This document shows, piece after piece, positions 1 to 64,000 of a DNA stretch of 64,000 bases. Positions within the stretch are counted from its first letter, which is position 1. Every line of letters starts with the position of its first letter. Made by a program: the position numbers and the translations under genes. The stretch covers positions 5,977-69,976 of the forward strand of contig JAMCQP010000034.1 of the NCBI GenBank assembly GCA_023381695.1. The letters are read 5' to 3'. The DNA comes from Bacillota bacterium (GTDB lineage: Bacteria > Bacillota > UBA5301 > JAMCQP01). Below the pieces are notes generated by a model. The model did no database searches and had not been told where the DNA came from. It was given only the letters and a program-made list of their open reading frames with translations.

Positions 1-705
1 GCCAGGTCCCCGGGAACCGGCCTGGCAATTCGTGGGGTGGCCGACCCGGAGCAGAAGCGCAAGATCATCGGCCGGGAGTTCGTCAGGATCTTCGAGGAAG
101 AGGCCAGGAAGCTGGGCAAGGTGGACTTCCTGGTGCAGGGCACCCTCTACCCGGACGTGATCGAGAGCGGGACCAAACACGCGGCGGTGATCAAGTCGCA
201 CCACAACGTGGGAGGGCTTCCGGAGGATATGAAGTTCAACCTGGTGGAGCCGCTGCGCAACCTCTTCAAGGACGAGGTCCGGATGCTGGGCCGGGAACTG
301 GGTTTGCCGGAGGAGATCGTCTGGCGGCAGCCGTTTCCGGGGCCGGGGCTGGCCATCCGGATTATCGGGGAGGTTACCCGCGAAAAGCTGGATACTTTGC
401 GGGAGGCGGACGCGATTGCCCTGGAAGAGATCCGGCGGGCCGGCCTGTATCGCGAGATCTGGCAGTCCTTTGCGGTGCTGACCAACGCCCGTTCGGTGGG
501 CGTGATGGGCGATGAGCGGACCTACGGCTATGTGGTTGGCCTGCGGGCGGTGACCAGCGAGGACGGGATGACGGCGGACTGGGCGCGGTTGCCCTACGAG
601 GTGTTGGAGCAGATCTCCAGCCGGGTGATGAACGAGGTCCACGGCGTCAACCGGCTGGTCTACGACATCAGTTCCAAGCCGCCTTCGACCATTGAGTGGG
701 AGTGA
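1..705 (+). CDS. guaA: GMP synthase (glutamine-hydrolysing), C-terminal part, truncated by window edge
   Basis: GuaA converts XMP to GMP with ATP and glutamine in the last step of guanine nucleotide synthesis. Only the end of the ATP-pyrophosphatase domain and the dimerisation domain are present. Family marks are [32 protein letters not shown] and the canonical end [17 protein letters not shown]. The frame is open to base 1, so the GTG at 37 is not a start. The first eleven codons read [11 protein letters not shown], which does not look like the expected region before GV(A/T)DPEQKRK and instead echoes the PGPGLAIR motif about 340 bases further on. The true sequence may therefore begin near base 31-37, with an assembly-edge error before it. 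Amj follows 38 bases downstream. Confidence 0.93.
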
Positions 706-743
706 GCAGTGGATAGATTTATTGGCACGGAGGATCCATTTCA

Positions 744-1553
744 TTGAAGAGGCTGATCCTGGTTCTGATTCTGACAGGAGTAATCCACGCGGTGGACACC
801 CTCTCTTATTCGGTGCGAATCGCCGGTGTGCAGACCAAGCGCCTGGCCATTGCGCTTTCCCTCTTTAACCTGATCGTGCTGGTCTCCCGGCTGGCCAACA
901 CCATCCAGGCGCCGTTGCTGGGCAGCATCGTGGATCTGGCCATAGCCAGGGAGGAGACCGCCTGGCTGGCCGTGGACTTCCGGGAGATTATCTTCGCGGC
1001 CACCGTGGGAAGCATAATCGGGGCCTTGCTCATCCCCAGCTTTGTGGGGATCTTCAGCCGCGGCATCCTGATCTTCGAAGAGTCGGGTTCGATCCCGCGC
1101 CTCTTCATGAGATGCTTCTCCCGGCAGGGGTACCAGGCGGTGCGGCGGAATCTGAAGCCGCCGTTGGAGATCGAGAAGGTCAAGAAGTTCCGGATGGCCA
1201 ATCTGCCAAAGACCTTCCTGATCCTGAACGTGCTGATCACCTCCCTACTCACCATCGGCGTCCTCTCCTCGATCTACGCCGGGGCGCTGATTCCCAACTT
1301 CCGCCTGACGGCCGGCCAGCTCTCCGGGCTGGTGAACGGCACGGCCACCATTCTCCTGGCGATGCTGGTGGATCCCAGGGCGGCGGTGATTACCGACCAG
1401 GCCCTGCGCGGAAATCGGCCCGAACTGGATGTGAAGGTGATGGTGGTCCTCCTGGTGGCCGGCAAGATCATCGGCACCCTGCTCGGCCAGCTCATCTTCA
1501 TACCTGCGGCGGAGGGGCTGCTCTTCGTCACCAAAATTTTGGCGCGGCACTAA
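744..1553 (+). CDS. amj: Lipid II flippase, Amj family
   Basis: This 269-residue polytopic membrane protein matches the Amj (DUF2837) family, which flips lipid II across the cytoplasmic membrane for peptidoglycan synthesis, as an alternative to MurJ. It opens with a hydrophobic helix and the family-typical IHAVDTLSYSVRIAGVQTKR, and has further hydrophobic segments around residues 75-100, 155-180, 190-215 and 230-260. The start is a TTG with CGGAGG about ten bases upstream. Length fits the family (about 260-270 aa). In B. subtilis amj is induced by envelope stress; no regulatory site is visible here. It sits alone between guaA and the polysaccharide genes. Confidence 0.85.
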   Translation: MKRLILVLILTGVIHAVDTLSYSVRIAGVQTKRLAIALSLFNLIVLVSRLANTIQAPLLGSIVDLAIAREETAWLAVDFREIIFAATVGSIIGALLIPSFVGIFSRGILIFEESGSIPRLFMRCFSRQGYQAVRRNLKPPLEIEKVKKFRMANLPKTFLILNVLITSLLTIGVLSSIYAGALIPNFRLTAGQLSGLVNGTATILLAMLVDPRAAVITDQALRGNRPELDVKVMVVLLVAGKIIGTLLGQLIFIPAAEGLLFVTKILARH

Positions 1554-1628
1554 TGATTGGGCACAATGCATAGGAACCGCTCCTGCGGCGCATGCTAACA
1601 TCTAGCCTCTGAAAGGGGGGATGTCGTC

Positions 1629-3056
1629 ATGCGCATTTTAATGCTCTCCTGGGAATATCCGCCAAAAGTGGTGGGGGGGCTGGCCAGGCACGTGCAGGAG
1701 CTGTCCGAGGCTTTAGTGGGGCTGGGGCACGAGGTGTACGTGGTGACGGGCGAGTGCCAGGGCCGGCCGAACTATGCGGTGGAGCAGGGGGTCCGTGTCT
1801 ACCGGACCAGCGGCGGCTATCCGTCGCCGAGAGATTTTGTGATGTCGGTCATGCAGTTGAACTTCGGGCTCCTGCAAAAGGCCATGGAACTTACCGAAGC
1901 GGGCGCGGGGATCGAAATTGTGCACGCCCACGACTGGCTGGTGGCCTACGCGGCCCGCACGCTCAAACACGCGTTGCACAGGCCCATGGTGGCCACCATT
2001 CACGCCACCGAGTACGGCCGCAACCACGGCCTGCACAACGACCTGCAGCGGCATATCAGCGATGTGGAGTGGTGGCTGGTTTACGAGGCCTGGCGGGTGA
2101 TCTGCTGCAGCCAGCACATGAAAAATGAGCTTCAATGGGTCTTTCAAACTCCCTCCGACAAGATCGATGTTATCCCTAACGGTGTCAACCCCAAAAATTT
2201 CCAGGGCGCGCTGGATAAAGCCGGGCTGGAAGCTTTTCGCCGCCAGTACGCCCTGCCGCACGAGAAGATCGTCTTCTTTATCGGCCGCCTGGTGCAGGAG
2301 AAAGGTGCCGGCGTGCTGCTGGAGGCCACTCCAAAGATTCTGACCTTCTACCCAGATGTAAAGATGATCATCGCCGGGAAGGGGCCGACGCTCGATCACC
2401 TCCGGGAGCGCGCCCGGCAACTCCGGGTGGATCACCGGGTGATCTTTACCGGCTTCATCGACGACCAGGTCCGGAACAAGCTCTACATGTGTTCGGACGT
2501 GGCGGTCTTTCCCAGCCTTTATGAGCCCTTTGGAATTGTGGCCCTGGAGGGGATGGCGGCCCAGGTGCCCGTGGTGGTCTCGGATACCGGAGGGCTGCGG
2601 GAGATTGTGGAGCACGGCGTAAACGGGCTGAAGGCTTATCCCGGCAACGCCGACTCCCTGGCCAACAATATCCTCACCCTGTTGCACGATCCTGCCTTTG
2701 CAAGAGCCGTCAAGGAACAGGCTTATGGAGATATTTTGCAACTTTACAACTGGCAGAGGCTGGCGGTGCAGACCGCAGAGGTCTACTCCAGGGTGCTGGG
2801 CGAGTATAACGGGAGCGGCTGGGACGCGACTCCCGCGGTGGCGCCGGAGGAGGCGGTGATCAGCCGGATTGGCCACTTCTTCCGGCAGATGGCGCGGGAC
2901 AGATACGCCAGCCTGGGCGGGGAAGGTTTTGGACAGGATGGAGTGAATGGCGGTTTCGATGATCGACGCAGTTTCGATAACGAAGATGGCCTTGAGGAAA
3001 ATCGCGTGAATGAAGATTATGTGAAGGTTGAATCCAAGCGGGGTGAATACCAATGA
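1629..3056 (+). CDS. Glycosyltransferase family 4 (glycogen-synthase-like)
   Basis: A retaining GT-B transferase of 475 residues. The N-terminal domain opens MRILMLSWEYPPKVVGGLA, the typical GT4/GT5 start with a nucleotide-sugar loop and the PP-x-x-GG element. The C-terminal donor-binding domain has FIGRLVQEKG near residue 216 and the E-x7-E motif EPFGIVALE near 298-306. It probably builds an alpha-glucan or related storage polymer in the cytoplasm, but donor and acceptor cannot be read from sequence. The last 50 residues are acidic, low in complexity and rich in D/N/E, and are likely lineage-specific. Its stop overlaps the next ATG by four bases (ATGA), implying translational coupling to the nucleotidyltransferase. 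The start has a GGGGGG purine stretch six bases upstream. Confidence 0.85.
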   Translation: MRILMLSWEYPPKVVGGLARHVQELSEALVGLGHEVYVVTGECQGRPNYAVEQGVRVYRTSGGYPSPRDFVMSVMQLNFGLLQKAMELTEAGAGIEIVHAHDWLVAYAARTLKHALHRPMVATIHATEYGRNHGLHNDLQRHISDVEWWLVYEAWRVICCSQHMKNELQWVFQTPSDKIDVIPNGVNPKNFQGALDKAGLEAFRRQYALPHEKIVFFIGRLVQEKGAGVLLEATPKILTFYPDVKMIIAGKGPTLDHLRERARQLRVDHRVIFTGFIDDQVRNKLYMCSDVAVFPSLYEPFGIVALEGMAAQVPVVVSDTGGLREIVEHGVNGLKAYPGNADSLANNILTLLHDPAFARAVKEQAYGDILQLYNWQRLAVQTAEVYSRVLGEYNGSGWDATPAVAPEEAVISRIGHFFRQMARDRYASLGGEGFGQDGVNGGFDDRRSFDNEDGLEENRVNEDYVKVESKRGEYQ

Positions 3057-5566
3057 AAGCCGTGATCATGGCCGGGGGGCAGGGAACCAGGCTCCGGCCG
3101 CTCTCCTGCGACGTCCCGAAACCCATGGTTCCCATCATGAACCGGCCCATGCTGGAGCACATCATCTTGCTGCTCCGGCAGCATGGGATCACGGAGATCG
3201 CGGTGACCCTCTGCCACCTGCCGGAGGTGATTCAGGACTATTTTGGCGACGGCGGGCGGTGGGGCGTCAACCTGCGCTACTACCTGGAGGAGACGCCGCT
3301 GGGGACGGCTGGCAGCGTGCACAACGCCGACGATTTCCTGGATGAGACCTTTCTGGTGATCAGCGGCGACGCCTTGACTGACTTCGACCTGACCAGGGCG
3401 GTGCAATACCACCGGGAGCGCCGGGCGCTGGCCACCCTGCTCCTCACCCGGGTCGAATCCCCACTGGAATATGGCGTGGTGATGACTGAAGCAGACGGCC
3501 GGATCCGCCAGTTTTACGAAAAGCCAGGGTGGAGCGAGGTCTTCAGCGACACCGTCAACACCGGGATCTATGTCCTGGATCCCGAGATCTTCAACTTTTT
3601 CCGGAAAGGACAGCCCTTTGATTTCAGCAAGGATCTCTTCCCGATCTTTTTACGGGAGAAGGAGACGCTCTTCGGTTACGTGGCCGATGGTTACTGGTCG
3701 GACATCGGCAATCTCGAGCAATACCGCCAGTCGCACTACGACGTGCTCTCCGGCCAGGTGAATATCGGGCTTCCCGGGCGCAAGCTCGGGGAGAAGATTT
3801 GGGTGGGCCAGGGGACCGAGGTAAGCCCCGGAGCTCAGCTGTACGGGCCGCTGGTCATCGGCGATCATTGCCGGATTGAAGCGGGAGCGATCCTGCACCC
3901 CTACACGGTGGTGGGGAACCACAGCACCATTAAATCGGGGGCGACGCTGAAGCGCACCATCCTGTGGAATAATGTGCTGGTCGAGCCCCAGGTGGAACTC
4001 CGCGGAGCGGTTGTCGCGGGGCATGCCTGCCTGCGTCCCCGCAGCGCCGTCTTCGAGGGCGCCATCGTGGGGCGGGATTGCTACATCGGGGCGGGGGCGG
4101 TGGTCAAGCCGCAGGTTAAGATCTGGCCCAACAAGGTGGTGGAACCCGGCGCCACCGTGACTACCAGCCTGGTCTGGGGGAACCGGCTGCCGAAGGCCAT
4201 CTTCGGCCAGCTGGGGGTGGGCGGCACCACGAATGTGGAGATCACCCCGGAGTTTGCGGCGAAGCTGGGAGCGGCCTTTGGGAGTACCATCGCGCCGGGA
4301 AGCGCGGTGGTGGTGGGATCCGACGTCCAGCGGCCATCCCGGATGATCAAGCGGGCGCTGGCGGCGGGCCTCCTTTCCGCGGGCGTGGATGTCTACGACC
4401 TGGGGACGGTCACCACGCCGGTGATCCGGCATGGCATCACCAGCCTGGGGGTCAAGGGGGGCGTCCAGGTCCGGGTGACGTCGCCGGAGACCGGCCGGAT
4501 GCTTCTGGAATTCCTGGATGAAAAGGGCCTGCCGCTGGCGAGGAGCCGCCAGCGGAGCCTGGAAAACACCTTCTTCCGGGAGGATTTTGACCGGGCGGAG
4601 AGCCAGGTGATCGGTGAGATGACTTTTGTGCCCAGGGTTGTGGCGGCTTACCTGGCCGGGCTTCTGGAAAGGTTTGATGTGCAGGCGATTCGGAAGGCGC
4701 AGTGCAAGGTGGTGGCCTCTTATGACGCGGGGAACCTGTCGTTTCTCTTGCCGGCGTTTCTGGACGCCCTGGGATGCCGGGCGATTCCGGTGACTGCGGC
4801 GATACCGTCCGGCCAGGGAATGTTTGATCCGGCGCCGGATCGGTTGCCCGGCGGGGGTGATTCCGGAAACAGCTTTACTAGCCTGACGGAGGTAATCGCC
4901 AGGGTAGCTGGCGCCATTAAAGCTGAGGCCGCCGACCTGGGGCTGGTCGTGGACGGGAACGGAGAGAAGCTGCTGCTTATTACCTCCCGGGGCCAACCGG
5001 TCAACGAGGCGGCGCTCACCACATTGATCTCCTCGCTGCTTCTGGAAAAATCGGAGGAACGCTCGGTGGTGGTGCCGGTTACCGCGCCGCAGGCGGTGGA
5101 AAAGCTGGCGGAACGGTTAAACGGCCGGGTGATCCGGGCGAAGGCCGATCCGCGCTCGGTGATGGAAAGGGCTTTGCCCTTCTTCCATCCGGCGTTTGAC
5201 GCGCTTTTTTCGCTTGGCAAGGTGCTGGAAGCCATGGCGGCGGGGCATGTTTCGCTGGATGAACTGGTTGCCGCATTGCCGTCGATCAACATGAACCGGG
5301 AGGATGTCACCTGCCCCTGGCAGGCCAAAGGCAGGGTGATGCGCTCGTTGCTGGAGGAGAGCCAGGAGGGTAGGGTGGAACTTCTGGACGGGGTCAAAAT
5401 CTTTCACGACGAGGGTTGGGCTCTGGTTTTGCCGGACGCCGAGGAACCGGTCTTTCACCTTTACTGCGAGGCGCGGACGCAAGAGGCGGCGGACAGCCTG
5501 ATTGCCGATTATGTACGAAAGATCAGCGAGATGCAAAAGATGGGGGGGTTCAACATCCTCCAATAA
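3053..5566 (+). CDS. Sugar-phosphate nucleotidyltransferase fused to a phosphomutase-like domain
   Basis: An 837-residue, three-part protein. Residues 1-235 are a nucleotidyltransferase with GGQGTRLRP and the PKPM signature, likely making an NDP-hexose from a hexose-1-phosphate. Residues about 250-375 form a left-handed beta-helix of hexapeptide repeats. Residues about 380-837 have a phosphoglucomutase/phosphomannomutase fold. The mutase part looks inactive: the Ser loop (TASHNP in true enzymes) reads VRVTSPETGRM, and the metal loop (DGDADR) reads VVDGNGEKL. Such fusions are usually annotated as mannose-1-phosphate guanylyltransferase, but the true substrate may be glucose-1-phosphate given the glycogen-type neighbours. 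It is coupled to the GT4 gene upstream and ends at a shared terminator with the converging GH57 gene. Confidence 0.85.
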   Translation: MKAVIMAGGQGTRLRPLSCDVPKPMVPIMNRPMLEHIILLLRQHGITEIAVTLCHLPEVIQDYFGDGGRWGVNLRYYLEETPLGTAGSVHNADDFLDETFLVISGDALTDFDLTRAVQYHRERRALATLLLTRVESPLEYGVVMTEADGRIRQFYEKPGWSEVFSDTVNTGIYVLDPEIFNFFRKGQPFDFSKDLFPIFLREKETLFGYVADGYWSDIGNLEQYRQSHYDVLSGQVNIGLPGRKLGEKIWVGQGTEVSPGAQLYGPLVIGDHCRIEAGAILHPYTVVGNHSTIKSGATLKRTILWNNVLVEPQVELRGAVVAGHACLRPRSAVFEGAIVGRDCYIGAGAVVKPQVKIWPNKVVEPGATVTTSLVWGNRLPKAIFGQLGVGGTTNVEITPEFAAKLGAAFGSTIAPGSAVVVGSDVQRPSRMIKRALAAGLLSAGVDVYDLGTVTTPVIRHGITSLGVKGGVQVRVTSPETGRMLLEFLDEKGLPLARSRQRSLENTFFREDFDRAESQVIGEMTFVPRVVAAYLAGLLERFDVQAIRKAQCKVVASYDAGNLSFLLPAFLDALGCRAIPVTAAIPSGQGMFDPAPDRLPGGGDSGNSFTSLTEVIARVAGAIKAEAADLGLVVDGNGEKLLLITSRGQPVNEAALTTLISSLLLEKSEERSVVVPVTAPQAVEKLAERLNGRVIRAKADPRSVMERALPFFHPAFDALFSLGKVLEAMAAGHVSLDELVAALPSINMNREDVTCPWQAKGRVMRSLLEESQEGRVELLDGVKIFHDEGWALVLPDAEEPVFHLYCEARTQEAADSLIADYVRKISEMQKMGGFNILQ

Positions 5567-5604
5567 GGTGATCCGTCAAAAAGATGATCGCCAATAAGAT
5601 GAGA

Positions 5605-5631
5605 AAAAGCCGGCGCAATGCGCTGGCTTTT
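5605..5631. terminator. Bidirectional intrinsic terminator between convergent genes
   Basis: AAAAGCCGGCGC and GCGCTGGCTTTT pair over 12 positions, with one G-T wobble, around the three-base loop AAT. The A and T runs at the stem base serve as U-tracts in either direction. It lies between the nucleotidyltransferase stop and the GH57 stop, as expected for a shared terminator. Confidence 0.8.
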
Positions 5632-5675
5632 CCGTGTGGCCCCGGGGCGATCCCGGAACCTCTTTTCCAGAAAAT

Positions 5676-7352
5676 TTATCTTCCCGCCGCGCTCAGGGTG
5701 CTTCCAGCTGGACTTTGCACCGCAGCCAGCGCCGGCTCGGGCGATGCGTCGAGCACCCCGGCGGTGGCGTCGGTGCGATAGACGGAATAATCAAGGTCCG
5801 GAAAGATGTTGTCCAGGTACTCGATCTCCCGCAGCCACTCCTCTTCCACCGCGCCCCTTTTGATCTGCTCATAAAGCCTGGTGAAGCGGCCAAGGTGATC
5901 CTTCGTCCTTTTCTGGGCGTAGGGGACCACCGTGCCGGTCTTCATGATAAAGGCCCAGTCGCTGCTTTGCGCCAGCAGGAACTCCCGGGCGGCCTGCTGA
6001 ATGGCTCGCCGGATGACGCCGGTGGCCTCCGGGTGGGTGTCGGCCAGTTCCGCCATGCGTTCCGCGGCCTTGTGCAGGTGGCGGTAGATCCAGTCGTTGC
6101 TGCCTTCCAGCCAGACTTCGTGGTAGCCTTTATAGCCCCAGCTGGACATGGAAGGCGTGCTCAGCTGGTTGCGCGGGTAAAGCGCCAGGTAGTCGCCGGG
6201 GGTGATGGCCTTGACTGTCTGCTGATCATAGGCCAGCTTTCGGAAGAGGAAATCCAGCCACACCGGCCCCTCAAACCACCAGTGGCCGAAAAGTTCGGCG
6301 TCGTAGGGCGCCACCACCAGCGGCGCCCGATCCATCACGGTAGCCAGGTACTCCACCTGCTTCTCCCGGTTGAACATGAAGTTGCCGGCGTGGTTGGCGG
6401 CCTTCTCCCGCGCCCGGTCGGGGTCGTACGGCTGTTTATCGTAAGTGTGGCCCGTGATGCGATAATATTTGATCCCGGTTTGCATCCGGGTTCCATCCGG
6501 CTGGATGTACGGCCGGATGTAGTCATATTCCAGATCATAACCCACATCCCGGTAGAACTCCCGGTAGTCGAAGTCGCCCGGATAACCTTCGGTGGCGCTC
6601 CAGACCTGCTTGGAGGACTCCAGATCCCGCCCGAACGCCGCCACGCCCGATGGGCAGTAGATGGGCGCCAGGTTGGCGTATTTGGGCCGCGGCGAGGCGC
6701 AGATGATCCCATGGGCGTCGACGATGAAGTAGGCGATGCCGGCTTCCCGGAGGAAACGGTCATGTCCCGGATGGTAGGCGCATTCCGGCAGCCAGAAACC
6801 TTTCGCCTGCGCGCCTACAAAACGCTTGTAGGTGTCGACGCCGATCTTGATCTGGGCCCGCACCGCCGGCTGCGAGATGTCCATCAGCGGGAGAAAACCA
6901 TGGGTGGCCGCCGACGCCAGGATCTCCAGCACGCCGCGGTTTTGCAGGTTGATGAAAGCTTGCAGGATATTCCGGTGGTATCGGTCTTCGAACAACGCCC
7001 GGGCCCGGGAAAACCGGTCCCGGTACATGTGGGCCAGCCGGTGGAACTCCGGCTGCCAGCGGGTCCTTTCCTCCTCGCGCTCCGCCAGTTCGATAAGCTT
7101 GTCCAGATGGTGCAGGTAACGATCCTGGAGGAGCGGGTCGTTAAACATGCTCATCAGGGTGGGAGTGATGGACATGGACATCCTGAACGGCACTCCGTCG
7201 TCGGCCAGCTTTTCCAGGACCTCGATGAGCGGGATGTAGGTCTCCGTGATGGCTTCGTAGAGCCAGTTTTCTTCCAGAAAATAGCTGTGTTCGGGATGGC
7301 GGACATAGGGAAGATGGGCATGCAGGATCATCGCCAGGTAGCCCTGGGGCAC
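5676..7352 (-). CDS. GH57 family 1,4-alpha-glucan branching enzyme
   Basis: This 558-residue protein has the GH57/DUF1957 branching-enzyme layout. The start motif MILHAHLPYVRHPE belongs to the (beta/alpha)7 barrel. The presumed nucleophile is the Glu in GFWLPECAYHPG near residue 187. The presumed acid/base is the Asp in APYDAELFGHWWFEG near residue 350. A helical C-terminal domain contains the SSDWAFIMKTGT segment typical of the family. It would add alpha-1,6 branches to alpha-glucan in the cytoplasm. The start is GTG with GAGAGGTGATCC upstream. The DUF4912 gene lies 56 bases upstream on the same strand, and the pair is likely co-transcribed. The long antisense frame across it is a shadow. 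Confidence 0.9.
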   Translation of the reverse strand: MPQGYLAMILHAHLPYVRHPEHSYFLEENWLYEAITETYIPLIEVLEKLADDGVPFRMSMSITPTLMSMFNDPLLQDRYLHHLDKLIELAEREEERTRWQPEFHRLAHMYRDRFSRARALFEDRYHRNILQAFINLQNRGVLEILASAATHGFLPLMDISQPAVRAQIKIGVDTYKRFVGAQAKGFWLPECAYHPGHDRFLREAGIAYFIVDAHGIICASPRPKYANLAPIYCPSGVAAFGRDLESSKQVWSATEGYPGDFDYREFYRDVGYDLEYDYIRPYIQPDGTRMQTGIKYYRITGHTYDKQPYDPDRAREKAANHAGNFMFNREKQVEYLATVMDRAPLVVAPYDAELFGHWWFEGPVWLDFLFRKLAYDQQTVKAITPGDYLALYPRNQLSTPSMSSWGYKGYHEVWLEGSNDWIYRHLHKAAERMAELADTHPEATGVIRRAIQQAAREFLLAQSSDWAFIMKTGTVVPYAQKRTKDHLGRFTRLYEQIKRGAVEEEWLREIEYLDNIFPDLDYSVYRTDATAGVLDASPEPALAAVQSPAGSTLSAAGR

Positions 7353-7408
7353 AATGGATCACCTCTCGTTTCAATGCACGTATTAATTAGATGCGCGTGT
7401 CAAACCCT

Positions 7409-8467
7409 TTAATGGGTGTGTTTGGCGACCACGGGGGTAATCACGATGGTCTCTCCGGTATGGGCCGATGTGCCGGCCACCGGGATCGCCCGTTCCCCGT
7501 CGGGAAGGGCGAAACGCAGGGTGAAGGCGCCGTCGGGGCGCAGCTTGACCTCCTGTCCGGCCACGGAGACCCTGGCATCGGGTTCCGTCGCGCCATGTAC
7601 GATAAGCTCGGTGTGGACGGTAAGCCAGAAAGGCCGTTCCGCCACCGGCCGGCGGCCCCAGCTCGAGATGCTGCTGACCGCGCCGGAGCCCATCTCCCGC
7701 GCCAGGCGCCGTGCCAGAGGCTGCATTAACTCAATGGAGCTCTGCCCGAAACCATACCCCCGCCGCAGCGTGAATCCGTAGATCTCATCCAGGGTGAGCC
7801 ATTCCTCGTCGATGATCTCCGACAGGCCGGCCCGCGGCGTGGTCACGGGGTTGGAGCGCGCCAGCCGGATGAATCTTCCATCCTGGGTGAGGATGCCAAG
7901 ATCGATGCAGTAGGAGCGATTGGGCGCTCCAACGTCGATGTACCAGTTGTTCGTGTAGGGATTGATCACGATATCGAAATAACGGGCGGCCAGTGAGGGG
8001 TTGAAGCTCACCGCCGCGGCCTCCTCGGCATTCAGGCCGGAGATGTCGTAGACCCGCAGGATCATTCTGGACGCTTCCCAGGCGCTGGGGCCGAGTTCCC
8101 GGCGAAGCCCCGCGATGGCCGGTTCGGTGACCTCCCAGTAGGTATGGATCCAGTAGGGATCCCGCACCATGGCCACTATTCTGGTATCCCCGTAACCGGG
8201 GGGAAGTTCATAACCAGACTCCAGGTTTTTTGCGGGGGTCGGGCCGGGGCCCGCCATGGCCGGTTGGGTGCCCTCCGCCGGAACAGCCGGCCAGATCCTG
8301 GTCGTCCCGAATGGCTTTCTGCCACGGGCAGGGTTAGTCCCGGCGAAATTCCGGATCAATTCCACGAGTCCTTCGTGGCTTATATTGGCGGGGACGCCGA
8401 TATCAAGCTCCTGTGCGGCTTGAAGGAGCTCCGATCTTGTCATCTCTGCCAGTTCTTTGTGAAACAT
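7409..8467 (-). CDS. DUF4912 domain protein with N-terminal Rho-N-like helical module
   Basis: A 352-residue protein of unknown biochemical role. Residues about 1-40 (MTRSELLQAAQELDIGVPAN) resemble the short SAP/Rho-N helical module. Residues about 90-250 carry the DUF4912 core, with RDPYWIHTYWEV and the INPYTNNWYIDVG strand region. A final 80-residue segment looks like a carbohydrate-binding-type beta domain (LTVHTELIVHGATEPDARV). In Bacillota this family commonly sits beside GH57 and glycosyltransferase genes, as here, so a role in handling alpha-glucan is inferred from context. It is transcribed divergently from the GH15 gene, with about 190 bases between them holding both promoters. Confidence 0.8.
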   Translation of the reverse strand: MFHKELAEMTRSELLQAAQELDIGVPANISHEGLVELIRNFAGTNPARGRKPFGTTRIWPAVPAEGTQPAMAGPGPTPAKNLESGYELPPGYGDTRIVAMVRDPYWIHTYWEVTEPAIAGLRRELGPSAWEASRMILRVYDISGLNAEEAAAVSFNPSLAARYFDIVINPYTNNWYIDVGAPNRSYCIDLGILTQDGRFIRLARSNPVTTPRAGLSEIIDEEWLTLDEIYGFTLRRGYGFGQSSIELMQPLARRLAREMGSGAVSSISSWGRRPVAERPFWLTVHTELIVHGATEPDARVSVAGQEVKLRPDGAFTLRFALPDGERAIPVAGTSAHTGETIVITPVVAKHTH

Positions 8468-8657
8468 GCTAGATCACCATACCCATGCCATAATCCACGT
8501 GTCATAAATCCACGCAAGTGCGGAGCATAAACATCACTATAATAATATCTCGCCCGGCGACGGGCATTATACGCTTTCCAACCGTCGTATTGACTTTTTG
8601 CGGCGGGGACAGACTAGGCAAAGGAAGCCTGATCGCTGCGAGGTGAAAGGACAAAGA

Positions 8658-10658
8658 ATGCCCCGGCACCTGGTAATCGGCAACGGAACGCTTTTGGTCA
8701 ATTTTGACGACGGGTTGAACATGCGGGATCTATATTACCCATTTGTGGGCATGATGAACCATATCAACGGCCATAAGAACAGCATCGGCCTCTGGCTGGA
8801 AGGGAAGTTCAGCTGGCTGGACGAATCGTCCTGGACACGGTCTCTGGCTTACCAGAGGGACACCCTGGTGACCCGGACCATGGCGGTTCATGATGAGTGG
8901 GGCGTTGAGCTTGAGATGAACGACGCCGTTTACTTCCGGGAGAATATTTATCTAAAGAGGCTTCTGGTGCGTAATCTGGCCGATCGCCAGCGGGAGTTCC
9001 GTTTTTTTTTCACCCATGACTTCTCCATCTGCCAGACCGATATCGGCGATACGGCGCTTTACGACCCGGTGCCGGGCGTCATGCTCCATTACAAGCGCGA
9101 CCGCTGTTTTTTGATCAATGCTTTTTGCGAGAATGACGGGTTCGGCGGGGAGTTCAAGATCTTCCAGTATGCCACCGGGCGCAAGCGCTTCGGTGGGGCG
9201 GAGGGTACCTGGCGCGACGCGGAGGACGGGCGGCTGGAGGGCAACCCCATCTCCCAGGGCTCGGTGGACAGCACCGTCAGCTACCGGTTGCTTATTCCCG
9301 CCAATGGGGAACGGGTCTTCTACTACTGGATTGCGGCGGGCGAGAGCTTCGAGGGGGTTTATGAGCTGAACGACCTGGTCCTGCACCGGGGGCCGGAGGA
9401 GATGATGGGAGAAACGGCCGTCTACTGGCGGTCCTGGGTCAACAAGATCGACCGGAGCTACGCGGACCTGCCGCCGGAGGTGGTGGACTTCTTCAAGCGC
9501 AGCCTGCTGGTGATTCGCACCCAGATTGACGAGAGCGGGGGGATCCTGGCTTCCAACGATTCGGATATCCTGCAGTACAACCGGGATCATTACAGCTACG
9601 TCTGGCCGCGGGACGGGGCGCTGGTGGCCTATGCCCTGGACAAGGCGGGTTACCCGGAGTTGACCGCGAAGTTCTACCGCTTTTGCGAAAAGGTGATCAG
9701 CACAGATGGCTTCCTCTGGCACAAGTACAACCCGGACGGCTCGGTGGGATCAAGCTGGCATCCGTGGGTGCGCAACGGCAAGGCGCAGTTGCCGATTCAG
9801 GAGGACGAGACCGCCCTGGTCCTCTTTGCCCTGTGGCATTTTTATGAGCGGGAAAAGGATCTGGAGTATGTGGAGTCCCTTTACGAGACGTTGATCAAGC
9901 CGGCCGCCGATTTCATGGTTAAATACCGGGACCCCCGGACCAACCTGCCGCGGGAGAGCTACGATCTCTGGGAGGAGCGCCGAGGCGTCTTTACCTTTAC
10001 CGCCTGTACCGTTTACAGCGGGCTGATGGCGGCGGCCCGGTTTGCACTCCTCCTGGGGCACACCAAGACGGCGGAGAGATATGAACGGGCGGCGGGCGAG
10101 GTCAAGGAGGGGCTGGTCCTGTACCTGTTCGACCCGCAACTGGGCCGGTTCCTGCGCGGCATCTACCTCAAGGAGGACGGGGAGATGGTGAAGGATTACA
10201 CCCTGGAAAGCAGCCTGATGGGGTTATACGAATTCGGTGTCTTCCCGGCCAATGATCCGCGGGTGGTGGCCACCATGCTGGCGGTTCAGCAGGGGCTCTG
10301 GGTCAAGACCGAAGTCGGCGGCGTGGCCCGGTACGCCAACGACTACTACTTCCAGAAGAGCAGCGACGTTTCCATGGTTCCCGGCAACCCCTGGTTCATC
10401 TGCACCCTGTGGCTGGCGGAGTGGTATATTGAAAAGGCGCTCACCATCGAGGAGATCCAGTCGGCGCGGGAAATTTTGCTCTGGACGGTAAAGCATGCGC
10501 TTCCCAGCGGGATTCTCCCCGAGCAACTCAACCCCTATACCGCCGAGCCCGTCTCGGTGGCGCCGCTGACCTGGTCCCATTCCGGTTTCGTGCTGGCGGT
10601 CATGAAGTACGTGGAACGCTGGAACAGCATCAAACAGCGCGCGGAAATTGTTCAGTAG
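8658..10658 (+). CDS. Glycoside hydrolase family 15 protein (glucoamylase-like)
   Basis: An inverting exo-alpha-glucosidase-type enzyme of 666 residues. The N-terminal 270 residues form a beta-sandwich; the remainder is the (alpha/alpha)6 barrel. YVWPRDGALVAYALDKAGY near residue 314 is the GH15 substrate-loop signature. The first catalytic Glu is probably in DLWEER near 436. The second is probably in ILPEQLNPYTAEP near 620, followed by PLTWSHSGFVLA. I prefer the ATG at 8658 (MPRHLVIGNGTLL) with AAAGGA upstream over the upstream TTG, since family members start near this motif. No signal peptide is visible, so it acts inside the cell, perhaps trimming glycogen or trehalose-type sugars. Specificity is unknown. 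Confidence 0.86.
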   Translation: MPRHLVIGNGTLLVNFDDGLNMRDLYYPFVGMMNHINGHKNSIGLWLEGKFSWLDESSWTRSLAYQRDTLVTRTMAVHDEWGVELEMNDAVYFRENIYLKRLLVRNLADRQREFRFFFTHDFSICQTDIGDTALYDPVPGVMLHYKRDRCFLINAFCENDGFGGEFKIFQYATGRKRFGGAEGTWRDAEDGRLEGNPISQGSVDSTVSYRLLIPANGERVFYYWIAAGESFEGVYELNDLVLHRGPEEMMGETAVYWRSWVNKIDRSYADLPPEVVDFFKRSLLVIRTQIDESGGILASNDSDILQYNRDHYSYVWPRDGALVAYALDKAGYPELTAKFYRFCEKVISTDGFLWHKYNPDGSVGSSWHPWVRNGKAQLPIQEDETALVLFALWHFYEREKDLEYVESLYETLIKPAADFMVKYRDPRTNLPRESYDLWEERRGVFTFTACTVYSGLMAAARFALLLGHTKTAERYERAAGEVKEGLVLYLFDPQLGRFLRGIYLKEDGEMVKDYTLESSLMGLYEFGVFPANDPRVVATMLAVQQGLWVKTEVGGVARYANDYYFQKSSDVSMVPGNPWFICTLWLAEWYIEKALTIEEIQSAREILLWTVKHALPSGILPEQLNPYTAEPVSVAPLTWSHSGFVLAVMKYVERWNSIKQRAEIVQ

Positions 10659-10786
10659 CGCCCTCTGGTCCGCATGGCCGGGGCGCCACCTCGCCCACCA
10701 CCTCATTATCTAGTGATCTGGTCCCCATGTTGATATTCTCCTGGCAAGCAGGATTTGGACGGCGGAACTAGAATATTTTCCAAGAA

Positions 10787-10798
10787 TGGTCTAGACAA
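10787..10798. promoter_or_regulatory. NagR/DasR-type operator upstream of the amino-sugar operon
   Basis: TGGTCTAGACAA differs at one base from TGGTCTAGACCA, the palindrome bound by GlcNAc-responsive GntR/UTRA regulators (DasR 'dre' sites and B. subtilis NagR sites). The central GTCTAGAC is a perfect 8-bp palindrome. It ends 27 bases before the regulator's ATG, which suggests autoregulation and control of the whole downstream nag/mur operon. Confidence 0.75.
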
Positions 10799-10825
10799 CA
10801 TGACCTGTCCAGAGCGATTAAACAG

Positions 10826-11596
10826 ATGGAGCTGATGCGAGAGGTGGCCGCTTTGACCAGCCAGAGGCACCCGGTTCCGCTCTACTATCAATTGAAGACC
10901 CTCCTCTGCCAGATGATCGACAATGACGAACTGAAATCCGGGGATTGCATCCCTTCGGAGCGCGAACTCAGCGAGAAGTATGAGATCAGCCGGATGACGG
11001 TTCGCCAGGCAATCACCGAGATGGTGCAGGAGGGGCTCCTGATTCGCAAGCAGGGGAAGGGCACCTTTGTGGCGGAGCCGAAGATCGAGCAGGGGCTCAT
11101 CTCCCTTTCCAGCTTTACCGAGGATATGCTCCAGCGCGGTCTGCACCCGTCAACCAGGCTGCTGGGGACCCGGGTGGAGCAGGCCTCCCGCCGGGTGGCC
11201 AAGATCCTGAGTCTCGGGGTGGATGCCAGAGTAATGGTGGTGGAGCGTTTGCGCCTGGCGGACGGGTTGCCCATGGCTCTGGAGTTCTCCCACCTGCCAT
11301 ACAGCCGTTGCGGGGATTTGAAGCCGGAGGATCTGGGGGGGTCTTCCCTCTACCGGCTTCTTGAGGAGCGTTTGGGGATCCAGCTTGGAAAAGCGCGGCA
11401 GACCCTTGAACCGGTGTTGGCGGATACCCACGAAGCAGAACTCCTGGAAGTCGAGAAGGGATCGCCGCTTTTGCTTCTGGAGCGCACCACCCTGGATACT
11501 CTGGGCGTGCCGGTGGAGTTTGTGCGTTCTTTCTATCGCGGTGATCGCTACAAATTCTATGTGGAACTCATCCGGCAGCAGAAGGGCGCAGGATAG
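10826..11596 (+). CDS. nagR: GntR/UTRA family transcriptional regulator, probable NagR
   Basis: A HutC-subfamily GntR regulator of 256 residues. The winged helix-turn-helix spans about residues 10-80 and includes PSERELSEKYEISRMTVRQAI-type sequence. The UTRA effector domain (about 95-245) normally binds GlcN6P or GlcNAc6P in NagR and DasR. Recognition as NagR rests on three things: the UTRA type, the near-consensus GlcNAc operator just upstream, and the following genes for GlcNAc and MurNAc metabolism. It would repress the operon until amino-sugar phosphates accumulate. The Shine-Dalgarno sequence before ATG 10826 is weak, and an ATG four codons later is an alternative. Confidence 0.88.
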   Translation: MELMREVAALTSQRHPVPLYYQLKTLLCQMIDNDELKSGDCIPSERELSEKYEISRMTVRQAITEMVQEGLLIRKQGKGTFVAEPKIEQGLISLSSFTEDMLQRGLHPSTRLLGTRVEQASRRVAKILSLGVDARVMVVERLRLADGLPMALEFSHLPYSRCGDLKPEDLGGSSLYRLLEERLGIQLGKARQTLEPVLADTHEAELLEVEKGSPLLLLERTTLDTLGVPVEFVRSFYRGDRYKFYVELIRQQKGAG

Positions 11597-11711
11597 AGGC
11601 CGGCGCGAAACCGGCGTGAAAAGGAGGATGTATGCCCCAGGTGGAAGTGGAATAGGAGTTGGAATTCTGGAGATGGAATAGGGGTTAGAATTCGGGCAGA
11701 GGGGTTGGAGG

Positions 11712-12707
11712 ATGCAGGTCTTTTTGGGCGTGGACGGGGGCGGGACAAAAACCCTCTGGGTTGTGGCTAATGCGGCGGGCAAGGTCTTCGGAAGCGGCGC
11801 CTTGAGCCCGTCCAACCTTCAGGTGGTGGGGGAGGGACGGCTGCGGCGGCTTCTGGCTGAGATTGTCCATCAGGCTGAGAACGCCACGGGTTGCCATCCG
11901 GGGGCCTGGCAGGGGGTCTGTTTGGGCCTGGCCGGGGTTGGAAGACCCGGCGACCGGGAATTGGTGGAGGAGATGCTGCGCGAGCACGGGCTAACGCGGT
12001 TTGAGGTTGTCAACGACGCGCAAGCGGCCCTGGCCGGAGCGCTGGGCGGGCAGCCGGGCGCCGTGGTGATCGCCGGGACCGGCTCCATCGCTTACGGCGC
12101 AAACGCCGCCGGAGTGACCGCCAGGGCCGGCGGTTGGGGCTATCTGCTCGGCGATGAAGGCAGTGGCTATGCCATTGGCCGCGCGGCGATATCCCGATCG
12201 TTGCAGGCTCTGGACGGGAGAGAGCTTTCCACCGCGCTGGCCGCCGCAATAACCGCTCATTTCGGGCTCATCGAGCTCACAGAGATCATCAACCGGGTTT
12301 ACGGCGGGACTCTGGATCGTAGCGAGATTGCCTCGCTGGTGCCTCTGGTGGATAAATCAGCCGCCGATGGGGATCGGGTGGCCGGCGAAATCCTGGCGGA
12401 AGCCGGAGGCGAACTCGCGCTCCTGGCAAAAGCCGTTCTGGACAGGCTATTCATGCCCAAAGGGACGGTGGCCGCCGCCGGCGGCGTTTTGCTCGGGTGC
12501 CGGCGGGTGCGCGAAGCCCTGATCAGCAGGCTTGGGGATCTTTCGCCCGGAGCCCCGGTGGTTTTGCCCAGATATTGGCCGGTGGTGGGGGCGGTGATCC
12601 TGGCGGCCCGCCAGGCGGGCGCCACCATCGGGGAAGAGGCCCTCTCAACACTGCAGGGACGCCTGGAAGCTACATCCAGCGCGGCATTCAAGATCGAAAG
12701 ACGGTGA
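11712..12707 (+). CDS. BadF/BadG-type amino-sugar kinase (MurNAc/GlcNAc kinase, MurK-like)
   Basis: A 331-residue ASKHA-fold kinase of the BadF/BadG/BcrA/BcrD ATPase family. The N-terminal phosphate-1 loop is FLGVDGGGTKTLWVVAN. Further marks are VNDAQAALAGA, the ATP-binding GTGSIAYGAN, and GWGYLLGDEGSGYAIGR. Clostridial MurK, of the same family, phosphorylates both MurNAc and GlcNAc at C6. The next gene makes and consumes MurNAc-6P and releases GlcNAc, so this dual role fits, but GlcNAc alone cannot be excluded. The preferred ATG has GGGGTTGGAGG upstream. The spacer before it contains an imperfect GGAATAGG-GTTAGAATTC-type duplication. Confidence 0.83.
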   Translation: MQVFLGVDGGGTKTLWVVANAAGKVFGSGALSPSNLQVVGEGRLRRLLAEIVHQAENATGCHPGAWQGVCLGLAGVGRPGDRELVEEMLREHGLTRFEVVNDAQAALAGALGGQPGAVVIAGTGSIAYGANAAGVTARAGGWGYLLGDEGSGYAIGRAAISRSLQALDGRELSTALAAAITAHFGLIELTEIINRVYGGTLDRSEIASLVPLVDKSAADGDRVAGEILAEAGGELALLAKAVLDRLFMPKGTVAAAGGVLLGCRRVREALISRLGDLSPGAPVVLPRYWPVVGAVILAARQAGATIGEEALSTLQGRLEATSSAAFKIERR

Positions 12708-12713
12708 CGCTTT

Positions 12714-15248
12714 TTGAATATGAAGCATCAAGATCACGGCCAGTCGTTGCAGGAACTGGCCACGGAAACAAGGGACCCGCGATCCGCTCAGATCGACACC
12801 CTGTCCACGGAGGGCATCATCCGGCTGATGAATGAAACGGACAAGACCGTGGCTCATGCGGTGGAGAAGGAGATCGGCCACATCGCGGCCGGGGTGGATC
12901 TGGTGGTGGAAGCCATCCGCGGCGGCGGGAGGCTTTTCTATGTGGGCGCGGGCACCAGCGGGCGGCTGGGTGTCCTGGATGCTTCCGAATGCCCGCCCAC
13001 CTTCGGCACCGATCCGGATCTGGTTCAGGCGGTGATCGCCGGCGGGGAGAAGGCGCTCACCAGCGCGGTGGAGGGGGCGGAGGACGACCCGGCGGCCGGC
13101 GCCGGAGATCTGGCGGCCAGGGGGCTCAGGCAAGAGGATGTGGTGGTGGGGATTGCCGCCAGCGGGCGGACCCCCTATGTGATTGGGGCTCTGGAGAAGG
13201 CCAGGGCGCTGGGTTGCCGCACCATCGCGGTAACCAGCAACAGCGGTTCCCCGATGGCGGCTCTGGCGGATGTGGCCATCACGCCCGTGGTCGGCCCGGA
13301 AGTGATCATGGGTTCCACCCGTCTCAAGGCGGGCACGGCGCAGAAGATGGTCCTGAACATGCTGACCACCGCGGCGATGGTCCGCCTGGGAAAGGTTTAC
13401 GGCAATCTGATGGTGGATATGCGCCCCTCCAACTCCAAGCTGGTGGACCGGGCGATCCGGATGGTAAGCCTGGCCACCGGCTGCGGCCGGGATGAAGCGA
13501 AAGAGGCCCTGGAGGCCGCGGGGCGCAATGTAAAGGCGGCGGTGGTCATGAAACTCGGGCAGGTGTCTCCAAAGGAATCCGTACGGTTATTGGATGCGGC
13601 AAGCGGTTACGTGCGCCGCGCGCTGGAGATGGCGGCGCGGGAACAGCTGGCGCGGATGACGCTGGAAGAGAAGATCGGGCAGATGGTGATGTTCGGATTT
13701 CCCGGCGCCGCGCCTTCCCCGGAGATCAGGGATTTTATCGCGCGGAACCGGATTGGGGGAGTGATCCTCTTCGCGCGCAACTGCGGGACCACCGCTCAAT
13801 TAGCACGGTTAAACGGGGAATTGCAGGCCCTGGCCGGGCAAACCCCCCGGAAGATCCCCCTCTTTATCGCCGTAGATCAGGAGGGCGGGTCGGTGGTGCG
13901 TTTGACCGATGGGGTGGAAGTTTTTCCGGGAAATATGGCCCTTGGCGCCGCCAGGCAGCCGGAGAAAGCCTATCTGGCCGCCAGGATCACCGCGCGGGAC
14001 TTGCGGGCGGCGGGGATAAACGTGAACTTCGCCCCGGTGCTGGACGTAAACGTGAATGCGGCCAATCCGGTGATCGGAGTGCGATCTTTTGGAGAAGATC
14101 CCGAGCTGGTGGCGCGGCTGGGGGTGGCGGCGATCCGGGGCTATCAGGAGGGTGGAGTGATGGCCACCGGCAAGCACTTTCCCGGCCACGGCGATACCGC
14201 CGTTGATTCGCACCTGGCGCTGCCGACCGTGCCGCACGACCGGCGGCGGCTCGACGAGGTGGAGTTGCGGCCTTTCCGGGAGGCGATCCGGGCAGGTGTC
14301 GGCGCGATCATGACCGCTCATGTGACCTTCCCGGCCGTCGATCCCGCGCCGGGAATGCCGGCGACTCTTTCCCGGAGGGTGTTGACCGGGCTTTTGCGCG
14401 ATGAGCTGGGGTTTGAGGGGCTGATCTTCACCGATTGCATGGAAATGAAGGCCATTGCCGGCCACTTCGGCAGCGGGCAGGCGGCGGTGATGGCCATCCA
14501 GGCCGGCGCGGACATGGTCCTGGTGAGCCACACTCCTTCGGTGCAACAGGCATCCCTGGAGGCAATTCTGGCGGTCGCCCGGGCCGGCGGGATCCCCATG
14601 GAACGGATCGACGCCTCGGTGGAGCGGATCCTTCTGGCCAAGCAGCGCTTTGCACGGGAGACGCGGGCGCCGGAAGGCGGGGAGAGCGATGGCGCCGCTC
14701 TCCAGATCGCCAGGAAGGCCGTTACGCTGGTCCGGAATGACGCCGGACAGCTTCCGATGGATCCGGCCAGCCGCGAAAAGCTTCTGGTGGTGGAATTTGC
14801 CTTGAAGGCGTTGACAGGGGCCGAGGATCAGATTCAGGGCGCCGCCCCCTTTGCGGAAAGCCTGGGCAGGCAGTACCGGGGGCCGGTCCAGAGCCTGATC
14901 CATGGGCTGGATCCCGGCAATGCCGAGATCGAGGCCGCCGTGGCCGCCGCCGCCGGTTGCGACCGGATCCTGGTCGCCACCCAGAATGCCGGCGTCTATT
15001 CGGGCCAGGCCAGGCTGGTACGGGCGCTGGCGGCTTCCGGAAAACCGGTGCTGGCGGTGGCGTTACGGAATCCCTACGATCTTATGGCCTTTCCGGAGGT
15101 AAAGACTTACCTGGCGACGTACGGTTACCAGCCCTGCGCGCTTCAGGCGGTTTCGGAAGCCATCACCGGCCGCCTTCAACCGATGGGCCGGCTGCCGGTG
15201 ACTATTCCCGGCCTTTATCCGTACGGCCACGGCCTGGCCACCAGATAA
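12714..15248 (+). CDS. Fusion: MurNAc-6-phosphate etherase (MurQ) + GH3 beta-N-acetylglucosaminidase (NagZ)
   Basis: One 844-residue frame joins two muropeptide-recycling enzymes. Residues 1-300 are MurQ, a SIS-domain etherase cleaving MurNAc-6P to GlcNAc-6P and lactate. Marks are GAGTSGRLGVLDASECPPT, GIAASGRTPYVIGALEKA and MRPSNSKLVDRAI. Residues about 305-640 are a GH3 NagZ domain with KHFPGHGDTAVDSHLALP near 485 (the His-Asp dyad loop) and the nucleophile Asp in FTDCMEMKAI near 572. A C-terminal alpha/beta domain fills 650-844. The linker is nearly absent. There is no signal peptide, so NagZ would act on imported GlcNAc-anhydroMurNAc or related disaccharides in the cytoplasm. The TTG start has GGTGA six bases upstream; ATG at 12720 is possible. 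Confidence 0.92.
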   Translation: MNMKHQDHGQSLQELATETRDPRSAQIDTLSTEGIIRLMNETDKTVAHAVEKEIGHIAAGVDLVVEAIRGGGRLFYVGAGTSGRLGVLDASECPPTFGTDPDLVQAVIAGGEKALTSAVEGAEDDPAAGAGDLAARGLRQEDVVVGIAASGRTPYVIGALEKARALGCRTIAVTSNSGSPMAALADVAITPVVGPEVIMGSTRLKAGTAQKMVLNMLTTAAMVRLGKVYGNLMVDMRPSNSKLVDRAIRMVSLATGCGRDEAKEALEAAGRNVKAAVVMKLGQVSPKESVRLLDAASGYVRRALEMAAREQLARMTLEEKIGQMVMFGFPGAAPSPEIRDFIARNRIGGVILFARNCGTTAQLARLNGELQALAGQTPRKIPLFIAVDQEGGSVVRLTDGVEVFPGNMALGAARQPEKAYLAARITARDLRAAGINVNFAPVLDVNVNAANPVIGVRSFGEDPELVARLGVAAIRGYQEGGVMATGKHFPGHGDTAVDSHLALPTVPHDRRRLDEVELRPFREAIRAGVGAIMTAHVTFPAVDPAPGMPATLSRRVLTGLLRDELGFEGLIFTDCMEMKAIAGHFGSGQAAVMAIQAGADMVLVSHTPSVQQASLEAILAVARAGGIPMERIDASVERILLAKQRFARETRAPEGGESDGAALQIARKAVTLVRNDAGQLPMDPASREKLLVVEFALKALTGAEDQIQGAAPFAESLGRQYRGPVQSLIHGLDPGNAEIEAAVAAAAGCDRILVATQNAGVYSGQARLVRALAASGKPVLAVALRNPYDLMAFPEVKTYLATYGYQPCALQAVSEAITGRLQPMGRLPVTIPGLYPYGHGLATR

Positions 15249-15264
15249 GGAGTTGACCTCGGAG

Positions 15265-16452
15265 ATGAAGATTGTGGGCCTGATGTCGGGCACCTCAGTT
15301 GACGGCATCGACGCCGCTTTAGTGGAATTATCCGGCTGGGGCGCGGAAACAAGGTTTACAGTCCCGGCTTTTGAAAATTACCCGTTTCCGGCTGGGCTCA
15401 AGGAAGAGATCTTTGCCCTGTTCAACCCCGCCACCGGGACCGTGGACCGGATCTGCCGGGCAAATTTTGTCCTGGGCGAAGTCTTTGCCGCCGCCGTCCT
15501 GAAGATTGTCAGGAAAGCCGGCCTGACGCCGGAGGAGATCGATGCGGTGGGTTCACACGGGCAGACCATCTACCACCTGCCGGCGCCGTCCACGGTTGCG
15601 GGCATCACCACGGCCTCCACGCTGCAGATCGGGGAACCGGCGGTGATCGCCGAGCGTACCGGGATCACCACGGTGGCGGACTTCCGGGTCCGGGATGTGG
15701 CGGCCGGGGGCCAGGGGGCGCCGTTGGTGCCTTATGTGGATTACCTGCTCTTCCATCATCCCGAGGTGGCCAGGGTGGTCCAGAACATAGGCGGGATCGG
15801 CAACTTTACCCTGGTGCCGCCTGATGGCGGGCTGGAGAAGGTGATTGCCATGGATACCGGCCCCGGCAACATGATCATCGATGGGGTGGCGCGGGCCATC
15901 ACCGGGGGCGAAATGGAGTTTGATCGGGACGGGGGGCTGGCGGCGGCCGGCGCCGTCAACCAGGCGTTGTTGGAGACGTTGCTTGGCCATCCCTATCTGG
16001 CCAAGGATCCGCCGAAGACCACCGGGCGGGAGGAGTTCGGCGACCAGTTTGTGGCGGAACTCCTGCAAAACCCGGTTGTCAGGGAGATCTCCGGCCCCGA
16101 TCTCGTCGCGACCGTCACGGCCTTTACGGTGGAGAGCATCGTGGCGCACTACCGGAAGCATGTCTTTAGACGTTATCCGGATGCCGAGGTGATTGTGGGC
16201 GGTGGCGGGAGCTACAACGGGACCCTGATGGGGATGCTCCGCTGGCGTTTGGCGCCGGTGCAAGTCCGGGTGCATGAGGATTTCGGCCTATCCAGCGACG
16301 CCAAGGAGGCGGTGGCCTTCGCCATTCTGGCCAACGAAGCCTTGCACGGAGTCCCCAACAACGTTCCGGCGGTTACCGGCGCCCGGAGGGCGGTGGTGAT
16401 GGGCAAGATCCTGCCCGGGCGGCGTTTTAGCAGTTGGATCGACGGTCGTTAG
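15265..16452 (+). CDS. anmK: Anhydro-N-acetylmuramic acid kinase
   Basis: AnmK opens the 1,6-anhydro ring of anhydroMurNAc and phosphorylates it, giving MurNAc-6P for MurQ. The protein begins MKIVGLMSGTSVDGIDAALVE, the diagnostic start of the family, which is why I choose ATG 15265 over the TTG at 15253. It has the expected length (395 aa). Other marks are GSHGQTIYHLP, the FRVRDVAAGGQGAPLVPY loop, NIGGIGNFT, MDTGPGNMIID and the ATP-site GGGGSYN. It follows the MurQ-NagZ gene by 16 bases and is clearly in the same operon. Confidence 0.95.
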   Translation: MKIVGLMSGTSVDGIDAALVELSGWGAETRFTVPAFENYPFPAGLKEEIFALFNPATGTVDRICRANFVLGEVFAAAVLKIVRKAGLTPEEIDAVGSHGQTIYHLPAPSTVAGITTASTLQIGEPAVIAERTGITTVADFRVRDVAAGGQGAPLVPYVDYLLFHHPEVARVVQNIGGIGNFTLVPPDGGLEKVIAMDTGPGNMIIDGVARAITGGEMEFDRDGGLAAAGAVNQALLETLLGHPYLAKDPPKTTGREEFGDQFVAELLQNPVVREISGPDLVATVTAFTVESIVAHYRKHVFRRYPDAEVIVGGGGSYNGTLMGMLRWRLAPVQVRVHEDFGLSSDAKEAVAFAILANEALHGVPNNVPAVTGARRAVVMGKILPGRRFSSWIDGR

Positions 16453-16464
16453 CTTGAAGGTCGG

Positions 16465-17724
16465 ATGGCCTGGCGTATGGCCGGGCAGAAAGGGGCGAAA
16501 ATATTGGGTAGAACGGCCGGGATGGACAAAGCCAGGCAAAAGGCCAGGATTACGGTGACGGGCGGGCGCGTGATCACGCCCGGCGGCCTGATCGAGGACG
16601 GTGTTGTTCAGGCCGAGGGGGCGGTTTTGACTTTCGTGGGGTCCCGGAGAAAGTTTCTGGAGAAAGGCCGGGACGATGCTGAAATGGTGGTCGACGCCAG
16701 GGGCGGTTTTATCTCTCCGGGCTTTATAGATCTGCATGTTCACGGCGGGGGCGGGGCGGATTTCATGGATGGAACGCCGGAGGCGATGGCCACAATCGCC
16801 AGGGCCCATGCCGAACACGGGACAACCTCGTTTCTGGCGACCACCCTCACCGGTCCCGCGGATCAGTTGCTGAAGGTGGCCCGGGCTTGCCGGACGGCCC
16901 GGGAAAGCGGCCGGTTGGGCGCCGAAGTGCTGGGAATTCATCTGGAAGGGCCGTTTATAAACCCGGTGGCCAGGGGCGCGCAGAACGCCGCTTTTGTCCG
17001 GCCCCTTGCCGTGGATGAACTGGACAACCTCCGGCGTGAATCCGGGGATGCGGTGCGGATGGTGACGCTGGCGCCGGAGATGCCCGGAGCGGTGGAGCTG
17101 GTGGCCGCGCTCCGGGAGCGGCGGGTGATCGCTTCCGCCGGGCATACCGCGGCCAGCTACGAGGAGGTCGAGGCCGCCGTGCAAAATGGCCTGTCCATGG
17201 CCACCCACACCTTCAATGCCATGGGGGTCCTCCATCACCGGGAACCCGGCGTGATCGGGGCGGTTTTAACCACGCCGGAACTCTACGCCCAGCTCATTGT
17301 AGACGGCATTCATCTTCATCCCGCCGTGGTCTCGCTGGCGGTCCGGGCCAAGGGGGCGCGACGCATTGTGCTGATTACCGATGCCATCTCGGGCGTCGGC
17401 CTGTCACCGGGACGGTACAAACTCGGCGGGATGGAGATAGTAGTGGATGAGGTTTCGGCGCGGCTTCCGGAGGGGAACCTGGCGGGGAGCCTCTTGACCA
17501 TGGAAAAGGCGGTCAAAAATGTAATGGAATTCACGGGAATCCCGGTTCACGAGGCTGTTCGGATGGCCTCACTGACCCCGGCGGAGGCGCTGGGCCTTGA
17601 AAAACGCAAAGGAAGCCTGTCGGTGGGCAAGGACGCGGATCTGGCGGTGCTTGATGACCAGTTCCGGGTGCGCTTGACGATCGGCCGCGGGCAGGTAATA
17701 TATGATCCCGGGCAGTTAATATGA
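16465..17724 (+). CDS. nagA: N-acetylglucosamine-6-phosphate deacetylase
   Basis: NagA deacetylates GlcNAc-6P to GlcN-6P. It is a metal-dependent amidohydrolase: HVHGGGGADFMDGTPEA (metal HxH), HLEGPFINP with GAQ, AGHTAASYEE, THTFNAM, DGIHLHP and LITDAI with the catalytic Asp. The ORF is 419 residues from ATG 16465 (upstream GAAGGTCGG). An internal ATG at 16522 (MDKARQKARITVTGG) may be the real start, since the first 19 residues look non-conserved. The last codons lie in a tandem duplication (17688-17728), so the C-terminus YDPGQLI partly repeats what comes before. NagB follows 30 bases downstream. Confidence 0.94.
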   Translation: MAWRMAGQKGAKILGRTAGMDKARQKARITVTGGRVITPGGLIEDGVVQAEGAVLTFVGSRRKFLEKGRDDAEMVVDARGGFISPGFIDLHVHGGGGADFMDGTPEAMATIARAHAEHGTTSFLATTLTGPADQLLKVARACRTARESGRLGAEVLGIHLEGPFINPVARGAQNAAFVRPLAVDELDNLRRESGDAVRMVTLAPEMPGAVELVAALRERRVIASAGHTAASYEEVEAAVQNGLSMATHTFNAMGVLHHREPGVIGAVLTTPELYAQLIVDGIHLHPAVVSLAVRAKGARRIVLITDAISGVGLSPGRYKLGGMEIVVDEVSARLPEGNLAGSLLTMEKAVKNVMEFTGIPVHEAVRMASLTPAEALGLEKRKGSLSVGKDADLAVLDDQFRVRLTIGRGQVIYDPGQLI

Positions 17725-17728
17725 TTCC
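17688..17728. repeat. Imperfect tandem duplication across the nagA stop codon
   Basis: A 21-base unit (17688-17708, beginning CGGGCAGGTAATATATG) is followed directly by a 20-base copy (17709-17728, beginning CGGGCAGTTAATATG). The second copy holds the nagA stop at 17722-17724. It is one of several stop-spanning duplications in this window. Confidence 0.8.
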
Positions 17729-17754
17729 GGAAAGATTAGCAGGGGTGACACAAA

Positions 17755-18513
17755 TTGCAGGTTATCGTGGCAAAGGACTATGACGAGTTGAGCCGCTGGG
17801 CGGCGGAGGCGGTGGCCGCCCAGATCCTGGAAAAGCCGGACTCGGTCCTCGGGTTGGCCACAGGCGGCACACCGCTGGGGATGTATCGTGAATTAAAGCG
17901 CATGCACCAGGAGGGCAAACTTGACCTCGCCCGGGTCAAGACCTTCAACCTGGACGAATACATCGGGCTGCCGGCGGATCATCCCGAGAGCTATCATCAC
18001 TACATGCAGGAGAATTTCTTCCGGCATGTGAACCTCCCGGCGGATCAGGCGCATGTTCCCGACGGAACCGCCGGAGATCTGGCGGTCGAATGCCAAAGAT
18101 ACGAAGAGATGATCCAGGCCGCCGGCTCGATTGACCTGCAGGTCCTGGGCATCGGCGCCAACGGGCATATCGGGTTCAACGAGCCGGGCACGGAATTCGG
18201 CGCCGTCACCCATGTGCTGAGCCTTGATCCCCGGACCGTCAAGGCCAATGCCCGGTTCTTCGGCAGCGAGGATCAGGTGCCCCGGCAAGCCATTTCCATG
18301 GGGATCAAGACGATCATGAAGTCCCGGAAGATCATCCTGCTGGCCAGCGGCACCGACAAGGCCGAGGCCATCATGCGCACCGTGACCGGGCCGGTTACGG
18401 TTGATATGCCGGCTTCCATCCTCCAGCTTCACCCCAACGTGACCCTTCTGGTCGATAAGGCGGCGGCGGCGTTTCTGAAGTTGGACGGCGGCCAGATGTC
18501 GGTGAATTGCTAA
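17755..18513 (+). CDS. nagB: Glucosamine-6-phosphate deaminase
   Basis: NagB converts GlcN-6P to fructose-6-phosphate and ammonia, completing the amino-sugar route in this operon. Marks are GLATGGTPLGMYREL (phosphate loop), FNLDEYIGL with the catalytic Asp, GIGANGHIGFNEPG, and the final LVDKAAAAFL region. The 252-residue length is standard for the monomeric or hexameric NagB family. It starts with TTG preceded by AGGGGTGA. It is the last gene of the nagR operon; the downstream PHP gene lies 83 bases further on. Confidence 0.95.
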   Translation: MQVIVAKDYDELSRWAAEAVAAQILEKPDSVLGLATGGTPLGMYRELKRMHQEGKLDLARVKTFNLDEYIGLPADHPESYHHYMQENFFRHVNLPADQAHVPDGTAGDLAVECQRYEEMIQAAGSIDLQVLGIGANGHIGFNEPGTEFGAVTHVLSLDPRTVKANARFFGSEDQVPRQAISMGIKTIMKSRKIILLASGTDKAEAIMRTVTGPVTVDMPASILQLHPNVTLLVDKAAAAFLKLDGGQMSVNC

Positions 18514-18596
18514 ACAAGACCGGGGCACACCACCTATCACCGGGAATGGCCGCCCCCAAAGGAATGGCCAGCCGCCAAACCAGACAAACTAACCCC

Positions 18597-19430
18597 ATGA
18601 TGAAGTTATTTGCCGATTACCACACGCATACCCGTTACAGCCACGGGACAGGCACGGTGGAGGATAATGTCCTGGCGGCGCGGGCCAGGGGCCTCAAACA
18701 GGTGGCGATCTCCGATCACGGGCCGGCCTCCCTCTTTGGCGTGGGGGTGCGAAACCTGGCGACCTTCGGCAAGATCCGCGAGGAGGTCCGGGAGTGCAAC
18801 GCCAGATATCCCGAGATCGGCGTCCTGACCGGGGTGGAAGCCAATGTGATCGGCGCCGACGGCGCCCTGGATGTGCCGGGGCCGGTTCTCGAGGAACTGG
18901 ACATTGTTCTGGCGGGCCTGCATGTGACGGTGATGCCGGCCTCTCTGGCGGACGGTTTCAAGCTCGGCCTTTTAAATGCGTTAAGGAGCCTGGATTCCCG
19001 GCTGGGCAAGCTGGCCCGCGACCTGAACACCAAAGCCCTGGTGGAGGCGGTCTACCGGTATCCCATTGATATCGTCACCCACCCGGGGCTCAGGCTGTCC
19101 ATCGACACCCGGGAACTCGCCAGGGCCTGCGCCCAAAACGGCACGGCCATGGAGATCAACACCGGCCACGGCCAGACTACCGTGGAATTCATACAGGTTG
19201 CGGCCGCGGAGGGGGTCGATTTCGCCATCGGCAGCGACGCGCACCAGCCATCCCGGGTGGGCGATCTGGAGGCGGGGCTGGAACTTGCCTTGCGGGCTGG
19301 TCTTTCCCCCGACAGGATTATCAACGCGGTTCACGCGGAAGACGATCTTCCCGGCCAGTTATGGCGCAATCTTCCGCATTCTCCGGGAAGGAAACCCGTG
19401 CCACGGCGGCGAAATATCCTCAGAATATGA
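18597..19430 (+). CDS. PHP-domain metal-dependent phosphoesterase
   Basis: A polymerase/histidinol-phosphatase (PHP) superfamily protein of about 277 residues. The metal-ligand series is complete: DYHTHTRYS, SDHGPAS, LTGVEAN, LAGLH, VTHPGL, MEINTG and GSDAH near the C-terminus. A phosphoesterase activity is likely, but the substrate is unknown. In many Bacillota a PHP gene precedes rapZ-yvcK, as here, so it belongs to that conserved neighbourhood rather than to the nag operon. ATG 18597 is preferred because the domain starts at once; 30 upstream codons without homology are open in frame. The Shine-Dalgarno sequence is weak. Confidence 0.85.
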   Translation: MMKLFADYHTHTRYSHGTGTVEDNVLAARARGLKQVAISDHGPASLFGVGVRNLATFGKIREEVRECNARYPEIGVLTGVEANVIGADGALDVPGPVLEELDIVLAGLHVTVMPASLADGFKLGLLNALRSLDSRLGKLARDLNTKALVEAVYRYPIDIVTHPGLRLSIDTRELARACAQNGTAMEINTGHGQTTVEFIQVAAAEGVDFAIGSDAHQPSRVGDLEAGLELALRAGLSPDRIINAVHAEDDLPGQLWRNLPHSPGRKPVPRRRNILRI

Positions 19431-19490
19431 GAATTGTCGGGAAGTCCGGGTGGAATGGAGCCCGGAACGGAATGGAGTTTGGGGAGGAAT

Positions 19491-20360
19491 ATGGTGGATA
19501 TCCGGTTCGTGATCATCACCGGCCTGTCCGGGGCGGGCAAGAGCGAGGCGGTAAGGGCCTTTGAAGATCTGGGATATTTTTGCGTGGACAATCTTCCGCC
19601 CACGTTCATCCCCAAGTTTGCCGAGTTATGCGCACAATCCGAAGGAAAGATCAATAAGATAGCACTGGTCATCGACATTCGCGGCGGTCAATTTTTTGAC
19701 AGCCTTTTTGGTGCCCTGGAGAACCTGGAGTCGGTCGGATTTCGCTATGACGTCCTCTTCCTGGAAGCCACCGATGAGGTGCTGGTCCGCCGTTTCAAGG
19801 AGACCCGGCGCCGCCATCCGCTGGCGCCGGAGGGAAGCATCCTCGACGGGCTCACCGCCGAACGCAAGAAGCTGGAACAGCTCCGGGGCCGGGCGACCCG
19901 GATCATCGACACCTCTCACATGTCGGGCAGGCAGCTCAAGGAAGAGATCATGCGCACCTACGCCGCAAAGGATGACGACGCGCGGATGACCGTGAACGTC
20001 ATCTCCTTCGGCTTCAAGCACGGGTTGCCCCTGGACGCCGATCTCATCTTTGATTGCCGGTTTTTGCCCAACCCACACTATGTTGCTTCCCTGAAGAGTC
20101 ACAACGGCAATGAGGCCGTGGTTGCGGATTATGTGCTGAAATGGCCCACCACCCAGCGTTTTATCGCCAAATTGTCGGATCTCCTTGAGTTTCTCATGCC
20201 CCAATTTTCCAAGGAGGGAAAGTCGCAGGTCATTATCGGCATCGGCTGCACCGGCGGCAAACACCGGTCGGTGACGCTGGCCAACGTGCTGGGAGACTTC
20301 CTGCGCCAGAATGGTTATCCGGTCGTGGTTGAGCACCGGGATATCGAGAAATCCGAGTGA
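19491..20360 (+). CDS. rapZ: RapZ/YvcJ family nucleotide-binding protein (RNase adapter homologue)
   Basis: A P-loop protein of 289 residues. The Walker A motif is GLSGAGKSEA. The N-terminal kinase-like domain continues through FLEATDEVLVRRFKETRRRHPL, and the C-terminal domain has GIGCTGGKHRSV. In Enterobacteria RapZ senses GlcN6P and directs RNase E to the GlmZ sRNA. In Bacillota (YvcJ) the protein binds and hydrolyses nucleotides, with links to competence and UDP-GlcNAc sensing. ATG 19491 has GGGGAGG just upstream and starts at the conserved VDIRFVIITGLSG, so I use it over the longer frame. It overlaps yvcK by four bases (GTGA). Confidence 0.94.
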   Translation: MVDIRFVIITGLSGAGKSEAVRAFEDLGYFCVDNLPPTFIPKFAELCAQSEGKINKIALVIDIRGGQFFDSLFGALENLESVGFRYDVLFLEATDEVLVRRFKETRRRHPLAPEGSILDGLTAERKKLEQLRGRATRIIDTSHMSGRQLKEEIMRTYAAKDDDARMTVNVISFGFKHGLPLDADLIFDCRFLPNPHYVASLKSHNGNEAVVADYVLKWPTTQRFIAKLSDLLEFLMPQFSKEGKSQVIIGIGCTGGKHRSVTLANVLGDFLRQNGYPVVVEHRDIEKSE

Positions 20361-21757
20361 CAGGGGTGTGGCAGATGGGTTTTGGGGGCTTCTCGAAGAC
20401 TGGATTTAATATGCTCAAATGGCTTTACCCCGGGATGAAGGTCAAAAGATGGCTCTTCCTGGCTGTGGTGGGGGTTCTTCTGGTGAGCCTGGGGCTGGCC
20501 CTGATCATCAATATCAAGCTTCTGAGCGTCTTTGAGCAGGCTTTCATGCGTTCGGTCTATCTTTTCACCGGGGAATTGCGGACGCCGGTCACGGTGCTGA
20601 ACGGCGTCATCATTATTTTGCTGGGGGTATTCCTGATCACTCTTGGCGTCCGGCAGATGATCCGGTCCATTGTTTCGGTGATTCTCCCGGAGGAGACCGA
20701 CAACCTGGTGGAGATCGTCTACCAGAGCCGGCAATTGCACCGGGGGGCCAGGGTGGTGGTCATCGGCGGCGGGACGGGTCTGGCCACCCTGTTGCGCGGC
20801 TTGAAGCGTTATACCTGCAACATCACGGCGATTGTCACCGTGGCGGATGATGGTGGAAGTTCGGGAAGGCTCAGGACGGAGATGGGCATCCTGCCGCCCG
20901 GGGATATCCGGAGTTGCCTGGTGGCGCTGGCGGACACGGAGCCGCTCATGGAAAAGCTCTTTCAGTACCGCTATAAAAATCTTGAAGGGCTGGCGGGCCA
21001 CAGCTTCGGCAACCTCTTTATCGCCACCATGACCGAGATCACCGGCGACTTTGAACAGGCTATCAAGGAGTCCAGCAAGGTTCTGGCCATCCGCGGGCAG
21101 GTGCTTCCCAGCACGCTGGAGTCCGTGGTTTTACACGCACAGATGGCCGATGGAACAGAGATCACCGGCGAATCCGATATCACCCGTGCGCACCGGCGGA
21201 TCAACCGGGTCTTTCTGCAGCCGGAGAATGCACCCGCCAATTCAGAAGCGGTGGAAGCCATCGCCAATGCGGACATTGTGGTGTTGGGTCCGGGGAGCCT
21301 TTACACCAGCATCTTGCCGAATCTGCTCGTCAAGGGGATCGCCGAAGCCCTGGAAGCCACCAAGGCGCTCAAGCTCTATGTCTGCAACGTGATGACCCAG
21401 CCGGGGGAGACCGACGGGTATACAGCCTCGGATCACGCAAAGGCGATCGTTGACCATGTGGGCCGGAGGGTCATTGACTATGTGCTGGTGAATGACGAGG
21501 AGGTGCCAGCGCATCTCGCGGAAAAATATCGTGAACAGGGCGCCTTTGCGGTGGAACCCGATGTTGCGAAGATCGCCCAGATCGGCCCGCAGCCTATCCC
21601 TGCTCGTCTCATCAGCGAGACGGATCTGGTGCGGCATGACTCGCGCAAGTTGGCCGGCGCTGTCATGCGCCTGATTTTGCAGGCCAGACCCAGGCCGGAG
21701 AGAATGTTGTGGCTTGAGCCCCTTCTTTCAAAGTTGCTGGGGGGAGGGCGTCGGTAG
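20357..21757 (+). CDS. yvcK: YvcK family UDP-sugar-binding gluconeogenesis factor with N-terminal membrane segments
   Basis: A CofD-like protein. VVVIGGGTGLATLLRGLKRY with TVADDGGSSGRLR is the nucleotide-sugar site. Further marks are GHSFGNLFIATMTEITGD, VVLGPGSLYTSILPNLL and MTQPGETDGYTASDH. YvcK/CuvA/GlmR proteins bind UDP-GlcNAc and stimulate GlmS, linking wall precursor supply to central carbon flow. About 130 residues before the core hold two hydrophobic segments (WLFLAVVGVLLVSLGLALII and VIIILLGVFLITLGV), so this version is probably membrane-anchored, as in some clostridia. It is translationally coupled to rapZ. Confidence 0.93.
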   Translation: MTGVWQMGFGGFSKTGFNMLKWLYPGMKVKRWLFLAVVGVLLVSLGLALIINIKLLSVFEQAFMRSVYLFTGELRTPVTVLNGVIIILLGVFLITLGVRQMIRSIVSVILPEETDNLVEIVYQSRQLHRGARVVVIGGGTGLATLLRGLKRYTCNITAIVTVADDGGSSGRLRTEMGILPPGDIRSCLVALADTEPLMEKLFQYRYKNLEGLAGHSFGNLFIATMTEITGDFEQAIKESSKVLAIRGQVLPSTLESVVLHAQMADGTEITGESDITRAHRRINRVFLQPENAPANSEAVEAIANADIVVLGPGSLYTSILPNLLVKGIAEALEATKALKLYVCNVMTQPGETDGYTASDHAKAIVDHVGRRVIDYVLVNDEEVPAHLAEKYREQGAFAVEPDVAKIAQIGPQPIPARLISETDLVRHDSRKLAGAVMRLILQARPRPERMLWLEPLLSKLLGGGRR

Positions 21758-21814
21758 GATAAGATACGCTTGCTTGCCGCCGATCTTTGATATAAAATAA
21801 GATGAGGTGAGTTT

Positions 21815-22357
21815 ATGGGGCCAATTCGCATTTGGGGCCTCTGGTGGCAACGGACCCTTTTCAGTCTTTTGCCCCTGCTGATCCTGGTGGCGCTGGCTGG
21901 AGCATGGGGAGGCATAAGTGTTGTGAAGAGCCGTGCGGCTTCACCGGTTGAACTTCCCTTCGACCTTCTGGCGGCGGTGGGCAGGCAGGAGGAATCCTGC
22001 GTTGTGGCGGCCAGCCAGGCTGAGTATGACTCGCTGTGGAAGTCGCTCTGGAATGCCTGGGAACAGCCGGTTGTCGACTTTCAAAAGTCGTTTGTGGTAG
22101 GGGCTTTTTACGGCGAGCGGCCCACCGGCGGCTATGTGATGCAGGTAAAAAGGCTTGTCCAGACCGGCGGCGTGGTGACGGTAACCCTTGAACGCAGGCC
22201 ACCCAGGGCGGGCGCCTTTGTGACCATGGTGGTTACCTACCCGGGCCAGTTGGTGGCGGTGGGGAAGAAGGGCCTTGCCCAGAAGGGCAATTTGACCTTT
22301 GTCTTTGTTGATCAGGAGCAACGGGAGCTCGCCAGGGTCGAACGATCGATTGATTAA
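21815..22357 (+). CDS. PrcB C-terminal domain protein, probably membrane-anchored
   Basis: A 180-residue protein with one N-terminal hydrophobic segment (LFSLLPLLILVALAGAWGG), then a compact domain with GERPTGGYVMQVKRL and the VVTYPGQLVAV end. This matches the PrcB C-terminal domain, first seen in a treponemal protease-complex protein and now found in many extracytoplasmic proteins. It is likely lipid-free, anchored by its N-terminus and facing outward. Its function is unknown. ATG 21815 has GAGGTGA four bases upstream. It is the first of four genes lying between yvcK and whiA, which are often adjacent. Its stop is inside a perfect 19-bp tandem duplication. Confidence 0.72.
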   Translation: MGPIRIWGLWWQRTLFSLLPLLILVALAGAWGGISVVKSRAASPVELPFDLLAAVGRQEESCVVAASQAEYDSLWKSLWNAWEQPVVDFQKSFVVGAFYGERPTGGYVMQVKRLVQTGGVVTVTLERRPPRAGAFVTMVVTYPGQLVAVGKKGLAQKGNLTFVFVDQEQRELARVERSID

Positions 22358-22380
22358 AAGGCGATCGATTGATTAAAAGG
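22343..22380. repeat. Perfect 19-bp tandem duplication over a stop codon
   Basis: CGATCGATTGATTAAAAGG occurs twice head-to-tail (22343-22361 and 22362-22380), period 19, with no mismatch. The first copy contains the stop (TAA 22355-22357) of the PrcB-like gene. The second copy ends just before the Shine-Dalgarno region of the next gene. Confidence 0.95.
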
Positions 22381-22396
22381 TGCTAGAAGGAGACTG

Positions 22397-22969
22397 GTGT
22401 CGGTGCAGACAAATGTCCGCAAGGTAGCAATTCTGGCCATGATGGTGGCTCTTTCGCTGCTGTTGATCATGTTTGTGAAAGTACCTCTCTTCGCAAACTT
22501 TCTCATCTATGAACCCGGCGATGTGCCCATCTTGATCGTGGGCTTTATGTTCGGCCCGGCGATGGGGATCGTTGCATCCCTGATCGTCGCGGTGGCCATG
22601 GCGTTATTTACGGGGTTGGGCGGGCCTTTTGGCGCTTTCATGCACTTTCTGGCCACGGGAACCATGGTTGGCCTGGCGGGAAGCGTCTACCGTCTCCGCC
22701 GGACAAAGGGCGGCGCAATGCTGGGAATGCTGGCGGGGGGCCTCACCATGGCGGCAATAATGGTGGTGGCCAACTTGCTGCTGGATCCCATCTTTTACGG
22801 GATGCCCCGGGAGGCGGTACTGCCTCTTCTGGCGCCGGCCATTATCCCCTTCAACCTGGCCAAGGCGGGGATCAACTCGGTGGTGACTTTTGTGCTCTAC
22901 AAGCGCACGGCCACCTTTTTGCGCCGCTACAGCCAGGAGGCTTACGCCAGAGGGAACGGAAGCCGCTAG
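22397..22969 (+). CDS. ECF transporter S component (RibU-like)
   Basis: A 190-residue membrane protein with five or six hydrophobic segments, of the ECF-type vitamin-uptake S-component family. YEPGDVPILIVGFMFGPAMG matches the loop after the first helices in riboflavin-type (RibU) members. It would bind a vitamin and work with shared EcfA/A'/T subunits encoded elsewhere. No FMN riboswitch or other vitamin RNA is visible upstream, so the substrate stays open. The start is GTG with AAGGAG upstream. A tandem duplication and a terminator-like hairpin follow the stop. Confidence 0.82.
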   Translation: MSVQTNVRKVAILAMMVALSLLLIMFVKVPLFANFLIYEPGDVPILIVGFMFGPAMGIVASLIVAVAMALFTGLGGPFGAFMHFLATGTMVGLAGSVYRLRRTKGGAMLGMLAGGLTMAAIMVVANLLLDPIFYGMPREAVLPLLAPAIIPFNLAKAGINSVVTFVLYKRTATFLRRYSQEAYARGNGSR

Positions 22970-22971
22970 GC

Positions 22972-23004
22972 GCGGAACAGACACTGAAGCGGCACAGACA
23001 CTAA
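22972..23004. repeat. Near-perfect tandem duplication after the ECF S-component stop
   Basis: GCGGAACAGACACTGA (22972-22987) and GCGGCACAGACACTAA (22989-23004) repeat with period 17 and two differences. The first copy starts two bases after the stop codon at 22967-22969. Confidence 0.8.
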
Positions 23005-23071
23005 AAAAGGGATCCACGCTCAGGGGGCCGGGTTAACGGAACTTGCCCTCCGGCGGCGGGGTCCCTTTTTT
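23003..23071 (+). terminator. Long intrinsic terminator
   Basis: AAAAAAGGGATCC pairs with GGGGTCCCTTTTTT across a GC-rich inner region containing CAGGGGGCC and its partial complement. The structure ends in a run of six T, so it should stop transcription arriving from yvcK and the ECF gene. The loop is long, which is unusual but does not match any riboswitch I know. Confidence 0.65.
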
Positions 23072-23176
23072 ATATAAACACAACAGGCTTCCTCATTTTA
23101 CCTGGCAGAAAGTGGCCAGGGCCGGCATAGACATATAAAGGCCACATGAGCCCAAGGATGGGCGAGGTGGCGCACC

Positions 23177-24085
23177 ATGCCAAGATGCCGGGTGAGGGGG
23201 CTTCCCATGATTCGCAGCCGTAAATGCCGGTTTTACACAATCAGAGAACGCTCGATCATTTTTGTGGTGGTCGGGATCCTGCTGGCGCTATTTATCACCG
23301 GCTGCATTGAAAGCATGGAACGCCGCTTTTATGGGGTCAAGCCCCGGGTGACCCTGGAAGGGCGCCCCATGCAGGGGCTCTTTGCAGATGAGGTCCGGGC
23401 GATGGCCGGCGAGATGGCGGAAAAGGCTTCCATCAAGCCGGAGAATGCCCGCGTTGACAAGAAAACCGGCGTGATCGTGGCGGAAAAGGCGGGCTACCTG
23501 GTCGACATCGAGGAGACGGTGATCCGGGTGATGACGGCCCGCCCGAATACGGATGTGCGTTTTGTGCGGGTCAGGGTGGAACCGGAGATCACCGCCTCCC
23601 TCCTGGCCAGTTTGACCCAGGAGGTCGGGTCATACGCGACCTGGCTGATCGGCAGCTGGGAACGAGCGGAAAACGTCCGGCTGGCGACCGAAGCCATTGA
23701 CAACACGGTGATCTTGCCCGGCCAGGTCTTCTCCTTCAACGACGTGGTGGGGTTGCGGACGGCGGAGAAAGGATACAGGCCGGCGCCCATCTTTGTTGGC
23801 GAGGCGGTGGTGCCCGGTCTGGGCGGGGGTATCTGCCAGGTCTCTTCCACGCTCTACAATGTGGTTCTGGAGGGGAGGCTGGAAGTGGTCGAACGCCACG
23901 CCCACGGCCTGCCGGTAAGCTATGTCCCGCCGGGGCGCGACGCGACGGTGGCGTATCCTTACGCGGATTTCAAGTTCCGCAACGACCGCACCACGCCGGT
24001 GATGATCAAGGCCGTCACGGATGGCGCACGGTTGAGCATCAAGATCTACGGGGTTCCCGAGGATCCCCAAATTTCGGGTGGTTGA
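23177..24085 (+). CDS. VanW family protein
   Basis: A 302-residue protein with an N-terminal transmembrane segment (SIIFVVVGILLALFITGC) and an extracytoplasmic part. A partial PG-binding_4-like region is followed by the VanW domain. VanW marks are ATEAIDNTVILPGQVFSFND, GYRPAPIFVGE, GLGGGICQVSSTLYN and ATVAYPYADFKFRN. VanW proteins are common in spore-formers and linked loosely to glycopeptide resistance clusters and wall processes. Their activity is unknown. The C in FITGC could be a lipobox Cys, though the residues around it are atypical. ATG 23177 has GAGGTGG upstream. Confidence 0.85.
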   Translation: MPRCRVRGLPMIRSRKCRFYTIRERSIIFVVVGILLALFITGCIESMERRFYGVKPRVTLEGRPMQGLFADEVRAMAGEMAEKASIKPENARVDKKTGVIVAEKAGYLVDIEETVIRVMTARPNTDVRFVRVRVEPEITASLLASLTQEVGSYATWLIGSWERAENVRLATEAIDNTVILPGQVFSFNDVVGLRTAEKGYRPAPIFVGEAVVPGLGGGICQVSSTLYNVVLEGRLEVVERHAHGLPVSYVPPGRDATVAYPYADFKFRNDRTTPVMIKAVTDGARLSIKIYGVPEDPQISGG

Positions 24086-24110
24086 GCCGCTGCGGCTACT
24101 ATGCTATAAT
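24082..24110 (+). promoter_or_regulatory. SigA-type promoter for the MFS gene
   Basis: TTGAGC (24082-24087), a 17-base spacer, and TATAAT (24105-24110) preceded by TGC, an extended -10. It overlaps the end of the VanW gene and lies about 35 bases before the MFS start. Confidence 0.75.
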
Positions 24111-24146
24111 AACGGTGGTATCCATCAAAACAGTTGAGGTGGCGGG

Positions 24147-25424
24147 ATGGCGGCAAGGAGCGCTTTGGCAACCAACTTTGAACCGGACGTCGTTAAAATT
24201 GACAGAAATTCAACGTTAAAAACCTTAAAAGAGACGCTTTATTACCTGTCGTTCCCTTTTGGCTTTTTGGCTTTTTCGCTGCCAATCTATGGGGAGAAGG
24301 TAGGGGCCACACCTTTTCAGATCGGTTTGCTCTTTTCGGCTTTTTCCATGATGACCCTGGTGGTCCGGCCGATTCTCGGCAACCTGTTGGACAAGGTGGG
24401 GCGGCGGCCGTTTTTTATCGGGGGTGTGGCGGCCTATGCGCTGACAGACTTCATCTTCGCCCTGTTGCAGAGCTACCCCGGGCTGGTGATGGCCCGTGTG
24501 GTGCAGGGAATCGCCTTCGCTTTCCTGTGGCTCACGGTTTATGCCATCATCTCGGATTTGAGCCTGGATGGGGAGCGCGGGCTTAACTACGGCAAGGTCA
24601 TCGAGGCGCAAAATCGGGGGCAGATCAACGGGGCGATCGTGGGATTCATCCTGATCTGGGGCCTGGAGTCCAGATTTCTCCTGGGGTTCAGGATCGCCTT
24701 TCTCATCTACTTTGTCTTCGGCGCGTACGCGTTCTGGCAAGGCTGGCGGATCGACGAGACTCTGGGGGCGGATTGCGGCAAACCCGTGGCAAGCCGCGAA
24801 AAGGCGGCCGGCCAGATCTCCCGGGACTATTTTAAGCTGCTTCTGGTGACCTTTTTGACCTCGATCTCCTATGGGATGCTGGCGCCCATCGTGATCATCT
24901 TCCTGCGCCAGAGGATCAGCGGGAATCTGATCATGCTGGCGGCCTCATACGTACCTGCCGCCGTGGTCTGGAGCTTTTTGCCGTCGCGCTTCGGCCGGCT
25001 TTCCGACCGCTTCGGCCGGAAACGCTTTGTGGTGGCGGGCCTGGTGGCAGGGGCGGTGGTGGTCGCCTTGATTCCCCGGGCCGGTTCCTTCTGGTTTTTG
25101 ACCGGGCTCTGGGTACTGGCGGCGGCGGCTCTCACAATGGCGCTGCCCATTCAACAGGCCATGGTCTCGGATCTAACGGGGGACGACGTGCGGGGGCGGG
25201 CCTACGGTTATTATGCGCTGGCCAACGACGCCGGCAACGTGGTGGGGCCCGCGGTTGGCACCTGGTTGTACGGCCGGGGACAAGCCTACCCTTTCTACCT
25301 GAACGGGTTTGTCCTTTTGCTGGCGGGCCTGGTGGTGCTCTTTTTCTCGCGCGGCAACGGCCGCCAAACTGGTAAAGCAGGATATTATCCTGGTTCCGGT
25401 GAATATATTAGTAAGCGCGGATGA
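24147..25424 (+). CDS. MFS transporter (drug/H+ antiporter-like)
   Basis: A 425-residue major facilitator with twelve predicted hydrophobic segments. The loop 2-3 motif reads GNLLDKVGRRPFFIGG and its second-half counterpart GRLSDRFGRKRFVVAGLV, the classic MFS A-motifs. It probably exports a small molecule; the substrate cannot be predicted. It has its own strong promoter (24082-24110) and a GAGGTGG Shine-Dalgarno sequence. WhiA follows after 13 bases, so whiA may be read from the same transcript. It is the last of the four genes separating yvcK from whiA. Confidence 0.85.
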   Translation: MAARSALATNFEPDVVKIDRNSTLKTLKETLYYLSFPFGFLAFSLPIYGEKVGATPFQIGLLFSAFSMMTLVVRPILGNLLDKVGRRPFFIGGVAAYALTDFIFALLQSYPGLVMARVVQGIAFAFLWLTVYAIISDLSLDGERGLNYGKVIEAQNRGQINGAIVGFILIWGLESRFLLGFRIAFLIYFVFGAYAFWQGWRIDETLGADCGKPVASREKAAGQISRDYFKLLLVTFLTSISYGMLAPIVIIFLRQRISGNLIMLAASYVPAAVVWSFLPSRFGRLSDRFGRKRFVVAGLVAGAVVVALIPRAGSFWFLTGLWVLAAAALTMALPIQQAMVSDLTGDDVRGRAYGYYALANDAGNVVGPAVGTWLYGRGQAYPFYLNGFVLLLAGLVVLFFSRGNGRQTGKAGYYPGSGEYISKRG

Positions 25425-25437
25425 TGAGGTGAGCCTT

Positions 25438-26394
25438 TTGGCCTTTTCATTGCGGGTAAAGGAAGAGCTGGCCCGGGTAATCCCGAAGGATTCATGCTGT
25501 CAATTGGCTGAATTGTCTGCGCTGATTCACATGGATGGGGCGCTGCAGATCCACGGTCAGGCGGAACTGGCGCTGGAGATATTGACCGAGAATGCCGCGG
25601 CCGCCCGGAAGATCTTTCACCTGGTGAAGAACCTTTTTCATTCGGAGACCGAGATTCTGGTGCGCAAGAAGCGGCGCCTGCGCAAGAACAACGTATATGG
25701 GATCCGGATCCCGGCTGGAGCCGGAGTGCGGGAGATTCTCCTGAAGTTGGGGCTGGTGGATGATGATTTCGCCCTTGTGCAAGGGATCAGTCTCCCCCTG
25801 GTGAAAAGGAAATGCTGCCGCCGGGCGTATCTGCGGGGCGCGTTTTTAGGGAAAGGTTCAATCACCGATCCCGAGAAGACCTATCACCTGGAATTTACCG
25901 TGGACAACCCGGTTTATGCGGGGGACCTCAGCCGCCTGTTGCACAGCCAGGGTGTGCCGGCCAGGGTCGGCGAGCGGAAGAAGGAATATGTGGTTTATAT
26001 CAAGGAGGGCGAGCAGATCGGGCAGCTCCTCGCGTTGATGGGCGCCCACACCGCCCTTCTGGATTTTGAGAACATCCGGGTCATAAAGGGCATGCGCAAC
26101 CAGGTCAACCGCCGGGTCAATTGCGAGACGGCCAACCTCGACAAGACCGTCAATGCGGCAATGCAGCAGCTGGAAAATATCCGGGTCATCGACGAGATGA
26201 TGGGCCTCAGCAAACTCCCGGCCAACCTCAGGGAGGTGGCCCGCCTGCGGATGGGTCATCCCGACGCCAGCCTGCAGGAACTGGGTGAAATGCTTGTCCC
26301 GCCGGCAAGCAAGTCGGGTGTGAACCACCGGCTGCGGCGGATCGGCCGGATTGCGGAGCAGCTCCGCACAGGAGCCAGACTCGAGCGAGGGTAG
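25438..26394 (+). CDS. whiA: DNA-binding cell-division/sporulation regulator WhiA
   Basis: WhiA has a LAGLIDADG homing-endonuclease-like N-terminal region and a C-terminal helix-turn-helix. It controls sporulation septation in Streptomyces and chromosome segregation and division in Bacillus. Seen here are MAFSLRVKEELARV, CCRRAYLRGAFLGKGSITDPEK, YHLEFTV, and the C-terminal LRMGHPDASLQELGEML with SKSGVNHRLRRI. The TTG at 25438 has AGGTGAG five bases upstream and gives the canonical start and a length of 318 aa. Longer upstream codons run into the MFS gene and are not conserved. RpoN follows. Confidence 0.95.
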   Translation: MAFSLRVKEELARVIPKDSCCQLAELSALIHMDGALQIHGQAELALEILTENAAAARKIFHLVKNLFHSETEILVRKKRRLRKNNVYGIRIPAGAGVREILLKLGLVDDDFALVQGISLPLVKRKCCRRAYLRGAFLGKGSITDPEKTYHLEFTVDNPVYAGDLSRLLHSQGVPARVGERKKEYVVYIKEGEQIGQLLALMGAHTALLDFENIRVIKGMRNQVNRRVNCETANLDKTVNAAMQQLENIRVIDEMMGLSKLPANLREVARLRMGHPDASLQELGEMLVPPASKSGVNHRLRRIGRIAEQLRTGARLERG

Positions 26395-26442
26395 CGTCGC
26401 GAGTTGGTTGATGACTTGCGTTGCGGTCACGGAGGTGACACG

Positions 26443-27933
26443 ATGCGGCTTGAACATGGCCTTTCTCTCCAACAAACACAAAAGCTGGTCTTGACTGCTG
26501 AATTGCGGCAGGCCATCACCATCCTGCAGCTTTCCGCGGTGGAGTTGACGGAAATGGTGGAGAAGGAACTCCTGGAAAACCCTGTTCTGGATTGTGGAGA
26601 TCCGGTTTGCCCGGAAACGCCCCAGGCTGATGGAGGGACGGATGAATCCGCCAATGCCGATGGAGCGGGTGGCGAGCCTCCCGAGGGGGAAGCCGGCCGC
26701 TTTACGGAAAGCCCGAGGCGTAAAGAGCGCAAGGAGCGGGAGGAGAGGCTGGAGTTTGATCCGGCGTGGCAGGAGTACTTTGCCGACCGCAGCGATCTGG
26801 GTATCCCCCGTGAAGCCTTTTCCGCCGGCGAGCGCAATAACTATGAGAATTTCGTGGCGTGGGAACCCTCTCTGCCAGAACACCTGATGTCCCAGTTGCG
26901 GCTCTCCTTTTCAGACGGGGTGGATCGGACCATCGGGACATACCTGATCGGAAGCATCGACCAGGACGGCTACTTGCGCTGCACCGTCCAGGAGGCGGCG
27001 GAGCACACCAAAACCTCCGAAGAAAGAGTGGTTGGGGTTCTGGCGGTTGTTCAAGGCTTTGACCCGCCGGGGGTGGCGGCGCGGAGCGTTCAGGAGTGCC
27101 TGAAGCTGCAGCTCGGCCGGCGGGGAAAACTGGAGGAGCGTGTCGCGCGGCTCATCGACGAGTTTTTGCCGGAACTGGCGGAGGGCAGGATGGCGCGTGT
27201 CGCGGAGAAGATGGAGTGCACCTGCCAGGAGGTCCAGGCGATCTATGATCTGATTCGCAGCCTGGATCCGAAGCCCGGCCGAAACTTCGGGGGCGGGCAG
27301 GAGATTCGCTACATCATTCCCGATGTGGTGGTGGAAAAGGTGGGCGGCGATTATGCCATTATGGTGTCGGACGTCACCGCTCCACGGCTGTCCATCAACC
27401 CCTTCTACCGGGGGATGCTGGCGGGGAAAACCGCGGAGGACGCCGCCCTGCGGTTTGTCCATGATAAATTCAATTCGGCGCTCTGGCTGATCCGGAGCAT
27501 CGAACAAAGGCGGCAGACCATCTACCGCGTGACGGAGAGCATCGTCAAAAAACAGCGGGCCTTCCTGGAGAAAGGAGTAAAGTTTCTGCAGCCCATGACC
27601 CTCCGGGATGTGGCCGAGGATGTGGGGGTTCACGAGTCCACTGTCAGCCGCGCCACGGCGGGCAAATATGTCCAGACCCCTCAAGGGATCTTTGAACTTA
27701 AATTTTTCTTTACCAGCGGCGTGGAGAGCAGTTTTGGGTCTTCCACCTCTTCCAAGAGCGTGAAGGCCATCATCGCCGAGTTGATCCAGGCGGAAGACCC
27801 CCGGCAGCCGCTGAGCGATCAGAAGCTCAGGGAGATTCTGGCGGGCAAAGGGATCTACCTCTCCCGGCGTACCGTCACCAAGTACCGGGAGGAACGGAAG
27901 ATTCCTTCCTCCGCCCGTCGCAAGCGGTACTAG
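26443..27933 (+). CDS. rpoN: RNA polymerase sigma-54 factor
   Basis: Sigma-54 of 496 residues. Region I is Gln/Leu-rich (GLSLQQTQKLVLTAELRQAI, ILQLSAVEL) and contacts enhancer-binding activators. An acidic variable region follows around residues 50-110. The core-binding domain comes next. The HTH for -12 recognition includes LRDVAEDVGVHESTVSRAT. The RpoN box region at the end reads LSRRTVTKYREERKIPSS. ATG 26443 has a perfect GGAGGTGA and is preferred to the upstream start. No bacterial enhancer-binding protein gene is in the window, so its regulon is not visible here. Confidence 0.96.
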   Translation: MRLEHGLSLQQTQKLVLTAELRQAITILQLSAVELTEMVEKELLENPVLDCGDPVCPETPQADGGTDESANADGAGGEPPEGEAGRFTESPRRKERKEREERLEFDPAWQEYFADRSDLGIPREAFSAGERNNYENFVAWEPSLPEHLMSQLRLSFSDGVDRTIGTYLIGSIDQDGYLRCTVQEAAEHTKTSEERVVGVLAVVQGFDPPGVAARSVQECLKLQLGRRGKLEERVARLIDEFLPELAEGRMARVAEKMECTCQEVQAIYDLIRSLDPKPGRNFGGGQEIRYIIPDVVVEKVGGDYAIMVSDVTAPRLSINPFYRGMLAGKTAEDAALRFVHDKFNSALWLIRSIEQRRQTIYRVTESIVKKQRAFLEKGVKFLQPMTLRDVAEDVGVHESTVSRATAGKYVQTPQGIFELKFFFTSGVESSFGSSTSSKSVKAIIAELIQAEDPRQPLSDQKLREILAGKGIYLSRRTVTKYREERKIPSSARRKRY

Positions 27934-27954
27934 ACCCTAAAAAAGGAGAACACC

Positions 27955-29415
27955 ATGCTTTCGAAAGCTGTTGTAACGGAACTGGTCAGTATTTGCGGCC
28001 GGGAGAGGGTGCTTACCGAGCCGGAGGACCTGATCGGCTATTCCTTTGACGCTACGGCTGCTCTGCCACGGCGCAGGCCGGAGGCGGTCGTGCTGCCTGT
28101 TTCCACCGAGGAGGTGGTGCAGGTGGTGAAGCTGGCCGGCCGGCGCCGGATCCCGATCTACCCCCGCGGTTCCGGGACCAACCTGAGCGGCGGGACCATT
28201 CCCCTGGAAGGCGGGATAGTACTGGTTACCACGATGATGAACTCGATCCTGGAAGTAGACGCCGAAAACCTCACGGCTACCGTTCAGCCCGGGGTGATTG
28301 TGCAGACCCTCAACGACGCGGTGGCCTCCTACGGCCTGATCTACCCGCCGGATCCGGGGACGGTGGCCACGGCCACCATGGGCGGCACGGTGGCGGAGTG
28401 TTCGGGCGGCCTGCGGGGGCTCAAATACGGGGTGACCAAGCATTACGTCATGGGGCTGGAGGTGGTGCTGGCCGACGGCAATGTCTTGCGGGCGGGCGGC
28501 AAAACGGTCAAGAACGTCACCGGTTACGATCTCGTAAAGCTCTTTACCGGTTCCGAGGGGACCCTGGGGATCATCACCGGGATTACGGTCAAGCTTATCC
28601 CGGCGCCGGAGCACCGCCGGACCATGATGGCGGTCTTCGACGATCTGGACCGGGCGGCGAAGACGATCTCCGAGATCATCAGCCACAAGGTCATACCCGC
28701 TACCCTGGAGATCCTGGACCGGGTGACCATTCAGGCGGTGGAGGAGCATGCCAGGATTGGATTGCCGACCGAGGCCGAGGCGATCCTGCTTATCGAGGTG
28801 GATGGGATCCGGGAGGTAGTGGAAAAGGAAGCGGCGGTGGTGCTGGAGGTCTGCCGCCGGCAGGGTGCCGCTTCGATCCGGGCGGCGGAAACCGACGCCG
28901 AGCGGGATGAGCTTTGGGCGGCGAGAAGAGCCGCGTTGCCGGCTCTGGCCCAGTTGAAACCCACTATGGTACTGGAGGACGCCACGGTTCCCCGCAGCAA
29001 GATTCCGGAGATGATCCGGGGTTTGAACGACATTGCCAGCAAGTACCGGCTGAAGATTGGCACCTTCGGGCATGCCGGCGATGGCAATCTGCATCCCACC
29101 ATCCTCACCGATGTATCGGATGAAGAGGAGATGGCGCGGGTGGAGAGGGCCGTGGATGAGATCTTTACCCTGGCGTTGCAGCTCGGGGGGACTCTGTCAG
29201 GTGAACACGGGATCGGGATGGCCAAGGCCAAATATCTTGAGCAGGAGTTTGGTCCGGCCGGGGTTGAGGTGATGGCCCGGATCAAACACGCCCTGGATCC
29301 GCTCGGGCTCTTGAATCCCGGAAAGATCTTCCCCCCTGCGCAGGGAAAGATTCTTTCCCAGGGGGAGGCTGGCGTCAAAGAGCAAACTCCAGCCGCCAGG
29401 GAGGGGTTAGGATGA
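27955..29415 (+). CDS. glcD: FAD-binding 2-hydroxyacid oxidoreductase, GlcD type
   Basis: An FAD-linked flavoprotein of 486 residues in the vanillyl-alcohol-oxidase fold. The FAD-binding half has YPRGSGTNLSGGTIPLEGGIV and PGTVATATMGGTVAECSGGLRG. The C-terminal oxidase half has GNLHPTILTD and GTLSGEHGIGMAKAKYL. With GlcF it would oxidise glycolate or D-lactate and pass electrons onward; in anaerobes D-lactate is the more likely substrate. A good AAGGAG precedes the ATG. The stop overlaps the glcF ATG (ATGA), showing coupling. A D-2-hydroxyacid dehydrogenase gene at the other end of the window may be related in substrate, but not in operon. Confidence 0.9.
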   Translation: MLSKAVVTELVSICGRERVLTEPEDLIGYSFDATAALPRRRPEAVVLPVSTEEVVQVVKLAGRRRIPIYPRGSGTNLSGGTIPLEGGIVLVTTMMNSILEVDAENLTATVQPGVIVQTLNDAVASYGLIYPPDPGTVATATMGGTVAECSGGLRGLKYGVTKHYVMGLEVVLADGNVLRAGGKTVKNVTGYDLVKLFTGSEGTLGIITGITVKLIPAPEHRRTMMAVFDDLDRAAKTISEIISHKVIPATLEILDRVTIQAVEEHARIGLPTEAEAILLIEVDGIREVVEKEAAVVLEVCRRQGAASIRAAETDAERDELWAARRAALPALAQLKPTMVLEDATVPRSKIPEMIRGLNDIASKYRLKIGTFGHAGDGNLHPTILTDVSDEEEMARVERAVDEIFTLALQLGGTLSGEHGIGMAKAKYLEQEFGPAGVEVMARIKHALDPLGLLNPGKIFPPAQGKILSQGEAGVKEQTPAAREGLG

Positions 29416-30896
29416 AACTCCGGGATCTGGCGGTGGTACGGGCTGAGATCGACAAGTGTATGAAATGTGGCAACTGCCAGTCAGTCTGCCCGATTTATTT
29501 TGAAACAAAGAAGGAGCTCGGCGTGGCGCGCGGCAAGCTCACCCTGGCCCAGGCGGCGCTGGAGGGGGAACTCCCCGTTACCCCGGCCTTTGCCGAAAGG
29601 CTGTCGTTGTGCCTTACCTGCAACGCCTGCGTGGCCAACTGTCCTTCCGGCGTGCGCTTTGACCGGATCTTACTGGCGGCCAGAGCGGCGGCGGTCAAAG
29701 CCTGCGGCCTCCCCCCGGTAAAGAAGGTGATCTTTGCCGGCCTATCCCACCCCATCGTCTTCCGGGCCGGGTTACGTTCCGGGCGGCTCTTGCAGCCACT
29801 GATCTTCAAGCGGCACCCCCGGAAGAGGGCCAATTACCCGCGGTTTCCCCTGGGTCTCGACCGGCGCCGAATTGTACCGCCCCTGGCCGTCAGGACTCTT
29901 CGGGAGGAGCTGGCGGAGGTCAACCCGCCCTCCGACCCGGTGCTGAATCGGGTGCCGAACCAGGTGTCAAACCAGGCGGGTCAGGCCGCGAACCTGACGC
30001 CGGATCGGGCGGCCAGTAGGCCAGCCAGACCGAGAATGCGGGTGGCGTTCTTCACCGGTTGCATGATCAATTATATCTACACGGAAACCGGCAGAGCGGT
30101 GGTCAACGTCCTGAACCGCAATGGGATCGAGGTGGTGTTGCCTTCTGAACAGCATTGTTGCGGGATCCCGGTCTTTGTCTCCGGCGACATGGGTACCGCC
30201 CGGGCTATGGCGGCCTCCAACGTCCGGATCTTCGCGGGAGCCCAAATCGATGCCATCATCACTGCCTGCGCCACCTGTGGCGAGGCCTGGCGCCATCACT
30301 ACCCGGAGCTTCTGGAGGGGGCCGAGGAGGCTGAGCAAGCCCGCGAACTGGGCAAAAAGCATTATGACATCTCGGAGTTCCTGGTGGACGTCATAGGCAT
30401 TACCAGGGAACCGGGTTTGGCAGGAGCGATAAGTTCAATGGGATCAACGGGGACGGTTGGATCGACGGGAACGGTGGGACCCACCACCGGGAAGGTGACC
30501 TACCATGATCCCTGCCACCTCAACCGTGGGCTGGGAATTAACCGTGCTCCCAGGGAGATCCTCCGGGCGATTCCCGGCGTCGAATTCCGGGAGATGGCCA
30601 ACCCGGGCCGGTGCTGCGGCGGTTCCGGCTCTTTCAGCCTGAGCTACTACGATCTATCCATGGACATCGCCGCCCACAAGGTGGCGGATATCCAAAAGAC
30701 CGGCGCGGAGACGGTGGTTACCGGCTGCCCGGCCTGCCGGATGCAGATCGAGGACGCTTTGAACCGCCACCAGATGCCGCAGCGGGTCCTGCACACCGTT
30801 GAGTTGTTAGAGATGGCCTTTGAACCTCTCCACGACGAAAGTCGCGGGATTCAGGAACCCCGGACTTCAGCGTTTCATCGATTCCTGCTTCGTTGA
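29412..30896 (+). CDS. glcF: Iron-sulfur heterodisulfide-reductase-like subunit, GlcF type
   Basis: The electron-transfer partner of GlcD. Two 4Fe-4S motifs, CMKCGNCQSVCP and CLTCNACVANCP, are followed by two CCG domains (CCGIPVFVSGD, CATCGEAW, then YHDPCHLNRG, NPGRCCGGSGSF, TGCPACRMQIED). Two linkers look non-conserved and repetitive. One, around residues 175-200, is rich in N, Q, V and P (NRVPNQVSNQAGQ). The other, around 340-360, reads SMGSTGTVGSTGTVGPTTG. The final 20 residues (after HTVELLEMAF) run antisense through a TnpB relic, so the native C-terminus has probably been replaced. The ATG overlaps the glcD stop. Confidence 0.88.
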   Translation: MKLRDLAVVRAEIDKCMKCGNCQSVCPIYFETKKELGVARGKLTLAQAALEGELPVTPAFAERLSLCLTCNACVANCPSGVRFDRILLAARAAAVKACGLPPVKKVIFAGLSHPIVFRAGLRSGRLLQPLIFKRHPRKRANYPRFPLGLDRRRIVPPLAVRTLREELAEVNPPSDPVLNRVPNQVSNQAGQAANLTPDRAASRPARPRMRVAFFTGCMINYIYTETGRAVVNVLNRNGIEVVLPSEQHCCGIPVFVSGDMGTARAMAASNVRIFAGAQIDAIITACATCGEAWRHHYPELLEGAEEAEQARELGKKHYDISEFLVDVIGITREPGLAGAISSMGSTGTVGSTGTVGPTTGKVTYHDPCHLNRGLGINRAPREILRAIPGVEFREMANPGRCCGGSGSFSLSYYDLSMDIAAHKVADIQKTGAETVVTGCPACRMQIEDALNRHQMPQRVLHTVELLEMAFEPLHDESRGIQEPRTSAFHRFLLR

Positions 30897-30955
30897 CCGT
30901 TGCCGTGTAGTCTTACACGATCTCCACAGGCGTGAATTCGGGTAGTTCCTACCCT
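30875..30955 (-). pseudogene. Remnant of an IS200/IS605-family TnpB (OrfB) 3' end
   Basis: On the minus strand, 30955 down to the TGA at 30877-30875 reads RVGTTRIHACGDRVRLHGNG and a few more residues. RVGTT-x-(I)-x-ACGD is the hallmark tail of TnpB proteins after the zinc ribbon. Upstream codons are broken by frameshift (a neighbouring frame gives KPSGSKIG). No transposase core or terminal hairpins remain, so only a scar is left. It lies opposite the tail of glcF and next to a damaged hydrolase gene. Confidence 0.6.
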
Positions 30956-31069
30956 ATTTTAGACCCTGAAGGTTTTACATAGCGGAGGGCTTACCGTGAT
31001 ATATACGCCAATTCGGGCGATAACACGGTTTCATCAATACAAAAATTCAGGGAGAGGGATGTAAAAACG

Positions 31070-31687
31070 CTGGAGGTTGACGGGAAAAACTGGAAATATC
31101 TTTATGCCGGAGAAGGAAAGGATGTTATACTGTTCCTCCACGGCATGGGCGGGTCTTACGATATATGGTGGCAGCAAATAGAAGCGTTTGAAGACAGGTA
31201 CAGGATAGTTTCAGTGACGTACCCCCCGGTAAATTCGCTGGCCGGCCTCAGCCGGGGAATCACGGAGATACTTAAAAAAGAGAATATTTACTCCGTTTAT
31301 GTTCTTGGAACCTCACTGGGAGGTTACCTGGCCCAGTACCTGGTGGCTGAACACCCGGAAATTGTAAAGAAGGCTGTCTTTGCCAACACTTTCCCTCCCA
31401 ACGACATTATACTGGAAAAAAACGGCAGACTGGGTTCACTTCTGCCTTATTTACCTGAATGGCTGATAATGAAGAGTTTCAGGGGAAGCATTTTAAACAG
31501 TGTGGTTCCGGCCGCAAACAATTCCGAACTGGTGAAGGCTTTCCTTCTTGAACAGTCTTACGGATTAATGAGCAAGGCACAGTTTATCGGAAGATACCGG
31601 TGCGTGGTTGACCCGTTTACACCCGGCGACCCGGAGTCTCACGGGAATGAATACACCCGGATAATAGAAGGGTTCTTCAGCGAATAG
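31070..31687 (+). CDS. Alpha/beta hydrolase, probably damaged at both ends
   Basis: An alpha/beta-hydrolase-fold protein. The oxyanion-hole motif LFLHGMGGS sits at the start and the nucleophile elbow GTSLGGYLAQ is intact. The ATG at 31145 lies inside the oxyanion motif and cannot be the true start. The frame is open from 30983 but has no ATG, GTG or TTG; the CTG at 31070 is used here. At 31059 GGGAGAGGG-ATG is followed by TA and then AAAACGCTG, so a two-base insertion may have broken an original start reading MKTLEVDG. The C-terminus is short: after VVDPFTP only about 22 residues follow, and no catalytic-His loop is obvious. Base composition is clearly more AT-rich than neighbouring genes. 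Likely an acquired gene in decay. Confidence 0.6.
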   Translation: MEVDGKNWKYLYAGEGKDVILFLHGMGGSYDIWWQQIEAFEDRYRIVSVTYPPVNSLAGLSRGITEILKKENIYSVYVLGTSLGGYLAQYLVAEHPEIVKKAVFANTFPPNDIILEKNGRLGSLLPYLPEWLIMKSFRGSILNSVVPAANNSELVKAFLLEQSYGLMSKAQFIGRYRCVVDPFTPGDPESHGNEYTRIIEGFFSE

Positions 31688-31710
31688 TACGTCAGGTGAC
31701 AGGTAAGCTA

Positions 31711-31755
31711 CAAACAAAATGCGACAGCGAGAACCGACCCCCTTCCTGTCGCATT
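31711..31755 (-). terminator. Intrinsic terminator for the minus-strand operon
   Basis: AATGCGACAG (31718-31727) pairs perfectly with CTGTCGCATT (31746-31755). Read on the minus strand the stem is followed by TTTTGTTTG, a good U-rich tail. It lies 80 bases past the MFS stop and probably ends the 35810-31837 operon. It could also stop read-through from the hydrolase side. Confidence 0.8.
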
Positions 31756-31836
31756 GTTATAGAGGGCAGGTAGTGCTGGAACAAAGGAGTGTGCTTGCAG
31801 GGAACTCATAACCGCTTTAACGTAGAAATGGTTTGC

Positions 31837-33078
31837 CTACCGCGCCTGGCGCAGCGGCGGGATGAAGAAAAGGCTGCACGCCAGCAGGGAAGACGCCACG
31901 CCCATCCCCAGGTAAACGGCGTGGACTCCGAACCAGTCGCCCAGGGCGCCGCCAACGGTCATGGAGAGCGGCATGGCCGCCGTGGCCGCCGCCATCAACG
32001 CGCTGAAGATGCGCCCCTGCTGTTCCGGCGGCGTTTCCTGCTGTATCAGGGTCATTATGGGTACGTTTACCGTTACAGTGAAGAGCCCCATGACTCCGAA
32101 GGCCATGATTGCAGGGCCAAGGTTCCTTGCCAGGCCGGATCCAATAACGGCCAGCCCTATTCCCAAAAGCCCGAAAATCACCGTATGCCCCTTTGGCCAT
32201 CTGGCGCCCGCCGTTCCGATCAGGATCGAGCCCGCCAGCATCCCCGCACCCATGGCGCTCTGGATAAATCCCAGGGCGGCAACTCCCAGGGTGCTGATCT
32301 GCTCCGCGTATATAGGGAGTAGAACCGGCCCCGGTCCCAACAGAAAGTTGATAACAATACCCAGGGGAAAGATCCACCTGATAATTGGATGGCGCGCCAC
32401 AGTGCCAAAGCCGGCCTTCATGTCCCGCCAGACTCCCATGAGTGTCGTTCCGCCGCTTTCGGCCTGTGAGCGGAAGCGCATGGCCACCAGTGCAATCACT
32501 GAAACCATAAACGAGGCCGCATCGGCCCAGAAGGCAGGAGCAACCCCCCAGGCAGCCACCACGAGCCCCGCCAGTACAGGCCCTACCAACTGGCTGATCT
32601 GCCGGGTAACCATGGCAAAAGAGTTGGCCTGGGTAAGCTCATCCGGTTCTACCAGGAAAACAAGGCTACCCTGCCCCGCGGGCACAAAAAAGGCCGTCGT
32701 CGTACCCATAGCGAGGGCAAAAATTACCACTACTTCAACCGGCAACAACCTCAAGCCATATAGCAGGGCCAGAGCACCGACCAGTACGGCCCGAATCACA
32801 TCGGAAAGGATCATCAGGCGGCGCTTTTCCATGCGGTCGGCCACCACACCGGCCACTGGCCCGACCAACACCATTGGTATGGTGTAAAAAGCCATCACGG
32901 TGCCCATCAGGAGAGCCGATCCAGTAAGCTCCTTTACCAACCACAAGAGAGCCAGGCTGTGGAAGGCGTCGCCCAGATTGCTGACCAACTGGCCTGCCCA
33001 TAGCAGCGCATAATCGCGGTGGCGAAAGACCCCGATAATGCCGGGTTTGCTGGGAATGCTCAGTTTCATCTTCCTCAT
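31837..33078 (-). CDS. MFS transporter (MFS_3 / EntS-like efflux family)
   Basis: A 413-residue major facilitator with about twelve hydrophobic segments. GVFRHRDYALLWAGQLVSNLGDAFHSLALLW at the start and ADRMEKRRLMILSDVIRA in loop 2-3 are typical of the MFS_3 group, which includes macrolide and enterobactin exporters. The substrate is unknown. Its ATG overlaps the stop of the YvlD-like gene by four bases, so it is translated as the last gene of the DUF2089-DUF4097 operon. That position suggests a part in the same envelope-related response. Confidence 0.83.
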   Translation of the reverse strand: MRKMKLSIPSKPGIIGVFRHRDYALLWAGQLVSNLGDAFHSLALLWLVKELTGSALLMGTVMAFYTIPMVLVGPVAGVVADRMEKRRLMILSDVIRAVLVGALALLYGLRLLPVEVVVIFALAMGTTTAFFVPAGQGSLVFLVEPDELTQANSFAMVTRQISQLVGPVLAGLVVAAWGVAPAFWADAASFMVSVIALVAMRFRSQAESGGTTLMGVWRDMKAGFGTVARHPIIRWIFPLGIVINFLLGPGPVLLPIYAEQISTLGVAALGFIQSAMGAGMLAGSILIGTAGARWPKGHTVIFGLLGIGLAVIGSGLARNLGPAIMAFGVMGLFTVTVNVPIMTLIQQETPPEQQGRIFSALMAAATAAMPLSMTVGGALGDWFGVHAVYLGMGVASSLLACSLFFIPPLRQAR

Positions 33079-33425
33079 CCCCAGATCAGCCAGTTCAGCA
33101 CCGAATTCACGATGCTGATCACGATGGAACCGAGTATCGCCTGCCAGAAGCCGGCGATGTTGAACCCGGCCACGAATCTTGCGGCGAGGCTCAGCATCAG
33201 GGCGTTGATCACGAAGGTGAAGAGCCCCAGCGTGAGGATCTCCACCGGCAGGGAAAGGATGACCAGCACCGGCCGGATCACCACATTGACGATTCCCAGC
33301 ACCAGCGCGGCGATCAAAGCCGCCTGAAAGCTGTCAACGGAGATTCCCGGCACGATATACGGAACGATAAAGATCGCCAGCGCAACTATGAGCCAGCGAA
33401 CCAGAAGTTTGCGCACAACATCCAC
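33075..33425 (-). CDS. YvlD-type small membrane protein (phage-holin-4 superfamily)
   Basis: A 116-residue protein made almost wholly of four hydrophobic helices: LLVRWLIVALAIFIVPYIVPG, AALIAALVLGIVNVVIRPVL, GLFTFVINALMLSLAARFVAG and AILGSIVISIVNSVLNWLI. This is the YvlD / mycobacterial DUF360 pattern. In B. subtilis yvlD sits in the yvlABCD operon, which responds to envelope stress through extracytoplasmic sigma factors. The gene content here (DUF4097, SHOCT-like, YvlD) is parallel. The start is GTG with GGTGGGAGG upstream. Despite the superfamily name nothing else here is phage-like. Confidence 0.85.
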   Translation of the reverse strand: MDVVRKLLVRWLIVALAIFIVPYIVPGISVDSFQAALIAALVLGIVNVVIRPVLVILSLPVEILTLGLFTFVINALMLSLAARFVAGFNIAGFWQAILGSIVISIVNSVLNWLIWG

Positions 33426-33462
33426 CCTCCCACCCGATAGAGTTTGCTAATACTTGCTAAAG

Positions 33463-33501
33463 CAATGAGCTTCAATGAGCTTGCTAATAGCTTGCTAATA
33501 T
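33463..33501. repeat. Compound tandem microduplications between two operon genes
   Basis: CAATGAGCTT occurs twice in tandem (33463-33482), followed by CTTGCTAATA-type 11-base units at 33480-33490 and 33491-33501; a further TTGCTAA pair lies just before. The stop codon of the 33495-33848 gene (minus-strand TAG at 33497-33495) is inside one unit. Confidence 0.8.
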
Positions 33502-33848
33502 AGTTTGATCTTGACCATGTTGCCCCGCTCATCCTCAATGTCGACCAGTGTCCAGGAGCCCCGGTTGATCAGGACCTCCCAGGCATGCCTGAGCCCCCAT
33601 ACCGTCCGGGAAGTGATTCCAAATCTGCCCCAGGCCCAGTAGAACGTGCGGGCGGATCTCGGGACGAACCAGAGGCCGAAAGCCGCCAGAGTAACCACCG
33701 AATTTACAAAGTCGGTGATCACAAAGAGCGGAAACGGTATGAAAAGGCGAAATCTCCCGCTCCTGATCGCGACAACCAGAAAGAGACTCGGCCTCCTGGC
33801 CAGCTTCCTGCGAAACTTTCCGCCAAGCCACTTCATCAAATTAACCAC
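33495..33848 (-). CDS. Small protein of unknown function with one or two hydrophobic segments
   Basis: A 117-residue protein I do not recognise. It is basic at the N-terminus (KWLGGKFRRKLARRP), has a hydrophobic stretch around residues 20-60 (FIPFPLFVITDFVNSVVTLAAFGLWF), and a mixed C-terminal half ending SWTLVDIEDERGNMVKIKLY. It lies five bases after the SHOCT-like gene's stop in the same operon, with GTG as start, or ATG 33836. Membrane association is likely. Its place between the SHOCT-like and YvlD-like genes suggests it takes part in the same envelope response. Confidence 0.65.
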   Translation of the reverse strand: MVNLMKWLGGKFRRKLARRPSLFLVVAIRSGRFRLFIPFPLFVITDFVNSVVTLAAFGLWFVPRSARTFYWAWGRFGITSRTVWGLRHAWEVLINRGSWTLVDIEDERGNMVKIKLY

Positions 33849-33853
33849 CCCGC

Positions 33854-34213
33854 CTACTCCACGAAAACCTCAACCTTCTGGCCTTCATCCGTCAAGATGT
33901 CCACGAGTTTGCCGCTGGCGCCTTCCATGATCGCCTGGATGATCGAATCCAGGTCTATGTTCTGTTCCTGCATCTCTTTGAGGGCATCCTTGGGCACGAA
34001 CTTCACGAGGGCTTTGGCCAGGCCCAGGGGAACGTTCACGTTTACTTTCGCCTTGCCGCGATCCTCGATTCTTACCCGGATCCACGCAGCCTCACCAGCG
34101 CGGGATATAGCTTGGGGCGTTTCCAGGGCGTCAAGAAGCTTCATGGCCTCATCCACCGAAATCTTGCCCTCCTGGACCATCTGGAGAATCTGCTTTTTTT
34201 CCTCGCTGATCAT
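33854..34213 (-). CDS. SHOCT-like module protein (YvlB N-terminal type)
   Basis: A 119-residue protein. Its first 35 residues (ISEEKKQILQMVQEGKISVD then EAMKLLDAL) form the short helical module found at the N-terminus of YvlB/DUF4097 proteins. The remainder has a beta segment (VRIEDRGKAKVNVNVPLGLA) and a helix-rich end that resembles small DUF4097-associated proteins. ATG 34213 has GGGAGGG seven bases upstream; the longer frame starting at TTG 34231 includes that ribosome site and is wrong. The same module occurs in the two genes upstream. Function unknown. Confidence 0.75.
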   Translation of the reverse strand: MISEEKKQILQMVQEGKISVDEAMKLLDALETPQAISRAGEAAWIRVRIEDRGKAKVNVNVPLGLAKALVKFVPKDALKEMQEQNIDLDSIIQAIMEGASGKLVDILTDEGQKVEVFVE

Positions 34214-34295
34214 TATTTGTCCCTCCCACAAAATTTGGATGTCGCGCGTGAGCCCGTGACAGCTCAGGGTAAAAACCCCGGGGTTCTTGTGCGTT

Positions 34296-35390
34296 TCAGG
34301 ACACTACAATGCTGCCATGGGCGGTCTCAAGATCCAGGTCCAGTTTCCTGGAAGCGGTCTCATAGCCCCGCGAAACGGCTTTCATCTCATGGTTGCCGAT
34401 GTTTCGGTACTCCTTGGTAATGTTCATGTCCGGATACTCGATCCTTATTGGACCGAAGTGGGTTTCCGTTTCCAAGGACACCCCCAGATCGGCGTCGCGG
34501 GGAAGATTGACGCGAATGCCGCCGTTGGTGGTTTCCAGCCTGTACTTTCCGGAGATGGCGGCTGGCACTTTCACGTTGACGGTTCCGTTTACGGTCTTGC
34601 AACTCACATCGGACGAGATCGTGGTGGCGCTGATCGATCCGTTCGTGGTTTCGATTCCGAGCTTTTCACCGCTGGTCCGCTCAGCCCTTACTGTACCGTT
34701 GGTGGATTCCAGAAAGATTTCAGAGCAGGTGAACTCTCCGGTGGTGATGGAACCGTTGGTAGTTTCGGCGGAGATCCTGTACGTAAGCCGTCTGGGCAGG
34801 CTAATCTCCAACGAGAGGGCTACAATGGCTCGCATGTTGGTGGCCTCGATCTTCAGACTGCCGGGACCCGCCGTATAGCCGATCAACCGCTCAAACTCGG
34901 CTTCGGCCTGGTGCGACTGATGGCCGCGCACAAATCCCACGGCCCGGACCTGAAATCCTTCATGATCCCAGGGGACAAGCGAGATTCTGCCGTTTTTTAT
35001 CTCCAGGTTGATGCTCACTTCGCCGGCCGCGGAGAAGTTGCCGGTGAAGGTCCGCTCCACCCGTTTATGCGGCCATAGGGCAAAGATACCGGGGCCGCCC
35101 TCCCAGGCCGAGTCAAAGGTCTCATCGATCCTTTCCGACACAGTGCGAAGGACGTTCTCGACGGCGGAGAGCACATTCTCCTCGATCACCCCGGTTCTAG
35201 CCAGGCCCTTCACCTGCCGCAGCTTCTCCTCGACCTTATTTCCCGGCCCGCCGGCCGGGCCAGGTTCAACCGGGGCGTCTTTTGAAGGTGAACTTCCTTC
35301 CGCCAGCGCTTCAAGAAGCGCCGCCGCTTCCTCGACGGTTATCTTGCCTTCCTGGAGCATCCTGAGGACAGCCAACCTTTCTTCCTCCAT
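34296..35390 (-). CDS. DUF4097 (YvlB-like) beta-helix protein with N-terminal SHOCT-like module
   Basis: A 364-residue protein. Residues 1-35 (EERLAVLRMLQEGKITVEEA then AALLEAL) are the SHOCT-like module. Residues about 115-364 are DUF4097, a repetitive beta-strand domain with recurring TTNGS/STNGT/TVNGT/TTNGG turns spaced about 19-22 residues apart, typical of a right-handed beta-solenoid. There is no signal peptide or membrane segment. B. subtilis YvlB belongs to this family; its role is unknown beyond envelope-stress regulation. GGAGGG precedes the ATG. The gene lies between the DUF2089 regulator and a second SHOCT-like gene. Confidence 0.82.
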   Translation of the reverse strand: MEEERLAVLRMLQEGKITVEEAAALLEALAEGSSPSKDAPVEPGPAGGPGNKVEEKLRQVKGLARTGVIEENVLSAVENVLRTVSERIDETFDSAWEGGPGIFALWPHKRVERTFTGNFSAAGEVSINLEIKNGRISLVPWDHEGFQVRAVGFVRGHQSHQAEAEFERLIGYTAGPGSLKIEATNMRAIVALSLEISLPRRLTYRISAETTNGSITTGEFTCSEIFLESTNGTVRAERTSGEKLGIETTNGSISATTISSDVSCKTVNGTVNVKVPAAISGKYRLETTNGGIRVNLPRDADLGVSLETETHFGPIRIEYPDMNITKEYRNIGNHEMKAVSRGYETASRKLDLDLETAHGSIVVS

Positions 35391-35420
35391 CCAAGACCCT
35401 CCTTCGCGTTTCGATAGGAT

Positions 35421-35810
35421 TTACTTTTGTTTAAGAAGTTTGATCGCCTCATCCGAGGTAATCTCGCCCTTACGGAGCGACTCCAGGATCTCCTTGCGCT
35501 TGCCGGCCTGCAATTCCTCGATCTCCTGGGACTCCTGGGAATCCACCTTGTAGCCGAGCGCCTGGATCACGGCATCGAGCCGCCCCCGGACCGTGGGGTA
35601 CGAGATGCCAAGTTCTCTTTCCACTTCCCGGATATTGCCCCTGGACTTGATGAAGACCTCAATGAACTGTTTTTGCTCATTGGAGAGCTGGCAGAACTTG
35701 CAGACTTCGAAATGCCCTTCGATATTGGTCTCGCAATTCGGGCAGGAGAGCCGGGAGACTTCCAATGTCTGGTTGCACACCGGGCACTTCCCCAATACCT
35801 GTCGGCGCAC
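35421..35810 (-). CDS. DUF2089 family zinc-ribbon/HTH regulator
   Basis: A 129-residue protein. The N-terminal zinc ribbon has four Cys (CPVCNQTLEVSRLSCPNC), followed by another CKFC pair. The middle is a sigma-region-4-like helix-turn-helix (NIREVERELGISYPTVRGRL). The C-terminus (KEILESLRKGEITSDEAIKL then LK) is the same SHOCT-like module that opens the next two proteins. It is probably a transcription factor for this operon, first gene after a good promoter. The start is GTG preceded by GAGGGTGG. DUF2089 next to DUF4097 is a recurring Bacillota arrangement. Confidence 0.83.
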   Translation of the reverse strand: MRRQVLGKCPVCNQTLEVSRLSCPNCETNIEGHFEVCKFCQLSNEQKQFIEVFIKSRGNIREVERELGISYPTVRGRLDAVIQALGYKVDSQESQEIEELQAGKRKEILESLRKGEITSDEAIKLLKQK

Positions 35811-35829
35811 AAAACCACCCTCTTTTGCA

Positions 35830-35854
35830 CCGGGATATTAAGCCGGATATTAAA
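35830..35854. repeat. Imperfect tandem repeat in the DUF2089 leader
   Basis: CCGGGATATTAAG (35830-35842) is followed at once by CCGGATATTAAA (35843-35854). It lies between the promoter and the start codon of the DUF2089 gene. Confidence 0.6.
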
Positions 35855-35875
35855 TAATTTAAGCTTCATATTAAC

Positions 35876-35904
35876 ATCTTAAATCCAAAGTGAAACATTG
35901 TCAA
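35876..35904 (-). promoter_or_regulatory. SigA-type promoter of the DUF2089-DUF4097 operon
   Basis: On the minus strand TTGACA (35904-35899), a 17-base spacer, then TAAGAT (35881-35876). The -35 is a perfect match and the -10 has one or two mismatches. It is about 65 bases before the DUF2089 start. The surrounding sequence is AT-rich. Confidence 0.75.
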
Positions 35905-36032
35905 TCAGATCTTTGAACTTTTTATTCCGGTCGAAAATGTCTGAGGCGGAACGGTAATTTTGCCGGATTTTACGATCAAGCAGGAATTCCGGGAGACGTC
36001 GCGAATACAATAAAACAATTTCATAGGACAAG

Positions 36033-36120
36033 TCGCTAGGGGAGCCGCGTCGGCGGCTGAGAAAGTGGGATGACCACTGACCCTTGAACCTGTTTGGATA
36101 ATACCTGCGAAGGGAAGCGA
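36033..36120 (+). ncRNA. TPP riboswitch (thi box)
   Basis: The conserved thiamine-pyrophosphate aptamer is complete: GGGGAGC near 36039, GGCTGAGAAAGTGGGATGAC with the CTGAGA motif, ACTGACCCTTGAACCTG, GGATAATACC, and GCGAAGGGA. TCGCT (36033-36037) and AGCGA (36116-36120) close the P1 stem. It lies upstream of thiD and is followed by an intrinsic terminator, which implies transcription attenuation of the thiamine operon when TPP is plentiful. Confidence 0.97.
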
Positions 36121-36126
36121 AGAGTT

Positions 36127-36161
36127 AAGCCGTGTTGCATCCTTTCGCAGTACGGCTTTTT
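36127..36161 (+). terminator. Riboswitch-linked attenuator terminator
   Basis: AAGCCGT (36127-36133) pairs with ACGGCTT (36152-36158), followed by a run of T. It begins six bases after the P1 stem of the TPP aptamer. It should form when TPP is bound. Confidence 0.8.
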
Positions 36162-36225
36162 CATTTGATGAGATCAAAGCGAATCAAAGCATCAAAGCAA
36201 ATCGAAGCAAAGGAAGGGTGCAATT

Positions 36226-37032
36226 GTGAAGAGAGTGCTGACGATTGCTGGTTCCGATTCCGGAGGCGGCGCGGGGATTCAGGCGGATCTCAAGACCTTT
36301 TCCGCTCTGGGGACCTACGGCATGAGCGTGATCACGGCGGTCACCGCGCAGAACACCATGGGGGTGCTGGGGGTCAGGGAGTTGGAGCCCGGGTTTGTGG
36401 GGTTGCAACTGGACGCGATCTTTCAGGATATCGGGGCGGATGCCGCCAAGACGGGCATGGTCGCCAATGCCGGGATTATCCGGGCAGTGGCCGCCAAAGT
36501 TCGGGAGTACCGGGTGGCCAACCTGGTGGTGGATCCGGTCATGGTGGCCAAAAGTGGGGCGCACCTTCTGGCGCCCGAGGCCAGGGAAGCCCTGATTGAG
36601 CAACTTATGCCCATAGCCTGCGTGGTCACCCCGAATCTCATGGAAGCCGAGACGCTCACCGGGATCCGCATCGAGTCGCTGGCGGAGATGAAGCTGGCCG
36701 CCCGCCGGATCCGCGAGATGGGCAGCCGGCATGTCCTGGTAAAGGGAGGGCATTTGCCGGGGGATGCGACGGATCTGCTCTTTGACGGCAGGGAATTCCG
36801 GCTGTACCGTTCGGCCAGGATTGAGACCCGCCATACGCATGGCACCGGTTGCACTTTTTCGGCGGCGATTGCGGCCTGGTTGGCCCGGGGTCTGCCCGTC
36901 CCCGAGGCGGTGGAGCGGGCCAAAGGCTACATTACCGCGGCCATCGAAAAAGCGTTTCCCATCGGGCGTGGGGTTGGACCAGTAAACCACTTTTACAATT
37001 TTAATTTCAACGAAAGAGGGAAGGAAGAATGA
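36226..37032 (+). CDS. thiD: Hydroxymethylpyrimidine / phosphomethylpyrimidine kinase
   Basis: ThiD phosphorylates HMP to HMP-P and then HMP-PP, the pyrimidine half of thiamine. This 268-residue ribokinase-fold protein has LTIAGSDSGGGAGIQADLKT, the GTYGMSVITAVTAQNT region, DPVMVAKSG, and the anion-hole HTHGTGCTFSAAIAAWLA with the catalytic Asp/Cys region. The start is GTG preceded by AAGGAAGGG. It is the first gene after the TPP riboswitch. The leader between the terminator and the start contains short AATCAAAGCA-type repeats (ATCAAAGCGAATCAAAGC). Confidence 0.96.
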   Translation: MKRVLTIAGSDSGGGAGIQADLKTFSALGTYGMSVITAVTAQNTMGVLGVRELEPGFVGLQLDAIFQDIGADAAKTGMVANAGIIRAVAAKVREYRVANLVVDPVMVAKSGAHLLAPEAREALIEQLMPIACVVTPNLMEAETLTGIRIESLAEMKLAARRIREMGSRHVLVKGGHLPGDATDLLFDGREFRLYRSARIETRHTHGTGCTFSAAIAAWLARGLPVPEAVERAKGYITAAIEKAFPIGRGVGPVNHFYNFNFNERGKEE

Positions 37033-37078
37033 AAGAATGGGGAAAGATGGCGACTTCAACTGAAAGGGATGAGAGAAG

Positions 37079-38365
37079 ATGACGACTTCGGGGGAGTTTT
37101 TGCAGGTTCCGGCCTCCCGGCGCAACCTGACCGGCGTGGATTTTGCCCTGTTATGGTTCGGCGCGGCGGTGTCCATGGCGGAGATTCTCACCGGCGGGCT
37201 CTTTGCCCCGCTGGGGTTCGGGTTGGGATTGGTGGCGATCCTGGCGGGGCATCTGCTGGGCAACACCCTTTTTGCCCTGGGAGGAGTGATCGGAGCGCGG
37301 GAGGGAATCCCCTCGATTGTTTCCACCCGCCCGGCCTTTGGCAGGCGGGGCTCTTACCTGGCTTCGGTCCTGAACATCTTGCAGCTTTTGGGCTGGACGG
37401 CGGTGATGATCATCGTCGCCGCCAGGGCGGTGAACACCATCTCCGCCGGATTATTTTCCTTTGACTCCCAGAACTTCTGGGTGGTGGCGATTGGGATAGC
37501 GGTAACCTGGTGGGCCTACGCCGGCAATCGCGGCTGGAAGGTGATCAACAACCTGGCGGTGATCTTGCTCTTTGCCCTCACTCTGGTGGTCACCAGGGTG
37601 GTCTTCGGCAGCCCGAAAGTTTTGAGCGCGCCCTCCTCCGGGCAGCTCTCTTTCGGCGCCGGTCTGGAGCTGGCGGTGGTGTTGCCGATCTCCTGGCTTC
37701 CGCTGATCGCCGATTATACCCGTTTTGCCCGCAGGACCGGCGGGGCGGCCTGGGGAAGCTGGCTGGGCTATTTTGTGGGCAGCAGCTGGATGTTTGTGGT
37801 TGGCCTGGCTGCGGCGCTGGCCACCGGCACGGCGGATCCGGTGCCAATGATGCTGGCTTCGCATCTGGGGTTGGCGGCTCTGGCGGTGGTTGTCCTGGCG
37901 ACGGTGACCACCACCTTTATGGATGTGTATTCCACGGCGGTTTCCACGCTCAATATCTTTCCGGGGTGGAAGGAGGGGTGGCTTACTCTGATCGCCGGTG
38001 TACTTGGGACGGTGCTGGCCCTATATTTCCCCATGGAGCGGTACGAGAATTTCCTGTATTTCCTGGGGGCCGTGTTTACCCCGCTTTTTGCCGTGGTGCT
38101 GGCCGATTACTTCCTCTTGCGCCGGGGCCGCCTGGAGCATGCGGCGCTCTTTGCCAAAGCCGGCCCCTATGAATACTGGAAAGGGATCAATCCCTGGGCG
38201 CTGGGAGCCTGGGCGGCGGGTGTGGCGGCCTATTACCTGGCTTTGCGGTGGAATCTTCCGGTGGGAGCCACTTTGCCCGCGGTGGCGGTCTCCGGGCTTC
38301 TCTACCTCGGCCAGCGGATTCCATGGGGGAAAAGGGTAAAAACGGCCTCGCATCAAGCGGGTTGA
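37079..38365 (+). CDS. cytX: Cytosine-permease family transporter, putative HMP transporter CytX
   Basis: A 428-residue NCS1-family permease with about twelve hydrophobic segments. It begins LTGVDFALLWFGAAVSMAEILTGG, as CytX proteins do, and has SWLPLIADYTRFAR and TTTFMDVYSTAVSTLNI. CytX is predicted by regulon analysis to import hydroxymethylpyrimidine and is usually TPP-controlled, as here. ThiD beside it would phosphorylate what it imports. ATG 37079 is preceded by GAGAGAAG, 46 bases after thiD. Confidence 0.9.
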   Translation: MTTSGEFLQVPASRRNLTGVDFALLWFGAAVSMAEILTGGLFAPLGFGLGLVAILAGHLLGNTLFALGGVIGAREGIPSIVSTRPAFGRRGSYLASVLNILQLLGWTAVMIIVAARAVNTISAGLFSFDSQNFWVVAIGIAVTWWAYAGNRGWKVINNLAVILLFALTLVVTRVVFGSPKVLSAPSSGQLSFGAGLELAVVLPISWLPLIADYTRFARRTGGAAWGSWLGYFVGSSWMFVVGLAAALATGTADPVPMMLASHLGLAALAVVVLATVTTTFMDVYSTAVSTLNIFPGWKEGWLTLIAGVLGTVLALYFPMERYENFLYFLGAVFTPLFAVVLADYFLLRRGRLEHAALFAKAGPYEYWKGINPWALGAWAAGVAAYYLALRWNLPVGATLPAVAVSGLLYLGQRIPWGKRVKTASHQAG

Positions 38366-38423
38366 CCCGCGACCCGGAGCAAGGTGGAGATGACTGTTGA
38401 TTTGCATAAGGGGGCGATCGGTA

Positions 38424-39296
38424 ATGGAGACGATTTTTCAAGAGAGCAAAGAACTGGCGGCCAGAGCGGGCGCGGCTCTGGAGAAGATCCGGCGGACCAG
38501 GCCGCTGATCCACCACATCACCAACGCCGTCACCATCGATGACAGCGCCAATATCGTGCTGTGCCTGGGGGCGCTGCCGGTGATGGCCCAGGCGCCGGAG
38601 GAAGTGGCGGAGATGGTTTCCGCGGCGGGAGCGCTGGTGTTGAATATCGGCACCCTCGCCAGAGAGCAGGTGGAGGCGATGGTGATCGCCGGGCGCCAGG
38701 CCAACAAGCTTGGCAAACCGGTGGTTCTGGATCCGGTGGGGGCCGGGGCCACCGTTATGCGTACCGAGGCGGCCAGGCGTATCCTGGCGGAGGTAAAGGT
38801 GGCGGTCCTCCGGGGAAATGCGGCGGAGATCAAAGCGGTGGCCGGGGCGGGAGGCAAGATCCGGGGTGTGGAGTCCCTGGAGGAAGATGCCCAGATTACA
38901 GTTCAAGCCAGAGACTTCGCCCGCCAGCTTGGCATGGTGGTGGCCATCACCGGAAAGACCGACGTGATCACCGACGGGCAAATCACCTACCTGGTGGACA
39001 ATGGGGATCCGATGCTGCGCACCGTGGTGGGGACCGGGTGCATGTCCACCTCGCTGATCGGCGCTTTCTGCGCGGTGGAACAAGACCATGCTTTTGCGGC
39101 GGCGGCCGGGTTGGTGGCCATGGGCCTGGCCGGGGAACGGGCCGCCGGACACACTGTGGCGCCAGGGCCTCCCGGGGATGGTTTACCGGCCTGGCCGGGC
39201 GAGATCGGCCCCGGGACTTTCAAGATGCGGCTTTTTGATGAGATCTATCACCTTTCCAGTGAAATGATCGAGGCTGGGGCAAGGATACGGAAATGA
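38424..39296 (+). CDS. thiM: Hydroxyethylthiazole kinase
   Basis: ThiM phosphorylates the thiazole moiety (THZ) for salvage. Marks are RPLIHHITNAVTIDDSANI, LDPVGAGAT, ILRGNAAEI (here VLRGNAAEIKAVAG), ITGKTDVITDG and the anion-hole GTGCMSTSLIGAF. ATG 38424 gives 290 residues and has AAGGGGG ten bases upstream. TTG 38397 with GGTGGAG is a real alternative. The next gene, thiW, is the predicted thiazole importer, and the pair would work together. Confidence 0.95.
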   Translation: METIFQESKELAARAGAALEKIRRTRPLIHHITNAVTIDDSANIVLCLGALPVMAQAPEEVAEMVSAAGALVLNIGTLAREQVEAMVIAGRQANKLGKPVVLDPVGAGATVMRTEAARRILAEVKVAVLRGNAAEIKAVAGAGGKIRGVESLEEDAQITVQARDFARQLGMVVAITGKTDVITDGQITYLVDNGDPMLRTVVGTGCMSTSLIGAFCAVEQDHAFAAAAGLVAMGLAGERAAGHTVAPGPPGDGLPAWPGEIGPGTFKMRLFDEIYHLSSEMIEAGARIRK

Positions 39297-39306
39297 GGTG
39301 AAAAAG

Positions 39307-39798
39307 ATGAAAAAAACTTACGAATTAACGGTGATGGCTCTGCTCGTCGCCATTGGAACGTTGGCATCTCAATTTGTATGGTTCCCCGCTGGAATAGCAA
39401 AAGCCTACCCCGTTCAGCACATGATCAACGTGATTGCCGCCGTATCACTCGGGCCACTGCCAGCGATGGGAATTGCTTTCGGGACAGGTTTTCTACGCAA
39501 TCTATTTGGCACTGGCTCCTTGTTAGCTTTCCCCGGTGGAATGATTGGGGCACTGCTTGCTGGTTATCTGTATCAACGGATTGGAAAGCCTTGGGCAGCT
39601 GCTGTTGGAGAAGTTATGGGGACGGGAATTGTCGCTTCCCTGGTTTCCGTTCCTTATGCAGCTCTTTTTATGGGCAAAGCAGTGGGCGCGTTGGCTTTCG
39701 TTCCTTCTTTTTTTATAAGTTCACTATCTGGCGCGGCAATCGGGGTAATATTGGTTTCCAGCTTAAGAAGGACCATCCTTAACAAAAATAATAGTTAA
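39307..39798 (+). CDS. thiW: ECF transporter S component ThiW (thiazole uptake)
   Basis: A 163-residue membrane protein with the ThiW pattern: KTYELTVMALLVAIGTLASQ, FPAGIAKAYPVQHMINVIAA, FGTGFLRNLFGTGSLLAFPG and GALLAGYLYQRIGK. ThiW is assigned to thiazole precursor uptake by its constant TPP-riboswitch control and thiM linkage. ATG 39307 has GAGGTGA five bases upstream, so the GTG at 39298 is less likely. Codon choice and base composition are much more AT-rich than in thiM and thiL on either side, pointing to recent acquisition. Confidence 0.9.
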   Translation: MKKTYELTVMALLVAIGTLASQFVWFPAGIAKAYPVQHMINVIAAVSLGPLPAMGIAFGTGFLRNLFGTGSLLAFPGGMIGALLAGYLYQRIGKPWAAAVGEVMGTGIVASLVSVPYAALFMGKAVGALAFVPSFFISSLSGAAIGVILVSSLRRTILNKNNS

Positions 39799-39835
39799 AA
39801 TACCACGATAATTTACAATGGGCGGTGGCCCGGCG

Positions 39836-40219
39836 ATGAAAGGGATAGACTACTCATTATACGTGGTCAGCGACCGGGGGCTGCTGCGAGGGCGGCCTCT
39901 CGTCCGGGCGGTTGAACAGGCCATCTTGGGCGGCGCTACAATCGTGCAGTTGCGCGAGAAGGCGGTATCCACCCGTGAATTTGTGAAGCTGGCCCAGGAA
40001 GTGCTGGCGGTTGCCAGGCAATACGGGGTGCCGCTCATCATCAACGACCGGATTGATGTGATGCTGGCGGTGGACGCGGACGGCGCCCATGTGGGCCAGG
40101 AGGATATGCCGGCGGTCCTGGCCGGCGTGGACGGGGTGGCGCTCGTTTCGGCCGTCTTCGGCCGGGAGGATATCAACGATGCGGCGGCCACCCTGGCGAC
40201 GCTCCTGAAGAATCGCTAA
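39836..40219 (+). CDS. thiE: Thiamine-phosphate synthase with an internal in-frame deletion
   Basis: ThiE joins HMP-PP and THZ-P to thiamine phosphate. The first 90 residues are normal (YSLYVVSDRGLLRGRPLV, GGATIVQLREKAVSTREF, PLIINDRIDVMLAVDADG, HVGQEDMPA). The frame then jumps to GVDGVALVSAVFGREDINDA, which is the end of the family. About 80 central residues are missing, including the IGVSA, D-Y-x-GxGPxxPTxTK and VAIGGI segments that bind diphosphate and thiazole phosphate. The frame is kept. As shown, the enzyme should be inactive. ATG 39836 has GGTGG upstream; ATG 39818 lacks a ribosome site. An assembly collapse cannot be excluded. Confidence 0.85.
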   Translation: MKGIDYSLYVVSDRGLLRGRPLVRAVEQAILGGATIVQLREKAVSTREFVKLAQEVLAVARQYGVPLIINDRIDVMLAVDADGAHVGQEDMPAVLAGVDGVALVSAVFGREDINDAAATLATLLKNR

Positions 40220-40231
40220 AGGAGGGGCAAT

Positions 40232-41239
40232 ATGACGGAGGGGTCCACCAGCTTGAGGAGTGTCGGGGAGTTCGGGCTTATTGAGCGGTTTAGAAAGTAC
40301 GGCAGCGTTCGTAGCGGGGTGCTCGCGGGAATCGGCGACGATGCGGCGGTGCTGGAGGGCAGGGAAGGTTATGTTACGCTCCTCACCACGGACATGCTCA
40401 CGGAAGGGGTGCACTTCCTACGTGACCGGGTCTTGCCTTACCAGCTCGGCCGGAAATCCATGGCCTGCAATGTGAGCGACATTGCGGCCATGGGAGGCTA
40501 TCCCACCTTTGCGGTGGTTTCGCTGGGGCTGCCCGCGGACTTGACGGTGGAATTTGTGGAGGAGTTTTACCGGGGGTTGGCGGAGGAGGCGGGCCGGTGG
40601 GGCGCAACTGTCGTCGGGGGCGACACCGTGGAGAGCCAGGGAGGGCTGGTAATCAACGTGGCCTTGCTCGGCGAGGTGGAAGCGGGCCGTCAGGTCCTGC
40701 GCAGCACGGCCAGAGCGGGCGATACCATCTATGTCACCAATGTGATCGGGGAGTCGGCGGCGGGGCTGGCGGCGATCCTAGATCCAGAAATGCCGTTGCC
40801 GCCGCCGATACGCGAAGAATTGATCCTGCGTCATTACCTGCCCACGCCGCGAGTGCCGGAAGCAAGGGAAATAAGTCAAAGGGTCTGGGCCAGTGCGATG
40901 GCTGATATCAGCGACGGGATTGCCGGCGACCTGCGGCGGATCTGCGAGGCCAGCGGAGTGGGGGCGGTGGTTTACGCGGAGAGGGTGCCGGTATCTGCTG
41001 GCGTGAAGATGGTGGCGGGCTTTCTGGGCAAGGAAGCCTATCAGTTGGCCCTAACGGGCGGAGAGGACTATGAACTGCTCTTTACCGCGAAGGCCGGGGA
41101 TTTGCCGGAATACCTGCCGGAGAGCGGCACCAGGGTAACGTCCATCGGGGAGATCCGGCCTCTGGATGAAGGGCTCATACTTGTTCCGCCGGGAGGGGAA
41201 ACTGCTCCGCTGCCCGCGGGCGGGTACGATCATTTTTAG
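40232..41239 (+). CDS. thiL: Thiamine-monophosphate kinase
   Basis: ThiL phosphorylates thiamine phosphate to the cofactor TPP. It is a 335-residue PurM/AIR-synthase-fold protein with GIGDDAAVLEG, LLTTDMLTEGVHFLRD, KSMACNVSDIAAMGG, VVGGDTVES, ADISDGIAGDLRRI and LTGGEDYELLFT. AAAGGAGG precedes the ATG. It lies 12 bases after thiE and is the last gene of the riboswitch operon. It is intact, in contrast to thiE. Confidence 0.96.
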   Translation: MTEGSTSLRSVGEFGLIERFRKYGSVRSGVLAGIGDDAAVLEGREGYVTLLTTDMLTEGVHFLRDRVLPYQLGRKSMACNVSDIAAMGGYPTFAVVSLGLPADLTVEFVEEFYRGLAEEAGRWGATVVGGDTVESQGGLVINVALLGEVEAGRQVLRSTARAGDTIYVTNVIGESAAGLAAILDPEMPLPPPIREELILRHYLPTPRVPEAREISQRVWASAMADISDGIAGDLRRICEASGVGAVVYAERVPVSAGVKMVAGFLGKEAYQLALTGGEDYELLFTAKAGDLPEYLPESGTRVTSIGEIRPLDEGLILVPPGGETAPLPAGGYDHF

Positions 41240-41411
41240 CTGACTGAACTCATTTATTGACAGAAGCTCAGAATATGGATAGAATGGAAGTGCCGCTCTT
41301 TCGTGATCCGGTGAACCTTGAAAAAAAAACAGCCTGTGCCGATGCCTGGATTGATTGCCTGATATGGAAAGAACCGGCACTGGAGAAGGGTCTTCGCTTA
41401 CAACAACGAAG

Positions 41412-41439
41412 TTGAGTTTGAGTTGGGGAAGAATATTTT
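41412..41439 (+). promoter_or_regulatory. Probable promoter of the cggR glycolytic operon
   Basis: TTGAGT (41412-41417), a 16-base spacer and TATTTT (41434-41439). It ends 11 bases before the first TGGGAC box of the predicted CggR operator, so the operator would lie at or just after the transcription start, as in Bacillus. The -10 is a weak match. Confidence 0.5.
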
Positions 41440-41449
41440 TTATGACCTC

Positions 41450-41485
41450 TGGGACATCATGGTGTGTGGTGGGACAAAAGATACC
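41450..41485 (+). promoter_or_regulatory. CggR operator (two direct half-sites 20 bp apart)
   Basis: TGGGAC at 41450-41455 and again at 41470-41475. Each is followed after six bases by a T/G/C element (GTGT at 41462, TACC at 41482). The B. subtilis CggR operator is CGGGAC-N6-TGTC-N4-CGGGAC-N6-TGTC with the same 20-base period. It is 34 bases before the cggR ATG. Confidence 0.75.
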
Positions 41486-41518
41486 CACCTCGCAGTATCC
41501 GCATAGGAGCAATTCGCA

Positions 41519-42568
41519 ATGGAGAAACTGATTGCGCTGCAAAAGAAGATTGCGCCTGAACTGGCGGCGGTAATCGAGCACAGGTATATTTTGCTGCGCA
41601 ACATCTACTTTATCCAGCCGATCGGGCGGCGTACCCTGGCGGAACGGCTCAGGGAGCCGGAACGTTATGTGAGGCGGGAGTTGGACTTTTTGCGGGATCA
41701 GGGCTTGATCACGGCCGCCGCCGGAGGTGTGAGCATCACCCTTGATGGCGAGGCCCTCCTGTGGGAACTCAAGGATTACATAAGCCAGTTGAGGGGATTG
41801 GCGGATCTGGAAGGGCTTCTGGCCGCGAAGCTCAATCTTAAAAAAGCGGTGGTTGTACCCGGGGACTCCGACCAGGACGAGACGGTGAAGAATGAGATTG
41901 GCCGCGCCGCGGCGAAGCTCCTGAAAGAGGTGTTGGCGGACGGAAACGTCCTGGCGGTGACCGGCGGGACCACCATGGCGGATGTGGCTGGCGCCCTGGC
42001 CGGCGTATTCGTCCGGAGGAATGTCACCGTGGTTCCGGCCCGGGGCGGCCTGGGGGAAGAGGTGGAGATCCAGTCCAACACCATCGCGGCCAAGATTGCC
42101 AAGGGATTGGACGGCGCCTACCGGCTGCTGCACGTCCCGGACGATCTGGGGGATGAAGCGATTGCCGCGGTCAGCAACGAGCCCAAGATCCGGGAGATTT
42201 TGGCCCTTCTGAAGCGGGCCGACGTGCTGCTCCACGGGATAGGCACCGCGGAGGAGATGGCCAGCCGCCGGGGAATGGACGACAAGGAGATCGCCGCCTT
42301 GCGGCAAAAAGAGGCCGTGGGCGAAGCTTTCGGGTACTATTTTAACAGGCGCGGGGATTGTGTCTATGCCTCCAGCAGCGTGGGAATCCAGCTGGAGGAT
42401 CTCGAGAATATTCCTCTGGTTATCGCGGTGGGCGGTGGCAGCAGCAAGGCGGAACCCGTCCTGGCGGTGATGTCCAACCGCTACCAGAATATGCTGGTTA
42501 CCGACGAGGGCGCGGCTAGAGAGATCCTGAAGATTAAAGAGAGGTCCCTGAAGATTAACCGGAACTAA
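41519..42568 (+). CDS. cggR: Central glycolytic genes regulator CggR (SorC family)
   Basis: A SorC-type repressor of 349 residues. It begins MEKLIALQKKIAPELAAVIE, with the CggR-specific N-terminal winged helix (RYILLRNIYFIQPIGRRTLA, ERYVRRELDFLRDQGLI). The C-terminal sugar-phosphate domain has VLAVTGGTTMADVA and LLHGIGTAEEMA. CggR represses lower glycolysis until fructose-1,6-bisphosphate rises. It precedes gap-pgk-tpiA-gpmI-eno and has its own operator just upstream, so autoregulation is expected. TAGGAG precedes the ATG. Confidence 0.95.
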   Translation: MEKLIALQKKIAPELAAVIEHRYILLRNIYFIQPIGRRTLAERLREPERYVRRELDFLRDQGLITAAAGGVSITLDGEALLWELKDYISQLRGLADLEGLLAAKLNLKKAVVVPGDSDQDETVKNEIGRAAAKLLKEVLADGNVLAVTGGTTMADVAGALAGVFVRRNVTVVPARGGLGEEVEIQSNTIAAKIAKGLDGAYRLLHVPDDLGDEAIAAVSNEPKIREILALLKRADVLLHGIGTAEEMASRRGMDDKEIAALRQKEAVGEAFGYYFNRRGDCVYASSSVGIQLEDLENIPLVIAVGGGSSKAEPVLAVMSNRYQNMLVTDEGAAREILKIKERSLKINRN

Positions 42569-42606
42569 AAGGGAAATACGAGGTGACCGAGAACTCTGTG
42601 GGGTAA

Positions 42607-43653
<1,047 letters not shown>

Positions 43654-43654
43654 T

Positions 43655-43694
43655 AAGAGATTTGTTGCATATTGAAGAGATTTGTTGCATATTG
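43655..43694. repeat. Perfect 20-bp tandem duplication between gap and pgk
   Basis: AAGAGATTTGTTGCATATTG occurs twice head-to-tail (43655-43674, 43675-43694) without mismatch, starting two bases after the gap stop codon (43651-43653). Confidence 0.95.
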
Positions 43695-43733
43695 GCGTAA
43701 CACGGTTGCGGCCCGATTGGAGGGGACTGTTAT

Positions 43734-44921
43734 ATGGAAAAGTTGACGCTCAAGGACCTGGATCTCAAGGGAAAGCGGGTCTTCATTCGCGTGGACTTCA
43801 ACGTCCCGGTGGATGACCAGAACCAGATCACCGACGACACCCGGATCCGGGCCGCCCTGCCCACAATCCGGTACGTGGTGGAACAGGGAGGGAAGGCGAT
43901 TCTGGCCTCGCATTTCGGCCGGCCGAAGGGCAAGCCGGAGGACGCTTTCCGCCTGGATCACGTGGCCCGGCGGCTGGAAGAGCTCCTGGGCAAGAAAGTT
44001 GTCAAGGTCAACGACTGCGTCGGAGATGAGCCCAAAGCCGCCATCGCCAAGATGGCGCCCGGCGACGTGCTTCTTCTGGAGAACGTCCGCTTCCACGCGG
44101 GGGAGGAGAAGAATGACCCGGAATTTGCCAGGGCGCTGGCGGAGCTGGCGGACGTCTACGTCAACGACGCTTTTGGCGCGGCGCACCGGGCCCACGCCTC
44201 CACGGCCGGCATTGCCAAATATCTGCCCGCGGCGGCGGGCTTTCTGATGCAAAAAGAGATCGAGACCATGGGCAAAGCTCTCCAAAATCCGGAGAGGCCC
44301 TTTGTGGCGGTTCTGGGTGGCAAGAAGGTCTCCGACAAGATCGGCGTCATCGAAAACCTGCTGGGCAAGGTCAATGCCCTGATCATCGGGGGCGCCATGG
44401 CCTACACCTTCCTCAAGGCCCGGGGTTATGAGATCGGAAACTCGATCCTGGATGAGGAAAATGTGGATTTTGCCAGGCGGATGATCAACGAGGCCCCCAA
44501 AAAAGGGGTGAAGCTGCTCTTGCCCATTGACGTGGTGGTGGCGGATCAGTTCAAGGAGGACGCCAAACAGCAGATTGTGGCGGTGGATAAGATTCCTTCG
44601 GGCTGGCAGGGCATGGACATCGGCCCCAAGACCAGGGAAGCCTTTGCCGACGAGATCCGCCGGGCAAAGACGGTGGTCTGGAACGGCCCCATGGGGGTCT
44701 TTGAGATGCCGCCATTTGCGGTGGGCACCCGGGCGGTGGCCGAGGCCATGGCCGGGTGCCGCGGGATTACGATCATCGGCGGCGGGGATTCCGCGGCGGC
44801 GGTGGAACTTCTGGGGTTTGCGGACAGGATGACGCATATCTCCACCGGGGGCGGCGCCTCCCTGGAATTTCTGGAAGGCAAGGAACTTCCTGGTGTGGCG
44901 GCCCTCAACGACAAAAAGTGA
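43734..44921 (+). CDS. pgk: Phosphoglycerate kinase
   Basis: Transfers phosphate from 1,3-bisphosphoglycerate to ADP. A 395-residue hinge-type kinase with [73 protein letters not shown] and [14 protein letters not shown] at the nucleotide site. GGAGGGG precedes the ATG. The gene order gap-pgk-tpiA-gpmI-eno is the standard Bacillota operon. Confidence 0.98.
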
Positions 44922-44932
44922 GGTAAGATGCT

Positions 44933-45691
44933 GTGCGTAAACCAATTATCGCCGGGAACTGGAAGATGTTCAAGACCGTTCCCGAGGCGTTGGAGCTGGT
45001 GGAAAACCTGAAGCCGGCGCTGGCCGGTGAACACAGGGTGGAGAGCGTCCTCTGCCCGCCCTTTACCGCGCTTTATGCGGTGGAAGAGGCGCTCCGGGGC
45101 ACCAGCATGGCTCTCGGAGCCCAGGATCTCTTCTGGGAGAAGCAGGGCGCCTATACCGGCGAGGTTTCGCCGGTGATGCTTGCTTCCATTGGTTGTAAAT
45201 ACGTGATCGTCGGGCATTCGGAGCGCCGGCAGTACTTCGGAGAGACGGACGAGACCGTGAACAAAAAGGTCAAGGCCGCTCTGGCGCATGGCCTTCTGCC
45301 CATCATCTGCGTGGGGGAGAGCCTGGAGCAACGGGAGGCGGGGAAGACCGAGGACCTGGTGCGCGGTCAGGTCCGCAAAGCGCTGGACGGGCTGGAAGCC
45401 GCCGGGGCGGCGAAGGTGGTTATCGCCTACGAGCCCATCTGGGCCATCGGTACCGGGCGCAATGCCAGCGCGGCCGACGCCGACAAGGTCGCCGGGCTCA
45501 TCCGCCGGACGATTGCCGGGGTCTTTGACGCAAGGCTGGCGGACGGCGTCCGGATTCAATACGGTGGCAGCGTCAAGCCGGAGAATATCGCGGAGTTCAT
45601 GCAGCAGCCGGAGATCGACGGCGCCCTGGTGGGCGGGGCCAGCCTGGACGCCCAATCCTTTGTCAGGATTGTGCGCTATGAGCAGAAATAA
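44933..45691 (+). CDS. tpiA: Triose-phosphate isomerase
   Basis: Interconverts dihydroxyacetone phosphate and glyceraldehyde-3-phosphate. A 252-residue TIM barrel with RKPIIAGNWKMFK (catalytic Lys), IVGHSERRQYFGE (catalytic His), AYEPIWAIGTGRNAS (catalytic Glu and loop 6) and YGGSVKPENI. The start is GTG with GAGGTAAG upstream, 11 bases after pgk. Confidence 0.98.
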   Translation: MRKPIIAGNWKMFKTVPEALELVENLKPALAGEHRVESVLCPPFTALYAVEEALRGTSMALGAQDLFWEKQGAYTGEVSPVMLASIGCKYVIVGHSERRQYFGETDETVNKKVKAALAHGLLPIICVGESLEQREAGKTEDLVRGQVRKALDGLEAAGAAKVVIAYEPIWAIGTGRNASAADADKVAGLIRRTIAGVFDARLADGVRIQYGGSVKPENIAEFMQQPEIDGALVGGASLDAQSFVRIVRYEQK

Positions 45692-45744
45692 GGTGAATTT
45701 GGGTTTTGTGGTAGCGGATTTTTAAACGACAGCGGTGATTTTAA

Positions 45745-47292
45745 GTGAGCACGCTAAAAATAAACGGACCGGTGGCCCTGATCATCCTGGACGGGTGGGG
45801 GATCAATCCAAGAACCGAGGGCAATGCGGTCAAGACCGCCAGGACCCCTAACCTGGACCGGTTTTTTGCCAACTATCCCAGCGCTCGGCTTGAGTCGTCG
45901 GGTGAAGCGGTGGGGGTCATGGAAGGTCAGATGGGCGATTCTAACGTGGGCCACCTCAACATCGGCGCCGGCCGGATCGTTTACCAGGACCTGGTTCGGC
46001 TGAACCGGGAGGTTCGGGAGAAAAAATTTTTCGACAACCCGTCCATCCGGGCGGCGATGACGCATGCCCGGGACAAGGGCACGGCGCTGCACCTGATGGG
46101 CCTGCTGTCCCCGGGCGGGGTGCACAGCCACAGCGCGCACCTTTATGCGCTCCTGGAGGTGGCCAAAAAGCTGGAGTTGAAGCAAGTCTATGTCCACGCG
46201 TTCCTGGACGGGCGGGACGTGCCGCCCTCCAGCGCCAAAGAGTACGTGGCCGGTCTGGAAGGGAAGTTTAAGGAGCTTGGTATTGGCCGGCTGGCCTCCA
46301 TCTCCGGCCGGTACTACGCCATGGACCGCGACAAAAGGTGGGACCGGGTGGAGAAGTCCTACCGGGCGCTGGTCTACGGGGAAGGGCAGAAGGCCGAAAG
46401 CGGCCTGGAAGCGGTGGAGGCCTCTTACGGCAAGGGGAAGACCGACGAGTTTGTGGTTCCCACGGTGATCGTTGACGCCGGGGGGCAGCCGGTGGGCAAG
46501 ATTGAACCCAACGACGCGGTGATCTTCTTCAACTTTCGCTTCGACCGGGCCAGGGAACTCACCTGGGCCTTCGTGGAGGAGAATTTCACCGCGTTTGCCC
46601 GGAAGCCCCTTCCCGGCCTCTACTTTATGTGCATGACCCGTTACGACGAGACCATCAAGGCTCCGGTGGCCTACCCGCCGCAGGAATTGAAGAACACCCT
46701 GGGGGAAGTGCTGGCCAAAAACGGTCTCAGGCAACTGCGCATCGCCGAGACCGAGAAGTACGCCCATGTGACCTTCTTCTTCAACGGCGGGGAGGAGACT
46801 CCTTTTCCAGGCGAAGAACGGATCCTGATCCCTTCGCCAAAGGTGGCCACCTATGATCTGAAGCCCGAAATGAGCGCTTATGAGGTCACCGACGCGGTGC
46901 TGGAAAAGATCCGGCAGCGGGCGGTGGACTGCATAATACTGAACTACGCCAACCTGGACATGGTGGGCCATACCGGGGTGATGGAAGCCGCGGTGAAGGC
47001 GGTGGAGGCCGTGGATACCTGCGTGGGGAAGGTGGTGGACGCCATCCTGGCTGCAGGAGGCGTGGCGCTGCTTACCGCCGACCACGGGAACGTGGAGCAG
47101 ATGATCGACTACGAGACCGGCGAGCCCTATACCGCGCACACGCTGAACCCGGTCCCGGTGGTGCTCGTCGGCTATCCGGAGAAGGTGCGGCTGCGCTCCG
47201 GCATCCTGGCCGATGTGTCCCCCACCTTGCTGGAAGTGATGGGGATTCCCCAGCCGGAGGAGATGACCGGGCACTCGCTGATCGTACATTAA
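45745..47292 (+). CDS. gpmI: 2,3-bisphosphoglycerate-independent phosphoglycerate mutase
   Basis: Converts 3- to 2-phosphoglycerate. This 515-residue, Mn-dependent alkaline-phosphatase-superfamily enzyme has [11 protein letters not shown], the phospho-Ser motif [55 protein letters not shown] and [10 protein letters not shown]. The start is GTG; the ribosome site is weak. Spacer bases before it hold a loose repeat (GCGGATTTTTAAACGACAGC region). It is followed by eno. Confidence 0.97.
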
Positions 47293-48652
<1,360 letters not shown>

Positions 48653-48654
48653 CG

Positions 48655-48683
48655 TTGTCAAGCCATGGGAAATGTGCTATACT
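48655..48683 (+). promoter_or_regulatory. Strong SigA-type promoter for secG
   Basis: TTGTCA (48655-48660), 17-base spacer, TATACT (48678-48683) preceded by TGC (extended -10). It allows secG expression apart from the CggR-controlled glycolytic transcript. Confidence 0.8.
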
Positions 48684-48689
48684 AGACTT

Positions 48690-48736
48690 CGAGATCACAT
48701 GGCTTTGTGCGAGATCACATGACTCGAGATCGCATG
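48690..48736. repeat. Three CGAGATC(A/G)CATG repeats in the secG leader
   Basis: CGAGATCACATG at 48690-48701 and 48710-48721, and CGAGATCGCATG at 48725-48736, spaced 20 and 15 bases. All lie in the predicted 5' untranslated region, right after the promoter. Confidence 0.8.
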
Positions 48737-48756
48737 GCGGAAGGGGAAGTCAGGTA

Positions 48757-48981
48757 ATGGCCACATTTCTCATGGTTTTGCAGGTCATCGTCTCCGTGGT
48801 GATGATTCTGGTGGTGCTGCTGCAGTCCAGTAAGGGCGAAGGGCTTGGTTCCATCGGCGGCGGCACGCAGATGTTCTTCACCCAGGAGAAGGGGCTGGAA
48901 GGTTTTCTAAGCCGGGCGACCACTGTGGTTGCCGTGGTTTTCATGGTCGTTTCCATCATCGTGGCGGCGTTTGCGTTCTAA
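48757..48981 (+). CDS. secG: Preprotein translocase subunit SecG
   Basis: The small SecYEG subunit that aids protein export. It has 74 residues and two transmembrane helices (FLMVLQVIVSVVMILVVLLQ and TVVAVVFMVVSIIVAAFAF), joined by the conserved SKGEGLGSIGGGTQMFFTQ loop. ATG 48757 with GGAAGGGGA is chosen; the longer upstream frame covers the promoter and repeats. SecG after eno is a conserved clostridial arrangement. Confidence 0.93.
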   Translation: MATFLMVLQVIVSVVMILVVLLQSSKGEGLGSIGGGTQMFFTQEKGLEGFLSRATTVVAVVFMVVSIIVAAFAF

Positions 48982-49070
48982 GAAGTTTTATGTACTCTTG
49001 AAAGCGCTATTCACTTGAAAGTTTTTGTTCACTTAACCGGCTGGATTCGGCTGGATCGTCGTTTCACCCA

Positions 49071-49091
49071 ATGCGCGAAAGCGCATTTTTT
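49071..49091 (+). terminator. Strong intrinsic terminator after secG
   Basis: ATGCGC-GAAA-GCGCAT with a GNRA tetraloop, followed by six T. It should end the glycolysis-secG transcription unit. Confidence 0.92.
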
Positions 49092-49153
49092 GTATCGTTC
49101 GTCCCCAGTCACTTTTGGCGCCGTTATTGATCGTTTCGAGGGAGTGAAGCAGA

Positions 49154-49558
49154 GTGGAGTACTCGGCCAACCGGATGTGCTTTGGTTGCGGGCCGGAGAA
49201 TCCCGTTGGGTTGCACATGGTCTTTGAATGGGAAGGGGACCGGTTGGTAGGCCGTTTTACGCCCCAGTTCCAACACCAGAGTTTCAGAGGCGTCACTCAT
49301 GGGGGAATCCTGTCGGCCATGGCCGACGAGGTGATGGGCAAGTACCTGTGGCTCAAGGGGTTGAAGGCGGTCACCGCGGAGATGCAGATGCGCTTCAAAA
49401 AGCCCGTCCCCGTCGGCCAGACGCTCACCATCATCGGCGAGAAGGTGGAAGAGAAGGGCCGGCTCTTTGAGATGCGGGCTATTGTAGCCTTGCCGGGTGG
49501 GGAGACCGCCGTGGAGGCCACGGGCAAATTCATCAAGGTAGGTGTGGTCGATGAATAG
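49154..49558 (+). CDS. PaaI-type hotdog-fold thioesterase
   Basis: A 134-residue hotdog protein with RMCFGCGPENPVGLHMVF, the active-site HGGILSAMADEVMG and MQMRFKKPVPVGQTL. It likely hydrolyses an acyl-CoA; the acyl group is unknown. It starts with GTG after GAGGGAGTG. Its end overlaps the HD-domain gene by eight bases, so the two are translated together. Confidence 0.85.
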   Translation: MEYSANRMCFGCGPENPVGLHMVFEWEGDRLVGRFTPQFQHQSFRGVTHGGILSAMADEVMGKYLWLKGLKAVTAEMQMRFKKPVPVGQTLTIIGEKVEEKGRLFEMRAIVALPGGETAVEATGKFIKVGVVDE

Positions 49559-50102
49559 GCAGGAAGCGCTGGAGGCGGTAGAGAAGCATGTCAAGAACAA
49601 GAACCTGATCAAGCACATGCTGGCGGTGGAGGTTGTAATGCGCGCTCTGGCGGAACGTCTCGGGGAAGACGTGGACAAATGGGGTCTGGCGGGGCTCCTG
49701 CACGACGTGGATTATGATACCACGGCGGACAAGCCCCAGGAGCACAGCGTAATCGGCGCCCGGATGCTGGAAGAGATGGGGGTGGCGCCCGACATCGTCT
49801 ACGCGGTCAAGGTACATAACGAGGCGCACGGGTTGCCGCGCAATTCACTGCTGGACAAGGCACTCTACGCCACGGATCCGCTGACGGGCCTTATCGTGGC
49901 GGCGGCGCTGATCCACCCCGGCAAGAAGATCAACTCCATCGATGCGGATTTTGTCATGAACCGTCTTGGGGAAAAGTCCTTTGCCAAAGGGGCGAACCGG
50001 GAACAGATCAGGTCCTGTTCGGAGATTGGCCTGGACTTGAGGGAGTTCGTGGACCTCGGGGTCAGGGCCATGCAGGGGATTGCCGTGGACCTGGGGCTGT
50101 AA
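49551..50102 (+). CDS. HDIG/HD-domain phosphohydrolase-like protein
   Basis: A 183-residue protein with the HD metal set: LIKHMLAVEVVMRALA (first His), GLLHDVDYDTTAD (HD pair) and QEHSVIGARML. It resembles the short HDIG proteins of clostridia, of unknown substrate, possibly a nucleotide. ATG 49551 has AGGTAGGTG upstream and lies inside the end of the thioesterase gene. Confidence 0.85.
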   Translation: MNRQEALEAVEKHVKNKNLIKHMLAVEVVMRALAERLGEDVDKWGLAGLLHDVDYDTTADKPQEHSVIGARMLEEMGVAPDIVYAVKVHNEAHGLPRNSLLDKALYATDPLTGLIVAAALIHPGKKINSIDADFVMNRLGEKSFAKGANREQIRSCSEIGLDLREFVDLGVRAMQGIAVDLGL

Positions 50103-50158
50103 GATTCGGGGGCAGTAAGTTAGTGGCAGCCTGAGGAACAGAGCAGCAGGAGGGCGCC

Positions 50159-50638
50159 ATGGAAAAGATCTTTTTAACCTGGCAGGAGATCGAGGAACTG
50201 GTGGATCGCCTGATCGAGAAGCTTCCACGGGATTACGACGCACTTTTAATCATCACCCGCGGGGGGATGATTCCCGGCTGCCTGGTCAGCGAGAAGCTGG
50301 AGATGCGGAACATCCTGGTGGCGTCGGTGATGTTCTACACCGGGGTGGGGAAGACCCTGGACCGGCCGATCTTTTTGCAGTTTCCCGCCGATCCGTACCT
50401 GCAAGGCCGCCGTATTTTAGTGGTGGACGATGTGTGGGACAGCGGCCGGACCGCAATGGCGGTCCGGGAAAGGATTCAGGCCGTGGGCGGGGCTCCGGAG
50501 ATCGCGGTTCTGCATTATAAGCCCGAGCACTCGCACTTCCCGGATGAGGGGCCCGACTACTACGCCCGGGTGACCAGCGCCTGGATCGTCTACCCCTGGG
50601 ATCCTCAGAAGAATGAGTTGCGGGCTGCCAACCAGTGA
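50159..50638 (+). CDS. Phosphoribosyltransferase family protein
   Basis: A type I PRTase of 159 residues. The PRPP loop reads RRILVVDDVWDSGRTAMAV, and an N-terminal LLIITRGGMIPG forms the pyrophosphate loop. Members like this are often annotated as hypoxanthine or xanthine-type PRTases; the hood region gives no clear base specificity. The C-terminus PDEGPDYYARVTSAWIVYPW is typical of the xanthine-PRT-like group. GGAGG precedes the ATG. The stop lies in an imperfect duplication. Confidence 0.85.
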   Translation: MEKIFLTWQEIEELVDRLIEKLPRDYDALLIITRGGMIPGCLVSEKLEMRNILVASVMFYTGVGKTLDRPIFLQFPADPYLQGRRILVVDDVWDSGRTAMAVRERIQAVGGAPEIAVLHYKPEHSHFPDEGPDYYARVTSAWIVYPWDPQKNELRAANQ

Positions 50639-50669
50639 TTATCTGGCTACCGCCGGTGATTGCCTGGCC
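50631..50669. repeat. Imperfect tandem duplication over the phosphoribosyltransferase stop
   Basis: ACCAGTGATTATCTGGCT (50631-50648) and GCCGGTGATTGCCTGGCC (50652-50669) match at about three quarters of positions with period 21. Both copies keep the TGA. Confidence 0.55.
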
Positions 50670-50714
50670 ATGCTGATTAATGCGGCTGATGGCAGCTGTG
50701 ATTCGCGCCTTTTT

Positions 50715-50743
50715 TTGACAGTGGGCCGATCCTGTGGTATAAT
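50715..50743 (+). promoter_or_regulatory. Consensus SigA promoter of smpB-ssrA
   Basis: TTGACA (50715-50720), 17-base spacer, TATAAT (50738-50743) with TGG just before the -10. Both hexamers are perfect. The predicted transcription start near 50750 excludes the GTG at 50749 as the smpB start. Confidence 0.93.
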
Positions 50744-50769
50744 TTACTGTGCGCAGTGGGGTGAGTGAC

Positions 50770-51261
50770 GTGGCCGCAAAGGGCAAGGATACCCGGCAGG
50801 AAGGCGAGAAGGTGGCGGCCACCAACCGCCAGGCGAGGCATGACTACCATATTCTCGAGGCCCTGGAGACCGGGATCGTCCTGAAGGGTACCGAGATCAA
50901 GTCGATCCGGGCCGGCAAGATCAATCTGAAGGACAGTTACGCCCGGATTGAAAAGGGCGAGATATGGGTCTACAACATGCACATCAGCCCTTACGAATAC
51001 GGAAACCGGGAAAATCACGACCCGCTGCGGAACCGCAAGCTCCTGTTGCACAAGTCGGAGATCACCCGGCTGGTGGGCAAGGTCAAGGAGAAGGGTTTGA
51101 CCCTGGTGCCGCTCAAGGTCTATTTCAACCCGCAGGGGAAAGCCAAACTGGAGTTGGCGCTGGCCAAGGGCAAGAAGCTGTACGACAAGCGCGACGACCT
51201 TGTGGAACGGGAAACCGCCCGGGAGGTGGACCGGGCCTTGAAGGAGCGCCAGAAGTATTGA
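50770..51261 (+). CDS. smpB: SsrA-binding protein SmpB
   Basis: SmpB carries tmRNA into stalled ribosomes for trans-translation. It is 163 residues with [40 protein letters not shown], and [12 protein letters not shown], plus a basic C-terminal tail ([20 protein letters not shown]) that enters the mRNA channel. GTG 50770 has GGGGTGA six bases upstream and lies downstream of a perfect promoter. The tmRNA gene follows after 43 bases. Confidence 0.96.
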
Positions 51262-51304
51262 CAGGTCCGGGCATACCGCAAGGTTTGGGTTGAGGAAAAA
51301 TTTT

Positions 51305-51655
51305 GGGGGCGATAGGATTCGACGGGGAGAGTGGGGACAGAAGTAGCGAGTCGAGTTGCCTGCCAGCTCGTTAAAACGGTGGGACTTAAAGTAAACGCAG
51401 ACAATTACGCTTACGCTGCTTAATTAAAGCAGCCGTCCAACCCGAGTTCGCCGGTGGCACGGGATTGGGCGTCACTTAACCGGCTACCGAGGCGCCAATT
51501 CTCGGAGGCGCGGGGGGAATCTTCATCGAGATAGCCAATGCCTGAGCCTGTCTGCCGGCGCTGCGGCGGCGAAACCTTAGTGGGCGGACTGCACTCGGAG
51601 AAGCTGCTGTTGTCACCTTTTCGGACGCGGGGTTCGATACCCGCCGCCTCCACCA
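51305..51655 (+). ncRNA. ssrA: Transfer-messenger RNA (tmRNA)
   Basis: One-piece tmRNA of 351 bases. The 5' GGGGGCG pairs with 3' CGCCTCC to form the acceptor stem, followed by ACCA. The tRNA-like T arm has GGTTCGATACC. The reading frame starts at GCA 51397 and encodes A-D-N-Y-A-Y-A-A, then TAA at 51421, so the degradation tag is (A)ADNYAYAA, a short form ending in the expected AYAA. Pseudoknot-like GC segments fill 51430-51600. It is next to smpB. Confidence 0.96.
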
Positions 51656-51854
51656 AATTTTAATTGCCGTGCGCATCAAAGGCCATGTTTTGTATTTACC
51701 TGCCTTTTGCCTTATTTTTACCTTATTTTTACCTTCCAGCAACCCAATCGTTACATTGCCGTGGGAAAATAAAAACGTATGAAAAGCGGAAAAGCGGTTC
51801 TTATCCAAAGTTTAGCGCGGAGCCGCTCAGGGAGGAATGCGGTTTTGTCGAACG

Positions 51855-51986
51855 GTGGCTGAAGGCATCGAGACGGTAGCCGAACTAAAGGCCGTGATCG
51901 ACCTCGGAGTGGATTTTGGACAAGGATATTTACTTGGAGAACCAACCGGCAGTCCGGGAAAAGGGAATTTTAAATGGCCCCTGTGA
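51855..51986 (+). pseudogene. C-terminal relic of an EAL-domain (c-di-GMP phosphodiesterase) gene
   Basis: Read from 51855 the frame gives VAEGIETVAELKAVIDLGVD then FGQGYLLGEPTGSP, ending at TGA 51984-51986. This is the end of EAL domains, where (V)AEGVET, L-x-x-LGVD and GQGYLLGRP are standard. Nothing upstream reads as the rest of the domain, and there is no start or ribosome site. The 51656-51854 stretch is AT-rich with a TTTTACCTTATTTTTACCTT duplication and no gene I can see; 51987-52038 is also empty. Confidence 0.75.
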
Positions 51987-52038
51987 CCTTGTGGGTCCAT
52001 GTTCTTGCCATGACCATCAAGGGCACTACCGGGAATAG

Positions 52039-53718
52039 CTACTTTCTAAACGACCCGGCGACCTCTTCCGGAATTTCCGCCGGCCGGTACATTTTATCGT
52101 AGTACTCTTCCAGCATCCGGTCCGAGGAGAACCTATCCCGGGACATACTGATGCTGGCTTTCATCATTTTTAGCCACCTGTCCTGGTCCTCGTAGTAGGT
52201 TGGAACGACCTCCTTGAGAAGAACCTCGTACAGGGAACGGCGGTCGTGCTCGTCCGCTCCCGGCCCCTCATAGCCGTTGCCGATCTGCCAGCCGTTTTCG
52301 CCGTGCCGGCAACCTTCGGGCCACCATCCATCAAGGATGCTGAGGTTGAGGACGCCATTCATGGCGGCCTTCATGCCGGAGGTGCCGCTGGCCTCCAGGG
52401 GGCGCACCGGGTTGTTCAGCCAGACATCCGAGCCGCGGGTCATGAGCCGTCCGATCTTCATGTCGTAATTTTCCAGGAAGACGACGGCGTTTGGGTAGCG
52501 TTTGGCCATCGCGGCCAGGTCCGTCACGATCTCCTTGCCGGTGTCGTCCAGGGGGTGCGCCTTGCCGGAGAAGATGATCTGGATCTTGCCGCTCTTCAGG
52601 TAGGGCTCGATGACCTCCGGATCCCGGAAGATGAGGTTGCTGCGCTTGTACGGCACCGCCCGGCGGGCAAAGCCGATTAAGAGGCGGTCCGCATTCAGCC
52701 TGGCGCCAGTGCGGGCCTCCACCTGCGCCAGAAGCTCCCTTTTGCACTCCTGGTGCGGAGCCCGGAGATCGGCGCCCTCCTCGTAAGCCTTGCGGATTCC
52801 CGGATCCTGCCAGGTACCCGGGTGGACACCGTTGGTGATGGCGATAATTGGCGCCGCCCCGGAGACATCCTTCCACATCCGGCTGGCCGTGGCGCCGTGC
52901 AACTGGGAGACCCCGTTGGCGACGCGGGACAGCCTGAGACCCGCCACGGTCATGTTGAACGGGCTGCCGCCCAGTTGCAGCATCTGCCCCAGGATCAAGC
53001 CGTTATTGGCCCCCATGTATTTCAGCAGTTCGTGGTCATGCGATTCATTGCCTTCTTTGACGGGGGTGTGGGTGGTGAAGACGATCTCCTGCCGGGTGGC
53101 TTCCCAGGCCTCCTCAAACGTCATACCCTCTTCCATCTTCTCGCGGATGAGTTCAACCCCGGCCAGCACCGCATGACCCTCGTTGAAATGGTAGACGTCC
53201 ACGCCGATACCCAGGGCGCGCAGGGCGCGAACCCCGCCGATGCCCAGCACCATCTCCTGGGCGATGCGCTCCTCGCCGAACCAGCCGTAAAGCTGGCCGG
53301 TGATCCACTTGTCCTCGTTTTCGGGGAGGTTGGTGTCCAGGAGGTACAAGGGCGCGTTGCCGTACTTGTGCACCCGCCACACCTTGCAAGCCACCTTGCG
53401 CCCTCTGATGCGCACCTTGACTTTTACGCCGGTGTCTTCGAGAAAATCGTAGGCATAGTTTGGATAAGCATCGAAGGGGCGGCCGTCTTCTCCGAGCAAC
53501 TGCATGGTGTACCCCTGCCGCCAGAGCAGGCCGATGCCGACCACCGGAAGCCCCAGATCACGGGCCGATTTCAGGTAATCTCCGGCCAGAATGCCTAAGC
53601 CCCCGGCGTAGAGCCGGAATTCTTCATGCAGGCCGTATTCCATGCAGAAATAGGCCACGCGGGGGATGGAATGATTGGTAATGGAATGACTGGTGTTGTT
53701 GCTGGTGCTATTGTCCAT
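52039..53718 (-). CDS. Alpha-glucan family phosphorylase, short form (copy 1)
   Basis: A GT35-type phosphorylase of 559 residues, releasing glucose-1-phosphate from alpha-glucan. Marks are RVAYFCMEYGLHEEF, GGLGILAGDYLKSA, the FNEGHAVLAGVELIREKM and TTHTPVKEGNESH motifs, AITNGVHPGTW, and PLEASGTSGMKAAMNG with the presumed PLP Lys. It is shorter than E. coli GlgP (about 800 aa) and lacks the N-terminal DUF3417 region of related long forms. The first 18 residues (NSTSNNTSHSITNHSIP) are a low-complexity run encoded by short duplications. A near paralogue lies at 56864-58516. Confidence 0.92.
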   Translation of the reverse strand: MDNSTSNNTSHSITNHSIPRVAYFCMEYGLHEEFRLYAGGLGILAGDYLKSARDLGLPVVGIGLLWRQGYTMQLLGEDGRPFDAYPNYAYDFLEDTGVKVKVRIRGRKVACKVWRVHKYGNAPLYLLDTNLPENEDKWITGQLYGWFGEERIAQEMVLGIGGVRALRALGIGVDVYHFNEGHAVLAGVELIREKMEEGMTFEEAWEATRQEIVFTTHTPVKEGNESHDHELLKYMGANNGLILGQMLQLGGSPFNMTVAGLRLSRVANGVSQLHGATASRMWKDVSGAAPIIAITNGVHPGTWQDPGIRKAYEEGADLRAPHQECKRELLAQVEARTGARLNADRLLIGFARRAVPYKRSNLIFRDPEVIEPYLKSGKIQIIFSGKAHPLDDTGKEIVTDLAAMAKRYPNAVVFLENYDMKIGRLMTRGSDVWLNNPVRPLEASGTSGMKAAMNGVLNLSILDGWWPEGCRHGENGWQIGNGYEGPGADEHDRRSLYEVLLKEVVPTYYEDQDRWLKMMKASISMSRDRFSSDRMLEEYYDKMYRPAEIPEEVAGSFRK

Positions 53719-53765
53719 TGCGGTTCTCCCTTGTTCAAGTGATCACGAATTCCTTCAGTGACAAC

Positions 53766-53777
53766 GAAAACGTTTGC
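53766..53777. promoter_or_regulatory. Palindrome resembling a LacI/CcpA-type operator upstream of phosphorylase copy 1
   Basis: GAAAACGTTTGC holds a perfect AAACGTTT palindrome with central CG, as in operators of LacI-family regulators including cre sites; it misses two cre consensus positions. It is about 50 bases upstream of the phosphorylase start. Confidence 0.35.
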
Positions 53778-53900
53778 ATAAACCGGGGTAAACTATTCGC
53801 TGCAAGGGATGGAAATTCCTGCAAAAGCGGAGGGAAATCCGGATTTTGCGGAGAAACTTGTGTTCATTCGGGAAATCCACCGATAGAAAGGAGCTATTAA

Positions 53901-54149
53901 ATGAAACCCATTAGACTTGAGGAATACGTTGCAAAACACTTAGCGGTAAATCCTGATGAGAAAGAGTCAGATCTGTCGCGGCGGCTGAAGTCAGCAGTGG
54001 AAAGGAAAAGAGCTGGCGCCCGGTGCAATGTCTGTGGCCAACCCATTTGGGGCATTGGTTCAGCCACTGTTGGCTGGGACGGCTGTTTTACGTGCATAAC
54101 CGGGGAATGGGACGACTCTGATGACTACGAAATCGATACGGTGTGTTAG
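53901..54149 (+). CDS. Small Cys-rich protein of unknown function
   Basis: An 82-residue protein not recognised as any family. AGGAG lies seven bases before the ATG, which supports translation. The N-terminal half is charged and helical (LEEYVAKHLAVNPDEKESDL). The C-terminal half has a two-knuckle zinc-ribbon pattern, CNVCGQPIWGIGSATVGWDG then CFTC, and an acidic tail ending in Cys. It is alone on the plus strand between two minus-strand genes. The 184 bases after it hold no gene I can support. Confidence 0.65.
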   Translation: MKPIRLEEYVAKHLAVNPDEKESDLSRRLKSAVERKRAGARCNVCGQPIWGIGSATVGWDGCFTCITGEWDDSDDYEIDTVC

Positions 54150-54333
54150 CGGCGTTTAGATTTTTTGGACGAGCCTTGCGCGAAATCAAGGCAGTAAATA
54201 AAGTGTGATCGAGTAAAACAGCTTCAGGCTTTGAGCAGTAGGCGATCAACAACTTCATCGAGCTTCGAAGTTCTTCCAGAACATGCTCAAACGGCATATT
54301 CTGCGCAAGAAGCATTAACTCGGATACGGATTT

Positions 54334-55173
54334 TCAGGGCCATTCGGCGGGTAACACCCAGTGGGGGCCTCGCCACCCACGAATTTCGGCTACGCGTAGT
54401 ACTTTCCCGTCCAGCAAGCGGGCCGCAATGGCGTCGGTGATGGCCCTTGGCCACCGCAGGAGGCCGGCGGCTTCGGCCGGCCGGCAGGAGACACAGTTGT
54501 CCACCAGCCTGTGCAACAAGGTAGCCCGCGCTTCCTCCAGGGAGGGCGGCTTGTCCAGTAAGCCCTCGGGAACCTGTCTGGTCACCAGATCCCACTGGTG
54601 AAGGGACCAGCCTTCCAGGGAGCCCCCAGATACAGTGAGAAAAAAGCGGGTCTGGAGCGAGTCCAGGGCATGGACAAACCCGGCACGTTCGCCCCCGAAT
54701 TGAAAGCCCACCTTTTTCCACAGCGCACGTGAATCGATGGGGCCAAACTCTTCAACTGTTTCCAGCACGAGCCGTTCCTTGCGCCCCAACCGGCCGGCCA
54801 GATACTCCTCTTCCGGATCGTCGGCAGGCCCGTACAAAGCGTAGAAATGGGGAAAGAGATCCCAGGAGATGAAAGTGCCCCGCCCCCGCAGAAACTTTCC
54901 GTAGACGCACCGCTTTTCGCCCGGCAGTATTTCTTTCCAGCGCCAGGCGCCATCAGTGATGGTATAACCAGGCCACGGCTCGCGATAATCCGCATCGGAA
55001 AGGTTCGGCAGGTTGACCCCCTTCAGCGGGGCCAGAAGGGCAAAGCCCCTTTCCTCCACGTATCTGGCGGCCTCTTCATCAGTGTGCACCTTGCCGCCGG
55101 ACAACAATTGGCGGCGCAAGCGCCGCCGGGCTTCAATAGCTTCTGAAGTTAGAATCAGCCTGTCAGGGGCCAA
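54334..55173 (-). CDS. AlkZ-related (YcaQ-like) winged-helix protein
   Basis: A 279-residue protein of the AlkZ/YcaQ-related group, tandem winged-helix DNA-binding proteins that include interstrand-crosslink DNA glycosylases. Marks are FISWDLFPHFYALYG, GRLGRKERLVLETVEEFGPI, and the C-terminal RGWRGPHWVLPAEWP. True AlkZ has a catalytic QxQ motif, and I see no clear equivalent here, so glycosylase activity is uncertain. The TTG start has GGAGGGAGAAGG upstream. It has its own promoter and is separated from the upstream quinone reductase gene by a terminator. A DNA glycosylase gene lies 3.5 kb away on the other strand. Confidence 0.65.
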   Translation of the reverse strand: MAPDRLILTSEAIEARRRLRRQLLSGGKVHTDEEAARYVEERGFALLAPLKGVNLPNLSDADYREPWPGYTITDGAWRWKEILPGEKRCVYGKFLRGRGTFISWDLFPHFYALYGPADDPEEEYLAGRLGRKERLVLETVEEFGPIDSRALWKKVGFQFGGERAGFVHALDSLQTRFFLTVSGGSLEGWSLHQWDLVTRQVPEGLLDKPPSLEEARATLLHRLVDNCVSCRPAEAAGLLRWPRAITDAIAARLLDGKVLRVAEIRGWRGPHWVLPAEWP

Positions 55174-55211
55174 CCTTCTCCCTCCAAAGTTTGCCGCGTA
55201 GATCTTTTACA

Positions 55212-55240
55212 ATTATACCACGGCAGGTTTTTCTTTACCA
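55212..55240 (-). promoter_or_regulatory. Extended -10 promoter of the AlkZ-related gene
   Basis: On the minus strand TGGTATAAT with a perfect TATAAT (55217-55212) and a TGN extension; the -35 position (TGGTAA, 55240-55235) is weak. It is about 40 bases before the TTG start. Confidence 0.6.
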
Positions 55241-55250
55241 TAAAGCAATA

Positions 55251-55281
55251 AAAGCGGGATCGCTTCAAACGATCCCGCTTT
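55251..55281 (-). terminator. Intrinsic terminator of the sulfide:quinone oxidoreductase gene
   Basis: AAAGCGGGATCG and CGATCCCGCTTT form a perfect 12-bp stem around a seven-base loop. On the minus strand it is followed by TATTGCTTTATG after the TTT, 47 bases past the stop. A related hairpin follows phosphorylase copy 2. Confidence 0.88.
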
Positions 55282-55327
55282 GTTACAGGTACTGGTTTTG
55301 TTTTCGCGAAACTCACCATCAAAAAGA

Positions 55328-56536
55328 TCAGGGCAAGTAGGACATGCCATTTCTGGTCTTCCACAGGAAGTACTTTTCAAACACCCACTTGGACGGATCG
55401 CCAAACGGGTTCGGGAGCATGATGGCAAACTGCCGCGGCTTCAGAAGGTGGTTGGAGATGATCAGGACCTCTTTACGCCCCGCATCCAGCATGCACAGGC
55501 CGGGAATCTTGCCGAAGGCCTTCTCGTGCAGGCGCCCACCCTGGCCCTTGATCAGGGCGGCGATGTTTCTGGCCGCGACCTTGGCCGTCTCGTCCGCCGG
55601 GTAACCGGTCTTCGGCACGCCCATGGCGACCTTGGTCTTGAACGGCGCCGGAACCTGCACCGCCAGGCCGGCCGCAAAGATATTGGGATACTTCTTGTGC
55701 TGGTAGGAGTCGGTGGTCGGGATGAACCCTTTCTCGTCGCCCAGTCCGGGGGAGTTCTGGATCACCTTGGCCCCCCAGAACGGCGGGATGAGCATGGCAA
55801 ATTTGTACGGCAGGACCTTTCCGTCCTTCATCTTGATCTGGCCAGGCTCAATCTTTTCCACATCGGCATTCAAAACAGGATTGATCCGGAGAACCTTCAT
55901 AAAGCCCTTGAGCATTGTCGATCCGCCCAGCATGCCGCTGATGCCGAAATGGCCCAGGAACGGCTCGGGCGAGAGCCAGGTGACGTCCACTTTCTTGCGG
56001 ACGCCCTGCTTGCGGGCATAGTACTCAAAATTAAAAAGAAATTCATAGGCGGCGCCCATGCAACTTGCGCCCTGCACCGCGCCAATCACCACGGGGCCGG
56101 GATCCTTCACAAACTTTTCAAAGGCTTCCCTGGCATGCTCAGCGTGGCTCGGGGTGCAGACGGATTGGGTATGGCCGGAGTCGGGGCCAAGGCCTTCCAC
56201 GGCGTCAAAGCGGATGTCCACACCGGTGGCGATAAGCAAGTAATCGTAGTTGAAATCGCCTTTGGTCGTCGTGACAACTTTCTTTTCAGGATCGATCTGG
56301 GTGGCCTCCGCGTGCAGGAACTTCACGCCTTTTTTGGCCGCGATGGGTTCAACCGGTAAAGTGACATCCGAAACCTTCCTCCGGCCGAACGGAACCCAGA
56401 TTAACGAGGGAATGAACGTGAATTTGTCCGTCTTGGAGATCAGGAGCACCTCATGGTCTTTGCCAAGCCTCCGCCTGGCTTCCAACGCGCTGGTGATCCC
56501 TGCGAAGCTGCCGCCGATCACAATTACTCTGGCCAT
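55328..56536 (-). CDS. sqr: Sulfide:quinone oxidoreductase (FAD-dependent)
   Basis: A 402-residue two-Rossmann flavoprotein on the cytoplasmic membrane face. The FAD motif is RVIVIGGSFAGITSALEARR. Three Cys lie at residues 127 (SVCTPSH), 159 (GASCMGA) and 348 (GLCMLDAG), very close to the Cys128/160/356 set that makes sulfide:quinone oxidoreductases, and unlike plain NDH-2. The second nucleotide motif and the amphipathic C-terminus (FEKYFLWKTRNGMSYLP) also fit. It would oxidise sulfide to polysulfide and reduce the quinone pool or detoxify sulfide. ATG 56536 is used over the upstream TTG. An inverted repeat of CsoR/CstR type lies upstream, suggesting persulfide-responsive control. Confidence 0.85.
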   Translation of the reverse strand: MARVIVIGGSFAGITSALEARRRLGKDHEVLLISKTDKFTFIPSLIWVPFGRRKVSDVTLPVEPIAAKKGVKFLHAEATQIDPEKKVVTTTKGDFNYDYLLIATGVDIRFDAVEGLGPDSGHTQSVCTPSHAEHAREAFEKFVKDPGPVVIGAVQGASCMGAAYEFLFNFEYYARKQGVRKKVDVTWLSPEPFLGHFGISGMLGGSTMLKGFMKVLRINPVLNADVEKIEPGQIKMKDGKVLPYKFAMLIPPFWGAKVIQNSPGLGDEKGFIPTTDSYQHKKYPNIFAAGLAVQVPAPFKTKVAMGVPKTGYPADETAKVAARNIAALIKGQGGRLHEKAFGKIPGLCMLDAGRKEVLIISNHLLKPRQFAIMLPNPFGDPSKWVFEKYFLWKTRNGMSYLP

Positions 56537-56617
56537 CAAACCGGTTGCTCGTAAGCCCAACTTTCTTACGGCTTACCGAGAACCCCACCCTCCCTTTCTG
56601 CCCAAAAGATTTCTGGG

Positions 56618-56646
56618 AATAACCCCCTCTAACCCTGGGGGGTATT
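56618..56646. promoter_or_regulatory. CsoR/CstR-like inverted repeat upstream of sqr
   Basis: AATAACCCCC (56618-56627) and GGGGGGTATT (56637-56646) form an imperfect inverted repeat with inner TCTAACCCT. C/G-run palindromes flanked by AT (ATACCCC...GGGGTAT) are bound by CsoR-family repressors, and CstR members control sulfide oxidation genes. It ends about 80 bases upstream of the sqr start. The rest of 56537-56863 holds only the next terminator and no gene. Confidence 0.5.
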
Positions 56647-56782
56647 AGTGCAACCCATCACTATCCTACCAGGAGATTGTGCCTTTGAAAACTACTACTG
56701 AAGTTCATAACTGGGTAATTTGGACAAGTATTCGGTAAGAGGTTTAAAGAGGACGGATTATCACAAGCGGACGTCGATTATT

Positions 56783-56813
56783 AAGGCGGAATCGTTTTCA
56801 ACCGATCCCGCTT
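56783..56813 (-). terminator. Hairpin terminator after phosphorylase copy 2
   Basis: AAGGCGGAATCG and CGATCCCGCTT pair with two bulged bases around TTTTCAAC. It is an imperfect version of the 55251-55281 hairpin and lies 51 bases past the phosphorylase stop on the minus strand. Confidence 0.6.
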
Positions 56814-56863
56814 AACCAAGTACCGCGTACGCTATATTTCCTATGCTACATTTTCTACGCTTC

Positions 56864-58516
56864 CTACGCTATAGCAGCTTCACCCGCCGCTTCGTCCGCC
56901 GGCGCGTAGAGCCTGGTGTAATACTCTTCCAGCATTCTTTGCGTGGAAAAGTTCCAGTGCGACATATCGATGCTGGCCCGCATCATTTGCAGCCATTTGG
57001 CCCGGTTGCCGTAATAGGTGGGGACCACCTCATCCAGGAGAACCTGGTACAGGGAGTTCTGATCGTGTTCGTCCTGGCCCGGCCCTTCAAAGGCATCACC
57101 GATCTGCCAGCCGTTGATCCCATGCCGGCAGCCCTCCGGCCACCAGCCGTCCAGCACGCTCAGGTTGAGCACACCGTTCATGGCCGCCTTCATGCCCGAG
57201 GTGCCACTGGCTTCCAGCGGGCGCTGCGGGTTGTTGAGCCACACGTCGCATCCCCTGGTCAGAAGCCGTCCGATCTTCATGTCGTAGTTCTCCAGGAAGA
57301 CGACGCTCTCGGGGTAGCGCCTGGCCATGGCCACCATGTTGGCGACGATCTCCTTGCCGAATCCGTCCTGCGGATGGGCTTTTCCGGAGAGGATGATCTG
57401 GACCTTGCCACTCTTGAGCAGAGGCTCGATGACCTCGGGCCGCCGGAAGATCAGGTCGCTGCGCTTGTAGGGAGCGGCCCGGCGCGCGAAACCGATCAAA
57501 AGCGAGTCAACGTCGAGTTTTACACCGGTTCTGGCTTCGACTTCGGCGATCAGTTCGCGCTTGGCGGCCAGGTGCGACTCCCAGAGATCGGCCCAATTTT
57601 CGTAGGCTGCCCGGACCCGGGAATCCTGCCAGGTTCCGGGGTAAACGCCGTTGGTGATGGCGGTAATGGGCGCGGCGCCCCGGATGTCCTTCCACATCCG
57701 CCGGGCGGTCTCGCCATGCAGCTGTGCTACCGCGTTGGCGTTCCTGGAAAGCCGCAGCCCGGCCACGGTCATGCCGAACGGGTCGCCGCCGATCCGGGCC
57801 ATCTGATGGTAGTCAAGCCCGTTGTAGGCCCCCACGTAAGCGAGCGCTCCGTGATGGTGCGACTCGTTTCCCGCCAGGACCGGCGTATGCGTCGTAAAGA
57901 CGATCTGCTTCCGGGTGACGGCCCAGGCTTCCTCGAAGGAGGCGCCTTGCGCCATCTTTTCCCTGATGAGTTCGCTACCGGCCAATGCCGCGTGGCCTTC
58001 GTTGAAGTGGTAGACGTCCACCCCAATGCTCAGAGCCCGCAAAGCCCGCACCCCGCCGATGCCGAGCACCATCTCCTGGGCGATGCGGTCATCGCCGGAA
58101 CCGCCGTAGAGCCGGTCGGTAATCCACCATTCCTCGTTGCCCGGAACGTTGGTGTCCAGAAGGTAGAGCGGCGCGTTGCCGTATTTGTCCACCCGCCACA
58201 CCTTTACGGCGACCTCGCGGCCACGGATGCGCACCTTCACGGTCGCACCGGTGTCCTGGAGAAAGTCGTAAGGGGAATCCTCGAAAACGTCGTAAGGCCG
58301 CCCGTCCTGGTCTATCAGCTGCTTCGTGTAGCCCTGCCGCCACAGGATGCCGATGCCTACCAGGGGCAGGCCCAATTCACCGGCCGTCTTCAGGTGATCT
58401 CCGGCCAGGATGCCCAGCCCGCCGGAATAAATCTTAAACTCCTCGTGGAGGCCGTATTCCATGCAAAAGTAGGCCACCCGGGGAAGGTTCCTTGCATTCA
58501 GCGTTGTGTTCAGCAT
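56864..58516 (-). CDS. Alpha-glucan family phosphorylase, short form (copy 2)
   Basis: A 550-residue paralogue of the 52039-53718 protein, matching it through most of its length: LPRVAYFCMEYGLHEEFKIY, GGLGILAGDHLKTAGELGLP, FNEGHAALAGSELIREKM, TTHTPVLAGNESHHHG and PLEASGTSGMKAAMNG (presumed PLP Lys). It differs mainly at the ends and in some loops. Both copies would release glucose-1-phosphate from glycogen-like polymer, perhaps with different regulation. The ATG has AAGGGA upstream and an extended -10 promoter. The two copies are on the same strand with a 3.1-kb block between them. Confidence 0.92.
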   Translation of the reverse strand: MLNTTLNARNLPRVAYFCMEYGLHEEFKIYSGGLGILAGDHLKTAGELGLPLVGIGILWRQGYTKQLIDQDGRPYDVFEDSPYDFLQDTGATVKVRIRGREVAVKVWRVDKYGNAPLYLLDTNVPGNEEWWITDRLYGGSGDDRIAQEMVLGIGGVRALRALSIGVDVYHFNEGHAALAGSELIREKMAQGASFEEAWAVTRKQIVFTTHTPVLAGNESHHHGALAYVGAYNGLDYHQMARIGGDPFGMTVAGLRLSRNANAVAQLHGETARRMWKDIRGAAPITAITNGVYPGTWQDSRVRAAYENWADLWESHLAAKRELIAEVEARTGVKLDVDSLLIGFARRAAPYKRSDLIFRRPEVIEPLLKSGKVQIILSGKAHPQDGFGKEIVANMVAMARRYPESVVFLENYDMKIGRLLTRGCDVWLNNPQRPLEASGTSGMKAAMNGVLNLSVLDGWWPEGCRHGINGWQIGDAFEGPGQDEHDQNSLYQVLLDEVVPTYYGNRAKWLQMMRASIDMSHWNFSTQRMLEEYYTRLYAPADEAAGEAAIA

Positions 58517-58558
58517 TTTTATCCCTTCCTAGTTTACATAAACAAGGACGCCGGATAA

Positions 58559-58567
58559 ATTATAGCA
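58559..58567 (-). promoter_or_regulatory. Extended -10 promoter of phosphorylase copy 2
   Basis: TGCTATAAT on the minus strand (58567-58559), with a perfect TATAAT and TGN extension; no clear -35. It is about 43 bases before the ATG. Confidence 0.6.
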
Positions 58568-58641
58568 CACGCACCCGCCAGATGCATCGCCAACTTTTTT
58601 CCAGCGCTAGTTGAAGGTGTCTCCCGGAGTATCGTCGTATT

Positions 58642-59316
58642 ATGTGGGAGGTGATCTCGAAGGTGGTTGGCAAGATGGCGGCGGGGAAGCTACCGAAAAC
58701 CGCAGCGGAAAACCTGCCGCGGGAATTTTACGAGCGTGACGTGGTTACCGTGGCCCGGGAATTGTTGGGGAAGACTCTGGTTCATGCCAATGCCGCGGGT
58801 GTCACCAGGGGGATCATCGTGGAGGCGGAGGCCTACCGGGGGCCGGAAGACCGGGCCGCCCATTCGCACGGGAACTTGCGCAGCAAGCGGACGAGCGTCA
58901 TGTTTGGCCCAGGCGGTCATGCTTATGTCTTCCTGATCTACGGGATGTACTGCTGTTTCAATGTGGTTGCCGCCACCACCGACCAGCCTCAGGCGGTGTT
59001 GATCCGGGCGCTGGAGCCGCTGGAGGGGATTGACCTGATGGCGGCGCGGCGGGGGGTGGCCATCCGCGGCGAAAAGGACGTCAGGAAGCTGGCCAGTGGG
59101 CCAGGAAAGCTGACCATCGCCATGGGCATTGATATGAGCCATAATGGCCTGGATTTTTGTGGGGATGAGCTCTATATCACGGCGGGCCGGGCGGTTGCCG
59201 GCCCGGAGATCGCCGCTACCAGGCGGATTAACGTGGATTACGCCGGCGAGTGGAAAGATCGACCCTGGCGGTTTGTTATCAGGGACAGCCCATTTCTCTC
59301 GGTAAAAAAGGCTTGA
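58642..59316 (+). CDS. DNA-3-methyladenine glycosylase (AAG/MPG family)
   Basis: Removes alkylated purines from DNA. The 224-residue protein has LPREFYERDVVTVARELLGK, IIVEAEAYRGPEDRAAHSHG (catalytic Glu and Tyr), FGPGGHAYVFLIYGMYCCFN and LASGPGKLTIAMGI (LxxGPGKL). The start is uncertain: ATG 58642, or ATG 58675 with AAGGTGG upstream, since conservation only begins at residue 25. No neighbour shares its function, apart from the AlkZ-related gene nearby. Confidence 0.92.
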   Translation: MWEVISKVVGKMAAGKLPKTAAENLPREFYERDVVTVARELLGKTLVHANAAGVTRGIIVEAEAYRGPEDRAAHSHGNLRSKRTSVMFGPGGHAYVFLIYGMYCCFNVVAATTDQPQAVLIRALEPLEGIDLMAARRGVAIRGEKDVRKLASGPGKLTIAMGIDMSHNGLDFCGDELYITAGRAVAGPEIAATRRINVDYAGEWKDRPWRFVIRDSPFLSVKKA

Positions 59317-59422
59317 GCAATTCCAGACGCAGGGGGGCCGGCCTGGTCACCCCTTGGCATAATATTTTTTCGCCACCATACCGGCTTTTCCTCATTGAAA
59401 CAGCAGGAATTTGCGAAATGGC

Positions 59423-59478
59423 ATGGTATATATATGGTATATATATGGTATACCAGAGGTATCTTGGTGTTCTATAAT
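59423..59478 (+). promoter_or_regulatory. Three 11-bp phased repeats with a palindrome overlapping a promoter
   Basis: ATGGTATATAT at 59423 and 59434 and ATGGTATACCA at 59445 repeat with an exact 11-base period, about one helical turn. The last copy contains the perfect palindrome TGGTATACCA (59446-59455). TATAAT follows at 59473-59478, so the palindrome covers the expected -35. This looks like an operator for the adjacent GntR-type regulator. Confidence 0.6.
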
Positions 59479-59541
59479 TCCGATATCTGTCCTGGCAAGG
59501 CCGCCACATCTGATTTAGATCGATTTGAAAGGAAGAAAAAG

Positions 59542-60195
59542 ATGGCGATTCACCCGCGGGAGCCCCAGCAACACAATGTCTTGAAGTTCAAGGCTTATGA
59601 TTTCGTCAAATCCAAGATCGTAAATTGCGAGTACCTCCCGGGAATGCTCCTTTCGGAGCAGGCATTGGCGGAGGAGATGGCGATGAGCCGCACCCCGGTG
59701 CGGGAGGCGCTGGCTCTTCTGTCCCAGGAATCGCTGGTCAGGGTGGTGCCGCGCCGTGGGGCGTTTGTGGCGGAACTGTCCTTGCGGGATATCGACGAGA
59801 TCTTTGAGTTGCGGGAGGCCATTGAATGCTGGGTGATGCGCAAGGTCGCGGGAAAGGTACCCCCGGAGAAGCTGGATGAGTTTGAAGCTTCGCTCACGGA
59901 GATCAACGAGGTGAGTGAAACCGCATATTGGCGCGCGATCAGCCTGGACCAGGAGTTTCATAACTTCCTGGTGAGTTTTGCCGGGAACAACCGTTGCGAG
60001 CAGATTTACCGCAACGTAGCGGATCAGAATCAGCGTATCCGGATTCTCAGCACCAGGCAACCGGGACGATTGATCGAGACCGTCAGGGAGCACGGGATGA
60101 TCATCAACGTACTGAGGTCGGGCCAGCCGGAGGCAGCCGCCCAGGAGATGCAACGCCATATTGACAACGCCCGGCAGGCCGCGCTCCGGCTGTAA
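59542..60195 (+). CDS. GntR family regulator, FadR (FCD) subfamily
   Basis: A 217-residue FadR-type regulator. The winged HTH spans about residues 15-75 (LSEQALAEEMAMSRTPVREA, VRVVPRRGAFVAELS). The all-helical FCD effector domain follows, with possible metal ligands in EFHNFLV and later His residues (REHGMIINVL, MQRHIDNARQA). FCD proteins often respond to sugar acids, pyruvate or lactate. It probably controls the dehydrogenase-transketolase genes that follow. ATG 59542 with AAAGGAAG is chosen; the longer frame overlaps the operator repeats. Confidence 0.9.
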   Translation: MAIHPREPQQHNVLKFKAYDFVKSKIVNCEYLPGMLLSEQALAEEMAMSRTPVREALALLSQESLVRVVPRRGAFVAELSLRDIDEIFELREAIECWVMRKVAGKVPPEKLDEFEASLTEINEVSETAYWRAISLDQEFHNFLVSFAGNNRCEQIYRNVADQNQRIRILSTRQPGRLIETVREHGMIINVLRSGQPEAAAQEMQRHIDNARQAALRL

Positions 60196-60221
60196 CAAGT
60201 AAGTCAGAAGAGGGGAAATGG

Positions 60222-60353
60222 CGCGATGAGGTCTTGATACAGGTTAAGGAAGTTGGCGTTTGTGGGTCAGACATCACAATTTACCTGGGTAAACATAGGC
60301 GTGCCAAACCACCCTTGATTGATGGATTGCTTGAGCAAGTATAACTGCAACGA
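60222..60353 (+). pseudogene. N-terminal relic of a second zinc-dependent dehydrogenase
   Basis: The frame at 60222-60320 reads RDEVLIQVKEVGVCGSDITI then YLGKHRRAKPPLI, which parallels EVMIEVKASGICGSDLHIYH and RPPVI in the intact gene just downstream. After PPLI the family GHE is replaced by DGLLEQV and a stop at about 60351-60353. No start codon fits the frame, so it is a short duplicated or captured fragment rather than a gene. Confidence 0.7.
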
Positions 60354-60363
60354 CGGAGAAAGG

Positions 60364-61422
60364 ATGACTGCAAAGATGGAAAAGATGCATGGGCTGTTCA
60401 AGACCGATTCCGGTCCGGGAAATATGGAGGTCCGTGAGATCGCGGCGCCAAAGCCGGGCCCCGGTGAGGTGATGATCGAGGTTAAAGCGTCGGGGATCTG
60501 CGGTTCGGATCTGCACATTTATCATTCGGACATCGCAATCCCCACGCGCCCGCCGGTGATTACCGGCCACGAGTTTTCCGGGGTGATCGCCGCGCTTGGC
60601 GAAGGGGTGACCGGCTGGAAGGAGGGCGATCGGGTGACTTCCGAGACCGCCTCCATCCGTTGCGATACGTGCTCCTATTGCCGGACGGGGTTTTACAACC
60701 TCTGCCCGGAGCGAAGGCTGATCGGTTACTGGGTCAACGGCTCCTTTGCAAAATATATCGTGGTTCCGGCTCGCAACGTGCACCGGCTGCCGGACAACAT
60801 CGACTTTGTGACCGGCGCCATGGCCGAGCCCACCGCCTGTTGCGTGCATGCGGTGAATGAGCTTACGAACATTCGCGGTGGCGATCTGGTGGTGATCATC
60901 GGCCCCGGTCCCATCGGCCTGATCTCCGCCCAGTTGGCCATGGCGGAGGGCGCCGATGTGGTGGTGGTTGGCACCAGCAAGGACGCCACCCGGCTGGAGA
61001 TGGCCAAAAAACTGGGCGCCAGGCGGACCATCGATGTCCAGACCGAAAACGCGCCGGAGATTGTAAACCAGATGACCGGCGGCAAGGGAGCCGACGTGGT
61101 TCTGGAATGCTCCGGCAACGAGGCGGGTGCGGCGTTGGGCCTGGAACTGGTGCGCCGTCAGGGGCGGTACACCCAGATCGGCCTCTTTGGAAAGAAGATT
61201 CAGCTGGACTTTGAGCGGATTTGCTATAAGGAATTGAAGGTCACCGGTTCCATTGGATCCGTCTGGACGTCCTGGGACAAGGCCCTGCGCTTCATGGCCA
61301 CCGGCCGGATCCAGCTTAAGCCGTTGCAATCGGATATTCTGCCGATTACCGAATGGAAAGAGGGCTTTCGGAAGTTTGAAGCGAAAGAAGGGTTCAAGAT
61401 TTTCTTGCAGCCCGTGGATTAA
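60364..61422 (+). CDS. Zinc-dependent medium-chain dehydrogenase (sorbitol/threonine dehydrogenase-like)
   Basis: A 352-residue NAD(P)-dependent alcohol or polyol dehydrogenase. Catalytic zinc ligands are in GICGSDLHIYH and ITGHEFSG. The structural zinc lobe is CDTCSYCRTGFYNLCPERR. The Rossmann motif is VVIIGPGPIGLISAQLAMAEG. A substrate such as a sugar alcohol is likely, given the transketolase genes after it. ATG 60364 follows GGAGAAAGG; upstream ATG 60319 is within the relic region. It is probably in one operon with the FadR-type gene and the split transketolase. Confidence 0.88.
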   Translation: MTAKMEKMHGLFKTDSGPGNMEVREIAAPKPGPGEVMIEVKASGICGSDLHIYHSDIAIPTRPPVITGHEFSGVIAALGEGVTGWKEGDRVTSETASIRCDTCSYCRTGFYNLCPERRLIGYWVNGSFAKYIVVPARNVHRLPDNIDFVTGAMAEPTACCVHAVNELTNIRGGDLVVIIGPGPIGLISAQLAMAEGADVVVVGTSKDATRLEMAKKLGARRTIDVQTENAPEIVNQMTGGKGADVVLECSGNEAGAALGLELVRRQGRYTQIGLFGKKIQLDFERICYKELKVTGSIGSVWTSWDKALRFMATGRIQLKPLQSDILPITEWKEGFRKFEAKEGFKIFLQPVD

Positions 61423-61496
61423 GCAGAATGTGCCAGTTAATAGGATCGATTGGCTGATCCCGGGAACGTGTTGATCGGAGATAAACAGGGATTTTT

Positions 61497-61516
61497 GGCG
61501 ATGTGAGGCGATGTAA
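61497..61516. repeat. 10-bp tandem repeat before the transketolase start
   Basis: GGCGATGTGA (61497-61506) is followed directly by GGCGATGTAA (61507-61516), five bases before the ATG at 61521. Confidence 0.7.
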
Positions 61517-61520
61517 CCAA

Positions 61521-62396
61521 ATGAGTCAAAAGACGGACCAGGAGCTGGTGCGCAGGCTGGCCGAGCGGGCCCGCCGGTTGCGCGTCTCGGTCCTGGAGAT
61601 GATTTACAGGGCGCAGAGCGGCCATCCAGGCGGATCGCTTTCGGCGGCGGAGATCCTGGTGACCCTCTACGAGCACGAATTGCGCGTGGACCCGAAGAAC
61701 CCGCGGTGGCCGGACCGGGACCGCTTTGTGCTGGCCAAGGGCCACGCGGCGCCGGCGCTTTATGTGGAACTGGCGGAGCGGGGTTTCTTTCTGAAAAGTG
61801 AATTGGAGCGCTTCCGGCAGATCGACAGCATCCTGCAGGGGCATCCGGATATGAAGAAGACCCCCGGCGTGGATATGTCCACCGGTTCCCTGGGCCAGGG
61901 GCTTTCGGTGGGCATCGGCATGGCCCTGGCGGCCCGCCTGGACCAGAAGGACTACCACGTTTGGGCGCTGCTGGGCGACGGGGAGCTGGACGAGGGGCAG
62001 GTGTGGGAGGCGGCGGCCTACGCTTCCTTTCATAAGCTCACCAACATTACGGCCATCGTGGATCTCAACCACGTGCAACTGGACGGCTCGACCCGGGAGG
62101 TCCTGGCCATGGACCCCGTGGCGGAGAAATGGCGCGCCTTCGGCTGGAGGGTCATCGAGTGCGACGGCCATTCGGTGGAGGAGTTGCTGGGGTCGTACGC
62201 CGCGGCTAAAGGGGAAAAGTCCGGCCCGACGGTAATTTTGGCGCGTACGGTGAAGGGCAAGGGCGTTTCTTTCATGGAAAATAACGCGGCCTGGCATGGG
62301 GCTGCTCCCACCGAGGAACAGTTCCAGCAGGCCATGGTGGAGTTGAAACAGTCCGCGGCCGCGGAACAAACCACGAAACCGGGGAGGGACAATTAA
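61521..62396 (+). CDS. Transketolase, N-terminal (TPP-binding) subunit
   Basis: The thiamine-diphosphate-binding half of a split transketolase, 291 residues. It has YRAQSGHPGGSLSAAEILV, DRFVLAKGHAAPALY, GSLGQGLSVGIGMALAARLD and the TPP motif GDGELDEGQVWEAAAYA through DLNHVQLDG. With its partner gene it moves two-carbon units between sugar phosphates. Split transketolases are frequent in anaerobic Bacillota and archaea. The stop (TAA) and the next ATG share one base (TAATG), so the two subunits are made together. Confidence 0.93.
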   Translation: MSQKTDQELVRRLAERARRLRVSVLEMIYRAQSGHPGGSLSAAEILVTLYEHELRVDPKNPRWPDRDRFVLAKGHAAPALYVELAERGFFLKSELERFRQIDSILQGHPDMKKTPGVDMSTGSLGQGLSVGIGMALAARLDQKDYHVWALLGDGELDEGQVWEAAAYASFHKLTNITAIVDLNHVQLDGSTREVLAMDPVAEKWRAFGWRVIECDGHSVEELLGSYAAAKGEKSGPTVILARTVKGKGVSFMENNAAWHGAAPTEEQFQQAMVELKQSAAAEQTTKPGRDN

Positions 62397-63382
62397 TGGG
62401 CATAACCATGCGTGAAGCCTACGGGCGGGCCCTGGCAAGCCTGGGCGAGCGGGATGAACGAGTGGTGGTGCTGGACGCCGACGTCTCCAAGTCCACCCGG
62501 TCGGTGGTCTTCCTGGAACGGTTCCCGGAGCGCTTCTTCAACGTGGGAATCGCCGAGGGCAACATGATGAACATCGCCGGCGGCCTGGCGTCCTGCGGGA
62601 AGATCCCCTTCGTGAACACCTTCAGCTTCCTTCTGACCCTGAGGGCGGGGGAACAGCTCCGGACGGGAGTTGCCTATCCCAGGCTCAACGTCAAGGTGGC
62701 GGGCGCCTATATCGGCCTTTCCGACTCGTTTGACGGGGCGACGCACCAGGACGTGATGGACATCGCCGTCACCCGTGCCATGCCCAACATGACGGTCCTC
62801 TCCCTTTCGGACCATGTCATGGCCGCCAGGGCGGTCAGGGCGGCGGCGGAGTTCGACGGGCCGGTCTACCTCCGGCTGCACCGCAACGAGACGCCGGATC
62901 TTTCCCGCGAAGAGGATCCTTTCACCATCGGGAAGGCCGTGCTGCACCGGGATGGAAGCGACGTCACGCTGATCCCCACCGGGATCATGGTGGGCAAGGC
63001 GTTGGAGGCGGCGGATCTCCTGGCAAAAGAAGGAATTTCCGCGGCCGTGCTGGAAATTCACACGATAAAGCCCATCGATGTCGAGGCGATTGTAAAATAC
63101 GCGGATCAGACCGGCGCGCTGGTCACCGCGGAGGAGCACAATATCCTGGGCGGCCTGGGCGGCGCGGTGGCGGAGGTCCTTGGCGAACACCGGCCGGCGG
63201 TTCTGGAGCGGGTGGGCGTGGCGGACACCTTCGCGGAGTCGGGCGCCTATGATGCGCTCCTCAAGAAGTACGGCCTGACGGCGGAAGCCATCGTGGCCGC
63301 TGCCAGGAAGGCTTTGGCCAGGCGTTTGACATGGAGGTCAAGGCGCCGCGGAGCCCACGAGGGGCGGAAGCGGTGCATTTGA
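62396..63382 (+). CDS. Transketolase, C-terminal subunit
   Basis: The pyrimidine-binding plus C-terminal half of transketolase, 328 residues: MREAYGRALASLGERDERVV, RFPERFFNVGIAEGNMMNIA (catalytic Glu), SDSFDGATHQDVMDIAVTRA, VLEIHTIKPID and AEEHNILGGLGGAVAEVL. The last 19 residues (RLTWRSRRRGAHEGRKRCI) come from the first copy of a 53-bp tandem duplication and are not typical of the family, where the protein normally ends near ARKALA. GGAGGG precedes the start. Confidence 0.93.
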   Translation: MGITMREAYGRALASLGERDERVVVLDADVSKSTRSVVFLERFPERFFNVGIAEGNMMNIAGGLASCGKIPFVNTFSFLLTLRAGEQLRTGVAYPRLNVKVAGAYIGLSDSFDGATHQDVMDIAVTRAMPNMTVLSLSDHVMAARAVRAAAEFDGPVYLRLHRNETPDLSREEDPFTIGKAVLHRDGSDVTLIPTGIMVGKALEAADLLAKEGISAAVLEIHTIKPIDVEAIVKYADQTGALVTAEEHNILGGLGGAVAEVLGEHRPAVLERVGVADTFAESGAYDALLKKYGLTAEAIVAAARKALARRLTWRSRRRGAHEGRKRCI

Positions 63383-63428
63383 CATGGAGGTCAAGGCGCC
63401 GCGGAGCCCACGAGGGGCGGAAGCGGTG
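63325..63428. repeat. 53-bp period direct tandem duplication at the transketolase 3' end
   Basis: A 51-base block starting TTTGACATGGAGGTCAAGGC occurs at 63325-63375 and again, without mismatch, at 63378-63428, two bases apart. It contains the small inverted repeat TTGAC-ATGGAG-GTCAA. The first copy forms the end of the transketolase gene; the second is intergenic. The following 63429-63550 has no gene. Confidence 0.95.
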
Positions 63429-63550
63429 AAAAGGTAAACTGCGGCGAGGGAAGGATGAACCACGGGGCGGCCGCGGCGAGAACTTTGGCTGATGCTCCCT
63501 GTGTTCATACATAAAAGACGCCAAATTTCATCTGGGAGGGGAAAACAAAG

Positions 63551-64000
63551 ATGGCCAAATGGAAGGTGTATTTGACCCGGGAGCTGCCGAAACCGGCGCT
63601 GGACATGCTCCGGGCCGAGGTCGACCTGGAGATGAACCCGCATGACCGGGTGGTGACGCGCGAGGAGTTGCTGAAGGGGGTCAAGGGCAAGGACGGGCTG
63701 CTCAGCCTTCTCACCGAGACCATCGACGGGGAGGTCATGGACGCTGGCTTGCCCACCCTGAAGGGGATTGCCAACTACGCGGTGGGCTTTAACAACATCA
63801 GGGTGGAGGAGGCCACCAAACGGGGACTGCCGGTCTCCAACACCCCCGGCGTCCTCACCGAGACCACCGCGGATCTGGCCTGGACGTTGCTCATGGCCAG
63901 CGCCCGCCGGATTGCGGAATCGGACAGATTCCAGAGGGCGGGCAAGTACAAGGGCTGGGCGCCGATGCTCCTGCTGGGCCAGGATATTTACGGCAAGACG
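63551..64000 (+). CDS. D-isomer-specific 2-hydroxyacid dehydrogenase (glyoxylate/hydroxypyruvate reductase-like), 5' part
   Basis: The first 150 residues of a D-2-hydroxyacid dehydrogenase, running off the window. It reads MAKWKVYLTRELPKPALDML, with GLLSLLTETIDGEVMD, IANYAVGFNNI, EATKRGLPVSNTPGVLTETT then ADLAWTLLMASARRI, and GWAPMLLLGQDIYGKT, which leads into the NAD-binding loop. This pattern is nearest to glyoxylate/hydroxypyruvate reductases and D-glycerate dehydrogenases. GGGAGGGG precedes the ATG. It likely belongs to the same sugar or sugar-acid operon as the split transketolase. Confidence 0.9.
   Translation, partial: MAKWKVYLTRELPKPALDMLRAEVDLEMNPHDRVVTREELLKGVKGKDGLLSLLTETIDGEVMDAGLPTLKGIANYAVGFNNIRVEEATKRGLPVSNTPGVLTETTADLAWTLLMASARRIAESDRFQRAGKYKGWAPMLLLGQDIYGKT

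Follow-up and report, generated by a model that had tools for sequence, protein, structure and literature searches.

The open reading frame at positions 39836–40219 (plus strand) of the window, by which we mean the whole 64,000-nt stretch of DNA analysed here, encodes a ThiE (thiamine phosphate synthase) which, as judged from alignments, is without its centre. The explanation that we favour, with a probability of roughly 0.7, is that the thiE gene of a thiamine-precursor salvage operon was recently inactivated by the in-frame loss of some 245 nt from its interior, and that an auxotroph salvaging precursors would thereby have become one that requires thiamine itself.

The truncated gene (thiE') encodes 127 amino acids with no internal stop; an alternative in-frame start is present as an ATG at 39818. 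When its product was compared with the Pfam TMP-TENI family (PF02581), only positions 1–86 of the 180 in the profile were matched (E 5e-29), corresponding to the N-terminal piece. The match of this first piece to ThiE is far above chance, and a second piece follows in order and in frame. The TIGR00693 model was likewise matched over profile positions 1–87 of 197 only, with 108.6 bits, below its cut-off of 145.1; a full-length TIM-barrel ThiE above the equivalog score was thus found with neither TIGR00693 nor PF02581. In an alignment of 52 sequences (the thiE' product and 51 relatives) the thiE' product showed one internal gap only, 82 columns wide and directly behind its residue 96, which the relatives fill with 81 residues (23 sequences) or 82 residues (28 sequences). 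The sequence at the gap runs ...GQEDMPAVLA and continues in frame with GVDGVALVSAVF, which belongs to the strand-8 region of ThiE, and the product ends at the usual ThiE C-terminus. Comparison with Pyrococcus furiosus ThiE (1XI3) gave the same two pieces, residues 16–105 matching query residues 7–99 and residues 173–208 matching query residues 88–122. The N-terminal part, with residues 1–96 and barrel strands 1–4, is encoded at 39836–40123, and the C-terminal part, consisting of 31 residues with strand 8, the last helix and the stop, at 40124–40219. The junction lies at 40112–40126, where the exact base is ambiguous and approximately 243–246 nt fewer are present than in the relatives; the DNA is contiguous across it in the assembly. 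The original prediction, made from the letters alone, of an in-frame loss of about 80 central residues with a junction near 40112–40128 was therefore borne out by the alignment (81–82 residues, ~245 nt), and its coordinates for the reading frame were right. It also held the two ends of the protein to be conserved, which they are; the sizes it gave, 90 and 35 residues, have to be corrected to 96 and 31.

Of the 46 columns conserved in at least 90% of the aligned sequences, 15 fall within the gap, while at the 31 retained near-invariant columns the thiE' product agrees at 29. The lost columns include G101, G107, S109, T135, T137, K138 and the I-G-G motif at 164–166. All of the central conserved columns S109, T135, T137, K138, G165 and G166 are inside the 82-column gap, and so is the whole T-x-T-K motif (columns 135–138). 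Retained on the N-terminal side are Q38, R40, K42, N70, D71 and D90; in Bacillus subtilis ThiE, Q-x-R-E-K, N-D-R and the D of the GQED region bind diphosphate and Mg2+. Column 138 probably corresponds to Lys159 of the B. subtilis enzyme, an equivalence drawn from the motif and not from a direct alignment. A ThiE Lys has been studied as K159A in 3O16, according to the title of that entry; neither Ser130 nor Lys159 of B. subtilis ThiE was named in any open paper found by our literature search. In terms of structure, β-α units 5–7 (strands 5–7) of the eight-fold TIM barrel are missing, and the barrel is therefore unable to close. A paper on the Mycobacterium enzyme (PMC3144219) assigns Gly125 and Val158 of Pyrococcus ThiE to the groove that holds the substrate; the two would lie inside the missing part, between residues 105 and 173 of 1XI3, if the numbering of that paper equals the chain numbering. 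From these comparisons we strongly infer that much of the substrate pocket is lost and that TMP synthase activity is very probably lost with it. Measured against intact orthologues, thiE' lacks its catalytic part, as is characteristic of a pseudogene.

A 127-residue protein with an open frame and intact retained invariants might instead work as a miniature ThiE, or it might be a half barrel put to a new use, possibly with activity in dimeric form. An AlphaFold2 model could be read in the same way, since it was confident (mean pLDDT 92.6) and showed a five-stranded partial barrel with strands 1–4 and 8 only, which superposed on ThiE structures with a TMq of 0.84. However, the input alignment of the model consisted of full-length ThiE proteins. 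The pLDDT consequently mostly mirrors the contacts of the parent fold and says little on stability, and we rejected the model as uninformative about function. The T-x-T-K and I-G-G motifs are lost, and the same form was seen in none of the 80 nearest loci, nor among the matches listed of a 113-genome tally (see below). We consider such a miniature enzyme highly improbable, and still less probable its more specific version, in which a five-stranded partial barrel keeping the HMP-PP diphosphate and magnesium site would be active with a partner copy or would have taken on another role in the salvage operon, as its regulator or by binding HMP-PP.

The truncated gene is located within an operon of the order thiD-cytX-thiM-thiW-thiE'-thiL, all on the plus strand, in which every gene except thiE' is complete by curated models. 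At its head is a TPP riboswitch (RF00059, 36028–36132), matched over its full length (1–105) with 66.9 bits against a gathering score of 54.3. There follow thiD for the HMP/HMP-P kinase (36226–37032, 268 aa; TIGR00097, 357.8 bits, full profile), cytX for a candidate HMP permease (37079–38365, 428 aa; TIGR02358, 385 bits, above cut-off), thiM for hydroxyethylthiazole kinase (38397–39296; TIGR00694, 275.7 bits; NF006830, 317 bits) and thiW for the S component of a thiazole-precursor ECF transporter (39298–39798; TIGR02359, 165.7 bits). Downstream of thiE' is thiL for thiamine-phosphate kinase (40232–41239, 335 aa; TIGR01379, 306.7 bits), which had been predicted to be intact and which indeed covers the full profile (1–320). 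Each half of thiamine is phosphorylated by its own kinase, ThiD or ThiM; ThiE then joins the halves, and ThiL makes TPP. The operon is thus a pure precursor-salvage set that is unable to finish without ThiE: among the four enzymes of a dual HMP/HET salvage operon, ThiD, ThiM and ThiL are complete and ThiE is incomplete. In PMC6593275, the import of HMP is ascribed to CytX and that of hydroxyethylthiazole to ThiW.

Several further features of the region were recorded. The GC3 of thiW is 0.44 compared with 0.74–0.78 in thiD, cytX, thiM and thiL; the gene looks foreign, and a separate entry into the operon is suggested. It separates thiM from thiE', two genes that lie near each other in most relatives. 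With its start at the TTG, as called, thiM has about 25 residues ahead of the conserved domain; its real start may be an internal ATG. Beyond thiL, at 41519–44921, there is a glycolytic operon in which a SorC/CggR-like regulator is followed by genes for GAPDH and phosphoglycerate kinase, as recognised from their translations, and at 51305–51655 a tmRNA gene gave a full-length Rfam match.

If ThiE were encoded elsewhere, the pathway could still be completed, and the original prediction had offered another ThiE in the genome as one of three options. The search for a second thiE or a thiN that it called for gave no support to this option. The assembly is a draft of 122 contigs, 89.56% complete, and the contig that carries the window is at least 130 kb long. 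In this assembly thiE' was the single PF02581 match, with no second TMP-TENI protein; a local family search found the missing ThiE middle nowhere else in the genome, and no ThiN-type TMP synthase was detected. The draft may lack about 10% of the genome, so that a second thiE could have escaped assembly, and the operon is otherwise maintained. Nevertheless, with neither PF02581 nor ThiN matched elsewhere in the assembly, we regard completion of the pathway by a second TMP synthase, whether another thiE or an unrelated enzyme, as quite improbable.

The cell would also have no means of making thiamine de novo. Neither ThiC nor TenA was found in the assembly, and the only matches to ThiG were of 22–26 bits to parts of other proteins, none of them convincing; we therefore conclude that de novo synthesis is absent. 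The original prediction had pointed out that ThiL needs the product of ThiE. It has to be corrected in that a broken ThiE alone does not mean that there is no TPP, because a genuine thiamine pyrophosphokinase (TPK) is encoded on contig C42 ( TIGR01378, 164 bits against a cut-off of 76). TPK converts thiamine directly to TPP, which makes TPP possible without ThiE and ThiL. A second TPK_catalytic match (C86) was rejected as a TPK and corresponds to the division protein SteA. No match to ThiT, the usual thiamine transporter, turned up in the assembly. A second TPP riboswitch was detected on contig C44 (C44:86723–86834). The region C44:86723–90100 (L119:3724–7100) consists of this riboswitch followed by genes for a PF01910 MTH1187-family thiamine-binding protein, an ABC permease, an NMT1/THI5-like binding protein and an ATPase. 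This arrangement suggests an importer of thiamine or HMP, of which the small thiamine-binding protein may be a sensor or a subunit. It could be either substrate, because ThiXYZ-type ABC transporters are ascribed to thiamine or to HMP depending on the lineage (PMC6593275). Of the three options that had been proposed, namely another ThiE, an assembly collapse, or a broken pathway with sufficient thiamine uptake, the last is the best supported, by TPK and by this riboswitch-controlled candidate thiamine/HMP operon.

All of the 80 nearest ThiE loci from GTDB were full length (80/80). Two Peptococcaceae loci in which the match reached query residue 120 had seemed to be cases of the same truncation and were rejected because they are full-length ThiE. 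No relatives were found on viral contigs. In a sample of the phylum, 113 of 150 genomes matched the thiE model, and among the matches listed every other ORF had at least 190 codons versus 135 for thiE'. Since 66 of these 80 nearest loci carry thiM close to thiE and the order thiD-cytX-thiM-thiE recurs in several of them (L041, L044, L051, L065), thiE' occupies the slot of the operon's own thiE. Within the class, five of the six relatives (G001–G006) gave no match to the ThiE fragment, and TIGR00693 was also without a match in four of these five, those four being more than 90% complete. All five have a full TPK, beside the SteA-type partial match, so that ThiE-less life is common around the species of the window, and it is the salvage operon itself that is unusual. 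One further class relative (G003) is the reverse case, in that ThiE is matched there whereas a full TPK is not. A full ThiM was confined to the genome of the window when compared with the class relatives; the matches in the others (21–32 bits, inside ORFs of 513–556 residues) were rejected as ThiM since their extent is not that of ThiM. It is possible that the species acquired the salvage operon by transfer and that the operon was broken afterwards.

The intact state of all the near relatives could also be expected if the chromosome itself carried an intact thiE and the assembler had skipped part of it or had chosen a deleted strain variant. The draft state of the assembly (122 contigs, 89.56% complete), the integrity of every other gene of the operon and the lack of decay among the retained ThiE residues all agree with this explanation, although a genuine deletion of recent date would leave the sequence just as free of decay. 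Collapse, however, requires a repeat at both ends, and only short imperfect repeats, with no long direct repeat, were found near the junction, where words of 16–31 bases are unique within the window. Moreover, the gap is in frame with no other damage, and relatives in the class are likewise without ThiE. We therefore consider an artefact or a minority variant unlikely, while giving it some weight. A quasi-palindrome is present at 40115–40132 in thiE'; it cannot be tied to the deletion without an intact ancestor.

For the recent inactivating deletion, which remains our preferred reading, a plausible mechanism is replication slippage between short homologies, since in relatives P-A-x-x-A can be read on both sides of the missing segment. 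The in-frame outcome of a deletion has a one-in-three chance and needs no selection. That the event was recent is suggested by the retained near-invariant residues, intact at 29 of 31 positions as a recent event would leave them. The rest of the operon shows no decay either, which speaks against a dead pathway, though it is expected if the loss is recent. HMP imported by CytX and hydroxyethylthiazole handled by ThiW and ThiM would still be phosphorylated and would no longer be joined. TPP would then be made from imported thiamine via TPK, with uptake perhaps by the C44 operon of the riboswitch-controlled thiamine-binding protein and ABC transporter. Among gut genomes, those with ThiD, ThiE, ThiM and ThiL/ThiN are classed as auxotrophs using thiamine or HMP plus HET, and those with ThiL/ThiN alone as auxotrophs needing thiamine (PMC6593275, Table 1). 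In these classes the loss of ThiE would therefore shift the genome from the thiamine-or-HMP-plus-HET class to the thiamine-only class.

If the deletion is real, a lineage has been caught switching its vitamin B1 need from the halves of thiamine to whole thiamine with the remainder of the operon intact. This calls for caution in the genome-based prediction of B-vitamin requirements, where acceptance of partial ThiE matches would label the organism a precursor salvager. The process itself is most likely the well-known one of ordinary gene decay and loss, of which thiE' would be a new and unsurprising instance.

Compared with ThiE proteins (TIGR00693; B. subtilis 2TPS and P. furiosus 1XI3), the thiE' product is alike in that residues 1–96 and 97–127 align in order and in frame, and its gene is placed after thiazole genes and before thiL; it is unlike them in lacking 81–82 central residues, three of eight β-α units and 15 near-invariant positions. 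The set of ThiD, ThiE, ThiM and ThiL with CytX/ThiW found in 'Ahz' auxotrophs (PMC6593275) is reproduced here in its other genes and in both transporters, all in one TPP-riboswitch operon, whereas ThiE is truncated, so that the set is expected to be non-functional. With auxotrophs that need whole thiamine (ThiL/ThiN only, PMC6593275) and with those class relatives that have TPK and no ThiE, the genome shares TPK and the lack of a detected complete TMP synthase, and it differs from them in that the remainder of its precursor-salvage operon is still whole.
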